From assembly GCF_900113185.1 (NCBI RefSeq), contig NZ_FOZD01000001.1, positions 930,001 to 994,000 of the forward strand: a stretch of 64,000 nt of DNA, given 5' to 3'. The notes under the pieces were generated by a model. The model was not told the DNA's origin and ran no database searches. It worked only from the letters and a program-made list of their open reading frames with translations. The translations under genes were made by a program, and so were the position numbers. Below, piece by piece: positions 1-64,000 of this stretch. Origin of the DNA: Agromyces sp. CF514 (GTDB lineage Bacteria; Actinomycetota; Actinomycetes; Actinomycetales; Microbacteriaceae). Every line of letters starts with the position of its first letter. Positions within the stretch are counted from its first letter, which is position 1.

Positions 1-128
1 AGTGCGCCGAGCTCATCAGGAGCGCCGGGGCCGGGCCTGGGAGCGTGTCCGTGGCCGTCGGCCGGGGTCGCGGCGTCAGGGCGGTCGGGGCCGTCCGTTG
101 CGGCCGAGCGCGGGGTCTCGGGCGCCAT
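1..128 (-). CDS. 5' fragment of a gene coupled to padR
   Basis: An open frame starts with ATG at 128, one base after the padR stop codon, and runs off the window edge without a stop (42 codons). The visible N-terminus begins MAPETPRSAATDGPD and is rich in Pro, Ala, Gly and Asp, so it looks disordered and no domain can be named. PadR genes of this kind are often followed by the membrane protein or transporter gene they control; that is family knowledge and is not visible here. The tight stop-start spacing is the main evidence that the frame is real. Confidence 0.55.
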   Translation of the reverse strand, partial: MAPETPRSAATDGPDRPDAATPADGHGHAPRPGPGAPDELGA

Positions 129-129
129 G

Positions 130-495
130 TCAGACCGTCCCGAAGGCCAGGCGCATGCGCGGGCCGCCGTCGTCGGGCCAGACCTTGCTCAGCACGTCGC
201 CCACGACCGACCACTGGCGCCGCTGCTCGGCGAGCACGCCGGCCCCCTGCTCGGTCAGGCGGTAGTGCTTGCGCGGGCGCCCGGTGTCGGACTGGCGCCA
301 CTCGGAGTGCACGTGGCCGAGGCGCTCGAGCCGGTGCAGCAGGGGGTAGAGCATGCCGTCGCTCCACTCGAGCTCGCCGCCAGAGAGCGCGGTGATGCGC
401 TGCAGGATCGCGTACCCGTACGACTCGCCGTCGGCGAGGATGCCGAGCACGACCGGGGTCGCGGCCGCCGCGACGAGGTCTTTGCCGATGCGCAT
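130..495 (-). CDS. PadR-family transcriptional regulator
   Basis: A 121-residue winged-helix repressor of the PadR family. The pattern LGILADGESYGYAILQRI followed by GMLYPLLHRLERLGHV and GRPRKHYRLTEQG is the PadR winged helix (helix-turn-helix, recognition helix, beta wing). The C-terminal part is short, as in the small PadR-s2 class. The ATG at 495 is chosen because a GGAGGGA ribosome-binding site lies 5 bases upstream; longer readings in the same frame would translate through the operators. Family members sense small molecules or cell-envelope stress and repress a neighbouring transporter operon. Two near-identical inverted repeats upstream imply autoregulation. The next gene leftward begins one base after its stop. 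Confidence 0.9.
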   Translation of the reverse strand: MRIGKDLVAAAATPVVLGILADGESYGYAILQRITALSGGELEWSDGMLYPLLHRLERLGHVHSEWRQSDTGRPRKHYRLTEQGAGVLAEQRRQWSVVGDVLSKVWPDDGGPRMRLAFGTV

Positions 496-519
496 GGTGT
501 TCCCTCCTGCGTTGGTGCG

Positions 520-572
520 TACCTTGCAGCTCAAGGTATCTGGATCAGCAATATACCTCGCACTGCGAGGTA
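520..572. promoter_or_regulatory. twin PadR operator and padR promoter
   Basis: Two inverted repeats share the form TACCTYG-N5-CRAGGTA, at 520-538 and 554-572, with centres 34 bp apart. The upstream one extends to 10-bp arms around a single base (553-573). A -10-like TATATT on the minus strand (550-555) lies between them, so a dimer on either site would block padR transcription. That PadR is the binding protein is inferred from position. Confidence 0.7.
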
Positions 573-584
573 TCGCCACTCGCG

Positions 585-612
585 CCTCGCACCTCGCACC
601 TCGCACCTCGCG
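585..612. repeat. four tandem 7-bp repeats
   Basis: The unit CCTCGCA occurs four times head to tail, the last as CCTCGCG. It equals most of the half-site in the neighbouring PadR operator (ACCTCGCA), so it could be an array of weak half-sites or simple slippage. Confidence 0.8.
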
Positions 613-618
613 CCCCGT

Positions 619-687
619 CCCCGTCGTTCAGTCACGTGTGGTCGCTTCGCGCGCCGGAGAGCGACCACAAGTGACTGAACGACGGGG
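619..687. repeat. palindromic element, copy 1 (long hairpin)
   Basis: Arms at 619-646 and 660-687 pair over 28 bases with one mismatch around a 13-base loop. A related copy lies at 1714-1779, on the other side of the DUF559-type gene. The element has no coding capacity. It could act as a bidirectional terminator or be a REP-like mobile palindrome. Confidence 0.85.
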
Positions 688-801
688 GATCGGGGGTGCT
701 CACACGGCGAGCGCTCCTCCCCAGGCGCGGCCGGATCGTCGAAACGCACTCGGGCGACGTCCGCTCCGGGCGCGCGCCGAGCCGACCGGCACACTCGTCG
801 G

Positions 802-1698
802 ATGCGTCGACCGACTCCGCTTCCGGTATCCCTCGTCGATCGGCCGTTCACGGCTCCTGAGGCGATCGCATCCGGGGTTTCGCGGCGCAGGCTCCGCAGC
901 GGCGACCTGGCCCGACCGTTCCGTGGAGTCCGGGCGCCCCGCGCCGATGAGGCAGTCGCGCATCGGTGCGCCGCGTACGCCACCGTCATGCCCCCCGGCC
1001 AGGTCTTCTCGCACGCCACGGCAGCGATGCTGCTCGGCCTCCCGTTGCCGCGCGCCGTCGAACGCGACGCACGCGTGCACGTGACCGCTCTCGAAGGCGG
1101 CCGGGCACCGAGGCGGAGCGGCGTCGCCGGATACTCCACGACGGGGCATCCGTTGGTCCGGCAGGTTCGCGGGCTCCGCGTGCTGGCACCGGCCGATGCC
1201 TGGTGCTCGCTCGCGGGTCTGCTCCGACATGACGACCTCGTCGCCGCCGGTGACCGGCTCGTGGGCCTGCCGTCGCCGATGGCGACGTTCGACGAGATCG
1301 ACCGGGCGATCGTGCGTCACGGCAACCGAGCGGGCGCGGCGAAGCTGCGCCGAGCTCGGGCGGACCTCCGCGCGGATTCCTACTCGCGCCCCGAGACGCT
1401 CGCGCGCCTCGCCCTGATCCGCGCGGGCCTCCCCGAACCCGAACCGAATGGGGTCATCGAGCTCCGATCCGGTCGCCGCACGCGCGGAGACCTCGTGTTC
1501 CGCGCCTATCGGGTGCTCGTCGAGTATGACGGCGAGCAGCATCGGCTCGACCTCGAGCAATGGACGACGGATGTCACGAGGCTCAACGACCTCGCCGCCG
1601 ACGGCTGGCTCGTGATCAGGGCGACGAAACGGATGCCCCGCGCTGAACTCGTGGCGCGCGCGGAATCCGCGCTGCTCGAACGAGGATGGCGGCGCTGA
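802..1698 (+). CDS. DUF559/Vsr-like nuclease-domain protein
   Basis: A 298-residue protein of a type common in Microbacteriaceae. Residues about 15-50 resemble the AbiEi/winged-helix N-terminus found in these proteins. Residues about 195-295 form a DUF559-like PD-(D/E)XK domain: RPETLARLAL helix (E198), then GDLVFRAYRVLVEYDGEQH with D230, E241, D243, Q246 and H247 as candidate metal-site residues. The fold is related to very-short-patch repair endonucleases, but no substrate is known for this subfamily. CACACT six bases before the ATG could serve as a -10 box for a leaderless message. The gene sits alone between two copies of a palindromic repeat, which may mark it as a separately acquired unit. 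Confidence 0.75.
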   Translation: MRRPTPLPVSLVDRPFTAPEAIASGVSRRRLRSGDLARPFRGVRAPRADEAVAHRCAAYATVMPPGQVFSHATAAMLLGLPLPRAVERDARVHVTALEGGRAPRRSGVAGYSTTGHPLVRQVRGLRVLAPADAWCSLAGLLRHDDLVAAGDRLVGLPSPMATFDEIDRAIVRHGNRAGAAKLRRARADLRADSYSRPETLARLALIRAGLPEPEPNGVIELRSGRRTRGDLVFRAYRVLVEYDGEQHRLDLEQWTTDVTRLNDLAADGWLVIRATKRMPRAELVARAESALLERGWRR

Positions 1699-1713
1699 CA
1701 CGCCGGCCCCGCG

Positions 1714-1779
1714 CCCGTCGTTCGGTCACTCGTGGTCGCTTCGATGCGGGTATTCCGGCCACGGGCGACCGAACGATGG
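1714..1779. repeat. palindromic element, copy 2
   Basis: The left arm (1714-1740) matches the left arm of the element at 619 except for three substitutions. The right arm (1756-1779) pairs with it imperfectly. Together the two copies bracket the DUF559-type gene. Confidence 0.8.
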
Positions 1780-1817
1780 CGTGCGTACGGCGGGCGGGGC
1801 GCGGGCAGCCGGGCATG

Positions 1818-1844
1818 TTTCCGCGGCGCGGAAATACCGCGGAA
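1818..1844. promoter_or_regulatory. candidate operator upstream of aceA
   Basis: A perfect inverted repeat TTTCCGC-GGC-GCGGAAA (1818-1834) is followed four bases later by a third half-site GCGGAA (1839-1844). It lies about 180 bp upstream of aceA in a 324-bp gap that otherwise holds only the palindromic repeat and leader sequence. E. coli IclR binds a TGGAAA...TTTCCA palindrome upstream of its glyoxylate operon, so an IclR-family or acetate-responsive regulator is a reasonable guess. The protein that binds here is unknown. Confidence 0.5.
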
Positions 1845-2022
1845 GTTCACCCCCCGAACCGTCGGTCGGGGTGCCCCGGCGGCCCGCAGAGTGGAACCAC
1901 AGCCACCCCGGAAGGCGTCGAGGCAGACGCCGGAAGGGCCGCAGGAGACATCCGCCAGAGACATCCGACCGCAGCCGAGGCCACACCGAGGCAGCGCCGG
2001 ACCGCACCGAAGGAGCACGACG

Positions 2023-3357
2023 ATGAGCACGAACCGCCCCGGCGACCAGACCCAGACCGCAGCCGAACTGCAGCTCGAGTGGGACGCGAACCCGCGCTGG
2101 GAGGGCGTGAAGCGCGACTACACCGCAGAAGACGTCATCGCCCTGCGCGGACCGGTGCGCGAGGACCGCACGCTCGCTCGCCGCGGCGCCGAGCGCCTGT
2201 GGGAGGACATCCAGCAGAACACGGGCAATGCCTTCGAGCGCCAGGAGGACCCGCAGTGGTCGGCCGCGCTCGGCGCCCTCACCGGCAACCAGGCCGTGCA
2301 GCAGGTGCGCGCAGGCCTCAAGGCGATCTACCTGTCGGGCTGGCAGGTCGCGGCCGACGCGAACCTCAGCGGCCAGACCTACCCCGACCAGTCGCTCTAC
2401 CCCGCGAACTCGGTGCCGGCCGTCGTGCGCCGCATCAACAACGCGCTGCTTCGCACCGGCCAGATCGAGCAGGGCAACGAGGCCGAGACCGGCATCACCG
2501 ACTGGATGGCCCCCATCGTCGCCGACGCCGAGGCCGGCTTCGGCGGGCCGCTGAACGCCTACGAGCTCATGCACCAGATGATCGAGGCCGGCGCGGCGGG
2601 CGTGCACTGGGAGGACCAGCTCGCGAGCGAGAAGAAGTGCGGCCACATGGGCGGCAAGGTGCTCATTCCGACGAGCCAGCATATCCGCACGATCAACGCG
2701 GCCCGTCTGGCGGCGGATGTCGCGGGCGTGCCCTCGATCATCATCGCCCGCACCGACGCGCTCGCCGCGACCCTCATCACGAGCGACCACGACGAGCGCG
2801 ACAAGCCGTTCGTCACGGGCGAGCGCACCGCAGAGGGCTTCTACAACGTGCAGAACGGCATCGAGCCAGTCATCGCCCGCGGCCTCGCCTACGCCGAGTA
2901 CGCCGACCTGCTCTGGGTCGAGTCGGCCGAGCCCGACCTCGACCTCGCGCGCCGCTTCGCCGAGGCCGTGCACGCGAAGTTCCCGGGCAAGCGCCTGAGC
3001 TACAACTGCTCGCCGAGCTTCAACTGGAAGCGCCACCTCGACGACGACCAGATCGCGAAGTTCCAGCGCGAGCTCGCGTCGATGGGCTACGCGTTCCAGT
3101 TCATCACGCTCGCCGGCTTCCACTCCCTGAACCACGGCATGTTCACGCTCGCCAAGGACTACAACGAGCGTCACATGTCGGCCTACGTCGAGCTCCAGGA
3201 GGCGGAATTCGCCTCGGAGGCATCCGGCTACACCGCCACGCGCCACCAGCGCGAGGTCGGCACCGGCTACTTCGACCAGATCGCCACGGCGCTGAACCCC
3301 AACAGCGCGACGCTCGCCCTCGTCGGATCGACCGAGGAAGACCAGTTCCAGCACTGA
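2023..3357 (+). CDS. aceA: isocitrate lyase
   Basis: This 444-residue enzyme cleaves isocitrate to glyoxylate and succinate, the first step of the glyoxylate shunt, in the cytoplasm. The catalytic-loop signature is KKCGHMGGK with nucleophilic C206. Conserved ICL segments include [29 protein letters not shown] and [10 protein letters not shown]. The ATG at 2023 is preceded by AAGGAG with seven bases spacing; the frame is open further upstream, but only this start has a ribosome-binding site. aceB follows after 32 bases, so the two shunt enzymes form one operon for growth on acetate or fatty acids. A palindrome 180 bp upstream may bind its regulator. Confidence 0.97.
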
Positions 3358-3389
3358 CCACGGCCCCGGCCGGACAGGAGCAGAAGACC

Positions 3390-5102
<1,713 letters not shown>

Positions 5103-5107
5103 ACGGT

Positions 5108-5151
5108 CGAGTCGCCCGGTCATCCCGCTGTCGGGAACCCCGGGCGACTCG
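5108..5151 (+). terminator. hairpin after aceAB
   Basis: CGAGTCGCCCGG at 5108-5119 pairs exactly with 5140-5151 around a 20-base loop, six bases after the aceB stop. There is no U-tract, as is usual in high-GC actinobacteria. Confidence 0.6.
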
Positions 5152-5314
5152 GCACCGCCGCGGTTCCCGAAGGGCCGCGTCGACCGCATCCGGCGATCCC
5201 GGAAGGTGCGACGGACGGCGCGGCCCTCTCGGCGCGGGCGGGCGATCGGCGTCCGGTGTCGCCGGGCGTCACCGGCGCGCGGCGGCATCCGTCGGCCTGC
5301 GAGAATGGCGAGTC

Positions 5315-5881
5315 GTGACCCGAACCACGATTCGCCAGGCCAGACCGACGGATGCCGCGGCGCTCGCCGAACTCGCGGCCGACACGTTCCCGCTCGCCTG
5401 CCCGCCCTCGACCACCGCAGAGGCGATCGCCGAGTTCATCGCGACGAACTTCACGGTCGAGCGCTTCGACGAGCACCTCGCCGATGCCGGGCGGATGCTG
5501 GTGGTCGCCGAGGACGGCGAGGGAACGCTGGTCGGCTACACGATGCTCATCGCCGGCGACCCGACCGACACCGACGTCTCGGCCGTCGTGACCGAGCGCC
5601 CGACGATCGAGCTCAGCAAGTGCTACACCCGCAAGGCCGCGCACGGTTCGGGTTCGGTGGCCGGGCCGCTCATGGAGGCCACGGTCGAGGCGGCACTCGC
5701 GACCGGCGTCGCGTCGATCTGGCTCGGCGTGAACGACGAGAACGCCCGGGCGATCCGCTTCTACGAGAAGCACGGCTTCGTGAAGACGGGCCGCAAGCAC
5801 TTCAAGCTCGGCGATCGCTACGAGGACGACTGGGTGCTCATGCGATCGGCTGGCGCCGGCGGTGGCGGGGGCGGTTCCTGA
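5315..5881 (+). CDS. GNAT-family N-acetyltransferase
   Basis: A 188-residue acetyltransferase of the GNAT superfamily. It begins with the typical TIRQARPTDAAALAELA strand-helix. The acetyl-CoA-binding region is around KAAHGSGSVAGPLMEA, and the C-terminal motif WLGVNDENARAIRFYEKHGF is the classic GNAT motif B. The tail is glycine-rich and disordered. The GTG at 5315 is the first start in frame before the domain; an ATG at 5305 belongs to another frame. No Shine-Dalgarno is visible; GAGAAT eight bases upstream could be a -10 box. The substrate cannot be inferred. Confidence 0.85.
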   Translation: MTRTTIRQARPTDAAALAELAADTFPLACPPSTTAEAIAEFIATNFTVERFDEHLADAGRMLVVAEDGEGTLVGYTMLIAGDPTDTDVSAVVTERPTIELSKCYTRKAAHGSGSVAGPLMEATVEAALATGVASIWLGVNDENARAIRFYEKHGFVKTGRKHFKLGDRYEDDWVLMRSAGAGGGGGGS

Positions 5882-5903
5882 GGTATCGCGCGGCGCGCGT
5901 CGT

Positions 5904-6446
5904 TCAGCAGCGGGCGGTCATCTGGATGCGCCGACTCGTGATGCCGCTCGCGGGCCCGCCGGGCAGGCCGAGATCGTGCTCGGCGAGTTCGCGATGCCAG
6001 GGCGTGGCCGGGTCGGACTCGACGAATCCGCAGCTGCGGTAGAACGGTCCGTTCCACGGGACGTCGGCGTAGGTGCGCAGGGTGATCTCCGCGTAGCCGA
6101 GGGCTGCTGCGTGGGCGATCGCCGCCTCGACGAGTCGGCGGCCGTGTCCGCGGCGTGCGTGCGCGGGCGAGACCGAGAGCTGCTCGAGGTGCACGTGGCC
6201 GTCGTGCTCGAGCACCTGGGCGAAGCCGACGACGGTCGTCCGGTCGCCGTCGCCGTCGCTGCCCTCGACGACGGCGACCAGGATGAACCCGGGCTGCGCC
6301 GCTCGGGTCGCGGCATCGGGCGCGGGTCGCCACGACGTCGGCCGGAACCGCTCGATGAACAGCCCGTCGGCGTCGTTCTCGAGTTGCTCGAGGAGTTCGA
6401 GCTCGCCGGGCGCGGCGAGCCGGATCTCAGGATGGGGTCGCCGCAC
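5904..6446 (-). CDS. GNAT-family N-acetyltransferase
   Basis: A 180-residue GNAT protein. HLEQLSVSPAHARRGHGRRL carries the acetyl-CoA pyrophosphate-binding loop, and ITLRTYADVPWNGPFYRSCG is motif B. The GTG start at 6446 lies inside the last codons of the photolyase gene, a 20-base overlap on the same strand, which suggests translational coupling. The two genes need not act together. The substrate is unknown; small-molecule or antibiotic acetylation is typical for such orphans. Confidence 0.85.
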   Translation of the reverse strand: MRRPHPEIRLAAPGELELLEQLENDADGLFIERFRPTSWRPAPDAATRAAQPGFILVAVVEGSDGDGDRTTVVGFAQVLEHDGHVHLEQLSVSPAHARRGHGRRLVEAAIAHAAALGYAEITLRTYADVPWNGPFYRSCGFVESDPATPWHRELAEHDLGLPGGPASGITSRRIQMTARC

Positions 6447-7857
6447 GAGCCGCTCCCATGGCCGCCTTCACGGACTGGTAGCCCGCGAGCGCGGCCGCAC
6501 GCGACTCGCCGAGGTCCACGATCGGCTCGGGGTAGTCGTCGCCGTCCGCCTCGGGCACCCAGCGCCGCACGTAGTCGCCGCGCGGATCGAACTTCTTCGC
6601 CTGCAGCAGCGGATTGAACACGCGGAAGTAGGGCGCGGCATCGGCCCCCGAACCTGCCACCCACTGCCAGTTGAACGGGTTCGAGGCCGCGTCGGCGTCG
6701 ACGAGCGTGTCCCAGAACCACTGCTCGCCGCGGCGCCAGTCGATGAGCAGGTTCTTCGTGAGGAACGACGCCGTGACCATGCGCACGCGGTTGTGCATCG
6801 ATCCCGTGCGCCAGAGCTCGCGCATGCCGGCGTCGACGAGGGGCACACCCGTGCGTCCTTCCTCCCACGCGCGCAGCGCGGTCGGGTGCAGGCGCGGCCA
6901 CGGGAACGCGTCGAACTCGGCGCGCCAGTTGCGGGTCGCGAGGTCGGGCGCATGGAAGAGCACGTGCCAGGCGAACTCGCGCCACCCGAGCTCGGCGAGG
7001 AACCGGGCCCGGCTCGTCGCCTCGCCTCCGCTCCCGGCGCCCCTGCCGCCCCCGGCACCCGCACGGCGTTCGCGCACCGCGTGCCACACCTCGAACGGGC
7101 TGATCTCGCCCCACCTCAGGTGCGGCGACAGGCGCGAGGTCGCGTCGACCGCGGCCGGGCGGTCGCGCGCGGCGTCGTAGTCGCCGAGTCGCTCGTCGAG
7201 GAACTCCGCGAGCCGGTCGTGCGCCGCGGCCGAGCCGGGCGTCCACGTCTCGCGAAGGCCCGCCGCCCAGTCGGGGCGGGTCGGCAGCAGGTGCCACGAT
7301 GCGAGGTCGTCGCTCGCGACATCCGGAACGTACGCGTCGATCGCGTCGGGTACGGCGAGCGGATGCCGCGGCTCGGGCGCCGAGAGGCAGGCGCGCCAGA
7401 ACGGCGTGAAGACCGAGTAGGGCGTGCCCTGCCCGGTGCGGATCGTCCACGGCTCGAAGAGCAGGTTCGCGTCGAAGCTCTTCACCTCGAGCCCGTCGTC
7501 GCCGAGCCCCGACTTCAGCTCGGTGTCGACCTCGCGCTCGGGGCCGCCGTAGCGGCGGTTCCAGAAGACGGCGTCGGCACCGGTCTCATCGACCAGCGAG
7601 CGGATCACGCGGCCGGCGGGGCCGCGTCGCAGCACGAGGTCCGTGCCGAGCGCCTCGAGGTCGGCACGCAGGGCCTCGAGCGAGCCGTGCAGCCACCACC
7701 GCGCCGCCCCGCCGAGCGGGCGGATGCCGTGCGACTCCTCGTCGAGCACGAACACGCACACGACCGGCGCACCACGCTCGGCCGCGGCCGCGAGCGCCGG
7801 ATGGTCGCCGACGCGCAGGTCGTCGCGGAACCAGACGATCGTCGGCGCGGCGGGCAT
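6427..7857 (-). CDS. phr: deoxyribodipyrimidine photolyase
   Basis: A 476-residue flavoprotein that repairs UV-induced cyclobutane pyrimidine dimers with light. The N-terminal Rossmann domain starts TIVWFRDDLRVGDHPAL and binds the antenna cofactor. The C-terminal FAD domain shows RLSPHLRWGEISPFEVW, GWREFAWHVLFHAPDL, TGVPLVDAGMRELWRTG, MHNRVRMVTASFLTKNL and ASNPFNWQWVAGSG. An Ala/Gly/Arg-rich insertion at about residues 265-285 interrupts the alignment. TAGGGT seven bases before the ATG suggests a leaderless transcript. The downstream GNAT gene overlaps its 3' end. Confidence 0.95.
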   Translation of the reverse strand: MPAAPTIVWFRDDLRVGDHPALAAAAERGAPVVCVFVLDEESHGIRPLGGAARWWLHGSLEALRADLEALGTDLVLRRGPAGRVIRSLVDETGADAVFWNRRYGGPEREVDTELKSGLGDDGLEVKSFDANLLFEPWTIRTGQGTPYSVFTPFWRACLSAPEPRHPLAVPDAIDAYVPDVASDDLASWHLLPTRPDWAAGLRETWTPGSAAAHDRLAEFLDERLGDYDAARDRPAAVDATSRLSPHLRWGEISPFEVWHAVRERRAGAGGGRGAGSGGEATSRARFLAELGWREFAWHVLFHAPDLATRNWRAEFDAFPWPRLHPTALRAWEEGRTGVPLVDAGMRELWRTGSMHNRVRMVTASFLTKNLLIDWRRGEQWFWDTLVDADAASNPFNWQWVAGSGADAAPYFRVFNPLLQAKKFDPRGDYVRRWVPEADGDDYPEPIVDLGESRAAALAGYQSVKAAMGAARAATPS

Positions 7858-7867
7858 GCGCCCGACC

Positions 7868-9424
7868 CTACCCGACGCCTCCGACGGCCAGGCGGGCCGC
7901 CGCGGCGTCCGCCCGACTCGCCGCCGCTCGCGCGATCGCCCACGTGCCGAGCCCCGACGCGAGGAAGATCACCGCGAGGATCGCCCACCCCGTGAGGCCC
8001 ATGCTGAGTGCCGTCGCGGTCACGACGGCGGGGGCGAGCGTCGCGCCGATCGAGTAGCCCATCGAGTAGACGCCCTGGTAGGTGCCAGCTTGCACGGGGT
8101 CGGCGAGCTCGAAGCTCAGGCCCCAGCCCCCGGCCTGCGAGAGCACCTCGGCGAACGCGTGCGTGATCGAGGCGAGCACGATGAACACGACCGAGAACCA
8201 CACCGGCAGGCCCGCGGCCGCGGCGTAGACGAGGCACGTCGCGGCCATGAGCCACGCGGCGATCGCCGACACGCGCCCGGCGCGGCGCAGGTCGTGGGTC
8301 CCGCGCGAGAGCGGCACCTGGAACAGCACGACGATGACCGTGTTGAGGATGAGCACGGCCGACACCAGCACGGCCGAGGCGTCGGTCTCATGCGCGATCC
8401 ACAGCGGCACGCCGATCTCGGCGACGCCGAACTGCATGCCGAAGATCGCGCTGAGGGCCGTGAGCGCGAGGTAGCGCGGGTCGCGCCAGGGCGAGTGCGC
8501 GAAGCGGCTGCGACGCTTCGTCGAGGGCGTCGGGCGAGCGGATGCCTCGGGGCGGCGACCTTGCGATGCGCGGCCGCCCGCGGCATCCGCCTCGTCCGCC
8601 TCGGGCAGGTCGTCGTCGACGGTGCCGTCCAAGGCGGCGACCACCCCGACCGCGCCCGTCACCGGAGGAACCGGTCGGGCGTCGACGCTCGCGGGTAGCT
8701 TCACGAGCCGCACGAGCGCGAGCAGGTACAGCCCGCCGGCTGCGACGAGCAGGATCCGGTACGCCTCGGGCGTGCCGATCGCGAGGGCGAGCGCGCCGAG
8801 CCCCGAGCCGACGGCGATCGACACGTTCGTGACCGTGCGCAGCACCGCGCGGGCGTGCACCCGCTGCTCGGGTTCGAACGCCCGCGCGAGGATCGCCATG
8901 CGCGTCGAGTTCGCGCCCTGCCCGAACGCGCCGACGATCACGGCGACGACCAGCGCCGAGACGAAGTCGCCCGTGACGGCGTAGCAGAGCAGGCCGAGTC
9001 CCTCGAGGGTCGTGAACACGAGCAGCACCCGCCGGGCGCTCATGCGGTCGGCGAGCCAGCCGCCCGCGAGCGAGGCGACGATGCCGGCCGCGCTCGCGGC
9101 GCCCAGCACGATCGCGATCTCGTGCGCCGGGAGCCCCACCACGAGCGTGAAGTACAGCACCGTGATCGTGAGGAAGATGCCCCGCCCGACCCGGCTGATG
9201 AGGGTCGCCGTCACGAGGATCCGCAGCACCGGGTCGGAGACGGATGCTGCGATGCGGGCCGCCAGACCCGGCTTCGCCGTGCCCCCGCCGCCCGCCGCAT
9301 CCGCCTGCGTGGCCGGCGACGCCTGCGCCGCGGCATCCGCTTCGTCGATGCTCGCGGCGGCGGCGTCGAGATCGGGTTCGATGACGGGCAGTGACGAGGT
9401 GTCGGGGCTGGAGGTAGGGCTCAC
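7868..9424 (-). CDS. MFS transporter
   Basis: A 518-residue major facilitator protein. The first 65 residues are an Ala/Asp-rich cytoplasmic tail, then about 12 membrane segments start at RILVTATLISRVGRG. A loop of about 60 residues rich in Pro, Arg and Asp (around residues 245-310) divides the two six-helix halves. GGWLADRMSARRVLL is the conserved loop 2-3 motif. The GTG at 9424 gives the shortest sensible N-terminus; CAGGAT lies seven bases upstream. The gene is divergent from an ArsR-type regulator whose start codon overlaps an inverted repeat, so it is the likely target of that regulator. The substrate is unknown; efflux is probable. Confidence 0.85.
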   Translation of the reverse strand: MSPTSSPDTSSLPVIEPDLDAAAASIDEADAAAQASPATQADAAGGGGTAKPGLAARIAASVSDPVLRILVTATLISRVGRGIFLTITVLYFTLVVGLPAHEIAIVLGAASAAGIVASLAGGWLADRMSARRVLLVFTTLEGLGLLCYAVTGDFVSALVVAVIVGAFGQGANSTRMAILARAFEPEQRVHARAVLRTVTNVSIAVGSGLGALALAIGTPEAYRILLVAAGGLYLLALVRLVKLPASVDARPVPPVTGAVGVVAALDGTVDDDLPEADEADAAGGRASQGRRPEASARPTPSTKRRSRFAHSPWRDPRYLALTALSAIFGMQFGVAEIGVPLWIAHETDASAVLVSAVLILNTVIVVLFQVPLSRGTHDLRRAGRVSAIAAWLMAATCLVYAAAAGLPVWFSVVFIVLASITHAFAEVLSQAGGWGLSFELADPVQAGTYQGVYSMGYSIGATLAPAVVTATALSMGLTGWAILAVIFLASGLGTWAIARAAASRADAAAARLAVGGVG

Positions 9425-9463
9425 GGGTTCGATCCTGCTGGGAGCCTCGACCGGGCGAAATCG

Positions 9464-9482
9464 ATGTAGCGTTGTGCTACAT
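9464..9482. promoter_or_regulatory. operator between MFS gene and ArsR-type gene
   Basis: ATGTAGC-N5-GCTACAT is a perfect inverted repeat with 7-bp arms in the 56-bp divergent gap. It overlaps both a -10-like TAGCGT (9467-9472) and the regulator's start codon, a position suited to autorepression and control of the transporter. Confidence 0.65.
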
Positions 9483-10440
9483 GTTGCGGTACGTGCTGAA
9501 CGAGGACGACGTCGGAGCCGTGCGCTTCGCGCTCTCACCCCTGTGCGAACTCGGGCTGTCGTTGCGCGCGATCCGCGAGCCCGCGAGGTTCCCGCTGCAG
9601 CTCGGCTGGCTGCGCCGCACCGAGGAGGCCCGCGAACGGCTCGACATGCACGTGCTCGGGGCGCTCATCGACGAACGCATGTGGACGCCCGACTTCTTGA
9701 ACCCCCGCCCGGCGTCGCCGCTCACGCGCCTCGAAGACGAGTTTCGCGCGCTCGCCGCGACGCCGCCCGACGTGTTCCGCAGCGACCTCGTCGCCGTGCA
9801 CGGGCACGTGCCAGAGGTGTTCGCCGGGTCGACGAGCCAGGCGCTGCGCCGCATCATCCGTGCCCTGTCACAGCTCTGGGAGACCTGCTTCGAACCGTAC
9901 TGGCCGCGCATGCGCGCCGTGCTCGAGGCCGACGTCGTCTACCGCGGCCGTCAGATCGCGCAGGCCGGAGTCGCGAGCATGCTGAACGGCCTCTCGCCGC
10001 GCATCGCCTACGACCACGGCGTGGTCTCCGTGCGCCTCGCAGACCCGAAGGATCGAACGCTCGCGATCGACGGCAACGGCCTCACCCTCATGCCCACGAT
10101 GTTCACGCGTCGCGCCTCGGCGCCGATCGGCGACGGGCCGCCGATGATCCTCTACTCGGCCAGGGGCCAGGGCGCCCTCTGGGAGGCCGAGCCCGTGGCC
10201 AATCCCGCCGCGGTCGCCGCGGTGCTCGGCGAGACGCGCGCGAGCCTGCTCGCCGCCCTCGGCGACCCCGCGTCATCGACCGAGCTCGGGGTGCGCTTCG
10301 GCGTCACCGCCTCGGCCGTGAACCAGCACCTGCGCGTGCTGCGCGACGCCGGCCTGCTCGTCAGTACCCGCTACGGCCGCAGCGTGCTCTACCTGCGCAG
10401 CGAGCTCGGTTCGGCCCTGCTCGAGTCGCGCTCGGGCTGA
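9481..10440 (+). CDS. ArsR-type regulator with DUF5937-like sensor part
   Basis: A 319-residue protein. The C-terminal 70 residues form an ArsR-type winged helix: SSTELGVRFGVTASAVNQHLRVL followed by DAGLLVSTRYGRSVLYL. The N-terminal 230 residues match the DUF5937 type seen in actinobacterial ArsR-like regulators (MLRYVLNEDDVGAVRFALSP, and a mid-section resembling a ligand pocket). The ATG at 9481 is chosen over a TTG at 9472 because homologues start at MLRY. The divergent MFS gene and the shared palindrome suggest an effector that is also the transported compound. Confidence 0.85.
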   Translation: MLRYVLNEDDVGAVRFALSPLCELGLSLRAIREPARFPLQLGWLRRTEEARERLDMHVLGALIDERMWTPDFLNPRPASPLTRLEDEFRALAATPPDVFRSDLVAVHGHVPEVFAGSTSQALRRIIRALSQLWETCFEPYWPRMRAVLEADVVYRGRQIAQAGVASMLNGLSPRIAYDHGVVSVRLADPKDRTLAIDGNGLTLMPTMFTRRASAPIGDGPPMILYSARGQGALWEAEPVANPAAVAAVLGETRASLLAALGDPASSTELGVRFGVTASAVNQHLRVLRDAGLLVSTRYGRSVLYLRSELGSALLESRSG

Positions 10441-10465
10441 CCTGGGGATTCGCCCGATCGTGCGC

Positions 10466-10489
10466 GAGCGGATGCCGCGGCATCCGCTC
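10466..10489. terminator. perfect 24-bp palindrome between convergent genes
   Basis: A loop-less palindrome with half-site GAGCGGATGCCG lies between the stop codons of the ArsR-type gene and the DUF1232 gene. It belongs to the GGATGCC/GGCATCC hairpin family that recurs in this window and probably ends transcription from both sides. Confidence 0.6.
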
Positions 10490-10518
10490 ACCGCTCGCTC
10501 ACCTTGTCGCGGCGCGGC

Positions 10519-10749
10519 CTACTTCGCGCCGGGGGCGGCGAGCCACCGTCGCTGCTCCCGAACGACCAGCAGCGCGAGCATGCCCCACAGGCCGAGGTCG
10601 TCGGCGAGCCCGAGCGGGCCGAGCACGAGTTCGGGCATCAGGTCGATCGGCGAGATCGCGTAGACGGTCGCCGCGATCGCGGCGACCCACGTCACCGGCG
10701 CGATCCGGTGCTCACCGGATCGGACCGCCTTGAGAAAGCTCCACCACAT
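10519..10749 (-). CDS. DUF1232 (YkvA-like) small membrane protein
   Basis: A 76-residue protein with the DUF1232 hallmark YAISPIDLMPE and two hydrophobic helices (APVTWVAAIAATVYA and a second around GLADDLGLWGMLALLVV). The function of the family is unknown. The ATG at 10749 has GGAGG almost adjacent; a GTG six codons upstream is an alternative start. It is convergent with the ArsR-type gene and lies downstream of the YciI-like gene. Confidence 0.75.
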   Translation of the reverse strand: MWWSFLKAVRSGEHRIAPVTWVAAIAATVYAISPIDLMPELVLGPLGLADDLGLWGMLALLVVREQRRWLAAPGAK

Positions 10750-10790
10750 GCCTCCAGTGTGCGGCACGCGGCGCTCGACGGGAACGGGCC

Positions 10791-11132
10791 TCAGCTCTCG
10801 GGGTCGTACATGAATTCCCGGACCTCCTGCGCGCACCGGCAGGCGGTCGCGATCTTGGCGGCCCACTCGAGGGCGGCCGCGCGGGTCGGGAGTTCCAGCA
10901 CGGTGTATCCGCCGTCGAACTGCGTCGTCTGCGGGTAGGTGCCTTCGGTGACCGTTCCGTCGCCGTCGACCATGACGGGCGCGACGCCCTCGTCGATGCC
11001 GCCGCCGAACACCCAGACGCCGGCGTCCTTCGCCTCCTGGACGACGGCGTGCGCGGCATCCGCCACGGCCGGCAGGTCGTCAGCCGAGACGACCATGGCG
11101 CTGCTCGGGAACGAGATCAGGTACTTCGTCAT
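10791..11132 (-). CDS. YciI-like (DGPF domain) protein
   Basis: A 113-residue protein of the YCII-related/DGPF family: MTKYLISFPSSAMVV, then GVWVFGGGIDEGVAPVMVDG, GGYTVLELPTRAAALEWAAK and a short Cys/Glu-rich C-terminus. In actinobacteria such proteins often sit near ECF sigma factors; none is here. GAGGAG upstream of the ATG at 11132 is a clear ribosome-binding site. It follows the DUF1801 gene by 19 bases, probably in one leftward operon. The biochemical role is unknown. Confidence 0.85.
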   Translation of the reverse strand: MTKYLISFPSSAMVVSADDLPAVADAAHAVVQEAKDAGVWVFGGGIDEGVAPVMVDGDGTVTEGTYPQTTQFDGGYTVLELPTRAAALEWAAKIATACRCAQEVREFMYDPES

Positions 11133-11151
11133 CGTGCTGACTCCTCGTCGT

Positions 11152-11556
11152 TCATCGGTTCGAGCCGTCCTCCGCCAACCAGGCGCGGATGACGGCGACG
11201 ATCGCCTCACGCCGGCCATCGAGGTCCTGGGCGGACGGCAGCGTGAGGCTGGCACGGATGTCGGAATGCCACGTGAGCAGCCCCTCGGGGTCGCCTGCGA
11301 ATCTCGACACGGCACCCTTCTCTTCTGCCCGCTCGGTGCCGAAGTGGAGGATGAGCCGAAGCGGTCCCTTGCCCGGGGCGTTGATCGTGAGCCGATCGAC
11401 GCCGTCGAGCGTGTAGCTGGGCGAATTCCACTTCACGATCTCGACCAGCCCGGGGCCGGCTTCGCGCACGAGCGCACGAAGCGCCTCGACGTCGGCTCGG
11501 CGCTCGGGGGCCTGGGCGGCGAGGAATTCGTCGACGGTCGCGAAGCGGGCGGGCAT
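11152..11556 (-). CDS. DUF1801 domain protein
   Basis: A 134-residue protein with the DUF1801 core VEIVKWNSPSYTLDGVDRLTI and LRLILHFGTERAEEKG. The fold resembles YdhG-type proteins; no activity is established. TAGCAT ends six bases before the ATG at 11556, with no ribosome-binding site, fitting a leaderless message. The YjbR-like gene ends nine bases upstream. Confidence 0.85.
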   Translation of the reverse strand: MPARFATVDEFLAAQAPERRADVEALRALVREAGPGLVEIVKWNSPSYTLDGVDRLTINAPGKGPLRLILHFGTERAEEKGAVSRFAGDPEGLLTWHSDIRASLTLPSAQDLDGRREAIVAVIRAWLAEDGSNR

Positions 11557-11565
11557 GCGGCGATG

Positions 11566-11961
11566 CTAGCGCTCGTCGAACTCGCGCCGCAGGTACTTGG
11601 GCGCCTGCACGCGCCAGGCCTCGGTCACGAGCTCGGCGAGGTGATCGAGCTCGATGCCCGCCATTCGGAACGCGATCTTGGGCTCGCCCCACGGGGTCGT
11701 CGTGCGCAGGAACACGTCGGGCGCCATCTGCTTGAGCGCCATGGCGTCGACCGGATCGGCGACCTTGACGCCGACGACGAGCTCTGCCGCGACGATCGCG
11801 CGCACCTCTTCGGGGATGCTCGGCCACGGGTGGCACTCCCACGCGTAGAGCTTGTTGCGCACGAACCAGGCGGCGCCGCCGGTCGTCGCGCGCTCCTCGC
11901 TGCCCGGCAGGGTCTCGGCCGTGCGGCGCAGGTCGTCGAGGGTGGCCACGAGGGCGAGCAT
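11566..11961 (-). CDS. MmcQ/YjbR family DNA-binding-like protein
   Basis: A 131-residue protein of the MmcQ/YjbR (DUF419) family, a CyaY-like fold. Typical segments are DDLRRTAETLPGSEERAT, AWFVRNKLYAWECHPW, LRTTTPWGEPKIAFRMAGIE and EAWRVQAPKYL. The function is not settled. The ATG at 11961 is used; the frame is open upstream but the sequence there is low-complexity Ala/Val. A GGATGCC palindrome lies about 100 bp upstream. Confidence 0.8.
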   Translation of the reverse strand: MLALVATLDDLRRTAETLPGSEERATTGGAAWFVRNKLYAWECHPWPSIPEEVRAIVAAELVVGVKVADPVDAMALKQMAPDVFLRTTTPWGEPKIAFRMAGIELDHLAELVTEAWRVQAPKYLRREFDER

Positions 11962-12058
11962 ACGCAGCGCCACCGACACGGCCGGAGCGCTCGCCACTGC
12001 GACGGTCGGCGCTGCGGCGGTCTGCACTGCTGCCGCGCGAACTCCGAACTGACGAATT

Positions 12059-12078
12059 GCGGATGCCGCGGCATCCGC
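12059..12078. terminator. 20-bp GGATGCC palindrome
   Basis: A perfect palindrome with half-site GCGGATGCCG lies 17 bases beyond the stop of the oxidoreductase gene and upstream of the YjbR-like gene. It is a likely terminator of the former. Confidence 0.55.
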
Positions 12079-12094
12079 TCGCTCGAACGAAGCC

Positions 12095-13069
12095 CTACTC
12101 GGGGTCGGGTGCGACGCGCAGCACGACCTTGCCCCGCACGTGCCCGCCCTCGACGAGGCGGTGCGCCTCGGCACCGGACTCGAGCGGCAGTTCACGGTCG
12201 ACGTGCACGCGCAGGGCGCCGTCGTCGACGAGTCGTGTGAGCACGGCGAGCGTGCGGGCGTCGGGGGAGCACGAGTATCCGGTCGCGCGGATGCCGCGGG
12301 CGGCCGCCTCGTCGGCCATGGTCGGCCACGATCCGGTCGGCACGTTGACGAGCAGCCCGCCGCGGCGGAGCACGTCGAGCGAACGCGTGCCCGTGTCATC
12401 CTTCACGTTGCCGATGAGGTCGATGACGACGTCCTGCTCGCCTGCGACCGCTTCGAAGCGCTCGGAACGGTAGTCGATGACGCGTTCGGCGCCCAGTCCC
12501 TGCACGAACTCGACGTTGTCGGGTCCGCAGGTCGCGGTGACGTGGGCGCCGAAGTAGGCGGCCAGCTGCACGGCCAGGTGGCCGACGCCGCCCGCGCCGG
12601 CGTGCACCAGCACGCGCTGTCCGTCGTGGACGCGCGCGACGTCGACGATCGCACCCCACGCGGTCAGCGCCGCGATCGGCAGGGCTGCGGCCTCGACGAA
12701 GCCGAGCGAGGCGGGCATGGGCGCCACGCTCATCGACGAGACCGTCACGAACTCGGCGAACGTGCCGGGCGTGCGCGGCGGGCGGGCGGCGCCGTAGACC
12801 CGATCGCCGACGTGCAGCGGGTGCGACGCGTACGGCACCTGCTCGACGACGCCCGCGAAGTCGTTTCCGAGCACGGCGGGGTAGCCCGTGATCGCGGCCG
12901 ACGTACCCCTGCCCGCGCGCGTCTTGACGTCGATCGGGTTGACACCCGCGGCCACGACCCGCACGACCACCTCGTCGCTGATGCGCGTCGGTCGCGGCAC
13001 GTCGGCGAGGTGCAGTTCGTCGGCCTCGCCCGTGCGGTCGATCACCAGGGCGCGCATCGTGTCGGTCAT
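12095..13069 (-). CDS. zinc-free NADP-dependent oxidoreductase (quinone reductase type)
   Basis: A 324-residue medium-chain dehydrogenase/reductase. The GroES-like half starts MRALVIDRTGEADELHL, with AGVNPIDVKTRAG and LGNDFAGVV. The Rossmann half has VLVHAGAGGVGHLAVQLA for NADP(H) binding, then CGPDNVEFVQGLGAERVIDY. Zinc-ligand cysteines are absent, as in the quinone oxidoreductase branch. It probably reduces quinones or enones. GAGGAT ends six bases before the ATG at 13069, suggesting leaderless translation. Its neighbours give no pathway. Confidence 0.88.
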   Translation of the reverse strand: MTDTMRALVIDRTGEADELHLADVPRPTRISDEVVVRVVAAGVNPIDVKTRAGRGTSAAITGYPAVLGNDFAGVVEQVPYASHPLHVGDRVYGAARPPRTPGTFAEFVTVSSMSVAPMPASLGFVEAAALPIAALTAWGAIVDVARVHDGQRVLVHAGAGGVGHLAVQLAAYFGAHVTATCGPDNVEFVQGLGAERVIDYRSERFEAVAGEQDVVIDLIGNVKDDTGTRSLDVLRRGGLLVNVPTGSWPTMADEAAARGIRATGYSCSPDARTLAVLTRLVDDGALRVHVDRELPLESGAEAHRLVEGGHVRGKVVLRVAPDPE

Positions 13070-13114
13070 GCGACCATCCTCGCGCGAGCGTCGCCGAGTC
13101 GTCGGAGAGTTTCG

Positions 13115-13144
13115 GCGACACGCCGCGTGGCGGCGGCGTGTCGC
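13115..13144. terminator. hairpin between hydrolase and oxidoreductase genes
   Basis: GCGACACGCCGC (13115-13126) pairs perfectly with 13133-13144 around a six-base loop. It lies downstream of the hydrolase gene and upstream of the oxidoreductase gene, both read leftward. Confidence 0.6.
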
Positions 13145-13223
13145 TCCGATCCTCCGCTGTTTCGGAGGCAGCCCGGGCAGGGCAGGAGCAGGGGCAGAAC
13201 AGCGCCAGGCGGGCGCGGAGCCG

Positions 13224-14066
13224 CTAGAAGTCGCGCAGCCAGCGCCCGACCTGCTCGGTGAGCACGTGCCCCTGGGCGGCGGGGCCGTCGTCACGGGCCG
13301 GCAGCACGAGCAGGGGTCCGGCGACACCGGCGGCCCAGCGCTCGGCCGTGGGCAGCGGGTGCACGGGGTCGCGCAGGGCGCCGACCACGAGCGAGCGGAT
13401 GCCGCGGTGCTCGAGCTCGGCCAGTTCGGCGTCGTCGCGGAACGCCCGGTTGCGGGGGATCTCGACGAGCCGCATGGCCCGGCGCGCGGCATCGGGGGCG
13501 GTGAACTGGGCGAGCAGGCCGCGCGCCCCGAGCGGGGAGATCTCGGCGACCCTCTGGTAGACCTCGCGCTCCTGGAACTCGGCCGCGCCGGAGGCCCCGG
13601 CGTCGGCGAGCACCTGCCCGATCACGGGGAATGCGCGGAGGTTCTCAGGCACCGGGCGGTCGTCGAACGACGGACGGATGAACACCGCGCGTTCGACGGG
13701 AAGCAGTCCGTCGAGGGCGATGCGCAGGGCGATCGCCGCGCCCATGGAGATGCCCATGATGGTGAGCGGCGCATCGAGATCGAGGCCGTCGGCGCCGGCA
13801 GCGCGACCGCCACGGCCTGCGGCGTCGTTGGCCCGCTCGACCGCGGCCTCGGCGAGGTCGCGGCGCACGGCTGCGGCGACCTCGGCCGCGAGGCGGTCGA
13901 GCGCGAAGTCGTCGGCATGGCCGATCTCGAGGAATCCGCCGTGCGCCCGCACGTCGGGCGCGATGACGAGTTCGTCGTCGCCGAGCACCTCGTGGACCAT
14001 GGGTTCGAGCAGCGTGAGGGGCTGACGGCGGTCGGCGCCGAGCCCGTGCAGGAGCACGACCGTCAT
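13224..14066 (-). CDS. alpha/beta hydrolase
   Basis: A 280-residue alpha/beta-hydrolase. VVLLHGLGADRRQPL is the oxyanion-hole HG motif, LTIMGISMGAAIALRIA carries the nucleophile elbow G-I-S-M-G, and SLVVGALRDPVHPL plus the late RDDGPAAQGHVL supply the likely Asp and His. The substrate is unknown. The ATG at 14066 lies 13 bases after the stop of the YqaJ-like gene, so the two are probably co-transcribed. Confidence 0.88.
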   Translation of the reverse strand: MTVVLLHGLGADRRQPLTLLEPMVHEVLGDDELVIAPDVRAHGGFLEIGHADDFALDRLAAEVAAAVRRDLAEAAVERANDAAGRGGRAAGADGLDLDAPLTIMGISMGAAIALRIALDGLLPVERAVFIRPSFDDRPVPENLRAFPVIGQVLADAGASGAAEFQEREVYQRVAEISPLGARGLLAQFTAPDAARRAMRLVEIPRNRAFRDDAELAELEHRGIRSLVVGALRDPVHPLPTAERWAAGVAGPLLVLPARDDGPAAQGHVLTEQVGRWLRDF

Positions 14067-14079
14067 GCGATCTCGACCG

Positions 14080-14799
14080 TCATGCCAGAACGCTCGGCCG
14101 GTAGTACGCGCGTGCGTCTTGTGCGGGCGCCTGCGTGGGCCGGATCGCCTCGAGCAGCTCGCCGGCCAGTTGCACGAGGATCGCGATCTGGTCGTCGTCT
14201 CGCTCGATCCACCGGCAGAGCGGCTCGGGCCCGACGGGCACGAAGTCGTCGTGCTGCTCCCACACGATGAGCGTGCGCTCTGCGCCGAGCACGTACTGCT
14301 GCCACCACACCTGCCGCAGGTAGCTGCGGGGCACGGCGCGCCACGGCTTCGACGTGGTCTTGATCTCGCACAGCTCGAGCACGCCGTCGTGCACGCGCAG
14401 GCCGTCGGGCGTGGCGAGGTGGCGGCGGTCGGATGCCGCGTGGAAGAGCAGCGAGGAGTGGCTCATGCCGTGCGTGCGCGCCGCCCACGCGGCGATCACG
14501 GGCTCGCGCTCGCGGCCGTGGTCGGTGTAGCGGCTGCCGCCGAAGCTGCGCGGGGCGCCGTGGAGCTTCTCCCAGGCCGCGGACTTCACGGACGTGCGGG
14601 TCGCGAGCTTCGCTGCGTCGGTCGCGGTCACACCCTGCGATCGTGCCCGCAGCCAGGCGACCCGGTCGCTCGAGTCGGCCACGACGCGCGTCTCGTGCGG
14701 CAGCTTCGCCGGCGGCGTGATCGAGCCGCGCTGGACTCCGGTCTCACGCAGATCGCCGTCCGGCGTGAGATCGAAGAGCGCGAAGGGGGAGTCGGGCAC
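14080..14799 (-). CDS. YqaJ-like recombinase/exonuclease-domain protein
   Basis: A 239-residue protein with a phage-recombinase-like YqaJ PD-(D/E)XK domain. WLRARSQGVTATDAAKLA is the entry helix, GREREPVIAAWAA a conserved helix, and TPDGLRVHDGVLELCEIKTT the metal site (D then E-x-K). The C-terminal Trp/Gln-rich helix QVWWQQYVLGAERTLIVWEQ also fits. Lone chromosomal copies are common in Microbacteriaceae, and their role is unknown. The GTG at 14799 has TACTCT six bases upstream; a GTG at 14826 would add nine residues but would place this -10 inside the gene. Confidence 0.8.
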   Translation of the reverse strand: MPDSPFALFDLTPDGDLRETGVQRGSITPPAKLPHETRVVADSSDRVAWLRARSQGVTATDAAKLATRTSVKSAAWEKLHGAPRSFGGSRYTDHGREREPVIAAWAARTHGMSHSSLLFHAASDRRHLATPDGLRVHDGVLELCEIKTTSKPWRAVPRSYLRQVWWQQYVLGAERTLIVWEQHDDFVPVGPEPLCRWIERDDDQIAILVQLAGELLEAIRPTQAPAQDARAYYRPSVLA

Positions 14800-14905
14800 C
14801 CAGAGAGAGTATCGCGGGCCGCCCACCTGCGGACGGCGACTTCGGTGTGTCCGATCGGTCGGCAGCCGACTCCCGGGTTCGGCGTCCGGCTCGAGCCGAG
14901 CGGGT

Positions 14906-16705
14906 TCAGCCCACCTGCACGAGTCGGCGCTGCCATCCGGTCGACCCGTCGGGCGCGATGGGCGCGCGTTCCTCGACCTGCAGGTTGCCGTCGCGGTCCG
15001 TCGCCCGCACGGTCACGTTGTGGGTGCCGCTCGTCGCCTCCCACTCGAGGAACCACTGCACCCAGGTGTCGGCGTTGACCGGGTTCGAGAGGGTCGCGAG
15101 CTGCCAGTCGGCGTCGTCGATCTGCACCTCGACCCGCTCGATGCCGACGGTCTGCGCCCAGGCGACACCGGCGATCACGGTCGTCCCAGGTCGGACGGCC
15201 TTGTCGAGACGAGGGGTGTCGATGCGCGACGAGAGCTTGATCGGCGCCTTCGCGCTGTAGCCGCGCGGGGTCCAGTACGCCTCCTCCGCGTCGAAGCGCG
15301 TGACCTTCAGCTCGGTCACCCACTTCGTCGCCGAGACGTAGCCGTAGAGGCCGGGCACGACCATCCGCACCGGGAAGCCGTGCTCGAGCGGCAGCGGCTC
15401 GCCGTTCATGGCGACCGCGAGGATCGCGTCGAGTCCGGCGTCGGTGAGCGAACCGAGCGGTGTCGACGCGGTGAACCCGTCGACGCTCCGGGACAGCACC
15501 ATGTCGGCGTCGGCTCCAGGGCGCGCCAGGGCCAGCACGTCGCGCACGGGCACGCCCAGCCACTTCGCCGTGCCGAGCAGGTCGCCGCCGACCTCGTTCG
15601 AGACGCAGGTCAGCGTGATCGAGTATTCGTCGAGGCCCATGGCCACGAGGTCGTCGAAGGTGAGCTCCACGCGCTCGCCGACCATGCCGTCGACCACGAG
15701 CCGCCAGGTCGCCGGGTCGACCGAGGGCACGGTCAGCGCGGTATCGACCCGGTAGAAGTCGGCGTTCGGCGTGTACAACGGCGTGATGCCGGGGATGTCG
15801 AGCTCGGCGCCATCCGGAATCATCACCGTCGAGTTCGGCGCGGGCAGCCTCAGCGCCTTGCGAACGGCGGCGATCGAGCTCGTCGCGGCGCCGGCCACGC
15901 GCGAGCCGACGCCGACCACGAGTGCGGATGCCGCTGCCAGCCCCGCGAGCACGAAGAACCCGCGACGGTCGACGGATGCCGCGGCGCGGCCGCCCTTCGC
16001 GCGCTCGCCGGGGTCTTCGGTCGCCGTCACGGGCGCCGGTGCAGGCTTCGGTGCAGGGGCCGGGATCCCCGTCTCCGGGGCAGCAGGCGCCCACGCCGCC
16101 TCCGCGGTGGCGGCCGCCTGCGCGGCCTTCGCCTTCGCCGCGGCGGACGTGGCCGATGCGTGGCGCGCGGCAGCCGCAGCGCGGTCGTCGCGCCACGCGC
16201 GCAGCCGGAAGACGAGCAGATGCAGCACGACGATGCCCGCCGCGGTGCCGACGACGGGAGGAAGCCAGGCGAACGCGGTCGCGCCCGTGCGGGTGACGAT
16301 GGCGGCGAACGAGAGCGCGCCGGCGAGGCCGAGTGCGACCACGCCGAGGGGCGGGCGCACGAACTGCAGCACGCCCGTGACGGCGGCGGCGACGAGCACC
16401 GCGAGGCCGAGGCCGCCGAGGAGCGCGAGCTTGTCGTTCGCGCCGAACACCTCGATGGCGAGCTCCTTCGCCCATCGCGGCACGATGTCGATGACGAACG
16501 ACCCGACCGCGAGGATCGGGCTGCCGTCGCGCGCGACGAGGAACGAGACGAGTTCGGCGGCGGCGAGGAACACCCCGGCGCTGATGACGCCGGCGAGCGA
16601 GGCGAGCGACCACCAGCGCAGCCGCGCCCGCACGGGTGAAGCCGGAGACCTGAAGTCCGTGCCGGAGCGGTCGTGGCCGCCCGATCGCCCTGCGTCGTGC
16701 TCCAT
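14906..16705 (-). CDS. membrane-anchored sulfite-oxidase-type molybdopterin oxidoreductase
   Basis: A 599-residue fusion. Residues about 30-175 hold roughly four to five membrane helices. A linker rich in Ala, Pro and Lys follows (about 180-255). SVDRRGFFVLAGLAAASALV is a twin-arginine-like membrane segment. From about residue 300 comes an Oxidored_molyb domain with ITLTCVSNEVGG, whose Cys is the molybdenum ligand in the SUOX family. A Mo-co dimerisation domain ends the protein (GVAWAQTVGIERVEVQID, then WVQWFLEWEATSG). It probably faces outside the membrane. Substrate and electron acceptor are unknown. It is divergent from the iron-box gene. Confidence 0.88.
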   Translation of the reverse strand: MEHDAGRSGGHDRSGTDFRSPASPVRARLRWWSLASLAGVISAGVFLAAAELVSFLVARDGSPILAVGSFVIDIVPRWAKELAIEVFGANDKLALLGGLGLAVLVAAAVTGVLQFVRPPLGVVALGLAGALSFAAIVTRTGATAFAWLPPVVGTAAGIVVLHLLVFRLRAWRDDRAAAAARHASATSAAAKAKAAQAAATAEAAWAPAAPETGIPAPAPKPAPAPVTATEDPGERAKGGRAAASVDRRGFFVLAGLAAASALVVGVGSRVAGAATSSIAAVRKALRLPAPNSTVMIPDGAELDIPGITPLYTPNADFYRVDTALTVPSVDPATWRLVVDGMVGERVELTFDDLVAMGLDEYSITLTCVSNEVGGDLLGTAKWLGVPVRDVLALARPGADADMVLSRSVDGFTASTPLGSLTDAGLDAILAVAMNGEPLPLEHGFPVRMVVPGLYGYVSATKWVTELKVTRFDAEEAYWTPRGYSAKAPIKLSSRIDTPRLDKAVRPGTTVIAGVAWAQTVGIERVEVQIDDADWQLATLSNPVNADTWVQWFLEWEATSGTHNVTVRATDRDGNLQVEERAPIAPDGSTGWQRRLVQVG

Positions 16706-16838
16706 GTCGCGCCTCCGTTCGCGGCGCGGAGTCGTCCGCCCGTCACCGGTGGTTCGGCACGGGCGGCGAGCCGGATTGGCCGCTCGTCGCCGGCGACGAT
16801 CGGCGCAGGCTTCGAGTTCGCTGTGCTCGCGTTGCGCA

Positions 16839-16857
16839 ATAGGTAAGGCAAACCTAA
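16839..16857 (+). promoter_or_regulatory. IdeR/DtxR-type iron box
   Basis: ATAGGTAAGGCAAACCTAA matches 16 of 19 positions of the IdeR/DmdR consensus TTAGGTTAGGCTAACCTAA. It ends 37 bp before the SIP-like gene, so that gene is probably repressed when iron is plentiful. Confidence 0.75.
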
Positions 16858-16894
16858 GATGAACGGAGAACCCATTCCGAGGAGAGGCTGGTCC

Positions 16895-17281
16895 ATGGTC
16901 AGCAGGATGCGACCGAGCACGCCGCCGGCGGCACGCGTGCTCATGGCCGGCGACACGGGCGACGTCGCGGCGATCCGATCCCGGCTCGCCGACTGCGATC
17001 CGAACGCGACCGGCCTGGTCTTCATCGAGGCGTTCAACGCCGTGCAGATCGTGCCCATCGAGGCGCCGACCGGCATCGGCGTGCACTGGGTGTTCCGCGA
17101 GCGCCCGCAGGGAACGGTCGCCCCGCGCGGTCAGTCGCTCGTCGCGGCCGTCGATGCCTGGCTCGACGAGTGGATGCGCCCCGAGGGTGGCGTCGAGATC
17201 TCGATCTGGCTCGGCGCGCGTTCGTCAGACGTGGTCGCCACGTTCGCGAGCCGCCTCGACCGCGAGCTCGCCGCGATCTGA
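16895..17281 (+). CDS. short SIP-domain-like protein under iron control
   Basis: A 128-residue protein that resembles the C-terminal NAD(P)H-binding half of siderophore-interacting proteins (ViuB/SIP): VLMAGDTGDVAAIRSRLADC parallels the family's AGDETA...I segment, and GVHWVFRERP and WLGARSSDVV follow the same order. The N-terminal FAD-binding half is absent, so it cannot be a complete ferric-siderophore reductase. The ATG at 16895 is chosen for AGGAGAG eight bases upstream; an ATG at 16859 almost touches the iron box and has no ribosome-binding site. The iron box supports an iron-related role. Confidence 0.75.
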   Translation: MVSRMRPSTPPAARVLMAGDTGDVAAIRSRLADCDPNATGLVFIEAFNAVQIVPIEAPTGIGVHWVFRERPQGTVAPRGQSLVAAVDAWLDEWMRPEGGVEISIWLGARSSDVVATFASRLDRELAAI

Positions 17282-17296
17282 TCTTCGACGGGCGGT

Positions 17297-17695
17297 TCAG
17301 CCCTCGGCCGGGATCGCCGCGATCGCGCTCACCTCGACGACGAACGCGGGGTTCGCGAACCCGGCGACCTGGATGACCTGCACGGTCGTCGCGTGCCGCC
17401 CCCAGACCTCGGCCGACGCCTGGTAGCCCTCGGTCGCGTCGGCACCGGCCACGAGCGTGATCGTGAGCGACACCACGTTGGTCTGGTCGGCACCCGCCTC
17501 GGCGAGCACGGCGAGCAGGTTCTGCATGGCGCGACGGGTCTGCGGCCCGAGGCCGCCCTCGACGACGACGCCTTCGGCATCGACGCCGTTCTGCCCTCCG
17601 ACGTAGAGGGTGTGGTGCGCCCCGGTGACGAGCACACCCTGGCTGAAGGCCGGGCTGCGGTGCAGCGACGGCGGGTTGAGGTGCGTGATCTCCAT
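17297..17695 (-). CDS. RidA/YjgF family protein
   Basis: A 132-residue Rid-family protein. Members form trimers, and RidA itself hydrolyses reactive enamine/imine intermediates. Segments are SQGVLVTGAHHTLYVGGQNG, QTRRAMQNLLAVLAEAGAD, and the C-terminal VIQVAGFANPAFVVEVSAIA. The usual Arg in the R-V-x-V-E segment is not obvious here, so it may be a Rid1-7 relative without deaminase activity. It is convergent with the SIP-like gene, with 15 bases between stops. Confidence 0.88.
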   Translation of the reverse strand: MEITHLNPPSLHRSPAFSQGVLVTGAHHTLYVGGQNGVDAEGVVVEGGLGPQTRRAMQNLLAVLAEAGADQTNVVSLTITLVAGADATEGYQASAEVWGRHATTVQVIQVAGFANPAFVVEVSAIAAIPAEG

Positions 17696-17744
17696 GCGTC
17701 CGGTCTACGCCCGCCCACCGACATCCGGACTAGACATCCGGAAC

Positions 17745-18542
17745 TCAGCCGGTGATGCTCCAGTAGGTCACGTCGCCGCCCGGGTGCATCTCGGTGATCG
17801 CGTAGTCGACCGAGCGGTCCCACGTGGCATCCGTGTGGCCGGCGTAGAGCACGTCGATCGAGCCGTCGTCGTTCGTCACGACCGCCGTGACGATGCCGGT
17901 GTGATCGCGGTCGCCCGAGTCGTCCCAGTCGAACTGCACGATGTCGCCGACCTTCACCTGGTCGCGCTGGTCGTCGGTGAGCATGGTCGCGAGATCCGGG
18001 CGCGACTCGAGGTACTCCATGAACGCGGTCGAGCTGCGCCAGGCGGCCGAGCTCGAATAGGCGTCGCCCACGGCGTACCACCAGTCCTCGTCTTCGACCC
18101 AGCCCCGGGCGATGAGCGACTGGCTCGCGAAGTCCATGCAGTCGTTCTCGTCGATGAAGCCGTACTCGTCGCTCCAGGTGCTGTCCCAGTTGTCCTGCAC
18201 GTACTGCATCTGTTCCGAGACGGCGGGGTCGAGCGAGGCCCAGTCGAGCTGCAGGCCCGAATCGGGTGCGGCCGAGGCATCCGCCTGCGCCGCCGACTCC
18301 TGCACCTCGACCGAGTCGTGCGCCGTCTCGTCGGGCGACGCGGTGCCCTGCGTCGCCGATGCCCAGCCGATGGCGACGAAGCCGCATCCGACCGCGAGCA
18401 CGGTCACGACGGCTGCCACGGCCAGCATGCGGCGTCGCCGGTACATGCGGCGGCGGTCGGCATCGGTCATCTCGTCGGCGCCCGAAAGCTCGGCGGGCTC
18501 GGCATCGGCAGGGAACGCTGTGGGCTCATCGGGGCGGGTCAT
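17745..18542 (-). CDS. secreted or membrane-anchored amidase-domain protein
   Basis: A 265-residue protein with one N-terminal membrane helix ([20 protein letters not shown]) preceded by an Arg-rich MYRRRR stretch. An extracellular domain of the putative amidase (Amidase_6) type follows: [16 protein letters not shown] holds the likely catalytic Cys, and [13 protein letters not shown] the His. The domain is related to cysteine peptidases that act on cell-wall peptides; the substrate is not known. The ATG at 18542 has TACGGT seven bases upstream. A long hairpin ends at its upstream side. Confidence 0.8.
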
Positions 18543-18621
18543 CCATTCGACCGTATGCATCGAGCCTGTGCATCCCCTCTGCCTGCGGTAGGAATCCGCC
18601 CGCAGGCGGCCGCGACGGGGC

Positions 18622-18662
18622 GACGGATGCCGCAGCCGCACGTCGCGGCTGCGGCATCCGTC
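18622..18662. terminator. GGATGCC hairpin after ABC transporter operon
   Basis: Arms 18622-18639 and 18645-18662 pair perfectly over 18 bp with a five-base loop. It lies 20 bases beyond the stop of the ATP-binding protein gene. Confidence 0.75.
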
Positions 18663-18681
18663 CCGTCGGTGCCCGGCGGGG

Positions 18682-19350
18682 TCAGCGCTCGGTGACCGTG
18701 CCGGCCTTGATGTGCAGGCGGCGCTCGGCTCGCTTGGCCACCGCGGAGTCGTGCGTGACGACGATGAGCGTGAGCCCGCGGTCGCGGTGCAGGCCCTCGA
18801 GGATCTCGAGGATCTCGTCGCGGGTCTCCTCGTCGAGCGCGCCCGTCGGCTCGTCGGCGAGGAGCACGTCCGGCTCCTTCACGAGCGCGCGGGCGATCGC
18901 GACGCGCTGCTGCTGGCCGCCGGAGAGCTCGCTCGGCAGGTGACCGCCGCGGTCGGCGAGCCCGACCGACGCGAGCGCCTCCGCGGCCCGCTTCGCACGC
19001 TGGTCGCCGGAGACGCCGAGCGGTTCGAGCGCGGTCTCGACGTTCTCCTGGGCGGTGAGCGTCGGGATGAGGTTGAAGTTCTGGAAGACGAACCCGACCT
19101 CCTTCGCGCGGATCTTCGCGAGCCTGCCGTCTGGCATCTTCGAGATGTCGTCGTCGCCGATGGTGATCGTGCCCGAGGTGGGCCGGTCGAGCCCGCCGAG
19201 CATCTGCAGCAGGGTCGACTTGCCACCGCCGGTCGGCCCCTGGATGGCGACGTGCTGTCCCGACCTGATGTGCAGGTCGACGTTCTTGAGGGCGTGCACC
19301 GTTCGGTTGCCCTGCTGGTAGGTCTTCGTGAGTTTCGTGAGCGTGTACAT
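18682..19350 (-). CDS. ABC transporter ATP-binding protein (MacB/LolD type)
   Basis: A 222-residue ATPase. Walker A is GPTGGGKST, the signature is [15 protein letters not shown], Walker B is [16 protein letters not shown], and the H-loop is [16 protein letters not shown] is typical of the MacB/LolD/FtsE branch that drives mechanotransmission rather than classical transport. It pairs with the FtsX-type permease 62 bp upstream in the same direction. The operon is divergent from an OmpR/kinase pair that probably controls it. Confidence 0.93.
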
Positions 19351-19412
19351 GGTGTCCTTCGATGCGATTCGGTTCGAGAGCCCGCGAGCGAGCGGATGCC
19401 GGTGCGCCGGCG

Positions 19413-20930
19413 TCAGCCGACGCTGCGCAGCGCCTCGGCGGGGCGCAGCCGTGAAGCGCGCCATCCGCCGATCGCGCCGGCGAGCAGGCCGCCGAGGATC
19501 GCGATGCCCACGGCGATGGCGATGACCGAGACCGTGATGGGCGCGTTCAGCGCGACCTCGGTCGTGGCCGCGGCCGTCTGGCCCATGGGGCCGCCGAACG
19601 AGCGACCGCCGCCTGCGGATGCCGCGTCGCCGCCGGCCGAGCCGCCGCCGGGACCCGCGGCCATGTCGAAGCCGCCGCTCGAGGCGCTGCCCGAGAGGGT
19701 CGGGGCGATGACGTTGATCACGACGATGCCGATGAGCCCGATCGCGATGCCGAGCGCACCGCCGATGAGGCCCTGCACGAGCGACTCGCCGGCGACCTGG
19801 CCGGTGATGCGGCGGTTCGACCAGCCGATCGCCTTCAGGGTGCCGAACTCGCGGGTGCGTCGGGTGACGCCCGAGATCGTGAACAGGATCGCGATGAGGA
19901 ACGCGGCCACGAGCACGGCGAGCGAGAGCCAGAGCCCGAGGTTCGAGACGAGGTCGGAGGCCGTGCTGAGCGAACCCGAGACGCTCGAGGCGAGGTCCTC
20001 CTGCGTCGACACGGTCGCGTCGGGCAGCGCGGCCTCGATGTCGGCCTGCACCTGGGCGATGTCGGTCGACGATGCGGCCTGCACGTAGATGTTCGAGAGC
20101 ATGCCGTCCTCACCCGACAGCGTCTGGGCGACGTCGAGCGGGATGTACACGTTCGACGCGCTCGCCGAGTCGGCGGCGTTCGAGGTCACGGTGCCGACGA
20201 TCTCGAAGTCGGTGCCGCCGATGTTCAGCGTGTCGCCCACGGCGAGCTCGGCGCTCGTCGCGTAGTCGGCATCGAGCACGGCGACGTACGCGCCGATGTC
20301 GTCGGTGTCGAGCGTGCGGCCCTCGGCGAGGGAGACCGCCGAGAGCGGGCCGATGGCGTCGGCCGACGGGTCGAGGCCGAGCACGCTGAACGAGTCGACG
20401 TCGAACGCGCTGCCGCCGGCACCGTCCGAGCCGCCCTGCGGGGGAGCGGCCTGCTGGTCGGCGCTCGGACCGGTGCCGCCGTCGGTGCCCTGCTGCTGGC
20501 TGAAGTCGGGCATCTCTCCGTTGAACGTCGTGTTCGTGAGCGAGAGCGTGCCCGAGGCCGCCGCCACGTTGTCGACGCCGAGCACGGTGTCGAGGGCGCT
20601 CGCATCGAACGTGCTCGAACCGAAGCCGGCCATCAGGCGGGACTGGCTGATCTCGGTCGTGCCGTCGGTGGTGGTGCCGTCGCCCGAGCCGAACTCGAAG
20701 CGCGGGCCGCCGCCCTCGCCCTCGGTGGGTGCGGTCGGGGTCTGGGTGACCGTGATGTCGGTGCCGACGCCGTAGACCGACTCGAGCACGGAGGCCTGGG
20801 CGGCCTTCACCCCCGAAGCGACGGAGTTGACGATGATGACGAGTGCGATCGCGAGCGCCATCCCGATGGCGATGATCGCCGTCTGTCTGCGGCGGCCGGC
20901 GAGCTCTCGCCGGAGGTACGTGAAGAACAT
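19413..20930 (-). CDS. FtsX/MacB-type ABC transporter permease
   Basis: A 505-residue permease with the MacB arrangement: one N-terminal helix (TAIIAIGMALAIALVIIVNS), a large extracytoplasmic MacB-PCD domain (residues about 45-320), then three C-terminal helices. GVTRRTREFGTLKAIGWSNR is the FtsX motif, and WRASRLRPAEALRSV ends the protein. Two Gly/Ser/Gln-rich low-complexity stretches stand out: one in the external domain, one between the last helices (about 435-465). Likely role: export or envelope-stress and peptide resistance. It starts 207 bp from the divergent regulator gene. Confidence 0.9.
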   Translation of the reverse strand: MFFTYLRRELAGRRRQTAIIAIGMALAIALVIIVNSVASGVKAAQASVLESVYGVGTDITVTQTPTAPTEGEGGGPRFEFGSGDGTTTDGTTEISQSRLMAGFGSSTFDASALDTVLGVDNVAAASGTLSLTNTTFNGEMPDFSQQQGTDGGTGPSADQQAAPPQGGSDGAGGSAFDVDSFSVLGLDPSADAIGPLSAVSLAEGRTLDTDDIGAYVAVLDADYATSAELAVGDTLNIGGTDFEIVGTVTSNAADSASASNVYIPLDVAQTLSGEDGMLSNIYVQAASSTDIAQVQADIEAALPDATVSTQEDLASSVSGSLSTASDLVSNLGLWLSLAVLVAAFLIAILFTISGVTRRTREFGTLKAIGWSNRRITGQVAGESLVQGLIGGALGIAIGLIGIVVINVIAPTLSGSASSGGFDMAAGPGGGSAGGDAASAGGGRSFGGPMGQTAAATTEVALNAPITVSVIAIAVGIAILGGLLAGAIGGWRASRLRPAEALRSVG

Positions 20931-21018
20931 GGGAATCCTCGGGGGTCTGGGCGAACGCACCGGGCGGGGCGCCGAGCACGACGGTAGGGACGGGCGCTTT
21001 GCCCGCCCTTGCCGGTGG

Positions 21019-21035
21019 CTATGAATCGGCCATGA
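21019..21035 (-). promoter_or_regulatory. direct-repeat operator upstream of ABC permease
   Basis: On the minus strand this reads TCATGG-N5-TCATAG, two half-sites 11 bp apart, the arrangement bound by OmpR/PhoB-type dimers. It sits 89 bp upstream of the permease start and mirrors the repeat near the regulator gene. Confidence 0.55.
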
Positions 21036-21099
21036 CCCTCGGTCGCCGGGTCCGGTCCTGTTCGCCGTACGGCGAGCGCGAGGCATCCGCACAAGAGGT

Positions 21100-21116
21100 T
21101 CATAGGAAACGCATAG
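21100..21116 (+). promoter_or_regulatory. direct-repeat operator upstream of response regulator
   Basis: TCATAG-N5-GCATAG gives two CATAG half-sites 11 bp apart, just upstream of a -10-like GATACT (21126-21131). The position overlaps the expected -35 region and suggests autoregulation. Confidence 0.55.
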
Positions 21117-21137
21117 TGCGACGCGGATACTGGAGTC

Positions 21138-21878
21138 ATGACGACCGCTGCAACGCATCGCGCCCCCCAGATCGCCAAGGGCGACGGATCCATGGTCCGC
21201 GTGCTCGTGGTCGACGACGAGCACTCGCTCACCGACCTGCTGAAGATGGCCCTGCGCTACGAGGGGTGGGACGTGCGCACCGCAGCCGACGGCCTCAGCG
21301 CGGTGAAGGTCGCCCGGGAGTTCCGCCCCGACGCGATCGTGCTCGACATCATGCTGCCCGACATCGACGGGCTCGAGGTGCTCCAGCGGGTGCGTGCCGA
21401 CGGCACCGAGACGCCCGTGCTGTTCCTCACCGCGAAGGACTCGCTCGACGACCGCATCGCCGGCCTCACCGCAGGCGGCGACGACTACGTCACCAAGCCG
21501 TTCAGCCTCGAAGAGGTCGTCGCGCGACTGCGCGGACTCATCCGTCGCTCGTCGCTGACGCTGGCCAACGCGAAGGACCCGGTGCTCGTGGTCGGCGACC
21601 TCAGCCTCGACGAGGACAGCTACGAGGTGGAGCGCGACGGCACCCCGATCGAGCTCACGGCGACCGAGTTCGAACTGCTGCGCTTCCTGATGCGCAACCC
21701 GCGCCGCGTGCTCAGCAAGGCGCAGATCCTCGACCGGGTGTGGTCGTACGACTTCGGCGGCAAGGAATCGGTCGTCGAGCTCTACATCTCCTACCTGCGC
21801 AAGAAGATCGACGCGGGGCGCGAGCCCATGATCCACACCGTGCGCGGTGCGGGCTACATGATCAAGGCCGCCGGATGA
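21138..21878 (+). CDS. OmpR-family response regulator
   Basis: A 246-residue regulator. The receiver domain has VVDDE acidic residues, phospho-acceptor D70 in IVLDIMLPDIDG and K120 in YVTKPF. The winged-helix domain follows with LTATEFELLRFLMRNPRRVL and the C-terminal VRGAGYMIK. A 19-residue extension precedes the usual start. GATACT ends six bases before the ATG with no ribosome-binding site. The kinase gene overlaps its stop by four bases (ATGA). Likely targets, from the repeats in the intergenic region, are this operon and the divergent ABC transporter. Confidence 0.95.
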   Translation: MTTAATHRAPQIAKGDGSMVRVLVVDDEHSLTDLLKMALRYEGWDVRTAADGLSAVKVAREFRPDAIVLDIMLPDIDGLEVLQRVRADGTETPVLFLTAKDSLDDRIAGLTAGGDDYVTKPFSLEEVVARLRGLIRRSSLTLANAKDPVLVVGDLSLDEDSYEVERDGTPIELTATEFELLRFLMRNPRRVLSKAQILDRVWSYDFGGKESVVELYISYLRKKIDAGREPMIHTVRGAGYMIKAAG

Positions 21879-23455
21879 CGAAGCCAGGCGACCCCGGCCA
21901 CGCCGCCGCCGCGCGGGCCGACGCCGAGCAGGCGAGCACTTCGGGGCTCGCGTTGCTCGACCGCGAGGCTGGCACGGGCGGCGAATCCCGGCAGTCACGC
22001 GCCGTGGGCGCCCGGGCATCGTGGACGCTGCGCCGCCGACTGCTCGCCCTCGTGGCGGGCCTGCTCATCGCGATGAGCGCCGTCATCGGCGTCGCGACGG
22101 TCGCGCTCTTCCACGCGTCGAGCGTCGAACGCCTCGACTCGAGCCTGCGCGCCGCGGCAGAACGGGCGGGCGGTGCGACCGGGCCGAACGTCCCGAACAA
22201 TCCCGGCCTGGCGGTGCGCGAGTTCCTCAGCGTGCCCGGCCAGCCCGACGGCACGCTCGGGGCGGTCTTCGTCGGCGACCAGTCCGACGCCGCCTACATC
22301 GCGCAGGGGGAGTTCCAGCCCGCGGGTCCGGCCGCGACGGCAGCGCTGGGCGAGGTGCCGATCGACCGCCAGGTGCACACCGTCACGGCCGGCGACCTGG
22401 GCGACTACCGTTCGCTCGCGGTCGAGACCGCTCCCGACATGCGCATCGTGCTGGCGCTGCCGCTCGACGCCGTCACGGCGCAGACGACCCAGCTCGCGAT
22501 CACCGTCGCAGTCGTCGCCATCGGCGGACTGCTGCTCGCGCTCGCCGTGGGCCCGTTCGTGGTGCGGCGTGCGCTCGAGCCGCTCGAGCGCGTGACCGAG
22601 ACCGCCCGTGCCGTCTCGGAGCGCCCCCTCGACCGGGGCGACGTCGACCTGACCGAACGCGTGCCCGTCGACGACGAGCGCACCGAGGTCGGCCGGCTCG
22701 GCACCGCCTTCAACCGCATGCTCGGGCACGTGGCTTCCGCGCTGACCGCGCGCGAGCACAGCGAGCGAAAGGTGCGACGGTTCGTCGCCGACGCCTCGCA
22801 CGAACTGCGCACCCCGCTCGCATCGATCCGCGGCTACGCCGAGCTCACGCGCCTGCACGGCGGCGACCTGCCGCCCGACGTGACGCACGCGATCTCGCGC
22901 ATCGAGGCGGAGTCGGTGCGCATGACCGAACTCGTCGAGGACCTGCTGCTGCTCGCCCGGCTCGACGAGGGCCGCGAGCTCGGCGCCCTGCCCGTCGATC
23001 TCGGGCGCATGCTCGGCGAGGCCGTCGGCGACGCCCAGGCAGCAGGGCCCGATCACGACTGGGAGGTGCGGGCCACGGATGCCTACACCACCGTCGTCGG
23101 CGATGAACCACGCCTGCGCCAGGTCGTCACGAACCTGCTCGCCAACGCCCGGGTGCACACGCCGGACGGCACGCACGTGGTGGCTTCGCTCGAGCGAGAG
23201 TGCGACGAGGTGGTGCTTCGCGTGAGCGACGACGGGCCCGGCGTGCCGCCCGAACTGATCGGGTCGCTGTTCGAGCGCTTCGCCCGCGGCGATTCCTCGC
23301 GCTCGCGCCGCGCCGGCAGCACCGGACTCGGGCTCGCGATCGTGCGTGCGGTGGTCGAGGCGCACGACGGCGAGGTCGACGTCGAGAGCGAGCCCGGTTC
23401 CACGGTGTTCACCGTTCGCCTGCCCGCAGCCCCGCCCGCCTCGCCGGTCGAGTAG
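21875..23455 (+). CDS. sensor histidine kinase
   Basis: A 526-residue membrane kinase. Two transmembrane helices (about residues 56-80 and 207-232) enclose an extracellular sensor of about 125 residues. HAMP follows (RRALEPLERVTETARAV). The dimerisation helix has FVADASHELRTPLASIRGYA with phospho-acceptor H309. The ATPase domain shows VVTNLLANARVHTP (N box), VSDDGPGVPPE (G1) and STGLGLAIVRAVVEAH (G2). The signal is unknown. It is translationally coupled to the OmpR-type regulator. Its last codons lie within a 28-bp tandem duplication. Confidence 0.95.
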   Translation: MTKPGDPGHAAAARADAEQASTSGLALLDREAGTGGESRQSRAVGARASWTLRRRLLALVAGLLIAMSAVIGVATVALFHASSVERLDSSLRAAAERAGGATGPNVPNNPGLAVREFLSVPGQPDGTLGAVFVGDQSDAAYIAQGEFQPAGPAATAALGEVPIDRQVHTVTAGDLGDYRSLAVETAPDMRIVLALPLDAVTAQTTQLAITVAVVAIGGLLLALAVGPFVVRRALEPLERVTETARAVSERPLDRGDVDLTERVPVDDERTEVGRLGTAFNRMLGHVASALTAREHSERKVRRFVADASHELRTPLASIRGYAELTRLHGGDLPPDVTHAISRIEAESVRMTELVEDLLLLARLDEGRELGALPVDLGRMLGEAVGDAQAAGPDHDWEVRATDAYTTVVGDEPRLRQVVTNLLANARVHTPDGTHVVASLERECDEVVLRVSDDGPGVPPELIGSLFERFARGDSSRSRRAGSTGLGLAIVRAVVEAHDGEVDVESEPGSTVFTVRLPAAPPASPVE

Positions 23456-23496
23456 CGCGAAGCGCGTATCGCCGGTCGAGTAGCGCGAAGTGCGTG
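23441..23496. repeat. tandem 28-bp repeat of the GGTCGAGTAGCG family
   Basis: Positions 23441-23468 and 23469-23496 are near-identical (two differences). The first copy contains the kinase stop codon. The core TCGCCGGTCGAGTAGCGCGA resembles extragenic repeats widespread in Microbacteriaceae. Confidence 0.85.
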
Positions 23497-23531
23497 TCGA
23501 GGCCGGCGCCCCTCGACCGGTGCACCGACGA

Positions 23532-23567
23532 CGAAGGCCCGCCCTCCGGATGGAGGGCGGGCCTTCG
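23532..23567. terminator. strong bidirectional hairpin
   Basis: CGAAGGCCCGCCCTCC pairs perfectly with 23552-23567 over 16 bp around the four-base loop GGAT. It lies between the convergent kinase and MarR genes. Confidence 0.8.
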
Positions 23568-23588
23568 TGCGGACCCGTGCGACCGGGG

Positions 23589-24056
23589 TCATGCCTCGGC
23601 GATGCGCCGGAGCAACTCGGAGAAGCTCCGGAGCTCGGCCTCGGGGTACCCGGCCAGCACGTCGCGGAGGCGCTGCTGGTTGGCTTCGCGCACCCGGCTG
23701 ACCCGCTCGATCGCGAGTTCGGTCGCGACGAGCACCCGCACCCGGCCGTCGCGCTCGTCGGCCCTGGTCTCGACCAGGCCGAGCTCCTCGAGCGCCCGCA
23801 CCTGTCGGCTGACGACGGACTTGTCCATCTCGAACGTCTCGGCCAGCACGTGCGCGTTCGTGGTGCCGAGGCGCACGATCGTCGAGAGGAGCTTGTACGC
23901 CGCGGGCTGCAGGTCGGGGTGGATCTGCTGCGCGGCCTCCTTCCAGACGAGCCGCACCCGGCTGAAGAGCATGCTCACCTGCTGCTCGACTTCGGCGATG
24001 GCCTCGTCGGTGGCGGTAGCAGGGGCTGCTGCGCTGGCCTCGGTCACGGTGGTCAT
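23589..24056 (-). CDS. MarR-family regulator of the efflux operon
   Basis: A 155-residue MarR-type repressor. The winged helix is at AHVLAETFEMDKSVVSRQVRALEELGLVETRADERDGR in the usual order, and flanking helices form the dimer interface. It starts one base after the stop of the MFS efflux gene, so it is the second gene of that operon. The two GTTG-N8-CAAC sites over the operon promoter are its likely operators, which makes a self-limiting circuit induced by a drug-like ligand. Confidence 0.9.
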   Translation of the reverse strand: MTTVTEASAAAPATATDEAIAEVEQQVSMLFSRVRLVWKEAAQQIHPDLQPAAYKLLSTIVRLGTTNAHVLAETFEMDKSVVSRQVRALEELGLVETRADERDGRVRVLVATELAIERVSRVREANQQRLRDVLAGYPEAELRSFSELLRRIAEA

Positions 24057-24057
24057 G

Positions 24058-25818
24058 TTATCGGGCGGTCGTGTTCTCGGCCGTGTCGGAGCCGGCCCGC
24101 GACGGGCGGTCGCCCGAGCCGGCGGTCGCCTTCGACGGCGCGTCTGCCGCGGCATCCGCCTCGACGAGCTGGATCGACGAGGTCACCGGAGCACCGATCT
24201 CGGCTTCGGCCAGGTCGATCGCGACCTGCTCGAACTCCTCCTTCAGGCTCTCGGCCGCGGTCTTCGTCGAGAGCGCCTTGTTCGGCAGGAACGCGATCGC
24301 GAGCACGCTGAGCACCGCGAGCGGCACGGCGACCCAGAAGACATCGGCGATGCCGTTGCCGTAGGCGTTCTCGATGATCACGCGGACGCTCTCGGGCAGC
24401 TGCGAGACGTGGGGGATGCCGCCGCCGGCGAGGCCCTTCAGCGCGTCGATCTCCTCAGGGGAGGTGGGCGTGAAGTTCTTCAGGCCCGACGTGATGTGCG
24501 TCGTGACCTGCGTGGCCAGCAGCGAGCCCATGATGGTCACGCCGATGGTGCCCGCGATCGTGCGGAAGAAGTTCACGTTCGAGCTGGCGGCCCCGAGCTG
24601 CGAGGCCGGGGTGTCGTTCTGCACGACGAGCGTGAGGTTCTGCATGACCATGCCGAGGCCCGCGCCGAGCACGACCATGTAGACGCTGACGAGGCCGTAG
24701 TCGGTGTCGTAGTGGAGCGTGGTCATGAGGTAGGCGCCGGCGACGACGAGCACGGAGCCGAGCACCATGAAGCGCTTCCACTTGCCGAACTTGCTGATGA
24801 GTGCGCCGATCAGGATCGAGGCGCCCATCTGGCCGACGATCATGGGGATCGTCATGAGGCCCGACTCGGTCGGGGTCGCGCCACGGGCGAGCTGGAAGTA
24901 CTGGGCGAGGAACACGCTGGTCGCGAACATCGAGACGCCGATCGCGACGGACGCGATGACGGCGAGCGTGAACGTGCGGTTCTTGAAGAGCGTCATCGGG
25001 ACGATGGGTTCTGCCACGAAGAACTCGGTGACGATGAAGCCGATGATGGCCGCAGCGGACACGCCGATCGTGACGAAGCTGGTCATGGAGTCCCACTCGA
25101 ACTCGCTGCCGCCGAGGGAGACCCAGATCAGCAGGAGCGAGACGCCGACCGTGAGCAGCGCGATGCCGACGTAGTCGATCTTCACGGCGCGCTTCGGCAT
25201 CGGGGGCAGGTGCAGGGTGAGCTGGATGACGATGAGCGCGATGATCGCGAGCGGCACCGGCAGGAAGAAGTTGGCGCGCCAACCCCACGCGTCGGTGATG
25301 ACGCCGCCGAGCAGCGGGCCGCCGATGGTCGCGACGGCCATGATGCCGCCGACGAAGCCCATGTACTTGCCGCGCTCGCGCGGCGAGATGATGACCGCGA
25401 TGAGGATCATGACGAGCGACATGAGGCCGCCCGCGCCGAGGCCCTGGATCACGCGCACGGCGATGAGGGTCGTGGTGTCCTGCGCGAAGCCGGCGATCGC
25501 CGTGCCGACGACGAACAGGCCGATCGCCGAGATGAGCAGCACCTTGCGGTTCACCAGGTCGGCGAGCTTGCCCCAGATCGGGGTCGAGACGGCCATGGCG
25601 AGCAGGCTCGCGGTGATGACCCAGGTGTAGGCGGTCTGGTCGCCGCCGAGGTCGGCGATGATGAGCGGCATCGAGGTCGAGACGACCGTGCCGGAGATGA
25701 CGGCGACGAACATCGCCACGACGAGGCCGGAGATCGCGACGATCACCTCGCGCGGGGTGCGTTGCGCCGGCGCGGCCGGCATGCTGCCGGTCGTGGGCTT
25801 GTCTGCCACAGAAGTCAC
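24058..25818 (-). CDS. MFS multidrug efflux transporter (EmrB/QacA type)
   Basis: A 586-residue DHA2-family antiporter with about 14 membrane helices. Hallmarks are TSMPLIIADLGGDQTAYTWV, motif A in GKLADLVNRKVLLI, and the motif C region GGIMAVATIGGPLLGGVITD. The last 70 residues form an Ala/Glu-rich cytoplasmic tail. The GTG at 25818 is supported by AAGGAAA upstream. Transcription starts from a near-consensus promoter flanked by two palindromes, and the MarR gene follows by one base. Export of hydrophobic cations or antibiotics is likely; the compound is unknown. Confidence 0.92.
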   Translation of the reverse strand: MTSVADKPTTGSMPAAPAQRTPREVIVAISGLVVAMFVAVISGTVVSTSMPLIIADLGGDQTAYTWVITASLLAMAVSTPIWGKLADLVNRKVLLISAIGLFVVGTAIAGFAQDTTTLIAVRVIQGLGAGGLMSLVMILIAVIISPRERGKYMGFVGGIMAVATIGGPLLGGVITDAWGWRANFFLPVPLAIIALIVIQLTLHLPPMPKRAVKIDYVGIALLTVGVSLLLIWVSLGGSEFEWDSMTSFVTIGVSAAAIIGFIVTEFFVAEPIVPMTLFKNRTFTLAVIASVAIGVSMFATSVFLAQYFQLARGATPTESGLMTIPMIVGQMGASILIGALISKFGKWKRFMVLGSVLVVAGAYLMTTLHYDTDYGLVSVYMVVLGAGLGMVMQNLTLVVQNDTPASQLGAASSNVNFFRTIAGTIGVTIMGSLLATQVTTHITSGLKNFTPTSPEEIDALKGLAGGGIPHVSQLPESVRVIIENAYGNGIADVFWVAVPLAVLSVLAIAFLPNKALSTKTAAESLKEEFEQVAIDLAEAEIGAPVTSSIQLVEADAAADAPSKATAGSGDRPSRAGSDTAENTTAR

Positions 25819-25859
25819 GTGTGTTTCCTTACGTCTTGCACGTCTTGCGTATTCACAAG

Positions 25860-25903
25860 GTTGATATAGAGCAACTATATATAAATGGTTGCATTGAGTC
25901 AAC
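25860..25903 (-). promoter_or_regulatory. efflux operon promoter with two MarR-type operators
   Basis: On the minus strand, TTGACT (25897-25902), a 17-bp spacer and TATAGT (25874-25879) form a near-consensus promoter. Inverted repeats GTTG-N8-CAAC at 25888-25903 and 25860-25875, centres 28 bp apart, overlap the -35 and the start of transcription. Confidence 0.8.
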
Positions 25904-25980
25904 TTTGGACCTCGGTCAACTATTCCCACGTGGGTCGATTCGATGGGCGGATGTCGCGGGCGGGCGCCTGCGGCCTCGAT

Positions 25981-26009
25981 TTGGCCGCGCATGCGACATC
26001 CGGTAATGT
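25981..26009 (+). promoter_or_regulatory. rplJL promoter
   Basis: TTGGCC and TAATGT are separated by 17 bp and lie just upstream of the L10 leader. This leaves an untranslated leader of about 235 bases before rplJ. Confidence 0.65.
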
Positions 26010-26019
26010 GGTCCGAAGC

Positions 26020-26168
26020 CGAAGACCGCTGGTTGTCGTGCCGCTCGGGTTCCACCCCGAAGAGCCGACCGAAGTCTTGCGAAAGCAAGGGCCCGCGCAG
26101 GTGTGACGAAGACTTTCCGATGCGAATCGGCCCAGGCTCCGCGCAACTGCGCCGGAGCCTTTTTGTTT
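26020..26168 (+). ncRNA. L10 leader RNA with attenuator hairpin
   Basis: The rplJ leader contains paired elements of the L10-leader type (AGACCGCTGG...GGGCCCGCGCAGGTGTGACGAAGA in order) and ends in a hairpin of GGCTCC...GGAGCC (26135-26159, loop AACT) followed by TTTTTGTTTG. That end has the form of an intrinsic terminator inside the leader. In known cases L10(L12)4 binds such leaders to limit its own synthesis. Whether attenuation occurs here is inference. Confidence 0.65.
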
Positions 26169-26250
26169 GCTCGCAACACCTCGCCACCCAGTCGCGATCC
26201 GAAGCCGTGCATCGCCACCGTGATGCACGTTGAATACTCAAGGAGTGGCC

Positions 26251-26739
26251 ATGGCGAACAAGGAAGCCTCGGTTGCCGAACTCACGAACCTGTTCGAGAG
26301 CTCTGCTGCCGTTCTGCTGACCGAATACCGCGGCCTGACGGTTGCACAGCTCAAGCAGCTGCGCAACAGCATCCGTCAGGACGCGAGCTACGCCGTGGTG
26401 AAGAACACGCTGACCAAGATCGCCGCGAACAACGCGGGGATCACGACGCTGGACGACGACCTCACCGGTCCGTCCGCCGTCGCCTTCGTGCACGGCGACT
26501 TCGTCGCCACCGCCAAGGCCGTTCGTGACTTCGCCAAGGCAAACCCGAATCTTGTGATCAAGGGCGGCGTCTTCGAGGGCAAGACCCTCAACGCCGACGA
26601 GGTCAACAAGTACGCCTCGCTCGAGAGCCGTGAGGTTCTGCTTGCGAAGGCAGCGGGAATGATGAAGGCGACGATGGGCAAGGCTGCCGCCACCATCGAC
26701 GCGCTTCGCGAAAAGCTGGAGACCGCCGAGGCCGCGTAA
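26251..26739 (+). CDS. rplJ: 50S ribosomal protein L10
   Basis: A 162-residue stalk-base protein that anchors L12 dimers to the large subunit. N-terminal rRNA-binding part: [55 protein letters not shown]. The C-terminal helix for L12 binding is around [26 protein letters not shown] five bases before the ATG at 26251 fixes the start. rplL follows after 48 bases. rplK-rplA are not directly upstream; the MarR efflux operon is there instead, read the other way. Confidence 0.98.
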
Positions 26740-26787
26740 GCGCCCGACGTTCTCGTTCTACAAACCCCATTTATTAGGAGATACATC

Positions 26788-27165
26788 ATGGCGAAGCTCA
26801 CCACCGAAGAGCTGCTCGAGCAGTTTGCCGGCCTGACGCTTGTCGAGCTCAGCGAGTTCGTGAAGGCGTTCGAGGAGAAGTTCGAAGTCACCGCTGCTGC
26901 TCCCGTCGCCGTTGCCGGCGGCGCTGGCGCTGCTGCTGAAGAGGTTGAGGAGAAGGACTCCTTCGACGTCATCCTCGAGGCTGCCGGCGACAAGAAGATC
27001 CAGGTCATCAAGACCGTCCGCGAGCTCACCTCGCTCGGCCTCGGCGAGGCCAAGGCCGTCGTCGACGGTGCTCCCAAGGCCGTGCTCGAGGGCGCGAACA
27101 AGGAGACCGCCGAGAAGGCCAAGGAGGCCCTCGAGGCTGCTGGCGCCACCGTCACCCTCAAGTAA
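26788..27165 (+). CDS. rplL: 50S ribosomal protein L7/L12
   Basis: A 125-residue stalk protein that recruits translation GTPases. N-terminal dimerisation domain: [20 protein letters not shown]. The hinge is Ala/Gly/Val-rich ([20 protein letters not shown]). C-terminal domain: [45 protein letters not shown] precedes the ATG. A perfect 18-bp hairpin 57 bases downstream ends the operon. The region uses more T-ending codons than most of the window, as expected for a highly expressed gene. Confidence 0.98.
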
Positions 27166-27221
27166 TCCCGTGCGCCGGTTCTCGGCGCTCGCGGCTTGAG
27201 GTGACCTGCGTCACCAAGCAC

Positions 27222-27262
27222 ACGGATGCCCCGTGGCTCGTCATGAGCCACGGGGCATCCGT
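27222..27262. terminator. GGATGCC hairpin after rplJL
   Basis: Arms 27222-27239 and 27245-27262 pair perfectly over 18 bp with loop GTCAT. It separates rplL from the next MarR gene. Confidence 0.75.
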
Positions 27263-27327
27263 CGTCTGCGGCGCCGTCGTCCGCGACCCCGTGTCTGGCC
27301 GGCGAATCGGTCGCGCGAACCCAATTG

Positions 27328-27348
27328 CATAGCTTGGCTATGTATACT
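27328..27348 (+). promoter_or_regulatory. operator and -10 box of MarR-MFS operon
   Basis: CATAGC-TTG-GCTATG (27328-27342) is a perfect inverted repeat of MarR-operator size. TATACT (27343-27348) directly adjoins it and ends six bases before a GTG codon. Repressor binding would occlude the promoter spacer. Confidence 0.65.
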
Positions 27349-27351
27349 CGG

Positions 27352-27810
27352 ATGGTGACCTCAGAACTGCGCACCGTGCTCGGAGACCTCGTCTCCGTGA
27401 ACAACCGACTCACCCGACTCGCGGCATCCGTCAGCGGCAATGCCGAATCGCCCGCGATCTGGCGCACGATCGTCGTGCTGCGCGACCTCGGCCCCATGCG
27501 GCTCGGCGAGCTCGCGCGGGTCAGCAGGGTGAGCCAGCCCACCATGACCAAGCTCGTGCACACGCTCGACGAGCGCGGATGGATCCGGCGCATCGCCGAC
27601 GTCGACGACGCGCGAGCCTGGCTCATCTCGGCCGACCCGAAGGGCCTCGCCGCCCTCGCGGCCTGGCGCGACGAGATCACCGCGGCCCTCGAGCCCACGT
27701 TCGACGACCTCACCGACGACGAGCTGCAGACGCTCGCGGACTCGGTCGAGATCGTGCGCTCGCGGCTCGAGCGTGCGCGCGAGGCGCTCCGCGAGGGGAA
27801 GTCGGCATGA
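27352..27810 (+). CDS. MarR-family transcriptional regulator
   Basis: A 152-residue MarR protein: LRDLGPMRLGELARVSRVSQ is the first DNA-binding helix pair, PTMTKLVHTLDERGWIRRIA the recognition helix, and VDDARAWLISADPKG the wing. ATG 27352 and GTG 27355 are adjacent possible starts; the TATACT box ends three and six bases before them, so GTG 27355 with leaderless translation is at least as likely. The MFS gene overlaps its stop by four bases. The palindrome at the promoter suggests it represses itself and the transporter. Confidence 0.88.
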   Translation: MVTSELRTVLGDLVSVNNRLTRLAASVSGNAESPAIWRTIVVLRDLGPMRLGELARVSRVSQPTMTKLVHTLDERGWIRRIADVDDARAWLISADPKGLAALAAWRDEITAALEPTFDDLTDDELQTLADSVEIVRSRLERAREALREGKSA

Positions 27811-29108
27811 GCGCGCAGACCGGCACCGTTCCCGCCGTCGCGCCCACCCCGGCTCCGCCCGCCGCCTCGAAGCACGGCGGCCACGCGGCATCCGGCTCGA
27901 TCCTGAAGCAGCCGAAGGCGGTCTGGGCCGTCGCGTTCGCGAGTGTCATCGCCTTCATGGGCATCGGCCTCGTCGACCCGATCCTGCCGGCGATCGCCGA
28001 GAGCCTGCAGGCGACGCCGACCGAGACCGAGATGCTCTTCACGAGCTACCTGCTCGTCACGGGGTTCGCGATGCTCGGCACGAGCTGGATCTCGAGCCGC
28101 ATCGGCGCGAAGAAGACCCTGCTCATCGGGTTGGCCATCATCGTCGTGTTCGCGGCCGCGGCCGGCCTCGCGCAGGACGTCGAGTCGATCATCGGCTTCC
28201 GCGCCGGTTGGGGTCTCGGCAACGCGCTGTTCATCTCGACCGCGCTCGCGACGATCGTCGGCGCGGCCTCGGGCGGCACCGGCTCGGCGATCATCCTCTA
28301 CGAGGCCGCCCTCGGACTCGGCATCGCCATCGGCCCGCTGCTCGGCGGCCTGCTCGGCCACCTCAGCTGGCGCGGCCCGTTCTTCGGCACGGCAGCGCTC
28401 ATGGCGATCGGCTTCATCGCGATCCTCGTGCTGCTCAAGCGCGATCCGGATGCGGCCAAGCCCGAGCCGACGCGACTGTCGGCGCCGATCAGGGCGCTTC
28501 GCCGGCCGGCGCTCGCAGTGCTCGCCGCCGCGGCGCTGTTCTACAACATCGGCTTCTTCGTGCTGCTGGCGTACTCGCCGTTCCCGCTCGGCTTCGACGC
28601 GCTCGGCCTGGGCTTCACGTTCTTCGGCTGGGGCGTCGCCCTCGCGATCACCTCGGTCTTCGTCGCGCCACTGCTCACCGCACGGATGCCGCGCACCCGC
28701 GTGCTGTGGATCGCACTGCCCCTGCTGGCGGCCGTGCTCGCCGCGGCGGGCCTGTCGATCGAATCGCCGGCGTGGCTCGTGGTCTGGATCGTCGTCGGCG
28801 GGCTCGTGCTCGGTGTGCTGAACACCGTGCTCACCGAGTGCGTCATGGAGGCCACCGACCTGCAGCGCTCGGTCGCGTCGAGCGCGTACTCGTCGGTGCG
28901 GTTCCTCGGCGGTGCCGTCGCGCCGCCCGCCGCGGCCGAGCTCGCACGCCTCATCTCGCCCGAGGCGCCGTACTACGCCGCCGCCGGGTCGGTGGTCGTG
29001 GCCGCGCTCATCGTGGTGCTCGGCCACCGCGCGCTGCGTCGCGTCGACGGCGAGCCCGAGTCGGCGCAGGTCGAGGCCGAGGCGATCACCGTCGGCGACG
29101 CCGCCTGA
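27807..29108 (+). CDS. MFS efflux transporter (DHA1-like)
   Basis: A 433-residue transporter with about 12 membrane helices after a 40-residue Pro/Ala-rich cytoplasmic tail. Motif A-like SWISSRIGAKKTLLIGLA lies between helices 2 and 3, and ALGLGIAIGPLLGGLLG is the motif C region typical of antiporters. ATGA overlap couples it to the MarR gene. Likely drug or metabolite efflux under control of that repressor; the ligand is unknown. A 13-bp hairpin follows its stop. Confidence 0.9.
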   Translation: MSAQTGTVPAVAPTPAPPAASKHGGHAASGSILKQPKAVWAVAFASVIAFMGIGLVDPILPAIAESLQATPTETEMLFTSYLLVTGFAMLGTSWISSRIGAKKTLLIGLAIIVVFAAAAGLAQDVESIIGFRAGWGLGNALFISTALATIVGAASGGTGSAIILYEAALGLGIAIGPLLGGLLGHLSWRGPFFGTAALMAIGFIAILVLLKRDPDAAKPEPTRLSAPIRALRRPALAVLAAAALFYNIGFFVLLAYSPFPLGFDALGLGFTFFGWGVALAITSVFVAPLLTARMPRTRVLWIALPLLAAVLAAAGLSIESPAWLVVWIVVGGLVLGVLNTVLTECVMEATDLQRSVASSAYSSVRFLGGAVAPPAAAELARLISPEAPYYAAAGSVVVAALIVVLGHRALRRVDGEPESAQVEAEAITVGDAA

Positions 29109-29109
29109 G

Positions 29110-29141
29110 CGGCCCGCGCCGGTCGTCGCCGGCGCGGGCCG
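29110..29141. terminator. hairpin between convergent genes
   Basis: CGGCCCGCGCCGG (29110-29122) pairs perfectly with 29129-29141 around TCGTCG, between the MFS gene and the repeat protein gene. Confidence 0.65.
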
Positions 29142-29164
29142 ACGGCATCGCGGTCGTGTGCGCG

Positions 29165-29770
29165 TCAGTCGTGCTCGCTCCGCACCAGGAGTTCCAGCAG
29201 GCCGGCGTAGGTCCGGGGTCCGGGCACGCCGTCGATCGCACCCGTGTAGCCGCCGCGCTGCGCGATGCGCTGCAGGGCCTTCCACGTGTTCGGTCCGGGC
29301 ACGCCGTCGATCGGCCCGGCGTAGCCCGCGCCCGTGAGCACCGTCTGCACGCCGCGCCAGGAGTTGGGGCCGAGCACGCCGTCGTACGGTCCGAAGTAGC
29401 CGCCGAGGCGTCCGAGCACCTGGAGGGCCGCGTTCGTGTCGTGGCCCGGGACGCCGTCGATGTGGCCCGCGTAGCCGAACCACGTCAGCACGGTCTGCAC
29501 GCCCTTCCACGAGTTCGGCCCCATGACGCCGTCGTTCGGGCCGGTGTACCCGCCCTTCGCGGCGAGGCGCTGCAGTGCGTCCCAGGTCGCCGGGCCCGGC
29601 GTGCCGTCGAGATGGCCGGCGTACGCGTAGCCCTTCGCCACCTGTTGCAGGCCCTTCCAGGTGTTCGGGCCCGGAACGCCGTCGTTCGGGCCGGTGTACC
29701 CGCCGGCGTGGGCGATCCGCTGCAGGGTCGACCCGTCGGTCGCGGTGATGATGTCGGTGCCCGTGGCCAT
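29165..29770 (-). CDS. protein of seven 25-residue tandem repeats
   Basis: A 201-residue protein: 15 leading residues, then seven consecutive repeats of exactly 25 residues (16-190) and an 11-residue tail. The consensus is LQRIA-x3-GYTG-x2-DGVPGPNTWKG. G, Y, G, DG, G and the final aliphatic-Gln pair recur in nearly every unit. Each unit resembles the core of a peptidoglycan-binding (PG_binding_1-like) helical repeat with its G-x-x-D-G-x-x-G-P-x-T pattern. There is no signal peptide or membrane helix, so export is not evident. AGGGAGC precedes the ATG at 29770. I cannot name a function; wall binding or a cytoplasmic scaffold are both possible. Confidence 0.8.
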   Translation of the reverse strand: MATGTDIITATDGSTLQRIAHAGGYTGPNDGVPGPNTWKGLQQVAKGYAYAGHLDGTPGPATWDALQRLAAKGGYTGPNDGVMGPNSWKGVQTVLTWFGYAGHIDGVPGHDTNAALQVLGRLGGYFGPYDGVLGPNSWRGVQTVLTGAGYAGPIDGVPGPNTWKALQRIAQRGGYTGAIDGVPGPRTYAGLLELLVRSEHD

Positions 29771-29885
29771 GATGCTCCCTCGATTCCCGCCCCGACCCGG
29801 GGCGTTCGCTGCGCACGATACGACCGGCGGGCGTTCGCCGCGTGAGGGTGCACCCTGAGACGTGCCGTGCGGCCGCCGGCCGGGA

Positions 29886-30968
29886 TCAGCCGCCGGCGCG
29901 AGCCGTGCTGCCGCGCACGACCAGTCGCGTCGGCATGGGCGCGCCCGAGTCGGGCAGCGGATCGGCTGCGACGCCCGGATCGCCCCCGAGCATGCGCAGC
30001 GCGACCTCGACCGCGAGCCGCCCCTGATCCGACGGCGACTGCGCGATCGTCGTGAGGTCGAAGAGCTCGGAGTGCTCGTGGTCGTCGACGCCGATGACCG
30101 AGAGCTCCCGCGGGATCGACAACCCGAGCCGTTCGGCCGCGCGGATCACGCCGAAGGCCATCTCGTCGGATGCCGCGAACACCGCGGTCGGCCGGTGCGC
30201 GGGGTGCCCCAGCAGCTGGAGCGCCGCGGCGAACCCGCCCGGCATGCTCATCTCCGCCTCGACCAGCATCGTGCCGGAGTCGTCGTCGAGATCGTCGAGA
30301 CCGTCGGCGCCGTCGACGACCTCGCCCGACCGCAGGGGCAGGCCCGCGGCATCCGTCGCATCGAGGAACCCGGCCGCGCGTTGCCCCTGCACGCTGTGCG
30401 GGAGTTCGGCGGCGCCCGTGCCGGCGAGATGCGCGATGCGCCTGTGGCCGAGGTGCATCAGGTGGGAGGCCGCGAGCACGCCGACCCCGAAGTCGTCGAT
30501 CGACAGGCGCGCCGTCACCTCGCCGCTGCCGCCGATGCACACCACGGGCTTCTCGCGGCGTTCGAGCCCGCGGATCTCGCCCGAGGTCAGGTCGACGCCG
30601 ATCACGATCACGGCGTCGACGCGCTTGCGGGCCAGGAAGAAGTCGAACACGCGCGAGCGTTCGGGCCCGGATCGCGGCAGGTTGTACAGCGTGAGGTCGT
30701 ATCCCGCTGCGAGCAGCGTGCGCTCGATGCCGTCGAGCACGGTGCCGAAGAACCACCGGTTCACGAACGGGATCACCACGCCGATGTTCTTCGTGCGGCC
30801 CGTCACGAGGCTCGCGGCGTCGGGCGAGGCGATGTAGCCGATCTCGGATGCCGCGAGCTGCACCCTGCGACGCGTCTCGTCGGCGACGTGGCCGCGGCCC
30901 GACAGTGCACGCGACGCCGTGGCCTTCGAGACGCCTGCGAGGCGTGCGACGTCGCCGATCGCCGGCAT
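29886..30968 (-). CDS. LacI-family repressor of the alpha-glucoside transporter
   Basis: A 360-residue LacI-type regulator. The N-terminal helix-turn-helix is IGDVARLAGVSKATASRALS with hinge ASEIGYIASPDAASL. The periplasmic-binding-protein-like effector domain follows (IGVVIPFVNRWFFGTVLDGI, FAASDEMAFGVIRAAERLGL, VIGVDDHEHSELFDLTTIAQ). It is divergent from a sugar ABC transporter, and two TGGAACCG-type palindromes occupy the intergenic region, so it most likely represses the transporter and itself until a sugar is bound. Confidence 0.93.
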   Translation of the reverse strand: MPAIGDVARLAGVSKATASRALSGRGHVADETRRRVQLAASEIGYIASPDAASLVTGRTKNIGVVIPFVNRWFFGTVLDGIERTLLAAGYDLTLYNLPRSGPERSRVFDFFLARKRVDAVIVIGVDLTSGEIRGLERREKPVVCIGGSGEVTARLSIDDFGVGVLAASHLMHLGHRRIAHLAGTGAAELPHSVQGQRAAGFLDATDAAGLPLRSGEVVDGADGLDDLDDDSGTMLVEAEMSMPGGFAAALQLLGHPAHRPTAVFAASDEMAFGVIRAAERLGLSIPRELSVIGVDDHEHSELFDLTTIAQSPSDQGRLAVEVALRMLGGDPGVAADPLPDSGAPMPTRLVVRGSTARAGG

Positions 30969-31028
30969 GCGTGGCCCCCCTCCGTCGGGCTGCTCCGAGG
31001 CTGATCGTAGTGCGACCCGGTGTGAAAA

Positions 31029-31042
31029 TGGAACCGATCCCA
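31029..31042. promoter_or_regulatory. LacI-type operator, regulator side
   Basis: TGGAACCGATCCCA is a 14-bp near-palindrome with the central CG typical of LacI-family sites, 61 bp from the regulator start. A second palindrome-like AGAGAGCGTTCTCA lies at 31064-31077. Confidence 0.6.
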
Positions 31043-31130
31043 GTGGTTCGGTCCGTCGGAGCGAGAGAGCGTTCTCACGCTCCGTCCGCACGGAGACCCG
31101 CAGGGTTGTCGGATCGTGACCACGAAACGC

Positions 31131-31179
31131 TTGTGCGCTCGCTCCGCCGTCGCCTAGCGTTGCCGATGGAACCGGTTCC
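31131..31179 (+). promoter_or_regulatory. promoter and LacI-type operator of the sugar ABC operon
   Basis: TTGTGC (31131-31136), a 17-bp spacer and TAGCGT (31154-31159) form the promoter. TGGAACCGGTTCCG (31166-31179) starts at about the transcription start, where a bound LacI protein would block initiation. Confidence 0.7.
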
Positions 31180-31223
31180 GGGTCCGCCCCTGCACCACAT
31201 TCGCTACTCAACGAGGAGAAGAC

Positions 31224-32582
31224 ATGAGACTCAGAGGGCATCGCCGTTTGACGGCTTCGCTCGTGGCGGCCGCAGCACTCGGCCTCACGCTCACGGCCTG
31301 CACCGGTGACATCGCCGAAGAATCGGCCGGACCCGCCGACTGCGGCGACTACGAGGCGTACGGCACGTTCGACGGCGCCGAGGTCACCATCGCAGGCACC
31401 ATCCTCGACCTCGAGGCCGATCGACTCAACGAGTCGTGGGCCGACTTCGAGGAGTGCACGGGCATCTCGATCGACTACCAGGGCTCGAGCGAGTTCGAGG
31501 CGCAGATCGCCGTGCTCGCCGAGGGCGGCAACGCCCCCGACATCGGCATCGTGCCCCAGCCGGGCCTGCTCGCCCGTCTCGCCGACGGCGGCTGGCTGAT
31601 CCCCGCATCGCAGCCGGTCGAAGACAACGTCGACAAGTGGTGGTCCGAAGACTGGAAGAAGTACGGCACCTACGACGGCACCTTCTACGCCGCGCCGCTC
31701 ATGGCGAGCATCAAGGGCTACGTCTGGTACTCGCCGACCGAGTTCCAGGACAAGGGCTACGAGATCCCCAAGACCCTCGACGAGCTGAAGACGCTGTCCG
31801 AGACCATCGCGGCCGAGGGCGACCACAAGCCCTGGTGCGTCGGCCTCGAGTCCGGTGACGCGACCGGCTGGCCGGGCACCGACTGGGTCGAGGACTTCGT
31901 GCTCCGCCAGGCCGGCGCCGACGTCTACGACCAGTGGGTCACGCACGAGATCCCGTTCAACGACCCGCAGATCGCCACGGCGTTCGACTCGGTCGGCGAG
32001 TACCTCAAGAGCGACGACATGGTTAACGGCGGCATCGGCGACGTGTCGACGCTCGTGACCGAGGCGTTCCAGACGGCCGGCCTGCCGATCGTCGACGGCG
32101 AGTGCTCGCTGCACCACCAGGCCTCGTTCTACGAGACCTTCTGGAACCCCGACGGCGGCGACGCGGTCAAGGTCGCGTCCGACGGCGACGTGTTCGGCTT
32201 CCTGCTGCCGCCGGTGAACGCCGACGACCCGCAGGCGGTCACGGGCGGTGGCGAGTTCCCGGTCGCCTTCCGCGACGCCGAAGAGGTCGAGGCCGTGCGC
32301 GCCTTCCTGTCGAGCGACACCTGGGCCAACAACCGCGTCAGCCTCGGCGGCGTGGTCAGCGCCAACACGGGTGTCGACCCCGAGAACGCGTCGAGCGAGC
32401 TGCTCGTGCAGTCCATCGAGATCCTCCAGGACCCCGAGACCACGTTCCGGTTCGACGGTTCCGACCTGATGCCCGGTGCCGTCGGCGCCGATTCCTTCTG
32501 GAAGGGCATCGTGGCCTGGGTCGGCGGAGAAGACACCAAGCAGGTGCTCGACACCATCGAGGCCAGCTGGCCGACCAGCTGA
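31224..32582 (+). CDS. sugar ABC transporter substrate-binding lipoprotein (AglE-like)
   Basis: A 452-residue extracellular lipoprotein. The signal peptide ends at lipobox LTAC, so Cys is lipidated. The mature part is a family-1 solute-binding protein: ADRLNESWADFEECTGISID, FEAQIAVLAEGGNAPDIGIV, ASIKGYVWYSP. Sequence style matches AglE-type alpha-glucoside binders; that assignment is inference. AGGAG lies before the ATG. Two permeases follow, and a 12-bp hairpin in the gap before them may favour higher expression of the binding protein. Confidence 0.88.
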   Translation: MRLRGHRRLTASLVAAAALGLTLTACTGDIAEESAGPADCGDYEAYGTFDGAEVTIAGTILDLEADRLNESWADFEECTGISIDYQGSSEFEAQIAVLAEGGNAPDIGIVPQPGLLARLADGGWLIPASQPVEDNVDKWWSEDWKKYGTYDGTFYAAPLMASIKGYVWYSPTEFQDKGYEIPKTLDELKTLSETIAAEGDHKPWCVGLESGDATGWPGTDWVEDFVLRQAGADVYDQWVTHEIPFNDPQIATAFDSVGEYLKSDDMVNGGIGDVSTLVTEAFQTAGLPIVDGECSLHHQASFYETFWNPDGGDAVKVASDGDVFGFLLPPVNADDPQAVTGGGEFPVAFRDAEEVEAVRAFLSSDTWANNRVSLGGVVSANTGVDPENASSELLVQSIEILQDPETTFRFDGSDLMPGAVGADSFWKGIVAWVGGEDTKQVLDTIEASWPTS

Positions 32583-32627
32583 TCCACCTCGTGTCGCGCC
32601 CGGGTTGACCCGGGTTTGCGGCAGAGT

Positions 32628-32660
32628 CGAGGGGTGGGGTTCCCAGAGCCCCACCCCTCG
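32628..32660 (+). terminator. intra-operon hairpin
   Basis: CGAGGGGTGGGG pairs with 32649-32660 around a nine-base loop, between the binding-protein and permease genes. It probably stabilises the upstream message or acts as a leaky terminator. Confidence 0.65.
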
Positions 32661-32710
32661 GCAACCCAGCTCAACGACGACTGCATTCAACGACGAATCC
32701 GGGAGGCGCG

Positions 32711-33679
32711 ATGACCACGGCCGATCTGCTCGGCAAGATCCTGCAGGTGGTGATGGGGCTCGCCGTGTTCGCGGCGGTCGTCGGCCTCCTCATCTTCTTC
32801 ATCGACAAGGCGCCCAAGAAGGGGCGCGACTACTGGCAGCTGGCCGGGTTCCTGGCGCCCGCGATGCTCTTCCTCGCGGTCGGACTGGTCTACCCCGCCA
32901 TCCGCACGGGCGTCCTCGCGTTCCAGGACAAGGGCGGCGACTGGACCCTCGACAACTTCGTGTGGATGTTCACGCAGCCCGCGGCGATCCGCACCCTGAT
33001 CAACACGGTCATCTGGGTGGCGCTCGCGCCGGTCGTCTCGACGGTGATCGGCCTCGCCTACGCGGTGTTCATCGACCGGTCCCGCGGTGAGAAGTTCTAC
33101 AAGGTGATCCTGTTCATGCCGATCGCGATCTCGTTCGTCGGCGCGAGCGTCATCTGGCGGTTCGTCTACGAGTACCGCTCGGGCGACCGGGAGCAGATCG
33201 GCCTGTTGAACGCGATCGTCGTCGGCTTCGGCGGCGATCCGGTGCAATGGCTGCAGACCGACCCGATCAACACGATCCTGCTGATCGTCATCATGATCTG
33301 GGTCCAGACCGGGTTCGCGATGGTCCTGCTGAGCGCGGCGATCAAGGGCGTCCCGACCGAGCAGATCGAAGCCGCGCAGCTCGACGGCACCAACGCCTGG
33401 CAGCGCTTCATGAACGTGACCGTTCCGGGCATCCGCGGATCGCTCGTCGTCGTGTTCACGACCATCTCCATAGCCACGCTCAAGGTCTTCGACATCGTGA
33501 GAACGATGACCGCCGGAAACTTCAACACGAGCGTCGTCGCCAACGAGATGTACACCCAGGCGTTCCGGGCGAGCGAGGTCGGGCGAGGCTCGGCCCTCGC
33601 GCTGATCCTCTTCGTCATGGTGCTGCCGATCGTCATCTACAACGTCAACGTGCTTCGCAAGCAGAGGGAGATCCGATGA
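32711..33679 (+). CDS. sugar ABC transporter permease (AglF-like)
   Basis: A 322-residue inner-membrane permease of the MalF/AglF group with about seven helices; the first (LQVVMGLAVFAAVVGLLIFF) is followed by a charged loop. The EAA motif that contacts the ATPase is EQIEAAQLDGTNAWQRFMNV-TVPG. GGGAGG precedes the ATG. The second permease starts within its stop codon (ATGA). Confidence 0.9.
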   Translation: MTTADLLGKILQVVMGLAVFAAVVGLLIFFIDKAPKKGRDYWQLAGFLAPAMLFLAVGLVYPAIRTGVLAFQDKGGDWTLDNFVWMFTQPAAIRTLINTVIWVALAPVVSTVIGLAYAVFIDRSRGEKFYKVILFMPIAISFVGASVIWRFVYEYRSGDREQIGLLNAIVVGFGGDPVQWLQTDPINTILLIVIMIWVQTGFAMVLLSAAIKGVPTEQIEAAQLDGTNAWQRFMNVTVPGIRGSLVVVFTTISIATLKVFDIVRTMTAGNFNTSVVANEMYTQAFRASEVGRGSALALILFVMVLPIVIYNVNVLRKQREIR

Positions 33680-34671
33680 GCAGCGTCGCCCCTCCCGAGC
33701 TCCCCATCGACCGCGAGCTCGCCGACGGCGAGGCCGCCGAGATCGCCGAGCACGAGCCGGCCACCAAGGCGGGTCGGGTCAAGAAGCGCCTCACCTCGCG
33801 CACCGCGACGATCGCGTCGCTCATCATCGCCGTGCTCTGGACGATCCCGACGTTCGGCCTGCTCATCTCGTCGTTCCGGCCGGCCGAGCTGATCCGCACC
33901 ACCGGCTGGTGGACCATCTTCCAGAACCCGGGCTTCACGCTCGAGAACTACCAGGACGTGCTCTTCTCGGCCTCGTCGTCGTCGCCGCAGCTCGGTGCGT
34001 ACATCGTGAACTCGGTGGCGATCACCGTCGTCGCCACGCTGATCACGCTGGTGTTCGCGGCCATGGCCGCCTACGCGTTCGCGTGGATCAAGTTCAAGTG
34101 GGTGAACTGGCTGTTCATCTTCGTGTTCGCACTGCAGATCATCCCGCTCCAGATGTCGCTCGTGCCGCTGCTGCAGATCTTCTCGACCGTGCTGCGGCCG
34201 ATGCAGGCGTGGCTGCACGACGTGGTCCCGATCATCCCCGAGCAGAACTACCTGCCGCTCTGGCTCGCGCACGCGATGTTCGGCCTGCCGCTCGCGATCT
34301 TCCTGCTGCACAACTTCATCTCCGACATCCCGGGCGACGTCATCGAAGCGGCTCGGGTCGACGGGGCCACGCACGGGCAGGTCTTCTTCCGCATCGTCCT
34401 GCCGCTCGCGACCCCGGCGCTCGCGTCGTTCGCGATCTTCCAGTTCATCTGGGTCTGGAACGACCTGCTCGTCGCGCTGATCTTCTCGGGCGGCACGCAA
34501 GACGTCGCGCCCATCACCCAACGATTGGCGGAGTTGGTCGGCACCAGGGGACAGGACTGGCAACTGCTGACCGCGGCCGCGTTCATCTCGATCATCATCC
34601 CGTTGATCGTGTTCTTCAGTCTGCAGCGGTACTTCGTGCGCGGGCTTCTCGCGGGGGCGACCAAGGGGTAG
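33676..34671 (+). CDS. sugar ABC transporter permease (AglG-like)
   Basis: A 331-residue MalG/AglG-type permease with six helices after a 45-residue charged cytoplasmic N-terminus. The EAA motif is DVIEAARVDGATHGQVFFRI-VLPLATPA. It completes a two-permease uptake system. No MsiK/UgpC-type ATPase gene lies in or next to the operon, so a shared ATPase encoded elsewhere must energise it, as is common in actinobacteria. A GGATGCC hairpin follows its stop. Confidence 0.9.
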   Translation: MSSVAPPELPIDRELADGEAAEIAEHEPATKAGRVKKRLTSRTATIASLIIAVLWTIPTFGLLISSFRPAELIRTTGWWTIFQNPGFTLENYQDVLFSASSSSPQLGAYIVNSVAITVVATLITLVFAAMAAYAFAWIKFKWVNWLFIFVFALQIIPLQMSLVPLLQIFSTVLRPMQAWLHDVVPIIPEQNYLPLWLAHAMFGLPLAIFLLHNFISDIPGDVIEAARVDGATHGQVFFRIVLPLATPALASFAIFQFIWVWNDLLVALIFSGGTQDVAPITQRLAELVGTRGQDWQLLTAAAFISIIIPLIVFFSLQRYFVRGLLAGATKG

Positions 34672-34694
34672 CGCGCTCTCACGGGCAGGGGGAG

Positions 34695-34728
34695 ACGGAT
34701 GCCGCGGGCGGGGGCTCGCGGCATCCGT
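34695..34728. terminator. GGATGCC hairpin after sugar ABC operon
   Basis: ACGGATGCCGCG (34695-34706) pairs with 34717-34728 around a ten-base loop. Confidence 0.7.
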
Positions 34729-34803
34729 TCGCCCGCTGCGGGGTCGCCGCACGCCCCCTCCCGGGTCGGCGTCCGGGTCCGAAGGCCGACGTAGGGTTGG
34801 CCC

Positions 34804-36792
34804 ATGAGCATGCACCAGAGCCCGCCTGGATCGCAGACGGGCAAGTTCGGCAAGGCCCGCACGCGCATCTCGGGGGCCGACGAGTCGGCGCAGCGCGCCG
34901 AGAACGCCGAGGCGCCGAAGATCCCGAACCTGCTGGGTCGCATCGCCGAGCTGTTCCGACCGCACCGCGGGCAGCTGACGGTCGTGGTCGTGCTCGTGCT
35001 CGTGGGCGCAGGCCTCAGCGTGATCCCGCCGCTGCTCACCGAGCGCGCGTTCGACGAGGGACTGTTCCCGCCCGATCCGGCGAACGACGGCACCACGACC
35101 GGCCCGAACCTGCAGGTGCTCGCCTGGATCGTGGCCGCGATGATCGGCATCTACGTCGTGTCGTCGCTCCTCGCCGTCTGGCAGACGTGGATGACCGCGA
35201 CGATCGGCAACAACGTGATGGGCGCGCTGCGGGTGCGCATGTTCACGCACCTGCAGTCGATGGAGCTGAGCTTCTTCACGCGCACGAAGACGGGCGTCAT
35301 CCAGTCGCGCCTCCAGAACGACGTGGGCGGCGTCGCCTCGGTGCTCACGAACACCGTCTCGAGCGTGCTCGGCAACACGGTGACGGTGATCTCGGCATTC
35401 ATCGCGATGCTGCTGCTGAACTGGCAGCTCACGATCGTCGCGCTGATCCTGATGCCGTTCATGGTCTACGCGCAGCGGCGCGTGGGCAAGGTTCGCGCGC
35501 GCATCGCGGGCGAGACGCAGGAGTCGCTGTCCGAGATGACGGCGATCACGCAGGAGACGCTGAGCGTCTCGGGCATCCTGCTGTCGAAGTCGTTCACCCG
35601 GCAGCAGAACGAGATCGACCGCTACGCCGACGAGAACCGCAACCAGGTCCGCCTGCAGGTGCGCCAGCAGATGACGGGCCAGTGGTTCTTCGCGATGGTG
35701 GGCATCTTCATGTCGTCGATCCCCGCGATCGTGTACCTCGCGTCGGGCCTGCTCATCTCGAACGGGGCGGCGGATGTCACGGCCGGCACGATCGTGGCCT
35801 TCACCACGGTGCAGGCGCGACTGCTGTTCCCGCTCATGGCGCTCATGCGGGTCTCGCTCGACCTGCAGACCTCGAGTGCGCTGTTCGCCCGCATCTTCGA
35901 GTACCTCGACCTGCGCCCCACCATCAGCGACGCGCCCGACGCGCGCGAGGTCGCGGGCGCGGCGGGCGCCGGCACCGACGCACGCGAGCCTTCGTCGGGC
36001 GGGCGCGACGCGGCATCCCGAACCGCGTTGGGTCGGGTGGAGTTCGAGAACGTGACGTTCCGGTATCCCGATGCGACCGAGGACTCGGCGCCGACGCTCG
36101 ACGGGGTGAGCTTCGTGATCGAGCCGGGCCAGTTCGCCGCGTTCGTCGGGCCCTCGGGTGCGGGCAAGACGACCGTGTCGTACCTCGTGCCGCGGTTGTA
36201 CGAGGCGACCGGCGGCGTGGTGCGCTTCGCGGGAGACGACGTGCGAGAGCTCCGGCAGGAGTCGTTGGTGCGCAACATCGGCATCGTGAGCCAGGAGACC
36301 TACCTGTTCCACGCCTCGATCGCCGAGAACCTGCGCTACGCGAAGCCCGACGCGACCGACGCCGAGCTCGAGGCGGCGGCCAGGGCCGCGAACATCCACG
36401 AGACGATCGCCTCGTTCGCCGACGGCTATGCGACCGTGGTGGGTGAGCGGGGCTACCGGCTCTCCGGCGGCGAGAAGCAGCGCATCGCCATCGCGCGCGT
36501 GCTGCTCAAGGATCCGCCCGTGCTCGTGCTCGACGAGGCCACGAGCGCCCTCGACACGATCTCGGAGCGGGTCGTGCAGCAGGCGCTCGACGACGCCGCG
36601 AGGGGTCGCACGACGATCGCGATCGCGCACCGGCTGTCGACGGTCGTCGCGGCCGACGTGATCTTCGTCGTCGTCGCCGGCCGCATCGTCGAGCAGGGCA
36701 CGCATGCAGAGCTCGTCGCCGCAGAAGGCGTCTATGCGAGCCTCTCGCGGCAGCAGGAGCAGACCGCCCAGCTTCCGGGGCTGGCGCGATAG
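34804..36792 (+). CDS. ABC exporter, fused membrane and ATPase domains
   Basis: A 662-residue half-transporter that would work as a dimer. The membrane domain (about residues 55-370) has six helices and the coupling segment MELSFFTRTKTGVIQSRLQN. The ATPase domain has Walker A GPSGAGKTT, signature YRLSGGEKQRIAIARVL, Walker B VLVLDEATSALD and H-loop IAHRLST. A 35-residue Gly/Ala/Asp-rich linker joins them. TAGGGT ends six bases before the ATG at 34804, so the message is probably leaderless. It resembles lipid or multidrug exporters; no partner gene indicates the substrate. Confidence 0.93.
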   Translation: MSMHQSPPGSQTGKFGKARTRISGADESAQRAENAEAPKIPNLLGRIAELFRPHRGQLTVVVVLVLVGAGLSVIPPLLTERAFDEGLFPPDPANDGTTTGPNLQVLAWIVAAMIGIYVVSSLLAVWQTWMTATIGNNVMGALRVRMFTHLQSMELSFFTRTKTGVIQSRLQNDVGGVASVLTNTVSSVLGNTVTVISAFIAMLLLNWQLTIVALILMPFMVYAQRRVGKVRARIAGETQESLSEMTAITQETLSVSGILLSKSFTRQQNEIDRYADENRNQVRLQVRQQMTGQWFFAMVGIFMSSIPAIVYLASGLLISNGAADVTAGTIVAFTTVQARLLFPLMALMRVSLDLQTSSALFARIFEYLDLRPTISDAPDAREVAGAAGAGTDAREPSSGGRDAASRTALGRVEFENVTFRYPDATEDSAPTLDGVSFVIEPGQFAAFVGPSGAGKTTVSYLVPRLYEATGGVVRFAGDDVRELRQESLVRNIGIVSQETYLFHASIAENLRYAKPDATDAELEAAARAANIHETIASFADGYATVVGERGYRLSGGEKQRIAIARVLLKDPPVLVLDEATSALDTISERVVQQALDDAARGRTTIAIAHRLSTVVAADVIFVVVAGRIVEQGTHAELVAAEGVYASLSRQQEQTAQLPGLAR

Positions 36793-36839
36793 GCTCGGCA
36801 TCACGGCCGGGGGGCGCCGATGAGGGCGAGGGGGATCCG

Positions 36840-38315
36840 ATGAGCGATGTCAAGGGCACTGCACCGAAACTGCCGAAGAACGTGAACCGGAAGGTCATCG
36901 GGCTCGCCGCGGCCGGCGCCGTCGGCGGCTTCCTCTTCGGCTTCGACTCCTCGGTGGTCAACGGCGCGGTCGACGCGATCCAGGACGAGTTCGGGCTCTC
37001 GGCGGCGGTGACCGGCTTCGCGGTCGCGAGCGCGCTGCTCGGCTGCGCGATCGGCGCCGAGGTCGCCGGGCGCCTGGCCGACCGGTTCGGCCGCATCCCG
37101 GTGATGATCATCGGCGCCGTGCTCTTCCTCGTCTCGTCGATCGGTGCGGGCTTCGCGTTCGGCGTCGTCGACCTCATCGTCTGGCGGGTGCTCGGCGGCA
37201 TGGGCATCGGCATCGCCTCGGTCGTGGCGCCGGCCTACATCGCCGAGATCTCGCCGAGTGCGATCCGCGGCAGGCTCGCCTCGCTGCAGCAGCTGGCGAT
37301 CGTCTTCGGCATCTTCGCCGCGCTGCTCTCCGACGCGCTGTTCGCGGCGGCCGCAGGCGGCGCCGACCAGCCGTTCTGGTTCGGGCTCGAGGCGTGGCGG
37401 TGGATGTTCATCGCGTGCGCGGTGCCCTCGATCGTGTACGGCACGATCGCGCTGCTGCTGCCGGAGTCACCGCGCTACCTGGTCAAGGCGGGGCGCGACA
37501 AGCAGGCTGAAGAGGTGCTCGAGCGCATCGGCAACCCCGACCCGGCGAAGGCCGTCGCCGACATCACCGGATCGCTGCACCGAGACGAGGTCGCCGAGGC
37601 GCAGGGCACGCTCCGCGGCCCGGTGCTCGGACTCAAGGGCATCGTCTGGATCGGCATCCTGCTCTCGGTGTTCCAGCAGTTCGTCGGCATCAACGTGATC
37701 TTCTACTACTCGACGACCCTCTGGAAGGCCGTCGGCTTCGACGAGTCCGACTCGTTCACGATCAGCGTGCTCACGTCGGTGACGAACATCGTGGTCACGT
37801 TCATCGCGATCGCCCTCGTCGACAAGGTCGGCCGACGCCCGCTGCTGCTCATCGGCTCGACCGGCATGGCGGTCACGCTCGCGACGATGGCGATCGCGTT
37901 CGCGAATTCGGTCACCGTCGACGGCGAGGTGAGCCTGCCGGGCGCCTGGGGTCCGATCGCGCTCGTCGCCGCGAACCTGTTCGTGGTCGCGTTCGGCTTC
38001 TCGTGGGGGCCGCTGGTGTGGGTGCTGCTCGGCGAGATCTTCCCGAACAGCATCCGCGGCCGGGCGCTCGGCCTCGCGGCCGCGGCGCAGTGGATCGCGA
38101 ACTTCCTCATCACGGTGTCGTTCCCGCCGATGTCCGAGTTCTCGCTGTTCTGGACCTACTCCATGTACGCCGCGTTCGCGGTGCTCTCGTTCATCTTCGT
38201 GCTCTGGAAGGTGCCCGAGACCAAGGGCATGGCGCTCGAGGACTCCGAGGCGGTCTTCGCGGCAGGCACGGCGAGAGACAAACGACGGCGCGCGAGTCAG
38301 ACCGCCGCAGGGTAG
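36840..38315 (+). CDS. sugar porter family MFS transporter
   Basis: A 491-residue sugar/H+ symporter with 12 helices. Hallmarks are GGFLFGFDSSVVNGA in helix 1, GRLADRFGRIPVMI between helices 2 and 3, RVLGGMGIGIASVVAPAYIA, PESPRYLVKAGR after helix 6, QQFVGINVIFYYS in helix 7, and VPETKGMALED at the end. These match the XylE/GlcP group; xylose, glucose or inositol are candidates. GGGGGAT lies before the ATG. It follows the exporter by 47 bases. Confidence 0.93.
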   Translation: MSDVKGTAPKLPKNVNRKVIGLAAAGAVGGFLFGFDSSVVNGAVDAIQDEFGLSAAVTGFAVASALLGCAIGAEVAGRLADRFGRIPVMIIGAVLFLVSSIGAGFAFGVVDLIVWRVLGGMGIGIASVVAPAYIAEISPSAIRGRLASLQQLAIVFGIFAALLSDALFAAAAGGADQPFWFGLEAWRWMFIACAVPSIVYGTIALLLPESPRYLVKAGRDKQAEEVLERIGNPDPAKAVADITGSLHRDEVAEAQGTLRGPVLGLKGIVWIGILLSVFQQFVGINVIFYYSTTLWKAVGFDESDSFTISVLTSVTNIVVTFIAIALVDKVGRRPLLLIGSTGMAVTLATMAIAFANSVTVDGEVSLPGAWGPIALVAANLFVVAFGFSWGPLVWVLLGEIFPNSIRGRALGLAAAAQWIANFLITVSFPPMSEFSLFWTYSMYAAFAVLSFIFVLWKVPETKGMALEDSEAVFAAGTARDKRRRASQTAAG

Positions 38316-38318
38316 GGT
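38313..38318 (+). promoter_or_regulatory. -10 box of the cysteine leader/cbs operon
   Basis: TAGGGT ends seven bases before the leader GTG, the same geometry as in other probable leaderless genes of this window. No clear -35 is visible. Confidence 0.6.
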
Positions 38319-38325
38319 GTCTCTC

Positions 38326-38370
38326 GTGCTGCTCACGTGTTGTTGTTGTCGTCGCTCAGACCGACCATGA
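38326..38370 (+). CDS. cysteine-rich leader peptide (attenuator)
   Basis: A 14-codon frame, fMLLTCCCCRRSDRP, holds four consecutive TGT codons (38338-38349). TGT is a rarely used Cys codon in a genome of this GC content. It lies 77 bp upstream of cystathionine beta-synthase. Poly-Cys upstream ORFs that sense charged Cys-tRNA by ribosome stalling are known in mycobacteria, and this has the same design. GTG at 38326 fits a leaderless start; an in-frame GTG at 38317 would add three residues but would overlap the -10 box. The hairpin that follows could be rearranged by a stalled ribosome. Confidence 0.7.
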   Translation: MLLTCCCCRRSDRP

Positions 38371-38376
38371 CCTTTC

Positions 38377-38412
38377 GCGCCGTGCGCCCGCCGAGCGGGC
38401 CGTGCACGGCGC
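38377..38412 (+). promoter_or_regulatory. leader hairpin between Cys peptide and cbs
   Basis: GCGCCGTGC (38377-38385) pairs with 38404-38412, and GCCCG (38386-38390) with CGGGC (38396-38400), seven bases after the leader stop codon. A ribosome stalled at the Cys codons would lie about 30 bases away from it. It could control access to the GGGGAG ribosome-binding site of cbs. Confidence 0.55.
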
Positions 38413-38447
38413 ACCACGATGACGACACCCAGGGGAGAACCCTCACC

Positions 38448-39815
38448 ATGAAGTACGCAGAATCCATCGTCGACCTCGTCGGCAACACCCCGCTCGTGAA
38501 GCTCACCCGAGTGGTCGAGGGCGTGACGCAGGCCACGGTGCTCGTGAAGCTCGAGTACCTGAACCCCGGCGGCTCCGTGAAGGACCGCATCGCGTCGCGG
38601 ATGATCGACGCGGCCGAGCGCGACGGCCTGCTGAAGCCCGGCGGCACGATCGTCGAGCCGACGTCGGGCAACACGGGCGTCGGGCTCGCGCTCGTCGCGC
38701 AGCAGCGCGGCTACCGCTGCATCTTCGTCGTGCCCGACAAGTTCGGTGAGGAGAAGCGCAACGTGCTCACGGCGTACGGCGCCGAGGTCGTCGTGACGCC
38801 GACGTCGGTCGCACCCGACGGGCCGGAGTCGTACTACAGCGTCTCCGACCGCATCGTGCGCGAGACGCCGGGCGCCTACAAGCCGAATCAGTTCGCGAAC
38901 CCGAACGGACCCCGCGCGCACTACGAGACCACGGGCCCAGAGATCTGGAACGACACCGAGGGCAAGGTCACGCACTTCGTGGCCGGCATCGGCACGGGCG
39001 GCACGATCACCGGCACCGGCCGGTACCTGCGCGAGATCTCGGGTGATCGGGTGCGCGTCATCGGCGCCGATCCCGAGGGATCGGTGTACTCGGGCGGCAC
39101 CGGTCGCCCGTACTTCGTCGAGGGCGTCGGCGAGGACATGTGGCCGGACACGTTCGACCCGGCCGTTCCCCACGAGGTGCTCGCCGTCTCCGACCGCGAC
39201 GCGTTCGAGATGACGCGGCGTCTCGCCCGCGAGGAGGGGCTGCTCGTCGGCGGCTCGAGCGGCATGGCGGTCGTGGCCGCGCTCCGTGCCGCGGAGCACG
39301 CCTCGCCCGACGACGTGTTCGTCGTGCTGCTGCCCGACGGCGGCCGCGGCTACCTCGGCAAGATCTTCAACGACAAGTGGATGCGCGCCTACGGCTTCTC
39401 GAACGCGCCAGAGGGCCACACCATCGCCGACGTGCTCGCCACGAAGGCCGACCGCACGGCCCCGCTGGTCTACGTGCACCCGAACGACAGCGTGCGCGAG
39501 GCGATCGACGTCATGGCCACCACCGGCGTCTCGCAGCTGCTCGTGCTCTCGGCCGAGCCGCCCGTCGTGCTCGGCGAGGTGAAGGGCACGATCACCGAGG
39601 ACGTGCTGCTCGACCTCGTCTTCACGGGCCAGGTCAAGCTGACCGACGAGGTCGGCGGCGTGGTCGGCGACCAGCTGCCGCTCATCGGCGTCAACGAGCC
39701 GGTCGCCGCGGCCCGGTCCGCGTTCGCCGACGCGCAGGCGATGCTCGTCACCGACGGCGGCAAGGCGCTCGGCGTCATCACGCGCACCGACCTGCTCACC
39801 TACCTCTCGGCGTAG
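38448..39815 (+). CDS. cbs: cystathionine beta-synthase
   Basis: A 455-residue PLP enzyme that joins serine and homocysteine into cystathionine, the first step of reverse transsulfuration. The PLP lysine is K45 in NPGGSVKDRI. PTSGNTGVGLALVA binds the substrate, and GIGTGGTITGTGRYL the phosphate. Two C-terminal CBS domains (about 330-455) distinguish it from plain cysteine synthase. The ATG at 38448 has GGGGAG upstream. The gene is behind the poly-Cys leader and in front of the gamma-lyase/synthase gene, so cysteine supply probably sets its expression. Confidence 0.93.
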   Translation: MKYAESIVDLVGNTPLVKLTRVVEGVTQATVLVKLEYLNPGGSVKDRIASRMIDAAERDGLLKPGGTIVEPTSGNTGVGLALVAQQRGYRCIFVVPDKFGEEKRNVLTAYGAEVVVTPTSVAPDGPESYYSVSDRIVRETPGAYKPNQFANPNGPRAHYETTGPEIWNDTEGKVTHFVAGIGTGGTITGTGRYLREISGDRVRVIGADPEGSVYSGGTGRPYFVEGVGEDMWPDTFDPAVPHEVLAVSDRDAFEMTRRLAREEGLLVGGSSGMAVVAALRAAEHASPDDVFVVLLPDGGRGYLGKIFNDKWMRAYGFSNAPEGHTIADVLATKADRTAPLVYVHPNDSVREAIDVMATTGVSQLLVLSAEPPVVLGEVKGTITEDVLLDLVFTGQVKLTDEVGGVVGDQLPLIGVNEPVAAARSAFADAQAMLVTDGGKALGVITRTDLLTYLSA

Positions 39816-39881
39816 CCGCAGGCATCCGCGGGTCCCACCGCCCGCAGCACACCCCTCAGACGTCACCAGAACCAGGAACGG

Positions 39882-41057
39882 ATGTCACGCATGAACATCT
39901 CCGATCGCGCGGGCTTCGACACGCTCGCCATCCACGCCGGCCAGGCGTTCGACCCCACGACGGGCGCGGTGATCCCGCCCGTCTACCTCACCTCGACCTA
40001 CGTGCAGGACGGCATCGGGGGCCTCCGCGAGGGCTACGAGTACTCGCGCGGCGGAAATCCGACCCGCACGGCGCTCGAGACCCAGCTCGCCGCGCTCGAG
40101 GGCGGCATCCGGGGGCTCTCGTTCGCGTCGGGCCTCGCCGCAGAGGACGCGCTGCTGCGCACGATGCTCGCGCCGGGCGACCACGTCGTGGTCGGCAACG
40201 ACGTCTACGGCGGCACGCACCGGCTGATCCGCAAGGTGCACGGCGCCTGGGGCGTGCGGCACAGCACGGTCGACCTGGGCGACCTCGACGCGGTGCGCGC
40301 CGCGATCGAACCCGGCGTCACGAAGGTGCTCTGGATCGAGACCCCCTCGAACCCGCTCATGAAGATCACCGACATCGCGGCGCTCGCGGCGCTCGGCGCC
40401 GAGTCGGGTGCGCTCGTCGTGGTCGACAACACGTTCGCGACGCCCGCGCTGCAGCAGCCGATCGCCCTCGGCGCGCACGTCGTCGTGCACTCGACGACGA
40501 AGTACCTCGGCGGCCACTCCGACGTCGTCGGCGGGGCGCTCGTGTTCGCGCCCGGTCAGGAGGAGCTCGCCGAGCAGGTCACCTTCACGCAGTTCGCGGC
40601 CGGCGCCGTCTCTGGCCCGTTCGACGCGTTCCTCACGACGCGCGGCATCAAGACCCTGGGCATCCGGATGCAGCGGCACAGCGCCACGGCGCAGCTCATC
40701 GCCGAGCGCCTCGAGTCGCACGCCGGCATCGCGCGGGTCTACTACCCGGGACTCGAGTCGCACGCGGGGCACGAGCTCGCCGCCCGCCAGATGTCGGGCT
40801 TCGGCGGCATGCTCTCGATCGAGCTCGCCGGCGGCGGTGCGGCGGCGCGCCGGTTCGCCGAGTCGACGACGCTGTTCCAGCTCGCCGAGTCGCTCGGCGG
40901 CGTCGAGTCGCTCGTGAACCACCCGTGGTCGATGACGCACGCGTCGGTGCGCGGCACCGAGGCCGAGGTCGCCGAGTCGATCGTGCGACTCTCGGTCGGC
41001 ATCGAGGATGCCGACGACCTGCTCGCCGACATCGACGCGGCGCTGGCCCGCCTCTAG
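39882..41057 (+). CDS. cystathionine gamma-synthase/gamma-lyase
   Basis: A 391-residue Cys/Met-metabolism PLP enzyme. YEYSRGGNPTRTALE contacts PLP of the neighbouring subunit, and K207 in VVHSTTKYLGGHSDVVGG is the PLP lysine. VESLVNHPWSMTHASV is the usual C-terminal region. Position after cbs favours cystathionine gamma-lyase (cystathionine to cysteine), although relatives are often annotated metB. ATG 39882 is four bases after AGGA; ATG 39891 is an alternative. The operon ends at a 15-bp hairpin. Confidence 0.9.
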   Translation: MSRMNISDRAGFDTLAIHAGQAFDPTTGAVIPPVYLTSTYVQDGIGGLREGYEYSRGGNPTRTALETQLAALEGGIRGLSFASGLAAEDALLRTMLAPGDHVVVGNDVYGGTHRLIRKVHGAWGVRHSTVDLGDLDAVRAAIEPGVTKVLWIETPSNPLMKITDIAALAALGAESGALVVVDNTFATPALQQPIALGAHVVVHSTTKYLGGHSDVVGGALVFAPGQEELAEQVTFTQFAAGAVSGPFDAFLTTRGIKTLGIRMQRHSATAQLIAERLESHAGIARVYYPGLESHAGHELAARQMSGFGGMLSIELAGGGAAARRFAESTTLFQLAESLGGVESLVNHPWSMTHASVRGTEAEVAESIVRLSVGIEDADDLLADIDAALARL

Positions 41058-41061
41058 GCCC

Positions 41062-41095
41062 TCGGATGCCGCGGGCGGCCGCCCGCGGCATCCGA
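41062..41095. terminator. GGATGCC hairpin after cysteine operon
   Basis: A 15-bp perfect stem (41062-41076 with 41081-41095) with loop GGCC lies five bases after the stop codon. Confidence 0.75.
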
Positions 41096-41205
41096 TCGAC
41101 CGCTCCTAGGGGCCCATCTCGGGGTACACGGCGACCTCGGGATCACGCGGTGGGAGAATGGGAGCAGGCGCGGCACGTCACCGACGCCTCAGGAGATGAA
41201 CTCCC

Positions 41206-41994
41206 ATGGTTGCTCTCATCGTCGCCCTGGTCATCCTCGCCGTCGCGATCGTCCTCTTCTTCATGTCGGTCAAGATCGTGAAGCAGTACGAGCGAGGGGT
41301 CGTGCTGCGCTTCGGCCGGCTCCAGAGCGTGCGCGAGCCGGGCATCCGGTTCATCATCCCGATCGTCGACGTGATGACCAAGGTGTCGCTGCGCATCGTG
41401 ACGCTCCCGATCCAGTCGCAGGGCATCATCACGAAGGACAACGTCACCGTGGGGGTGTCGGCCGTGTCGTACTACCGGGTGGCGGACCCCGTGAAGTCGG
41501 TGATCGCGATCGAGAGCGTGAACTCCGCGATCGAGCAGATCGCCCAGACCACGCTGCGTCGGGTGGTCGGACAGCACCACCTCGACGAGACCCTCGCCGA
41601 CACTGCTGCGCTCAACGCGAACATTCGCGAGATCCTCGATGTCACGACGCTCGACTGGGGCGTCGAGGTCACCCTCGTCGAGCTGAAGGACATCCTGCTG
41701 CCCGACTCGATGAAGCGTGCCATGGCGAAGCAGGCCGAGGCCGAGCGCGAGAAGCGGGCGAAGATCATCGCCGCCGAGGGCGAGTCGCTCGCGGCGGTGC
41801 AGCTCGGCGTCGCGAGCGACACGATGATGTCGCATCCGCTCGCCCTCCAGCTGCGCACCCTCCAGACGCTCGTCGAGGTCGGAGTCGACAAGAACACGCT
41901 CGTGGTGTTCCCGGCGCCGCTCATGAGCTCGATCGGCGAGCTCACGAACTTCATCGACCGGGAGTCCGCGGTCGCGCAGGTTCGGGGCGCGTAG
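41206..41994 (+). CDS. slipin/stomatin-like SPFH protein
   Basis: A 262-residue membrane-bound SPFH protein. One N-terminal helix (ALIVALVILAVAIVLFFMSV) is followed by the SPFH domain: VKQYERGVVLRFGRLQSVRE, GIRFIIPIVDVMTKVSLRI, NVTVGVSAVSYYRVADP. The coiled C-terminal part has KRAMAKQAEAEREKRAKIIA. Such proteins form oligomeric membrane scaffolds, often with an NfeD partner, which is missing here. AGGAG lies ten bases before the ATG, and GAGAAT at about 41152-41157 may be the -10 box. Confidence 0.92.
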   Translation: MVALIVALVILAVAIVLFFMSVKIVKQYERGVVLRFGRLQSVREPGIRFIIPIVDVMTKVSLRIVTLPIQSQGIITKDNVTVGVSAVSYYRVADPVKSVIAIESVNSAIEQIAQTTLRRVVGQHHLDETLADTAALNANIREILDVTTLDWGVEVTLVELKDILLPDSMKRAMAKQAEAEREKRAKIIAAEGESLAAVQLGVASDTMMSHPLALQLRTLQTLVEVGVDKNTLVVFPAPLMSSIGELTNFIDRESAVAQVRGA

Positions 41995-42069
41995 GCATTG
42001 GCACGAAATCGATGATGTGTGTCATTCCTGCCAGCCGCGCGCGCCGGAGGGATGCTCCAGAATGAGCGG

Positions 42070-43551
42070 GTGACTTCGAACCAGACCACCGTGGCGACCA
42101 GCGCCGCGCCCGCCGCGGGTGCGGCCGACCACCCCGCGACGGGCGAGGGCACCCCTCACCACGGCAGCCTCGGCCTCGTGCAGGGCACCGCCCTCTACAT
42201 CGCGAGCGTGCTCGGAACGGGCATCCTCGTGCTGCCCGGACTCGCCGCAGCCGCCGCAGGCCCGGCGTCGATCGTCGCGGTGGCGGTCGTGCTCGTGCTC
42301 TCGATCCCGCTCGCCGGCACGTTCGCCGCCCTCGCGTCGCGGTACCCCGACGCAGGCGGCGTCGCGAGCTACGTGCGCCGCGCCCTCGGCGACACGGCCG
42401 CGCGCATGGCCGGCTACTGGTTCTACTTCGGCGTCTGCATCGGCGCCCCCGTGCTCGCGGTGCTCGGCGGCGAGTACGTCGTCGCCGTGCTCGGCATCGA
42501 CCGGTCGGCCGTGCCGATCATCGGATTCGCCGTCTTCGTGCCGCCGTTCATCGTCAACTGGTTCGGCGTGCGCGTCGCCGGATGGGTGCAGTTCGTGCTC
42601 ACGGGCCTGCTCATCGCGGTCGTCGTCGGCGTGGTCGCCGTGACCTTCCCGGCCGCCGAAGCGTCGAACTTCACGCCGTTCCTCCCCAACGGCTGGGGCG
42701 GCGTGGGCGTCGCCATCAGCCTGTTCGTCTGGGCGTTCGCCGGCTGGGAGGTCGGCACCCACATCGCCGGGGAGTTCAGGAACCCGCGCAAGATCATCCC
42801 GCTCGCGACCGGCATCGCCGTCGTCGTGGTCGGCGCCGGCTACCTCGCCCTGCAGTTCGTCACCGTGGCCGTGCTCGGCGACCGCGCGGGCGACGGCCAG
42901 GTGCCGTTGCTCGACCTCGTCGAGACGACCGCGCCCGGCATCGGCCCCGTGCTCGTGGCGATCGTCGCCGCGATCGTCACCCTCGGCGTCATGAACGCCT
43001 ACCTGCCCGCCTTCGGCAAGCTCGGCGCGGCACTCGGCCGCGACGGCGACCTGCCGAGGTTCTTCGCCAAGGGCGCCGCCGACGGGCAGGTGCCGCGTCG
43101 CTCGCTCGCCCTCACCGGCGTCATCATCATCGTGTACTTCGGCCTCATGCTGCTGAACGACCTCGACCTGACGGGGTTCATCCTCATCCACACGAGCAAC
43201 ATGGTCGCGATCTACGCCGCGGGCATGCTCGCCGCGACCCTGCTGCTGAAGCGCTGGTCGTTCGGCTGGTGGCTCGCCGTCGTCGCGACGATCATGACCG
43301 CGGGATTGCTCGTGCTGGCCTGGCAGAACCTCCTCGTGCCGGCCGTGCTCGCGCTCGCCGCGGTCGTCGTGACGATCGTGCGGCGCGTGCGCGGCCGACG
43401 GCAGGCCACGGGCGCTGCGCCCTCCGACGAGCGAGCGGATGCCGCGGGCGACCCGCGCCCGCCCGAGGCGCCGGTGCTCGTGCCCGCCGCGCCGGCCGCG
43501 GCATCCGTCGTCCCGTCCATCACCCACGACGACCCGAAGGACTCCGAGTGA
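42070..43551 (+). CDS. APC-family amino acid permease
   Basis: A 493-residue amino acid-polyamine-organocation transporter with about 12 helices. Helix 1 carries ALYIASVLGTGILVLPGLAA, with the G-x-G break that binds the substrate backbone; WAFAGWEVGTHIAGEFRNPR is the helix 6 region. The last 70 residues are a disordered Ala/Pro tail. GTG 42070 is chosen because CAGAAT ends six bases upstream; an ATG at 42019 would give a longer, improbable N-terminus. The cyclase gene starts inside its stop codon (GTGA), so substrate and enzyme may be linked. Confidence 0.88.
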   Translation: MTSNQTTVATSAAPAAGAADHPATGEGTPHHGSLGLVQGTALYIASVLGTGILVLPGLAAAAAGPASIVAVAVVLVLSIPLAGTFAALASRYPDAGGVASYVRRALGDTAARMAGYWFYFGVCIGAPVLAVLGGEYVVAVLGIDRSAVPIIGFAVFVPPFIVNWFGVRVAGWVQFVLTGLLIAVVVGVVAVTFPAAEASNFTPFLPNGWGGVGVAISLFVWAFAGWEVGTHIAGEFRNPRKIIPLATGIAVVVVGAGYLALQFVTVAVLGDRAGDGQVPLLDLVETTAPGIGPVLVAIVAAIVTLGVMNAYLPAFGKLGAALGRDGDLPRFFAKGAADGQVPRRSLALTGVIIIVYFGLMLLNDLDLTGFILIHTSNMVAIYAAGMLAATLLLKRWSFGWWLAVVATIMTAGLLVLAWQNLLVPAVLALAAVVVTIVRRVRGRRQATGAAPSDERADAAGDPRPPEAPVLVPAAPAAASVVPSITHDDPKDSE

Positions 43552-44495
43552 CCGAGTACCGCGCCCGTTTCGACGCCGACATCGCGTTCGTGAACGGGGG
43601 AGGGCTGCACGCCGAAGCGTTCCGCCTCGACCTGCCCGCCGCCGACCTGACCGAGGCCGAGATCGGCGAGCTGCTCGTGCGCCACCTCGGGCTGACGCTC
43701 GTGGGCAGCGTGCGCCTGACGAACCTCGAGGTCGTCGCGGAGGCGCACCGAGGTTCCCGGGGAGTGGTGCCCGAGCCGGCGCTCGCGGGCCGCACCGACG
43801 CTGCGCACGCACCTGCCCGTGGCGGGCTCGTCGACCTCAGCCACCCCATCCGCGCCGGGCTCGTGACCTACCCCGGGCTGCCCGCCCCGGTGATCACGCC
43901 GCACCTCACGCGCGAGGCGTCGCGCGGGGTGTACGCACCCGGCACCGAGTTCGCGATGGACCTCATCACGCTGATCGGCAACACCGGCACCTACCTCGAC
44001 AGCCCCTTCCACCGCTACGCGGACGGGGGCGACTTGGCGAGCCTCTCGCTCGAGACCCTGGTCGGGCTGCCCGCCGAGGTGTTCCGGCTCACGGATGCGG
44101 CGAGCCGCGGCATCCCTGCCGAGGTCTTCTTCGACCGTGAGCTCGCCGGCACGGCCGTGCTGCTGCACACCGGGTTCGACCGGCACTTCGGCACGCCCGA
44201 GTACGGCCACGGGTCGCCGTTCCTCACCGAAGCGGGCGCGCGGCATCTCGTCGACGCGGGGGTGGCGCTCGTCGGCATCGACGCCCTGAACATCGACGAC
44301 ACCGAGTCGGGCGGCACACGGCCGGCCCACTCGCTGCTGCTCGAAGCGGGCATCCACGTCGTGGAGCACCTCACCGGGCTCGAGCGGGTGCCGGTGCGCG
44401 GTGCGCGCTTCACGGCCGTGCCGCCGCGGGTCGAGGGATTCGGCACGTTCCCGGTACGGGCGTTCGCCGAGGTCCCGGCCGCGGCGGGGGAGTAG
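43548..44495 (+). CDS. cyclase family protein with extra N-terminal domain
   Basis: A 315-residue protein. Residues about 95-310 are a metal-dependent cyclase of the kynurenine-formamidase fold: LVDLSHPIRAGLVTYPGLPA, then NTGTYLDSPFHRYADG in place of the usual H-T-G-T-H-x-D-x-P-x-H, and VGIDALNIDD. Residues 1-70 (ARFDADIAFVNGGGLHAEAF, HLGLTLVGSVRLTNLEVVAE) form a small separate domain. Translational overlap with the amino acid permease suggests hydrolysis of an imported amide or formyl compound. The substrate is unknown. Confidence 0.85.
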   Translation: MTEYRARFDADIAFVNGGGLHAEAFRLDLPAADLTEAEIGELLVRHLGLTLVGSVRLTNLEVVAEAHRGSRGVVPEPALAGRTDAAHAPARGGLVDLSHPIRAGLVTYPGLPAPVITPHLTREASRGVYAPGTEFAMDLITLIGNTGTYLDSPFHRYADGGDLASLSLETLVGLPAEVFRLTDAASRGIPAEVFFDRELAGTAVLLHTGFDRHFGTPEYGHGSPFLTEAGARHLVDAGVALVGIDALNIDDTESGGTRPAHSLLLEAGIHVVEHLTGLERVPVRGARFTAVPPRVEGFGTFPVRAFAEVPAAAGE

Positions 44496-44510
44496 CCGGC
44501 GGGCGAGGGG

Positions 44511-44569
44511 TCGCCGGTCGACGAGGCGCCGGTCGAGGAGTCACGGTCGAGGAGGCGCCGGTCGAGAAA
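44511..44569. repeat. four imperfect 15-bp tandem repeats
   Basis: Units at 44511, 44526, 44541 and 44555 follow GCGCCGGTCGAGGAG with a few changes (the third is 14 bp). They lie just after the cyclase stop and share the CCGGTCGAG core with the repeat at 23441. Confidence 0.8.
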
Positions 44570-44637
44570 GCCGCCCGATCGGGCCGCGTTCGCTGTGGTG
44601 TCGTGCATCTGCCGCCCGAGTGGGTGAGGATGGGGGG

Positions 44638-45468
44638 ATGAGTCTTCCCTCGTACGCCCTGCTCGACGGAAACACGATTCCCGCGATCGGCCTGGGCACC
44701 TACGGGCTCAACGAGCAGATCGGCATCGAAGCGATCGCGGCCGCGATCTCCGACGGCTACCGCCTGCTCGACACCGCCTACAACTACGGCAACGAAGACG
44801 TCGTGGGCGAGGCGATCCGCCGATCGGGCGTCGACCGCAGCGACCTGTTCGTCGCCACCAAGCTGCCCGGGCGCCACCACGGGTTCGACGAGACGCTCGC
44901 GAGCTTCGAGGAGTCGCGCGCCAGCCTCGACCTCGACTGGCTCGACCTCTACCTGATCCATTGGCCGAACCCGAGCGTCGACAAGTACGTCGACAGCTGG
45001 AAGGCCATGATCCGACTTCGCGAGAAGGGGCTCGTGCGCTCGATCGGCGTCTCGAACTTCACCGCGCCCATGCTCGAGCGGCTCGAGCACGAGACCGGGG
45101 TCGTGCCGGTGGTCAACCAGGTCGAGCTGCACCCGTACTTCTCGCAGCACGACCTGCGCGGGTATCACGCTGAGCACGGCATCCGCACCGAGAGCTGGAG
45201 CCCGCTCGGGCGCAAGAGCGACCTGCTGAACGAGCCCGTGCTCGCCGAGATCGCCGCACGACTCGGCCGGTCGGTGCCGCAGGTCGTGCTGCGCTGGCAT
45301 GTGCAGCTCGGGTCGGTGCCGATCCCGAAGTCCTCGCAGGCCGAGCGACGCCGGGCCAACCTCGACGTGTTCTCGTTCGAGCTCGGCGACGACGACATGG
45401 CCGCGATCGCGGGTCTCGAGCGCGGGCGCATCTGGGGCGCAGACCCCGACACGCACGAAGAACTCTGA
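44638..45468 (+). CDS. aldo/keto reductase
   Basis: A 276-residue NADPH-dependent reductase with a TIM-barrel fold. IPAIGLGTYGLNE and YRLLDTAYNYGNEDVVGEAI contain catalytic Asp and Tyr, VATKLPGRHH the Lys, and LDLYLIHWPNP the His. IPKSSQAERRRANLDVFSFE is the cofactor loop. It belongs to the 2,5-diketogluconate-reductase-like AKR group; the physiological carbonyl is unknown. GAGGAT ends six bases before the ATG at 44638, fitting a leaderless message. Confidence 0.92.
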   Translation: MSLPSYALLDGNTIPAIGLGTYGLNEQIGIEAIAAAISDGYRLLDTAYNYGNEDVVGEAIRRSGVDRSDLFVATKLPGRHHGFDETLASFEESRASLDLDWLDLYLIHWPNPSVDKYVDSWKAMIRLREKGLVRSIGVSNFTAPMLERLEHETGVVPVVNQVELHPYFSQHDLRGYHAEHGIRTESWSPLGRKSDLLNEPVLAEIAARLGRSVPQVVLRWHVQLGSVPIPKSSQAERRRANLDVFSFELGDDDMAAIAGLERGRIWGADPDTHEEL

Positions 45469-45543
45469 CCCGCGGCGCGGTGGCGGGCCCGATATCCGGG
45501 TGCGCGGCCGTCGACGTCGGCGGCACGACGTAGGCTCGATCGA

Positions 45544-47109
45544 GTGAGGCGATCAACGGGCGACGAGGCTGCGAACGACGAGATCGAGTCGAGCGAGGCC
45601 GAGTCCATTGAGGCCGAGTCCACTGAGTACTCGCTGGCTGCGGCAGCCGAGGCGTACGCGTCGGCTGAGGCATCCGCCCACGAATCGGCCGTGCACGAGG
45701 CGTCCGCCCACCAGGTGACGGATGCCGCGGCGCCCGTCGTTGCCACCAGCGACCGCCTGCCCGACGCGAAGGGGCCGCTCTCCGCGCCGTACACGTGGCT
45801 CTCGATCGGCATGTTCGCGACGATCTTCCTCGCGGCGTTCGAGGCGATGGCCGTGACGACGATCATGCCGCTCGTCGTGCGCGACCTCGACGGCGAGTCG
45901 ATGTTCGCGCTCGCGTTCGCCGTGCCGCTGGCCGCCGGCATCATCGGCATGGTGCTCGCCGGCAACTGGACCGACCGCTCGGGGCCGCTGCCGTCGCTCA
46001 TCACGGCGGCGGCGCTGTTCGTCGTCGGCCTCGTCATCGCGGGCACGGCCACCGACATGACGGTCTTCATCATCGGGCGCTTCGTGCACGGACTGAGCGG
46101 AGCCGCCGTGATCGTGCCGCTCTACGTGATCGTCGCCCGCGCCTACCCCGAGGCGTTGCGAGCCCGGGTCTTCGCCGGGTTCGCGGCCGCCTGGGTGATC
46201 CCGTCGATCGTCGGCCCGGCGCTCGCGGGACTCGTCGCCGAGACGTTCAGCTGGCACTGGGTGTTCCTGGGCGTCATCGTGATCGTGGTGCCGGCCGCGG
46301 CCATGATGGTGCCGCCGATCCTGCGGGTGCGCGACCTCGTGCAGGGCGACGCATCGGTGCCGTGGAGCATCGGGCGCGTCGGCTGGGCGACCCTCACGGC
46401 CGTCGCCGCGTTGGCGGTGTCGCTCTCGAAGGAGCTCGACGACCCATGGCGGTGGATCGCAGCCGGCGTCGGCATCGCGGTCGCCGCCTTCGCCGCGCGC
46501 CCGTTGCTGCCGCCCGGAACCCTGCGTGCCGCACGCGGCATGCCCGCAACGGTCGCGGTGAAGTTCGTGGTCGCGGGCGCCTTCTTCGGCAGCGAGGTGT
46601 ACCTGCCGTACCTCTTCATCGAGAACTACGGCATGTCTCCGAGCCTGGCGGGCGTCGTGCTCACCGGGGCGGGCCTCACGTGGGCCGCCGCGTCATGGCT
46701 GCAGGGCCGGCTCACGCACCGCGTCAGCGATACGCGTGCGGTCGAGATCGGCGCGTTCACCCTCGTGCTCGCCCTCGTCGTCGTGCTCGCGGTGGCGGCG
46801 TTCACGCTGCCGCCCGTGATCGCGTTCGTCGCATGGGCCCTCGCCGGGGCCTCGATGGGCTTCATGTACCCGCGGTTCTCGGTCTCGGTGCTCGCGCAGT
46901 CCAAGCGCGACGAGCAGGGCTTCAACAGCGCCGCGCTCACGATCTCGGAGTCGCTCGGCGCCTCGATCGCGCTCGCGGTGACCGCGCTCGTGTCGTCGGC
47001 GATCGGCGCGGGCGCCTTCACGGCCGACTTCGCGGTGACCGTCGCCGTGGCGATCGTCGGCGTCGTGATCGCGGGCCGCGTGAGGCCTCCGGGAGTGCCG
47101 CGCGGCTGA
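45544..47109 (+). CDS. MFS transporter with acidic N-terminal tail
   Basis: A 521-residue transporter with about 12-14 helices. The first 75 residues are an acidic, Glu/Ala/Ser-rich tail with repeated EAES-like units, probably cytoplasmic and disordered. AAFEAMAVTTIMPLVVRDLD opens the membrane part, and GNWTDRSGPLPSLI lies in loop 2-3. It resembles drug:proton antiporters. The GTG at 45544 has TAGGCT seven bases upstream and no ribosome-binding site. It is convergent with the LacI gene. Confidence 0.88.
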   Translation: MRRSTGDEAANDEIESSEAESIEAESTEYSLAAAAEAYASAEASAHESAVHEASAHQVTDAAAPVVATSDRLPDAKGPLSAPYTWLSIGMFATIFLAAFEAMAVTTIMPLVVRDLDGESMFALAFAVPLAAGIIGMVLAGNWTDRSGPLPSLITAAALFVVGLVIAGTATDMTVFIIGRFVHGLSGAAVIVPLYVIVARAYPEALRARVFAGFAAAWVIPSIVGPALAGLVAETFSWHWVFLGVIVIVVPAAAMMVPPILRVRDLVQGDASVPWSIGRVGWATLTAVAALAVSLSKELDDPWRWIAAGVGIAVAAFAARPLLPPGTLRAARGMPATVAVKFVVAGAFFGSEVYLPYLFIENYGMSPSLAGVVLTGAGLTWAAASWLQGRLTHRVSDTRAVEIGAFTLVLALVVVLAVAAFTLPPVIAFVAWALAGASMGFMYPRFSVSVLAQSKRDEQGFNSAALTISESLGASIALAVTALVSSAIGAGAFTADFAVTVAVAIVGVVIAGRVRPPGVPRG

Positions 47110-47173
47110 GCGGGATCCCGCCGGGCGCGGCCCCGCTGGCTTCCACAGCTCCGAGGCGCGAGCGGCCCTCTGC

Positions 47174-48235
47174 TCAGAAGGCGGGGCGACCCGTCGACGA
47201 CCGCACGATGAGTTCGGGCACGATGACCTCGCGGTGCTCGGGCGCCGAGGGATCGATGTTTCCGAGCAGCAGCGCCACGCAGCGACGGCCGAGCTCGGCG
47301 AAGTCCTGTCGAACCGTCGTGAGCGGCGGCCAGAAGTGCGCAGCCTCGGGGATGTCGTCGAAGCCGACGATCGACACGTCGCGCGGGATCTCGAGTCCCG
47401 CGTCGCGGATCGCGTGCATCAGGCCGAGCGCCATCTGGTCGTTCGACGAGAAGATCGCCGTGAAGTCGCGCACGGTGAGCAGCTCGCGTCCGGCGTGATA
47501 GCCGAAGTCCGCGGTCCAGTCCCCGAGGATGGGGGCCGTCGTGGGCACGTCGCTCGCGCTCATCTCCTCGAGGAACCCGCGCATGCGCGCCTCGGCCTCG
47601 ATCCAGTCCTGCGGACCGGTGAGGTGGTAGATGTTCCGGTGCCCGAGCTCGATGAGGTGGCGGGTCGCCAGTCGCGCCCCGGCGATCTGGTCGACCGAGA
47701 GCGTGTGGTCGGAGTCCTGCCCGGTCGACTGCAGGCTCACATGCGGCACGTCGATCGAGCGTTGGGCGAGGGTGTCGAACACGCGTGCCTGCGGGGCGAT
47801 GACCACGAGGCCCTCGATGCCCTGGGCGAGCAGGTGGGCGAGCCCGTCGGCGATGGATCGCTCGTCGGAGGAGTCGATGTTCGCCGTGCTGACCCAGTAG
47901 CCGGCTTCGCGTGCGGCGGCTTCGATGGCCGTGATGCTCGACGCGGGTCCGTACTGGGTGCTCTGCGACGAGAGGATGCCGATGGTGTGCGAGCGACTCG
48001 TGACGAGCGCGCGGGCGGCACGGTTCGGCTGGTACTGCACCTGCTCCATGACGTCGAGCACGCGCTGCTTCGTCTCGGGGCGGATGCTCGGGTGGTGGTT
48101 GAGCACGCGTGAGACGGTCTGATGCGACACTCCGGCCAGTCGCGCGACGTCTCGGATGCTGGGCGCGCGGCCCTTCGGCGTCTCGTCTGCCACGGTCACA
48201 TCCTCGTTCGTGTTCACGGGCATGCGCACGGTCAC
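47174..48235 (-). CDS. LacI-family regulator of sugar uptake/AraD locus
   Basis: A 353-residue LacI protein. The helix-turn-helix is IRDVARLAGVSHQTVSRVLN with hinge MEQVQYQPNRAARAL. The effector domain has IGILSSQSTQYGPASSITAI, IFSSNDQMALGLMHAIRDAG and IVGFDDIPEAAHFWPPLTTV. The start may be GTG 48235 or ATG 48223; neither has a strong ribosome-binding site. GGTCACA motifs lie in its 5' region and in the divergent gap, so it probably controls itself and the araD/monosaccharide transporter genes. Confidence 0.92.
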   Translation of the reverse strand: MTVRMPVNTNEDVTVADETPKGRAPSIRDVARLAGVSHQTVSRVLNHHPSIRPETKQRVLDVMEQVQYQPNRAARALVTSRSHTIGILSSQSTQYGPASSITAIEAAAREAGYWVSTANIDSSDERSIADGLAHLLAQGIEGLVVIAPQARVFDTLAQRSIDVPHVSLQSTGQDSDHTLSVDQIAGARLATRHLIELGHRNIYHLTGPQDWIEAEARMRGFLEEMSASDVPTTAPILGDWTADFGYHAGRELLTVRDFTAIFSSNDQMALGLMHAIRDAGLEIPRDVSIVGFDDIPEAAHFWPPLTTVRQDFAELGRRCVALLLGNIDPSAPEHREVIVPELIVRSSTGRPAF

Positions 48236-48274
48236 ATGCCTGGTTGCCCCTCATTATGCACGTCAGGCCGGGAA

Positions 48275-48302
48275 TGTGACGGTCACACATGTGACGGTCA
48301 CA
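48275..48302. promoter_or_regulatory. paired LacI-type operators, regulator side
   Basis: TGTGAC-G-GTCACA occurs twice, at 48275-48287 and 48290-48302, 15 bp apart. Further GGTCACAT half-sites lie at 48195 and 48230 inside the start of the regulator gene. Confidence 0.7.
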
Positions 48303-48493
48303 TGAAATTCGGCGCCCCGGGCACCCGCGAACAGGCTCGGATGGAAGGGATCCGAACGGAAGCCGTTCAGGTCCGCCGGCGCCATCGCGCCCGTCATTGC
48401 TGGCGTTCAGCCAGATCACATGCGGTATTCGGGGTCGAATACGGCCGCGATCGCGTGCGCGGCGGTCGTTATCGATCCGTGACCGATGCCGAG

Positions 48494-48549
48494 TTGACAG
48501 TTCGAGCCAACGTAGGGCTAACATGAGTGTCGCCATGTGAACGGTCACA
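48494..48549 (+). promoter_or_regulatory. promoter and LacI operator upstream of araD
   Basis: TTGACA (48494-48499) and TAACAT (48519-48524) form a candidate promoter with a long 19-bp spacer. TGTGAACGGTCACA (48536-48549), an almost perfect LacI-type palindrome, lies just downstream of the expected start. The rest of this 437-bp gap holds leader sequence with no recognisable gene. Confidence 0.65.
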
Positions 48550-48672
48550 TCGATCGGGCACATGACGCCGATCCAGAGCCCCGGGGCTGAACCGCCCGCA
48601 CCATCGACGAAGGAGTCTGCACGTGAACCACGGCGACCACCACCACCTCGGAGCATTCCGGGCGGTTGCCGC

Positions 48673-49395
48673 ATGAGCTCCTACGGTCCCCAGCTCGAGG
48701 TCGCCATCGCCCGTGTGCGCACCGAGATCGCGAAGTTGCATGCGGAGTTGACGCGGTACGGCTTGGTGGTGTGGACGGGTGGCAACGTGTCGGGTCGGGT
48801 GCCGGGTGCGGAGTTGTTCGTGATCAAGCCGTCGGGGGTGTCGTACGACGATCTGGCTCCGGAGAACATGATCCTGTGCGATCTGGACGGCAACGTGATC
48901 GAGGGCACTCCGGGTGCTGAGCGCAGCCCGTCGTCGGATACGGCGGCGCATGCGTACGTGTACCGGAACATGCCCGAGGTCGGCGGTGTGGTGCACACGC
49001 ATTCGACCTACGCCGTGGCGTGGGCGGCACGCAACGAGCCGATCCCGTGCGTGATCACGGCGATGGCCGATGAGTTCGGTGGTCCGATCCCGGTGGGTCC
49101 GTTCGCGATCATCGGTGACGACTCGATCGGTCGGGGCATCGTGGAGACCCTGACCGGTCACCGCAGCCGGGCGGTGTTGATGGCCAATCATGGGCCGTTC
49201 ACGATCGGTGCGTCGGCGAAGGACGCGGTCAAGGCTGCAGTCATGGTCGAGGATGTCGCCCGTACGGTGCACCTGGCGCGTGAGGCGGGCCCGTTGGTCC
49301 CGATCCCGCAGGAAGCGATCGACCGGCTGTACGACCGGTACCAGAACGTCTACGGACAGGCCTCCGACGCGAGGCGGCCTGCCACGAGGGCCTGA
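48673..49395 (+). CDS. araD: L-ribulose-5-phosphate 4-epimerase (AraD type)
   Basis: A 240-residue class II aldolase/epimerase that interconverts L-ribulose-5-phosphate and D-xylulose-5-phosphate. VVWTGGNVSGRVPGAELFVI binds phosphate, GGVVHTHSTYAVAWAARNEP carries the zinc His pair, and LMANHGPFTIG a third His. araA and araB are not in the window. From codon 22 (48736) until near the end, codon use shifts to GGT, TTG, GAT and GCT, unlike the C-ending codons of neighbours and of its own first 21 codons. It precedes a monosaccharide ABC transporter. Related L-fuculose- or erythrulose-phosphate enzymes cannot be excluded. Confidence 0.85.
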   Translation: MSSYGPQLEVAIARVRTEIAKLHAELTRYGLVVWTGGNVSGRVPGAELFVIKPSGVSYDDLAPENMILCDLDGNVIEGTPGAERSPSSDTAAHAYVYRNMPEVGGVVHTHSTYAVAWAARNEPIPCVITAMADEFGGPIPVGPFAIIGDDSIGRGIVETLTGHRSRAVLMANHGPFTIGASAKDAVKAAVMVEDVARTVHLAREAGPLVPIPQEAIDRLYDRYQNVYGQASDARRPATRA

Positions 49396-49491
49396 ACGAC
49401 GAGGGCCTGACCGCGCGAAGGCGCACCACGCGACATCCGTACTCAACTCAACAACACAAGCTTGCGACATCCGCTCGACGGATGACGCGGG

Positions 49492-49520
49492 GGAGCGGCG
49501 TTCATGGACACCGCCGCTCC
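49492..49520 (+). terminator. leader hairpin before ChvE-like gene
   Basis: GGAGCGGCG pairs with 49512-49520 around an 11-base loop, 53 bases before the binding-protein start. It may separate araD expression from transporter expression. Confidence 0.4.
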
Positions 49521-49572
49521 GACTGTCACCAAGACGATGACGTCCATGAATGACACAGTGAAAGGAAACACC

Positions 49573-50703
49573 GTGAAGAACACGAAGAAGGTGCTTCTCG
49601 CTACGATGGCGGCCGCTTCCATGCTCGCACTCGCGGCGTGCTCGGGCGGCTCGGGCGACAGCGGCAGCGGCGACGGCGGCGGAGACGGCGGCCTGATCGG
49701 CGTCGCGATGCCCACCAAGAGCTCGGAGCGTTGGATCCAGGACGGCGACGCCGTCAAGGAGCAGCTCGAGGAGCAGGGCTTCACCGTCGACCTGCAGTAC
49801 GCAGAGGACGACATCCCCACGCAGGTCTCCCAGATCGAGAACATGATCACCAAGGGCGCAGAGGCCCTGATCATCGCGTCGATCGACGGCACCACGCTCT
49901 CGCAGGTGCTCCAGGACGCGGCCGACGCCGACATCCCGGTCATCGCCTACGACCGCCTCATCCGCGACTCCGAGAACGTCGACTACTACGCGTCGTTCGA
50001 CAACTACGTCGTCGGCGTGCAGCAGGCCACCTCGCTGCTCAACGGCCTCGGCCTGACCGACCTCGAGGGCGCGCCGGCTTCGGACGCACCCAAGGGTCCG
50101 TTCAACATCGAGCTGTTCGCCGGTTCGCCCGACGACAACAACGCCACGTTCTTCTGGAACGGCGCGATCGACACCCTCCAGCCGCTGATCGACGACGGAA
50201 CCCTCGTCGTCAAGTCGGGCCAGACCGACTTCGAGCAGGCCGCAACCCTCCGCTGGGACGGCGAGGTCGCTCAGGAGCGCATGGAGAACATCCTCACCTC
50301 GACGTACTCCGACGGCTCGACGGTCAACGCGGTGCTCTCGCCCTACGACGGCCTGTCGCGCGGCATCATCTCGGCCCTGACGGACGCCGGCTACACGGTG
50401 GGCGAAGGCTGGCCGATCATCTCGGGCCAGGACGCGGAGCTCGACTCGGTCAAGGCCATCAACTCGGGTGAGCAGTACGCCACCATCTTCAAGGACACCC
50501 GCAACCTGGCCAAGGTCGCCGTCGACATGGCGTCGGCGATCCTGAACGGCGAGGAGCCCGAGGTCAACAACACCGAGGACTACGACAACGGCGTGAAGGT
50601 CGTTCCCTCGTACCTCCTCGAGTCGCAGATCGTCGTCAAGGACAACATCACCGAGGTCCTGGTCGACAGCGGCTACTGGACCGAAGAAGAGATCAACGGC
50701 TGA
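49573..50703 (+). CDS. chvE: monosaccharide ABC transporter substrate-binding lipoprotein (ChvE type)
   Basis: A 376-residue lipoprotein. The signal peptide [21 protein letters not shown] ends at a lipobox with C23. A Gly/Ser/Asp linker follows, then a periplasmic-binding-protein-type-1 fold: [60 protein letters not shown]. These match ChvE/MmsE binders of arabinose, galactose and related sugars. The GTG at 49573 has AAAGGAAA five bases upstream. It leads the ATPase and permease genes. Confidence 0.92.
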
Positions 50704-50831
50704 TCGACCCGACCGGGTCGACCCGCTGATGGGATGACGCGGCCGGTGCCTGGGGCGGGGAGTATCCTCGCCTCAGGTCCGGCCGCGGCATCCGCGTCCG
50801 ACAGGGCACCGGCGATGAAGCAGGAGCAGAT

Positions 50832-52361
50832 ATGACCACCAACATTCTCGAGATGCGCGGCATCACGAAGACCTTCCCCGGCGTGAAGGCACTGTCCAAC
50901 GTGACCATCGAGGTCGAGCGCGGCGAAGTCCACGCCATCTGCGGTGAGAACGGCGCGGGCAAGTCCACGCTGATGAAGGTGCTCTCGGGCGTCTACCCCC
51001 ACGGCACCTACGACGGCGACATCGTCTTCGAGAACGAGACGGTCGAGTTCAAGGACCTGACGGACAGCGAAGCCAAGGGCATCGTCATCATCCACCAGGA
51101 ACTCGCGCTCAGCCCGTACCTGTCGATCGCCGAGAACATCTTCCTCAACAACGAGTTGAAGGGCCGCGGCGGCCTCATCGACTGGAACAAGACGAACTTC
51201 GAGGCGCAGAAGCTCCTCGCCCGCGTGGGCCTGCGCGAGAACCCGACGACGAAGATCATGGACATCGGCGTCGGCAAGCAGCAGCTCGTCGAGATCGCGA
51301 AGGCGCTCTCGAAAGAGGTGAAGCTGCTCATCCTCGACGAGCCGACCGCCGCACTGAACGACGAGGACTCCGATCACCTGCTCGACCTGATCCTGCACCT
51401 CAAGGGGCAGGGCATCACGTCGATCATCATCAGCCACAAGCTGAACGAGATCAAGAAGGTCGCCGACTCCGTCACGGTCATCCGCGACGGCAAGACGATC
51501 GAGACGATCGCCAAGCAGGAGGTGACCGAGGACCGCATCATCAAGGACATGGTCGGTCGCGACCTCGAGCACCGGTACCCCGACCACACCCCCAACCTCG
51601 GCGACGAACTGCTCCGCGTCGAGGACTGGACCGCCCACCACCCGCAGGACTCCTCGCGCGTCGTGGTCGACAACGTCAACCTCAACGTGCGCGCCGGCGA
51701 GATCGTCGGCATCGCGGGGCTCATGGGCGCCGGGCGCACCGAGTTCGCGATGAGCCTGTTCGGGCAGAGCTACGGCTCGCGCATCTCGGGCAAGGTGTTC
51801 CTCCGCGGCAAGGAGATCAAGACCCGCACGGTGTCAGAGGCCATCGCCCACGGCATCGCGTACGCGACCGAGGACCGCAAGACCTTCGGCCTCAACCTCA
51901 TCGAGGACATCAAGCGCAACATCTCGATGGCGTCGCTGAAGAAGCTCGAGAAGTTCGGCCTCGTGCACGACAACGAGGAATACAAGGTCGCCACCGAGTT
52001 CAAGCAGTCGATGAACATCAAGGCGCCGAACGTGCTGGTGAAGACCGGCAAGCTCTCGGGCGGCAACCAGCAGAAGGTCGTGCTGTCGAAGTGGATCTAC
52101 GCCGACCCCGACGTGCTCATCCTCGATGAGCCCACGCGAGGCATCGACGTCGGCGCCAAGTACGAGATCTACACGATCATCAACCGGCTCGCCGCACAGG
52201 GCAAGGGCATCATCGTCATCTCGTCCGAGCTACCCGAACTGCTCGGCATCTGCGACCGCGTGTACGCCCTCTCCGAGGGCCGCATCACCGGCGAACTCCC
52301 CATCGCCGAGGCCACGCCCGAGTCGATGCTCAAGCTCATGACCATGGAAAAGCCGCGCTGA
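50832..52361 (+). CDS. mmsA: monosaccharide ABC transporter ATP-binding protein (GguA/MmsA)
   Basis: A 509-residue tandem ATPase of the ribose/xylose-import class. The first half has Walker [11 protein letters not shown]-loop [19 protein letters not shown], Walker [13 protein letters not shown]. The second half has a degenerate P-loop ([10 protein letters not shown]), signature [16 protein letters not shown] and Walker [20 protein letters not shown]. The pattern is typical of GguA. AGGAG lies before the ATG. A short self-complementary stretch follows the chvE stop. Confidence 0.94.
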
Positions 52362-52393
52362 CGCCCCGGCGCGCGCGAATCACAGGAGACCCC

Positions 52394-53638
52394 ATGTCCA
52401 ACCCAACTCCGGTTCCCACCACCGAGTCGATCCAGGCCGGCGGCAACGTCAACCCGCCGAGCAACAAGTTCACCGACCGTCTGAGCCACGTGCTGGCCGA
52501 CCTCGGCAAGAACGGCATCTTCATCGCGCTCATCGCGGTGGTCGTGCTGTTCGCGATCCTCACCGACGGCATCCTGCTGCGCCCGCAGAACATCTCCAAC
52601 CTGGTGGTGCAGAACGGGTACATCCTCGTGCTGGCCATCGGCATGGTGATGGTCATCATCGCCGGCCACATCGACCTGTCGGTCGGATCGGTCGCCGCGT
52701 TCGTCGGCGCGTGCTCCGGCGTGTTCGCCGTGCAGTGGGGCCTGCCCTGGTGGCTCTCGGTGATCCTCTCGCTCGGCATCGGCGCCCTCGTCGGCGTCTG
52801 GCAGGGCTTCTGGATCGCGTTCGTGGGCATCCCCGCGTTCATCGTGACCCTGGCCGGCATGCTCATCTTCCGCGGCCTCGCGCTCGTGGTGCTCGGCAAC
52901 GCGAACATCGGCTCGTTCCCGGCCGAGTACCGTGCCCTCGGCAACGGCTTCCTGACCGACCTGTTCGGCGAGTTCGAGATCGATCCGCTGACGCTCGGCG
53001 TGGGCGCGCTGGCGATCATCATCCTCGTCGTGCAGCAGGTGCGCACCCGTCGCGGCCGTCAGAAGTACGGCCAGGACGTCGAGCCCATGGCCTGGTTCGT
53101 CATCAAGCTCGTGCTCATCTCCGCCGCGATCGCCTTCTTCGCGTACTCGCTCGCGTCGTACAAGGGCATCCCGATCACGCTGATCATCCTCGCCGTGCTG
53201 ATCCTCGTCTACGGCATCGTGATGAACCGCACGGTCTTCGGCCGGCACATCTACGCGATCGGCGGCAACCGTCACGCGGCCGAGCTCTCGGGTATCAAGA
53301 CGCGTCGCGTCGACTTCTGGCTGTTCGTCAACATGGGCACCCTGGCCGCGCTGGCCGGCCTCATCTTCACGGCGCGCCTGAACCTCGCAGGTCCGAAGGC
53401 CGGTGACGGCTTCGAGCTCGAGGCGATCTCGGCGGCCTTCATCGGCGGCGCGGCGGTGCAGGGCGGCGTCGGCACCATCGGCGGCGCGATCATCGGTGGC
53501 CTGATCATCGGCGTGCTGAACAACGGCATGTCGATCATCGGCCTCGGCATCGAGTGGCAGCAGGTCGTCAAGGGCCTCGTGCTGCTGCTCGCGGTCGCCT
53601 TCGACGTCTACAACCGTCGTCGCAGCGGCGGCCGTTGA
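52394..53638 (+). CDS. mmsB: monosaccharide ABC transporter permease (GguB/MmsB)
   Basis: A 414-residue RbsC-family permease with about 10-12 helices. Signatures are MVMVIIAGHIDLSVGSVAAF, GIPAFIVTLAGMLIFRGLAL, GGNRHAAELSGIKTRRVDFW and FIGGAAVQGGVGTIGGAIIG. It includes the long mid-protein charged loop (QQVRTRRGRQKYGQDVEP) found in GguB. CAGGAG precedes the ATG, 32 bases after mmsA. A 15-bp hairpin closes the operon. Confidence 0.94.
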   Translation: MSNPTPVPTTESIQAGGNVNPPSNKFTDRLSHVLADLGKNGIFIALIAVVVLFAILTDGILLRPQNISNLVVQNGYILVLAIGMVMVIIAGHIDLSVGSVAAFVGACSGVFAVQWGLPWWLSVILSLGIGALVGVWQGFWIAFVGIPAFIVTLAGMLIFRGLALVVLGNANIGSFPAEYRALGNGFLTDLFGEFEIDPLTLGVGALAIIILVVQQVRTRRGRQKYGQDVEPMAWFVIKLVLISAAIAFFAYSLASYKGIPITLIILAVLILVYGIVMNRTVFGRHIYAIGGNRHAAELSGIKTRRVDFWLFVNMGTLAALAGLIFTARLNLAGPKAGDGFELEAISAAFIGGAAVQGGVGTIGGAIIGGLIIGVLNNGMSIIGLGIEWQQVVKGLVLLLAVAFDVYNRRRSGGR

Positions 53639-53664
53639 GGTCGAGCCTCAGGGCGTGAACTGAA

Positions 53665-53698
53665 CGAAGGGGCGGATGCTGCGGCATCCGCCCCTTCG
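53665..53698. terminator. GGATGC hairpin after monosaccharide operon
   Basis: CGAAGGGGCGGATGC pairs perfectly with 53684-53698 around TGCG. Nearly the same hairpin ends the nrd operon at 63850. Confidence 0.8.
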
Positions 53699-53751
53699 GC
53701 GTGCCCAGGGTCGCGATCGGGAGAGCGGATGCCGCCGGCGGGCGACGGTCG

Positions 53752-54501
53752 TCAGGCGGGCGGCGCGGGGCTCGGCGCGGTGTCGCTGCGCCCGTAGAGG
53801 AACAGCAGGATCTCGGCCGAGGTGCCCTGCAGCACGGGGCCATGGCCGAAGCTCCAGTCGGCGTCGGTCGCGGCGAGCGTGCGGCCGCGCGTCACAGCCT
53901 TGATCTCGGTCGGCGCCTCGAGCGCGCGGCGCAGGGCCACGGCTCCGCAGGCGCGTTCGGGCACCGTGATCGCGACGCCGAGCGATGCGGAGACGTCGAG
54001 TGCGGCGATCACGGCCTCGGCGAGGGCGCCGATCCCGGTCTGGACGGTGTCACCACCGGCGGTGCCGACGTCGATCGCGTCGGCGGAGGAGCCTCGGGCT
54101 GACACCCCGGCCGCGCCGGCACCGGCCGCCGCGTCGCGCAGCCGCGTGAACCGCGAGATGAGGGCGGTGGGGGAGCCGTCGGCGGAGGTGGAGGCGCGGC
54201 GCGCGATCGCGAGCTCGGCGGCCGCGCCGCTGAAGCCCTGCTCGGCGAGCGAGCGTGCGCTCGCGCGCCAACGTTCGCCGCGCGGCGTCGAGAGCCGCCA
54301 GGCGAGGTGGGCGAGCAGGTCGTGCACGGTCCAGGTCGCGCGTCGGCTCGTGGTCTGCCATGCGGCGTCGGACAGCGGCGCGAGCGCGCCGAGCAGCGAG
54401 GTCAGCACCTCGGCGAGCTCCGCGTTCCACGTGCTCGTCACGGCGGACTCGTCGTGCTTCGGCCGGTTCGAGAGCGGCAGGTAGCGCGAGAGGTCGGACA
54501 T
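53752..54501 (-). CDS. DinB/maleylpyruvate-isomerase-like (MDMPI) protein
   Basis: A 249-residue protein with the N-terminal four-helix bundle of the mycothiol-dependent MDMPI/DinB group: WNAELAEVLTSLLGALAPLS, WTVHDLLAHLAWRLSTPRGE with the metal-binding His, and a C-terminal LQGTSAEILLFLYGRSD typical of these actinobacterial proteins. Mycothiol-dependent chemistry is suggested by family only. TAGGCT ends six bases before the ATG at 54501, suggesting a leaderless message. Confidence 0.85.
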   Translation of the reverse strand: MSDLSRYLPLSNRPKHDESAVTSTWNAELAEVLTSLLGALAPLSDAAWQTTSRRATWTVHDLLAHLAWRLSTPRGERWRASARSLAEQGFSGAAAELAIARRASTSADGSPTALISRFTRLRDAAAGAGAAGVSARGSSADAIDVGTAGGDTVQTGIGALAEAVIAALDVSASLGVAITVPERACGAVALRRALEAPTEIKAVTRGRTLAATDADWSFGHGPVLQGTSAEILLFLYGRSDTAPSPAPPA

Positions 54502-54562
54502 GCATGCAGCCTACGCGCGCGGGCGCGCCGTGGCATCCGCCCCTCGTCCGCTCACGGCGCTG

Positions 54563-54952
54563 CTAGCCCTGCGCGCCCTGCGACCAGTCGGGCAGCTGCT
54601 GCAGCGTCCACGTGTTGCCGTCGGGGTCCTTCACGGTGACGAACCGGCCCCATGCCTGCTCGTCGACGCCCTCGCACTCCACGCCCTTGGCGCGGAGGTC
54701 GGCGAGCACGGCGTCGGCGTCGGCGATCACGACCTGGATCACGTCGAGCGAGCCCGGTGCGAGCGTGGCCCCGAGGCCCTCGCCGATCGCGATCGAGCAC
54801 GCCGAGCCCGGAGGCGTCAGCTGCACGAAGCGCAGGTCGTCGCTGACGCGCTGGTCGTGGTCGGCGTTGAACCCGAGCTTCTCGACGTAGAACTCCTTCG
54901 CGCGGTCGACGTCGCTGACGGGCACGTGGATGAGTTCGATCTTCCAGTCCAT
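54563..54952 (-). CDS. VOC (glyoxalase/dioxygenase fold) protein
   Basis: A 129-residue VOC protein with two beta-alpha-beta-beta-beta modules: IELIHVPVSDVDRAKEFYVE (first metal-site His), FVQLTPPGSACSIAIGEGLG, and FVTVKDPDGNTWTLQQLPDW in the second. AGGAG precedes the ATG at 54952. Such small proteins are often glyoxalase- or resistance-like; the substrate cannot be named. Confidence 0.88.
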   Translation of the reverse strand: MDWKIELIHVPVSDVDRAKEFYVEKLGFNADHDQRVSDDLRFVQLTPPGSACSIAIGEGLGATLAPGSLDVIQVVIADADAVLADLRAKGVECEGVDEQAWGRFVTVKDPDGNTWTLQQLPDWSQGAQG

Positions 54953-55113
54953 GGTGTGACTCCTCGGTAGGGTTGCACGCGATCCGTTCCATCGAATCGC
55001 CTGCGGCCAGTCTCGCCAAGCATGCGGTCAGTTCCTGTCCGGAATGCGTCGCCCTTCGGGATCGGGCTCCGCGCTCCGGATGCCTCGGGCGGCTCCGGTG
55101 GGAGGATGGGCGC

Positions 55114-55689
55114 ATGGCACTGCACATCACCGGAGACCCCGCCGCCGACGAACTGCTGAGCGACGACGCGTTCGCGCTGCTCACGGGCATGCTGCTCGAC
55201 CAGCAGGTCACCATGGAGTCCGCGTTCGCGGGCCCGGTGAAGATCCGCGATCGCGTCGGCTCGATCGACCCCGTCGTGATCGCCGGCGTCGCGCCCGACG
55301 CGTTCGTCGAGGCGTTCAAGCAGACGCCCGCCGTGCACCGGTTCCCCGGCTCGATGGCCGAGCGCGTGCAGACCCTCGCCGCCGCCGTGCGCGACGAGTG
55401 GGGCGGCGACGCCTCCCAGATCTGGACGCGCGGCGAGCCCACGGGCGCCGAGGTGCTGAAGCGACTGAAGGCGCTGCCCGGGTTCGGCGACCAGAAGGCG
55501 CGCATCTTCCTCGCGCTGCTCGGCAAGCAGTGCGGGCTCGAGGCGCCCGGCTGGCGCGAGGCGGCCGGAGCCTATGGCGAGGCCGAGTCCTACCGCTCGG
55601 TCGCCGACATCGTCGACCCCGAGTCGCTGGCCAAGGTGCGCGCGACGAAGCAGGCGGCGAAGGCCGCAGCGAAGGCCGCCAAGGGCTGA
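55114..55689 (+). CDS. HhH-GPD family DNA glycosylase-like protein
   Basis: A 191-residue protein of a short actinobacterial HhH-GPD family. FALLTGMLLDQQVTMESAFA is the first helical pair, LKALPGFGDQKARIFLALLG the helix-hairpin-helix with G-F-G, and the C-terminus is a Lys/Ala-rich tail suited to DNA contact. The usual catalytic Asp downstream of the hairpin is not obvious, so activity is uncertain. GAGGAT ends six bases before the ATG. Confidence 0.85.
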   Translation: MALHITGDPAADELLSDDAFALLTGMLLDQQVTMESAFAGPVKIRDRVGSIDPVVIAGVAPDAFVEAFKQTPAVHRFPGSMAERVQTLAAAVRDEWGGDASQIWTRGEPTGAEVLKRLKALPGFGDQKARIFLALLGKQCGLEAPGWREAAGAYGEAESYRSVADIVDPESLAKVRATKQAAKAAAKAAKG

Positions 55690-55761
55690 GCGGGTCGCCT
55701 GCGCCGCGGGTCGCGGTCGCGGTCGTACACGCGGTCCGCGGGCGCCGCGTCGGCCGCGCCT

Positions 55762-55844
55762 GCCGAACTCCGGATGCCTCGGCCGACACGCCGACGCCCG
55801 CCCGCCGCAGCTCGGCGGGTCGCCGGTCCGGTCCGGAGTTCGGC
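55762..55844. repeat. spaced inverted repeat upstream of two-component system
   Basis: GCCGAACTCCGGA (55762-55774) and its exact complement at 55832-55844 are 57 bp apart in the 246-bp gap between the glycosylase and kinase genes. The intervening DNA is GC-rich and could fold. Nothing else is evident in the gap. Confidence 0.7.
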
Positions 55845-55935
55845 CGGTCCGCCACTCCGACCCATACCCGCGAGGGATGCCGCGACCGCACCATGGAGGG
55901 ATGTGCGCGCCCGGCGTGCGTGCCAGAGTGACGGC

Positions 55936-57303
55936 ATGGTCACCGCATCACGACCGGGTCCGCCCGTTCCGCCTCCGCCGCCGTCTCCCTCGGCCGTCGC
56001 CGCCGCACGCCCCGGAGGCGCTGCGACCGACCGATCCGGGGCCGCGCCGTCCGGCCGACGTGGCAGGGGCGACTTCGCCTCGCCCGTCGCGGGCGTCGAG
56101 CCGATCGTCGTGACGTGGGTGCTCGTGGCGTTCGTGGCGGTCGTCATGTACGCCGTGTCGGTGCCGATCGACGCCGCCGTGTACCACGTGCATGTCGCCG
56201 CGGCCTTCGGCATCGCGCTCGTGCAGGTCGGGTCGCTGCTGCTCGCCATGTGGAACGGATGGGCGGCCGCGGCCGCGTTCCTCGCCGGGCAGGCCGCCTT
56301 CGGCCTGCTCGCGACCGCCGACCCGGGCATGCCGTGGCCGGTCACCGTCACGCAGTTGATCCTGCTCTGCGCGCTGCTCGTGCTGCTCGTGCTGCGCGGT
56401 TCGTCCAATGCGGCGGCTGCGCTGTGGCTCGGGGCGATCGTCGTGCCGCTCGCGATCGCATTCGTGCCCGGGCATGGGGCGACGCCCGACGGGGTGGTCG
56501 CGAACCTCGTGACCAGCGGCGCGGTGAGCGCCCTCGTGCTCTCGGCAGCGCTCGGGGTGACGGCCTGGCGGGCCCGGTTGGGCGCCGCACTCGACGACGA
56601 GCGCCGCGTGAGCGCGGCCGAGCACGAGCGTCGCCTCATCGCCGAGGAGCGCACGCGCATCGCGCGAGAGATGCACGACGTGATCGCGCACGGCATGTCG
56701 ATCATCCAGGTGCAGGCGTCGAGCGCGCCGTATCGGCTCACGGGGCTCGACGAGGCGGCGACGGCCGAGTTCGCCGAGATCGCGGCATCCGCTCGCTCGG
56801 CGATGGCCGAGATGCGCGCGCTGCTGGGCGTGCTGCGCGACCCCGCGGGCGAACCCGAGACGGCGCCGCAGCCCGGGCTGGCGCAACTGCCCGAGCTCGT
56901 CGCGAGCGTCGAACGCGCCGGGGTGCCGGTCTCGCTCGAGATCGCCCCCGGACTGCTCGACGGCGGTCCGACGGCACGCGCCGCGTACCGCATCGTGCAG
57001 GAGTCGCTGAGCAACGTGCTCCGTCACGCGCCAGGTGCGGCGACGCTCGTACGGGTCGAGCGCGCGTCGGGTCCCCGGGCCGGCCTCGACCTCGTCGTCC
57101 GCAACGCCCCGGTGACGGATGCCGCGGGCGAGCCCGTGATCACCCGCCCCGAGGCCGGCGCGGGTCATGGCCTGGTCGGCATGCGGGAGCGCGTGCGGAT
57201 GCTGGGTGGCAGGATCGAGAGCGGTGAGACCGTCGACGGCGGTTTCGAGGTGCGCGCGATGTTGCCGCTCGCCGCCGACGGCCCTGCCGGGGAGGACTCG
57301 TGA
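55936..57303 (+). CDS. NarL-type sensor histidine kinase
   Basis: A 455-residue kinase. After a Pro-rich 55-residue cytoplasmic N-terminus come about five or six membrane helices (57-210). The HisKA_3 domain has RIAREMHDVIAHGMSIIQVQ with phospho-acceptor H247, and the ATPase domain ends with GHGLVGMRERVRMLGGRIES. The membrane sensor has no large extracellular loop, so it may sense membrane state. CAGAGT ends six bases before the ATG at 55936. The response regulator overlaps its stop (GTGA). Confidence 0.93.
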   Translation: MVTASRPGPPVPPPPPSPSAVAAARPGGAATDRSGAAPSGRRGRGDFASPVAGVEPIVVTWVLVAFVAVVMYAVSVPIDAAVYHVHVAAAFGIALVQVGSLLLAMWNGWAAAAAFLAGQAAFGLLATADPGMPWPVTVTQLILLCALLVLLVLRGSSNAAAALWLGAIVVPLAIAFVPGHGATPDGVVANLVTSGAVSALVLSAALGVTAWRARLGAALDDERRVSAAEHERRLIAEERTRIAREMHDVIAHGMSIIQVQASSAPYRLTGLDEAATAEFAEIAASARSAMAEMRALLGVLRDPAGEPETAPQPGLAQLPELVASVERAGVPVSLEIAPGLLDGGPTARAAYRIVQESLSNVLRHAPGAATLVRVERASGPRAGLDLVVRNAPVTDAAGEPVITRPEAGAGHGLVGMRERVRMLGGRIESGETVDGGFEVRAMLPLAADGPAGEDS

Positions 57304-57971
57304 CGATCTCGGTGCTCATCGCCGACGACCAGGCGATGGTGCGCGCCGGATTCGCCGCCGTGCTCGACGCGCACGAGGGCATCACCGTCGTCGGCCAGGC
57401 CGCCGACGGAGCCGAGGCCGTGGAGCTCGCGCACGAGCTGCGCCCCGACGTCGTGGTCATGGACGTGCGCATGCCCGGCATGAACGGCATCGAGGCGACG
57501 CGCGCGCTCCAGACTCCGCCCCGATCGAGCGACTACGTGCCGCGCGTGCTCATGCTGACGACGTTCGACATCGACGAGTACGTCTACGCGGCGCTGCGCG
57601 CAGGCGCGAGCGGGTTCCTGCTGAAGGACGCCCTGCCCGCCGACGTGGTGCATGCCGTCCGCGTCATCGCCGCGGGCGAGGCGCTGCTCGCACCGAGCGT
57701 CACCCGTCGCCTCATCGAGGAGGTCGCGCGCACGGCGCCGACTCCCCGCGTCGACGACCATCTGCTCTCCTCGCTCACTGCGCGCGAGCGCGAGGTGCTC
57801 GAGCTCATCGCCAGAGGCCGATCGAACCACGAGATCGCCGCCGAGCTGTTCATCGCCGAGCAGACCGTGAAGACGCACGTCGGCAAGATCCTCGCCAAGC
57901 TCGCGCTACGCGACCGCGTGCACGCCGTCGTCTTCGCGTACGACGTCGGCCTGGTGCAGCCCGGCCGCTGA
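57300..57971 (+). CDS. NarL/FixJ-family response regulator
   Basis: A 223-residue regulator. The receiver has DD9-10, phospho-acceptor D55 in VVVMDVRMPGMNG and the Lys in FLLKDALPADV. The LuxR-type helix-turn-helix is LTAREREVLELIARGRSNHE with IAEQTVKTHVGKILAKLALR. It is translationally coupled to the kinase. Targets are not visible; the acyltransferase downstream is one candidate. Confidence 0.95.
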   Translation: MTISVLIADDQAMVRAGFAAVLDAHEGITVVGQAADGAEAVELAHELRPDVVVMDVRMPGMNGIEATRALQTPPRSSDYVPRVLMLTTFDIDEYVYAALRAGASGFLLKDALPADVVHAVRVIAAGEALLAPSVTRRLIEEVARTAPTPRVDDHLLSSLTAREREVLELIARGRSNHEIAAELFIAEQTVKTHVGKILAKLALRDRVHAVVFAYDVGLVQPGR

Positions 57972-57975
57972 GGGC

Positions 57976-58028
57976 GAGCGGATGCCGCGGGCGGGCGTCG
58001 TGCGTGCGCGCGCCCGCGGCATCCGCTC
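57976..58028. terminator. GGATGCC hairpin after two-component system
   Basis: Arms 57976-57993 and 58011-58028 pair perfectly over 18 bp with a 17-base loop, just after the response-regulator stop. Confidence 0.75.
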
Positions 58029-58141
58029 GACCCGTACCGGGGTAGGGGGCGGGAACCGCACCGGCGGGTGATGCCCACGGATGCACCGCGTTCGTAGCCT
58101 GCCCGCACGGGCGGAGGTGCCGCCCCGGGAGGAGCGCCATC

Positions 58142-59659
58142 GTGACGCTGCACGCAGAGCGGACCACCGCGACGGGCCGGGCGCCGGCACCCGCGCCGAA
58201 GCCTCGAACGCCCGTCGGGGCGAACGTCGATCGCGCGGACGCCGGTCGCGACCCGCGCGCCTCGCACCGGGACGCCGCGATCGATGCCGCCCGTGCGGCC
58301 TGCCTCGTCGTGGTGTTTGCGCTGCACGCCATGATGGTCGGCGTCAGCGTGGGCGCCGGCGGCCCGGTGCTCGAGAACGCCCTCGAGCACTGGAGCGGGT
58401 TCGCGGCCGCCACCTGGTTCGTGCAGATCATGCCCCTCTTCTTCGTGATCGGCGGCTACTCGGCCTGGTCGCAGTGGCGGCGCATGCAGGAGAAGGGAGC
58501 GGATGCCGCGGCCTACGTGCGCGGCCGGCTCGCCCGCCTCGTGCGGCCCGCGATCGCGCTCGTCGCCGTCGTCGGTCTCGCGCTCGCCGCGCTGACCCTG
58601 GCCGGACTGCCCGCCGAGGTCGTCGCGACCGCCGGATTCCGCATCGGGCAGCCGCTGTGGTTCCTCGCCGTGTACCTCGCCTGCACGTCGCTCGTGCCGC
58701 TCATGGCGCGCGCGCATGCGCGGCATCCGTTCGGCACCGTCGGGGCGCTGCTCGCGGTCGTCGTCGTGGTCGACGGCGTGCGCATGACGACCGGCGTCGA
58801 CGCGATCGGGTTCGCCAACCTGCTCGCCGTCTGGCTGCTGGTGCAGCAGCTCGGCTTCGCGCTCGCCGACGGCACGGTCGAGCGGATGCCGCGTGCCGCA
58901 CGCCTCGTCGTCGCGCCGGCCGCACTCGGGGTGCTCGCCGCCCTGACGCTCGCGGGGCCCTACTCGCCCGACCTGCTCATGAACCTCAACCCGCCGACCG
59001 TCTGCCTCGTAGTGCTCGGCGTCGCCCAGCTCATGCTGTTCTCGCTCGTGCGTCCGGCGCTGCGGCGATGGGCCGAGCGGCCCCGCCCCGCCCGCGCGAT
59101 CGCGCGCTTCGGCGAGTGGGGCATGACGCTCTACCTCTGGCACATGCCCGCGTTCGTGCTGCTCGCCGGGGTGCTGCTCTGGCTGCACGGCCTCGTGGGG
59201 CTCGCGCTGCCCGTGCCGCTGACGCCCGAGTGGTGGGCGACCCGGCCGATCTGGCTCGTCGCCGCGGCGGGCGCGACCGCGCTGTTGGTGCTGGTGTTCG
59301 CGCGGTGGGAGCGCGGCGTGCGCAGGGGGGAGTCGCCGTCGCGCGTCCTGCCGGGCGCCTCGGCGCTCGCCCGGGTGCGGGTGCCGGTGCGGGTGCCGGT
59401 CGGGGTCGCGGTCGCCGGCGGCATCCTAGGCGTCGGCTTGGTGCTCGTGTTCGGTTTCGGTGCGTGGACGGCGATCACGGCCCTCGCGCTGCTCGGGGTC
59501 GCCCTCCGAGGCGCGCGCGAGCGTCCGGTCACGCGGTCGGATTCGGGGTCGAACTCGCAGTCGAACTCGCTGGCGATCGGGCGGCCCCGCGACACGCGTG
59601 CAACGGCCGCAGCGATGTCGGTGGGTGGTGGCAGCATGGAGCCACAACACCATATGTAG
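58142..59659 (+). CDS. acyltransferase family membrane protein
   Basis: A 505-residue membrane protein of the acyltransferase-3 group. RDAAIDAARAACLVVVFALH matches the helix 1 region with the R...H pattern, FVQIMPLFFVIGGYSAWSQW follows, and about 10-11 helices can be drawn. FGEWGMTLYLWHMPAFVLLA carries the late Y-L-W-H motif. Members move acyl groups onto surface sugars or lipids; the acceptor here is unknown. GGAGGAG seven bases before the GTG at 58142 sets the start. The last 55 residues are hydrophilic. Confidence 0.88.
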   Translation: MTLHAERTTATGRAPAPAPKPRTPVGANVDRADAGRDPRASHRDAAIDAARAACLVVVFALHAMMVGVSVGAGGPVLENALEHWSGFAAATWFVQIMPLFFVIGGYSAWSQWRRMQEKGADAAAYVRGRLARLVRPAIALVAVVGLALAALTLAGLPAEVVATAGFRIGQPLWFLAVYLACTSLVPLMARAHARHPFGTVGALLAVVVVVDGVRMTTGVDAIGFANLLAVWLLVQQLGFALADGTVERMPRAARLVVAPAALGVLAALTLAGPYSPDLLMNLNPPTVCLVVLGVAQLMLFSLVRPALRRWAERPRPARAIARFGEWGMTLYLWHMPAFVLLAGVLLWLHGLVGLALPVPLTPEWWATRPIWLVAAAGATALLVLVFARWERGVRRGESPSRVLPGASALARVRVPVRVPVGVAVAGGILGVGLVLVFGFGAWTAITALALLGVALRGARERPVTRSDSGSNSQSNSLAIGRPRDTRATAAAMSVGGGSMEPQHHM

Positions 59660-59714
59660 GGGTCGCGGCATCCTGAACCCCCTAAGTGTCGTACTTCGCG
59701 ACACGCCCGGGGGG

Positions 59715-59824
59715 CTATCCACAATCGTGGAATCGGGTTGATTTCCATCTGTGGATAACCTCGGCGGGCTCCGCGAGAATCCGCGGGTCACCGGGGCATC
59801 CGATTGGGGATGGACTGTGGATGA
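59715..59824. promoter_or_regulatory. three DnaA-box-like sites upstream of nrd operon
   Basis: CTATCCACA (59715-59723), TGTGGATAA (59750-59758, exact on the minus strand) and TGTGGATGA (59816-59824) match the DnaA box TTATCCACA with 8, 9 and 8 of 9 positions. They lie upstream of the NrdR boxes in a 302-bp gap. Confidence 0.5.
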
Positions 59825-59850
59825 AGCGGTGGAAAACTACAGGAATGTAA

Positions 59851-59898
59851 TTACTGCATGTTGTGTCGGGTGAGTTCGCCAGACACTAGATGTAGTAT
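59851..59898 (+). promoter_or_regulatory. two NrdR boxes and nrd promoter
   Basis: TTACTGCATGTTGTGT (59851-59866; complement ACACAACATGCAGTAA) and ACACTAGATGTAGTAT (59883-59898) fit the NrdR consensus. Their centres are 32 bp apart, three helical turns. TAGTAT (59893-59898) may be the -10, so NrdR would occlude the promoter when dATP is high. Confidence 0.8.
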
Positions 59899-59961
59899 TG
59901 AACTCGCTAAGAAACACCACGGGGGCGGGCTCCTCCGGAGCCTGAGAAGACAGGGGAGAAC

Positions 59962-60195
59962 ATGACGGTCACGGTCTACACCAAGCCATCCTGCGTGCAG
60001 TGCAACGCCACGTACCGGGCGCTCGACAGCAAGGGAATCGAGTACGAAGTGCTCGACGTCTCGACCGACGAGGGCGCGCTCGCCCACGTCAAGGAGCTGG
60101 GCTACCTGCAGGCCCCCGTCGTCATCACCGACGAAGACCACTGGTCGGGCTTCCGTCCCGACAAGATCGCCGAGCTCGCCTCGCGCCTGGGCTGA
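59962..60195 (+). CDS. nrdH: glutaredoxin-like protein NrdH
   Basis: A 77-residue redoxin that reduces the class Ib ribonucleotide reductase. The active site is C11-V-Q-C14, in a glutaredoxin fold with thioredoxin-like specificity. Conserved QAPVVITDEDHWSGFRPDKI supports NrdH. GGGGAG lies before the ATG. It is the first gene of nrdHIEF. Confidence 0.97.
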   Translation: MTVTVYTKPSCVQCNATYRALDSKGIEYEVLDVSTDEGALAHVKELGYLQAPVVITDEDHWSGFRPDKIAELASRLG

Positions 60196-60257
60196 TTCCC
60201 TGTTCGCGCCGGTGAGCTCAGCAGAGTGAACCGCAGCGCGAAAGGAGAGCACCCGGC

Positions 60258-60677
60258 ATGACGAATCTGGTCTACTTCTCGAGCGTCTCGGGCAACACCG
60301 CGCGCTTCATCGAGAAACTCGGACGCCCGGCAGACCGCATCCCGCTGCATGCGAAAGATGCGCCGCTCGAGGCATCCGAACCCTATGTGCTCGTCCTCCC
60401 CACCTACGGCGGGGGTGACGGCAACGGCGCCGTACCCAAACAGGTCATCCGGTTCCTCAACGACGAGCGAAACCGGTCACTGATCCGAGGGGTCATCGGG
60501 GCCGGCAACACGAATTTCGGCACGGGTTACTGCCTGGCCGCAGACATCATCGCGGCGAAGTGCCATGTGCCTCCGCTGTATCGCTTCGAAGTATTCGGAA
60601 CACCTGACGACGTGAACGCCGTCAACGAGGGATTGGACGCATTTTGGTCAACGCAGCAGCTTCTGACAGCGGTGTAG
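60258..60677 (+). CDS. nrdI: flavodoxin-like protein NrdI
   Basis: A 139-residue flavodoxin that supplies the oxidant for building the Mn(III)2-tyrosyl radical in Nrd[16 protein letters not shown] binds FMN phosphate, [20 protein letters not shown] and [17 protein letters not shown] flank the flavin. AAAGGAGA precedes the ATG. The nrdE frame begins inside its 3' end. Confidence 0.97.
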
Positions 60678-62809
60678 CCGTGATCGACGCGCCGCGCGTG
60701 GGTATGGACTACCACTCGCTCAACGCGATGCTGAACCTCTACGGCGAAGACGGACAGATCCAGTTCGACAAGGACCGCGAGGCCGCGCGCGAGTACTTCC
60801 TGCAGCACGTCAACCAGAACACCGTCTTCTTCCACTCGCTGAAGGAGCGCCTCGACTACCTCGTCGAGAAGGAGTACTACGAGCAGGCCGTGCTCGACCA
60901 GTACTCGTTCGAGTTCATCACCAAGCTCAACGACCTGGCGTACTCGAAGAAGTTCCGCTTCGAGACGTTCCTCGGCGCGTTCAAGTACTACACGAGCTAC
61001 ACGCTCAAGACGTTCGACGGCAAGCGCTACCTCGAGCGCTTCGAGGACCGCGTCGTCATGACGGCCCTCGGTCTCGCGCAGGGCGACGAGCAGCTCGCCG
61101 TCAACCTGGTGGAAGAGATCATCGGCGGCCGCTTCCAGCCGGCCACCCCGACGTTCCTCAACACGGGCAAGGCGCAGCGCGGCGAGCTCGTCTCGTGCTT
61201 CCTGCTGCGCATCGAAGACAACATGGAGTCGATCTCGCGCGGCATCAACTCCGCCCTGCAGCTCTCGAAGCGCGGCGGCGGCGTGGCGCTCTCGCTCTCG
61301 AACATCCGCGAGGCGGGTGCCCCGATCAAGCAGATCGAGAACCAGTCGAGCGGCATCATCCCCGTGATGAAGCTCCTCGAAGACAGCTTCAGCTACGCCA
61401 ACCAGCTCGGTGCCCGCCAGGGCGCCGGCGCGGTGTACCTCAACGCGCACCACCCCGACATCATGAAGTTCCTCGACACCAAGCGCGAGAACGCCGACGA
61501 GAAGATCCGCATCAAGACGCTGTCGCTCGGCGTCGTGGTTCCCGACATCACGTTCGAGCTCGCCAAGAACGGCGAGGACATGTACCTCTTCTCGCCGTAC
61601 GACGTCGAGAAGGTCTACGGCAAGCCGTTCGGCGACATCTCGGTCACCGAGAAGTACCGCGAGATGGTCGACAACCCGCGCATCAAGAAGACCAAGATCA
61701 ATGCACGCGAGTTCTTCCAGACGATCGCCGAGATCCAGTTCGAATCGGGCTACCCCTACATCGTGTTCGAGGACACGGTGAACAAGGCGAACCCGATCAA
61801 GGGTCGCATCAACATGTCGAACCTCTGCAGCGAGATTCTGCAGGTCAACACGCCGACCACGTACAACGAGGACCTCTCGTACAACGAGATCGGCAAGGAC
61901 ATCAGCTGCAACCTCGGTTCGCTGAACATCGCCCTCACCATGGACTCGCCCGACTTCGGCAAGACCATCGAGACGGCCATCCGAGGCCTCACCGCGGTCT
62001 CGAACATGAGCCACATCACCTCGGTGCGTTCGATCGAAGACGGCAACGACAAGTCGCACGCCATCGGCCTCGGCCAGATGAACCTGCACGGCTACCTCGC
62101 TCGCGAGCGCGTCTTCTACGGCAGCGAAGAGGGCATCGACTTCACGAACATCTACTTCTACACGGTGCTGTTCCACGCCCTGCGCGCGTCGAACGCCATC
62201 GCCAAGGAGCGCGGCGAGACGTTCGTCGGCTTCGAAGACTCCAAGTACGCGTCGGGCGAGTTCTTCGACAAGTACACCGATTCCGCGTGGGTGCCCGAGA
62301 CCGCCAAGGTCACGCAGCTCTTCGCCGACTCGAACGTGCACATCCCGACGCAGGCCGACTGGCTCGAACTGAAGGCGTCGATCCAGGAGCACGGCATCTA
62401 CAACCAGAACCTGCAGGCCGTGCCGCCGACCGGTTCGATCTCGTACATCAACAACTCGACGTCGTCGATCCACCCGATCGCGGCGAAGATCGAGATCCGC
62501 AAAGAGGGCAAGCTCGGTCGCGTGTACTACCCGGCTGCGTTCATGACGAACGACAACCTCGAGTACTACCAGGACGCCTACGAGATCGGCTACGAGAAGG
62601 TCATCGACACCTACGCCGCTGCGACGCAGCACGTCGACCAGGGCCTGTCGCTCACGCTGTTCTTCAAGGACACCGCGACCACCCGCGACATCAACAAGGC
62701 CCAGATCTACGCATGGCGCAAGGGCATCAAGACGATCTACTACATCCGTCTGCGGCAGATGGCGCTCGAGGGCACGGACATGTCCGAGTGCGTCTCGTGC
62801 ATGCTGTAA
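60644..62809 (+). CDS. nrdE: class Ib ribonucleotide reductase, alpha subunit
   Basis: A 721-residue catalytic subunit that converts ribonucleoside diphosphates to deoxy forms. It lacks the N-terminal ATP-cone of NrdA. Active-site and radical residues are in [30 protein letters not shown] and the C-terminal ECVSCML tail Cys pair that receives electrons from NrdH. The start is uncertain: TTG 60644 overlaps nrdI by 34 bases, and GTG 60680 would give 709 residues; E. coli NrdE has 714. The order nrdHIEF is standard. Confidence 0.97.
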
Positions 62810-63829
<1,020 letters not shown>

Positions 63830-63849
63830 AGGTCATTCCAGACCGATGG

Positions 63850-63879
63850 GAGGGGCGGATGCTGCGGCATCCGCCCCTC
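63850..63879. terminator. GGATGC hairpin after nrdHIEF
   Basis: GAGGGGCGGATGC pairs perfectly with 63867-63879 around TGCG, between nrdF and a probable convergent gene. Confidence 0.8.
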
Positions 63880-63896
63880 TCGTCGTCTCGGCGTGA

Positions 63897-64000
63897 TCAG
63901 GCGGCTCGTTGCGGCCAGCTCATGACGTGGGCCGGCGCCGTTTCGGCTGTGGGATGCGGATGCTGCCCACCCGATCCGATTCGCGGAGTGAACCCTGCGC
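63897..64000 (-). CDS. possible 3' end of a convergent gene
   Basis: A minus-strand frame open from the window edge ends in TGA at 63897-63899, 18 bases past the bidirectional hairpin. The last 34 codons include GGQHPHPTAETAPAHVMSWP and use GC-rich third positions. The fragment is too short to identify, and an open frame of this size can occur by chance. Confidence 0.35.
   Translation of the reverse strand, partial: AGFTPRIGSGGQHPHPTAETAPAHVMSWPQRAA

Follow-up and report, generated by a model that had tools for sequence, protein, structure and literature searches.

What is a 14-codon reading frame with four consecutive cysteine codons doing immediately upstream of a gene for cystathionine beta-synthase? 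Such a frame lies in the window (the whole 64-kb stretch of Agromyces DNA that was analysed), and an earlier note had read it as a leader peptide that senses cysteine on behalf of the gene behind it. The identity of that gene, cbs, which we propose to be the controlled gene, is secure: 38448-39815 (+ strand) matches TIGR01137 with 574 bits against a cut-off of 510. Behind it on the same strand lies a cystathionine gamma-synthase-type gene (39882-41057, +; NF005871, 615 bits against a cut-off of 513), which is the probable second gene of a cbs operon; 65 of 80 loci have a homologue on the same strand that lies no more than 600 nt beyond cbs. The same note took the target to be the reverse transsulfuration branch, and this stands for Cbs itself, whereas the second gene, to which NCBIfam gives the name cystathionine gamma-synthase, may work in either direction. 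The upstream neighbour of the leader is a sugar-porter gene (36840-38315; TIGR00879, above cut-off).

That a Cys-codon leader frame precedes cbs is confirmed. Read from the sequence, a -10-like box, TAGGGT, occupies 38313-38318 (+), its TAG doubling as the stop codon of the sugar-porter gene. Seven nucleotides 3' of the box, and 122 nt 5' of the cbs ATG, a GTG at 38326 opens a predicted leaderless upstream ORF (uORF; 38326-38370, +; recognised from the sequence and by comparison of orthologues) that encodes MLLTCCCCRRSDRP in 14 sense codons and ends with the TGA at 38368-38370. The four cysteine codons, TGT TGT TGT TGT, stand at 38338-38349 (+) and are both the proposed stall site and the proposed 5' arm of a sequestering helix. 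The frame thus lies between box and cbs just where the earlier note had put it, with all four cysteine codons ending in T. The two-tier hairpin said to follow the frame was likewise recovered, as a two-part hairpin at 38377-38412 (+) between the uORF and the ribosome-binding site (RBS), in both the minimum free energy (MFE) and the centroid fold. Beyond it, ACGATGACGACAC (38416-38428, +), identified by folding as the 3' arm for 38337-38349, adjoins on its 5' side the Shine-Dalgarno-like AGGGGAG of cbs (38431-38437, +; from sequence and folds), which is partly inside a small local hairpin that pairs 38431-38434 with 38440-38443. No sigma-70-type promoter match was found within 38200-38600. For the uORF, both the start of transcription and leaderless initiation are predictions, the mRNA being placed to begin at the GTG because of the spacing from the TANNNT box.

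The earlier note would have counted its reading as refuted if close relatives did not keep the Cys run, and the run proved to be conserved. A close Cbs match is present in 59 of 60 Agromyces genomes, the remaining one (G017) having weaker relatives only. Counting only leaderless-type uORFs that hold two or more Cys codons, 55 of these 59 orthologues have one before cbs, its GTG or ATG standing 6-7 nt 3' of a TANNNT box, with predicted 5' ends. Two others (L142 and L149) have, by eye, a uORF with a single Cys codon. The last two (L107 and L145) lack the uORF and carry instead a TAGGCT box close before the cbs RBS; judged from their sequences, they are apparent natural losses of the proposed sensor. 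The peptides of the genus vary, as in MILSLCCR, MNSSLLCCRR, MSFSPRCCRR, MLLRAACCRH and MLLTCCCCRRSDRP, each followed by a stop codon. Cys-Cys-Arg is retained in nearly all of them (the exception being MTVRLGCRCRS, again followed by a stop codon, in L108). Over the leaders compared, the number and spacing of cysteines differ (CC, CCC, CCCC, CRCC, CPCC) and the N-terminal residues drift. The same pattern of Cys codons kept and other residues drifting is seen in those sampled cbs leaders of other Microbacteriaceae that carry a uORF.

Chance is a poor explanation of such a run, as the earlier note had argued. Within the window, whose GC content is 70% over 64 kb, TGTx4 is found a single time. A strict scan of both strands at 80 related loci (TANNNT, 6-7 nt, ATG or GTG, 7-16 aa including CC) had no match in 984,334 background bases (both strands), compared with 20 of the 80 cbs leaders, and when applied to the window it returned the cbs uORF as its only match. 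Codon choice is also distinctive: 38 distinct uORFs of the genus contain 85 TGT and 6 TGC codons, against 10 TGT and 151 TGC in cbs itself at all 80 loci together and 0 TGT and 4 TGC in six genes of the window. Among catalogued families, no Rfam model covers 38313-38447 (five weak matches in 37800-42300 all fall below the gathering score) and no NCBIfam model matches the leader peptide.

How far does the leader extend beyond Agromyces? Of 299 Microbacteriaceae genomes searched, 298 had a match, with roughly half of the best places among the matches listed. Sixty cbs leaders from 37 genera were sampled, unevenly and with best matches favoured, and 30 of the 60 showed a Cys uORF under relaxed scan criteria. 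Once three leaders with an unconfirmed cbs start had been left out, 57 remained (35 genera), of which 29 (in 12 of the 35 genera) carry a strict uORF and 28 do not. The two sets differ in the start of cbs itself: a TANNNT box 5-8 nt before cbs, giving the gene a leaderless look, is found in 15 of the 28 leaders without a uORF but in 0 of the 29 with one (Fisher p 1.7e-6, uncorrected for relatedness); 13 of the 57 have neither feature. Conservation in Agromyces and in these 12 genera supports the reading of the Cys leader as a cysteine sensor for cbs. Further out, in other families of the order, such a uORF precedes cbs at 2 of the 25 loci that match best, both from one genus. These loci (L264 and L265, family f12) encode MVLC(I/T)RLCCC, followed by a stop codon, before cbs, with the ATG 6 nt past a -10-like box, and possibly represent an independent polycysteine leader outside the Microbacteriaceae, to judge by sequence. 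At a set of 38 loci (L043-L080), mostly from other families and including the Leifsonia locus L050, no CC-containing short ORF was found behind a -10-like box.

What, then, would the leader do? We consider it probable, from sequence and modelled folds, that the leaderless uORF senses cysteine and attenuates translation of cbs and, probably, that of the gene which follows. The mRNA would begin at the uORF GTG, so that this is where a ribosome would first engage the transcript. With charged Cys-tRNA plentiful, the ribosome would pass the TGT run and depart, and the cleared run, as modelled, would pair with the stretch at the cbs RBS and keep initiation low. With charged Cys-tRNA scarce, the ribosome would stall on the TGT codons and block the helix, cbs would be translated and its product would make cystathionine for cysteine supply. 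The classical arrangement of terminator and antiterminator was considered and rejected, a consensus scan of 38200-38600 giving 0 intrinsic terminator sites. As no intrinsic terminator was found, translation attenuation is the preferred reading and Rho-dependent control its main rival.

The window leader gives evidence for a helix at the RBS. Folded alone, 38326-38470 has an MFE of -56.9 kcal/mol (z -2.11, 3 of 200 shuffles being equally good), and in this structure the TGT run with the G before it (38337-38349) forms a 13-pair helix, including some G-U pairs, with 38416-38428; the 12 Cys nucleotides pair with positions -33 to -17 relative to cbs with a summed probability of 9.97 of 12. When a stall is modelled by masking the transcript from its 5' end up to and including the Cys codons, opening -20 to +13 costs 7.1 instead of 12.8 kcal/mol; with 25 rather than 16 nt of cbs included, it costs 8.1-8.6 instead of 12.7 kcal/mol, so that relief is 4.1-5.8 kcal/mol overall. 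Shuffling the letters of the uORF gives a mean relief of 0.9 over this region, with 0 of 15 shuffles reaching the observed value. A ribosome modelled at the stop codon gives none (12.7 kcal/mol); the extra RRSDRP of the window clade shifts the stop codon and, in the model, would make a terminating ribosome unlike a stalled one.

The region -20 to +13 was, however, picked after -16 to +2 had been tested, and over this narrower region of the window leader relief is only 1.8 kcal/mol and the native uORF closes the RBS no further than shuffled ones do (8.9 versus 8.7; 10 of 30 reach it). The Shine-Dalgarno core lies in its local hairpin with or without the stalled ribosome (7.0 versus 7.2), and pairing of a 13-nt fragment of the Cys run with -35 to +2 was equalled by 58 of 300 shuffles. 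RNAalifold, applied to the six leaders of the window clade, assigns some of the Cys run to a local helix and not to the RBS helix; the consensus of the two-part hairpin (6 sequences) has two pairs with changes on both sides and other pairs that are broken in two of the sequences. The suggestion of the earlier note that the leader might control the cbs RBS is therefore supported in part: by the helix of the window MFE and by the modelled freeing of -20 to +13, but not by the narrower region or by the six-leader consensus fold.

Other clades differ among themselves. Twenty leaders make up a second Agromyces group, whose helix forms elsewhere, mostly across the spacer and start codon. Stall relief here exceeds the shuffle mean in every leader (20/20), and cognate pairing with -20 to +3 beats swapped pairing (1 of 5000 permutations). 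Corresponding counts for the remaining groups are 4/4, 4/6 (the window clade), 3/4 and 8/18 (the MILSLCCR-type group), so that 39 of the 52 leaders exceed it (the means being 5.9 and 3.1), with negative relief in L091 and L097, both of the window clade, L143 and L169. Seven-of-seven pairing within -14 to +3 is found in 14 of 52 distinct leaders against 472 of 2652 swapped combinations (17.8%), compared with 4 of 52 leaders in a control segment; amongst the 14 leaders, chosen for this RBS-spacer pairing, one position appears as T-G, T-A, C-G and G-C. In the permutation test across all 52 leaders the RBS scores 162 of 5000 and a control segment at -60 to -39 scores 5 of 5000; in the 20-leader group that segment scores 9 of 5000 and a segment at +3 to +19 scores 4889 of 5000. 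That the control segment scores 5 and 9 of 5000 indicates that relatedness inflates the test. A wide-window duplex swap test gave no clear signal (class A 218, B 1172 and C 989 of 2000). RNAalifold did not find the RBS helix in 24 other aligned leaders, perhaps because MAFFT misaligns the RBS spacer, and in the MILSLCCR-type group 10 of 18 leaders fall below the shuffle mean relief and cognate pairing has no advantage (3222 of 5000). RBS pairing by the Cys run thus appears, from modelling, to be supported in some clades and to lack support in others.

The main rival is attenuation at the level of transcription, in which translation of the uORF prevents or allows Rho-dependent termination and so sets how much mRNA reaches cbs. 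Rho-dependent termination has been proposed for Cys leaders, that of Bifidobacterium longum cbs included (Seliverstov 2005, PMC1262725), and both the MILSLCCR-type group, with no clear RBS helix, and the window helix, which the -16 to +2 test and the six-leader consensus fold leave unsupported, would fit it. Stall-sensitive pairing near the RBS in the window leader and the 20-leader group argues the other way, as does the result of the consensus scan for intrinsic terminators within 38200-38600, and we regard this alternative as unlikely, albeit one to be taken seriously. Far less probable is that the peptide, whether nascent or released, lets the Cys run report thiol or redox state rather than Cys-tRNA supply. 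Redox is named as a possibility for mycobacterial uORFs (Shell 2015, PMC4633059) and the recurrent Cys-Cys-Arg ending could mean that the peptide itself matters, but the number and spacing of the cysteines vary, the N-terminal residues drift and the preference for TGT over TGC points to the codon or RNA level. A reading without a uORF would make the run either a chance repeat or part of Cbs itself, extended in frame at its N-terminus (from 38337, where there is a GTG, the cbs frame stays open and reads TTG Leu codons). This is scarcely credible, since the uORF start and the cbs ATG are 122, 123, 121 and 123 nt apart in the four leaders closest to each other, not in multiples of three, whilst the Cys frame is kept, and the strict-scan background is 0 in 984 kb.

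Translation attenuation through cysteine codons would not be without precedent. To our knowledge, cysteine-sensing leaderless uORFs have so far been tested in mycobacteria only. There, in the work of Canestrari and colleagues from 2020, the Cys tract is said to mask the downstream RBS by pairing, a stalled ribosome reportedly freeing it. The Agromyces leader resembles these polycysteine ORFs in its predicted leaderless start, its contiguous Cys codons and its position before a gene of cysteine metabolism, and its Cys tract, too, may pair close to the RBS behind it. It differs in lineage (Microbacteriaceae) and target (cbs), and for Agromyces the cysteine response is a prediction.

Excerpts of the literature on Mycobacterium smegmatis describe cysteine-responsive attenuation by polycysteine leaderless ORFs (PMC9031893, PMC9094748 and PMC13236596, citing Canestrari 2020), and the earlier note mentions mycobacterial Cys-rich uORFs that attenuate sulphur genes. 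Cys leaders have also been predicted for cys operons in Mycobacterium and in Propionibacterium acnes, as well as for B. longum cbs. In this last case, too, an actinobacterial cbs is preceded by a short ORF whose Cys run comes close to the stop codon; the likeness is one of description, and for that leader no attenuator hairpin was found and Rho is suggested (PMC1262725). Conserved Cys-rich uORFs with ribosome occupancy, for example before cysA2, are reported from mycobacteria (Shell 2015, PMC4633059); they too have a cluster of cysteines at the C-terminus, but their targets are cysA2 and others rather than cbs, and there the ribosome occupancy was measured. The excerpted reannotation of Streptomyces lividans gives eight leader peptides, none of them there termed cysteine-dependent. 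Among the matches listed from the open-licence literature, we met no paper on such a uORF in the Microbacteriaceae.

Unlike the mycobacterial polycysteine ORFs, the Agromyces leader occupies a single site among the places checked in its genome. Of 47 TGTTGTCGNCG sites in the host genome, the one at cbs alone falls within a short ORF that follows a -10-like box, and no Cys uORF was seen at two further loci, a sulfite reductase/PF01507 cluster and a cysteine-synthase-like gene, nor in 8 of 11 PF01053 matches (sulfite reductase and cysteine-synthase-like being our own reading of these genes, PF01507 a family match; the search took in TGT-coded runs at these places). Most likely the sequences provide a further and well-supported example, at cbs of Agromyces and many other Microbacteriaceae, of a cysteine-gauge leader already known from mycobacteria. 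A bolder picture, which we offer tentatively and consider rather doubtful as a whole, would make the Microbacteriaceae polycysteine sensor a single-gene device on cbs, with lineages carrying either the sensor or a leaderless cbs, and with the sequestering helix re-wired between clades (5' of the Shine-Dalgarno, or over spacer and start codon) around fixed Cys codons, TGT serving as sensor and pairing arm alike. The apparent exclusion of uORF and leaderless cbs and the apparently clade-dependent register of the helix are descriptions that we did not meet in the literature searched.

If correct, translation attenuation by the leader would extend cysteine-sensing leaderless uORFs to a large environmental family and place cbs, and with it transsulfuration, under their control. 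Dozens of natural variants, amongst them the four Agromyces in which the uORF is lost or retains one Cys codon, make the minimum number of cysteines testable. One further cbs leader, the 151-nt L103, contains three near-repeats of TTGTCGCTGACGCGAC, the first of which starts within the uORF.
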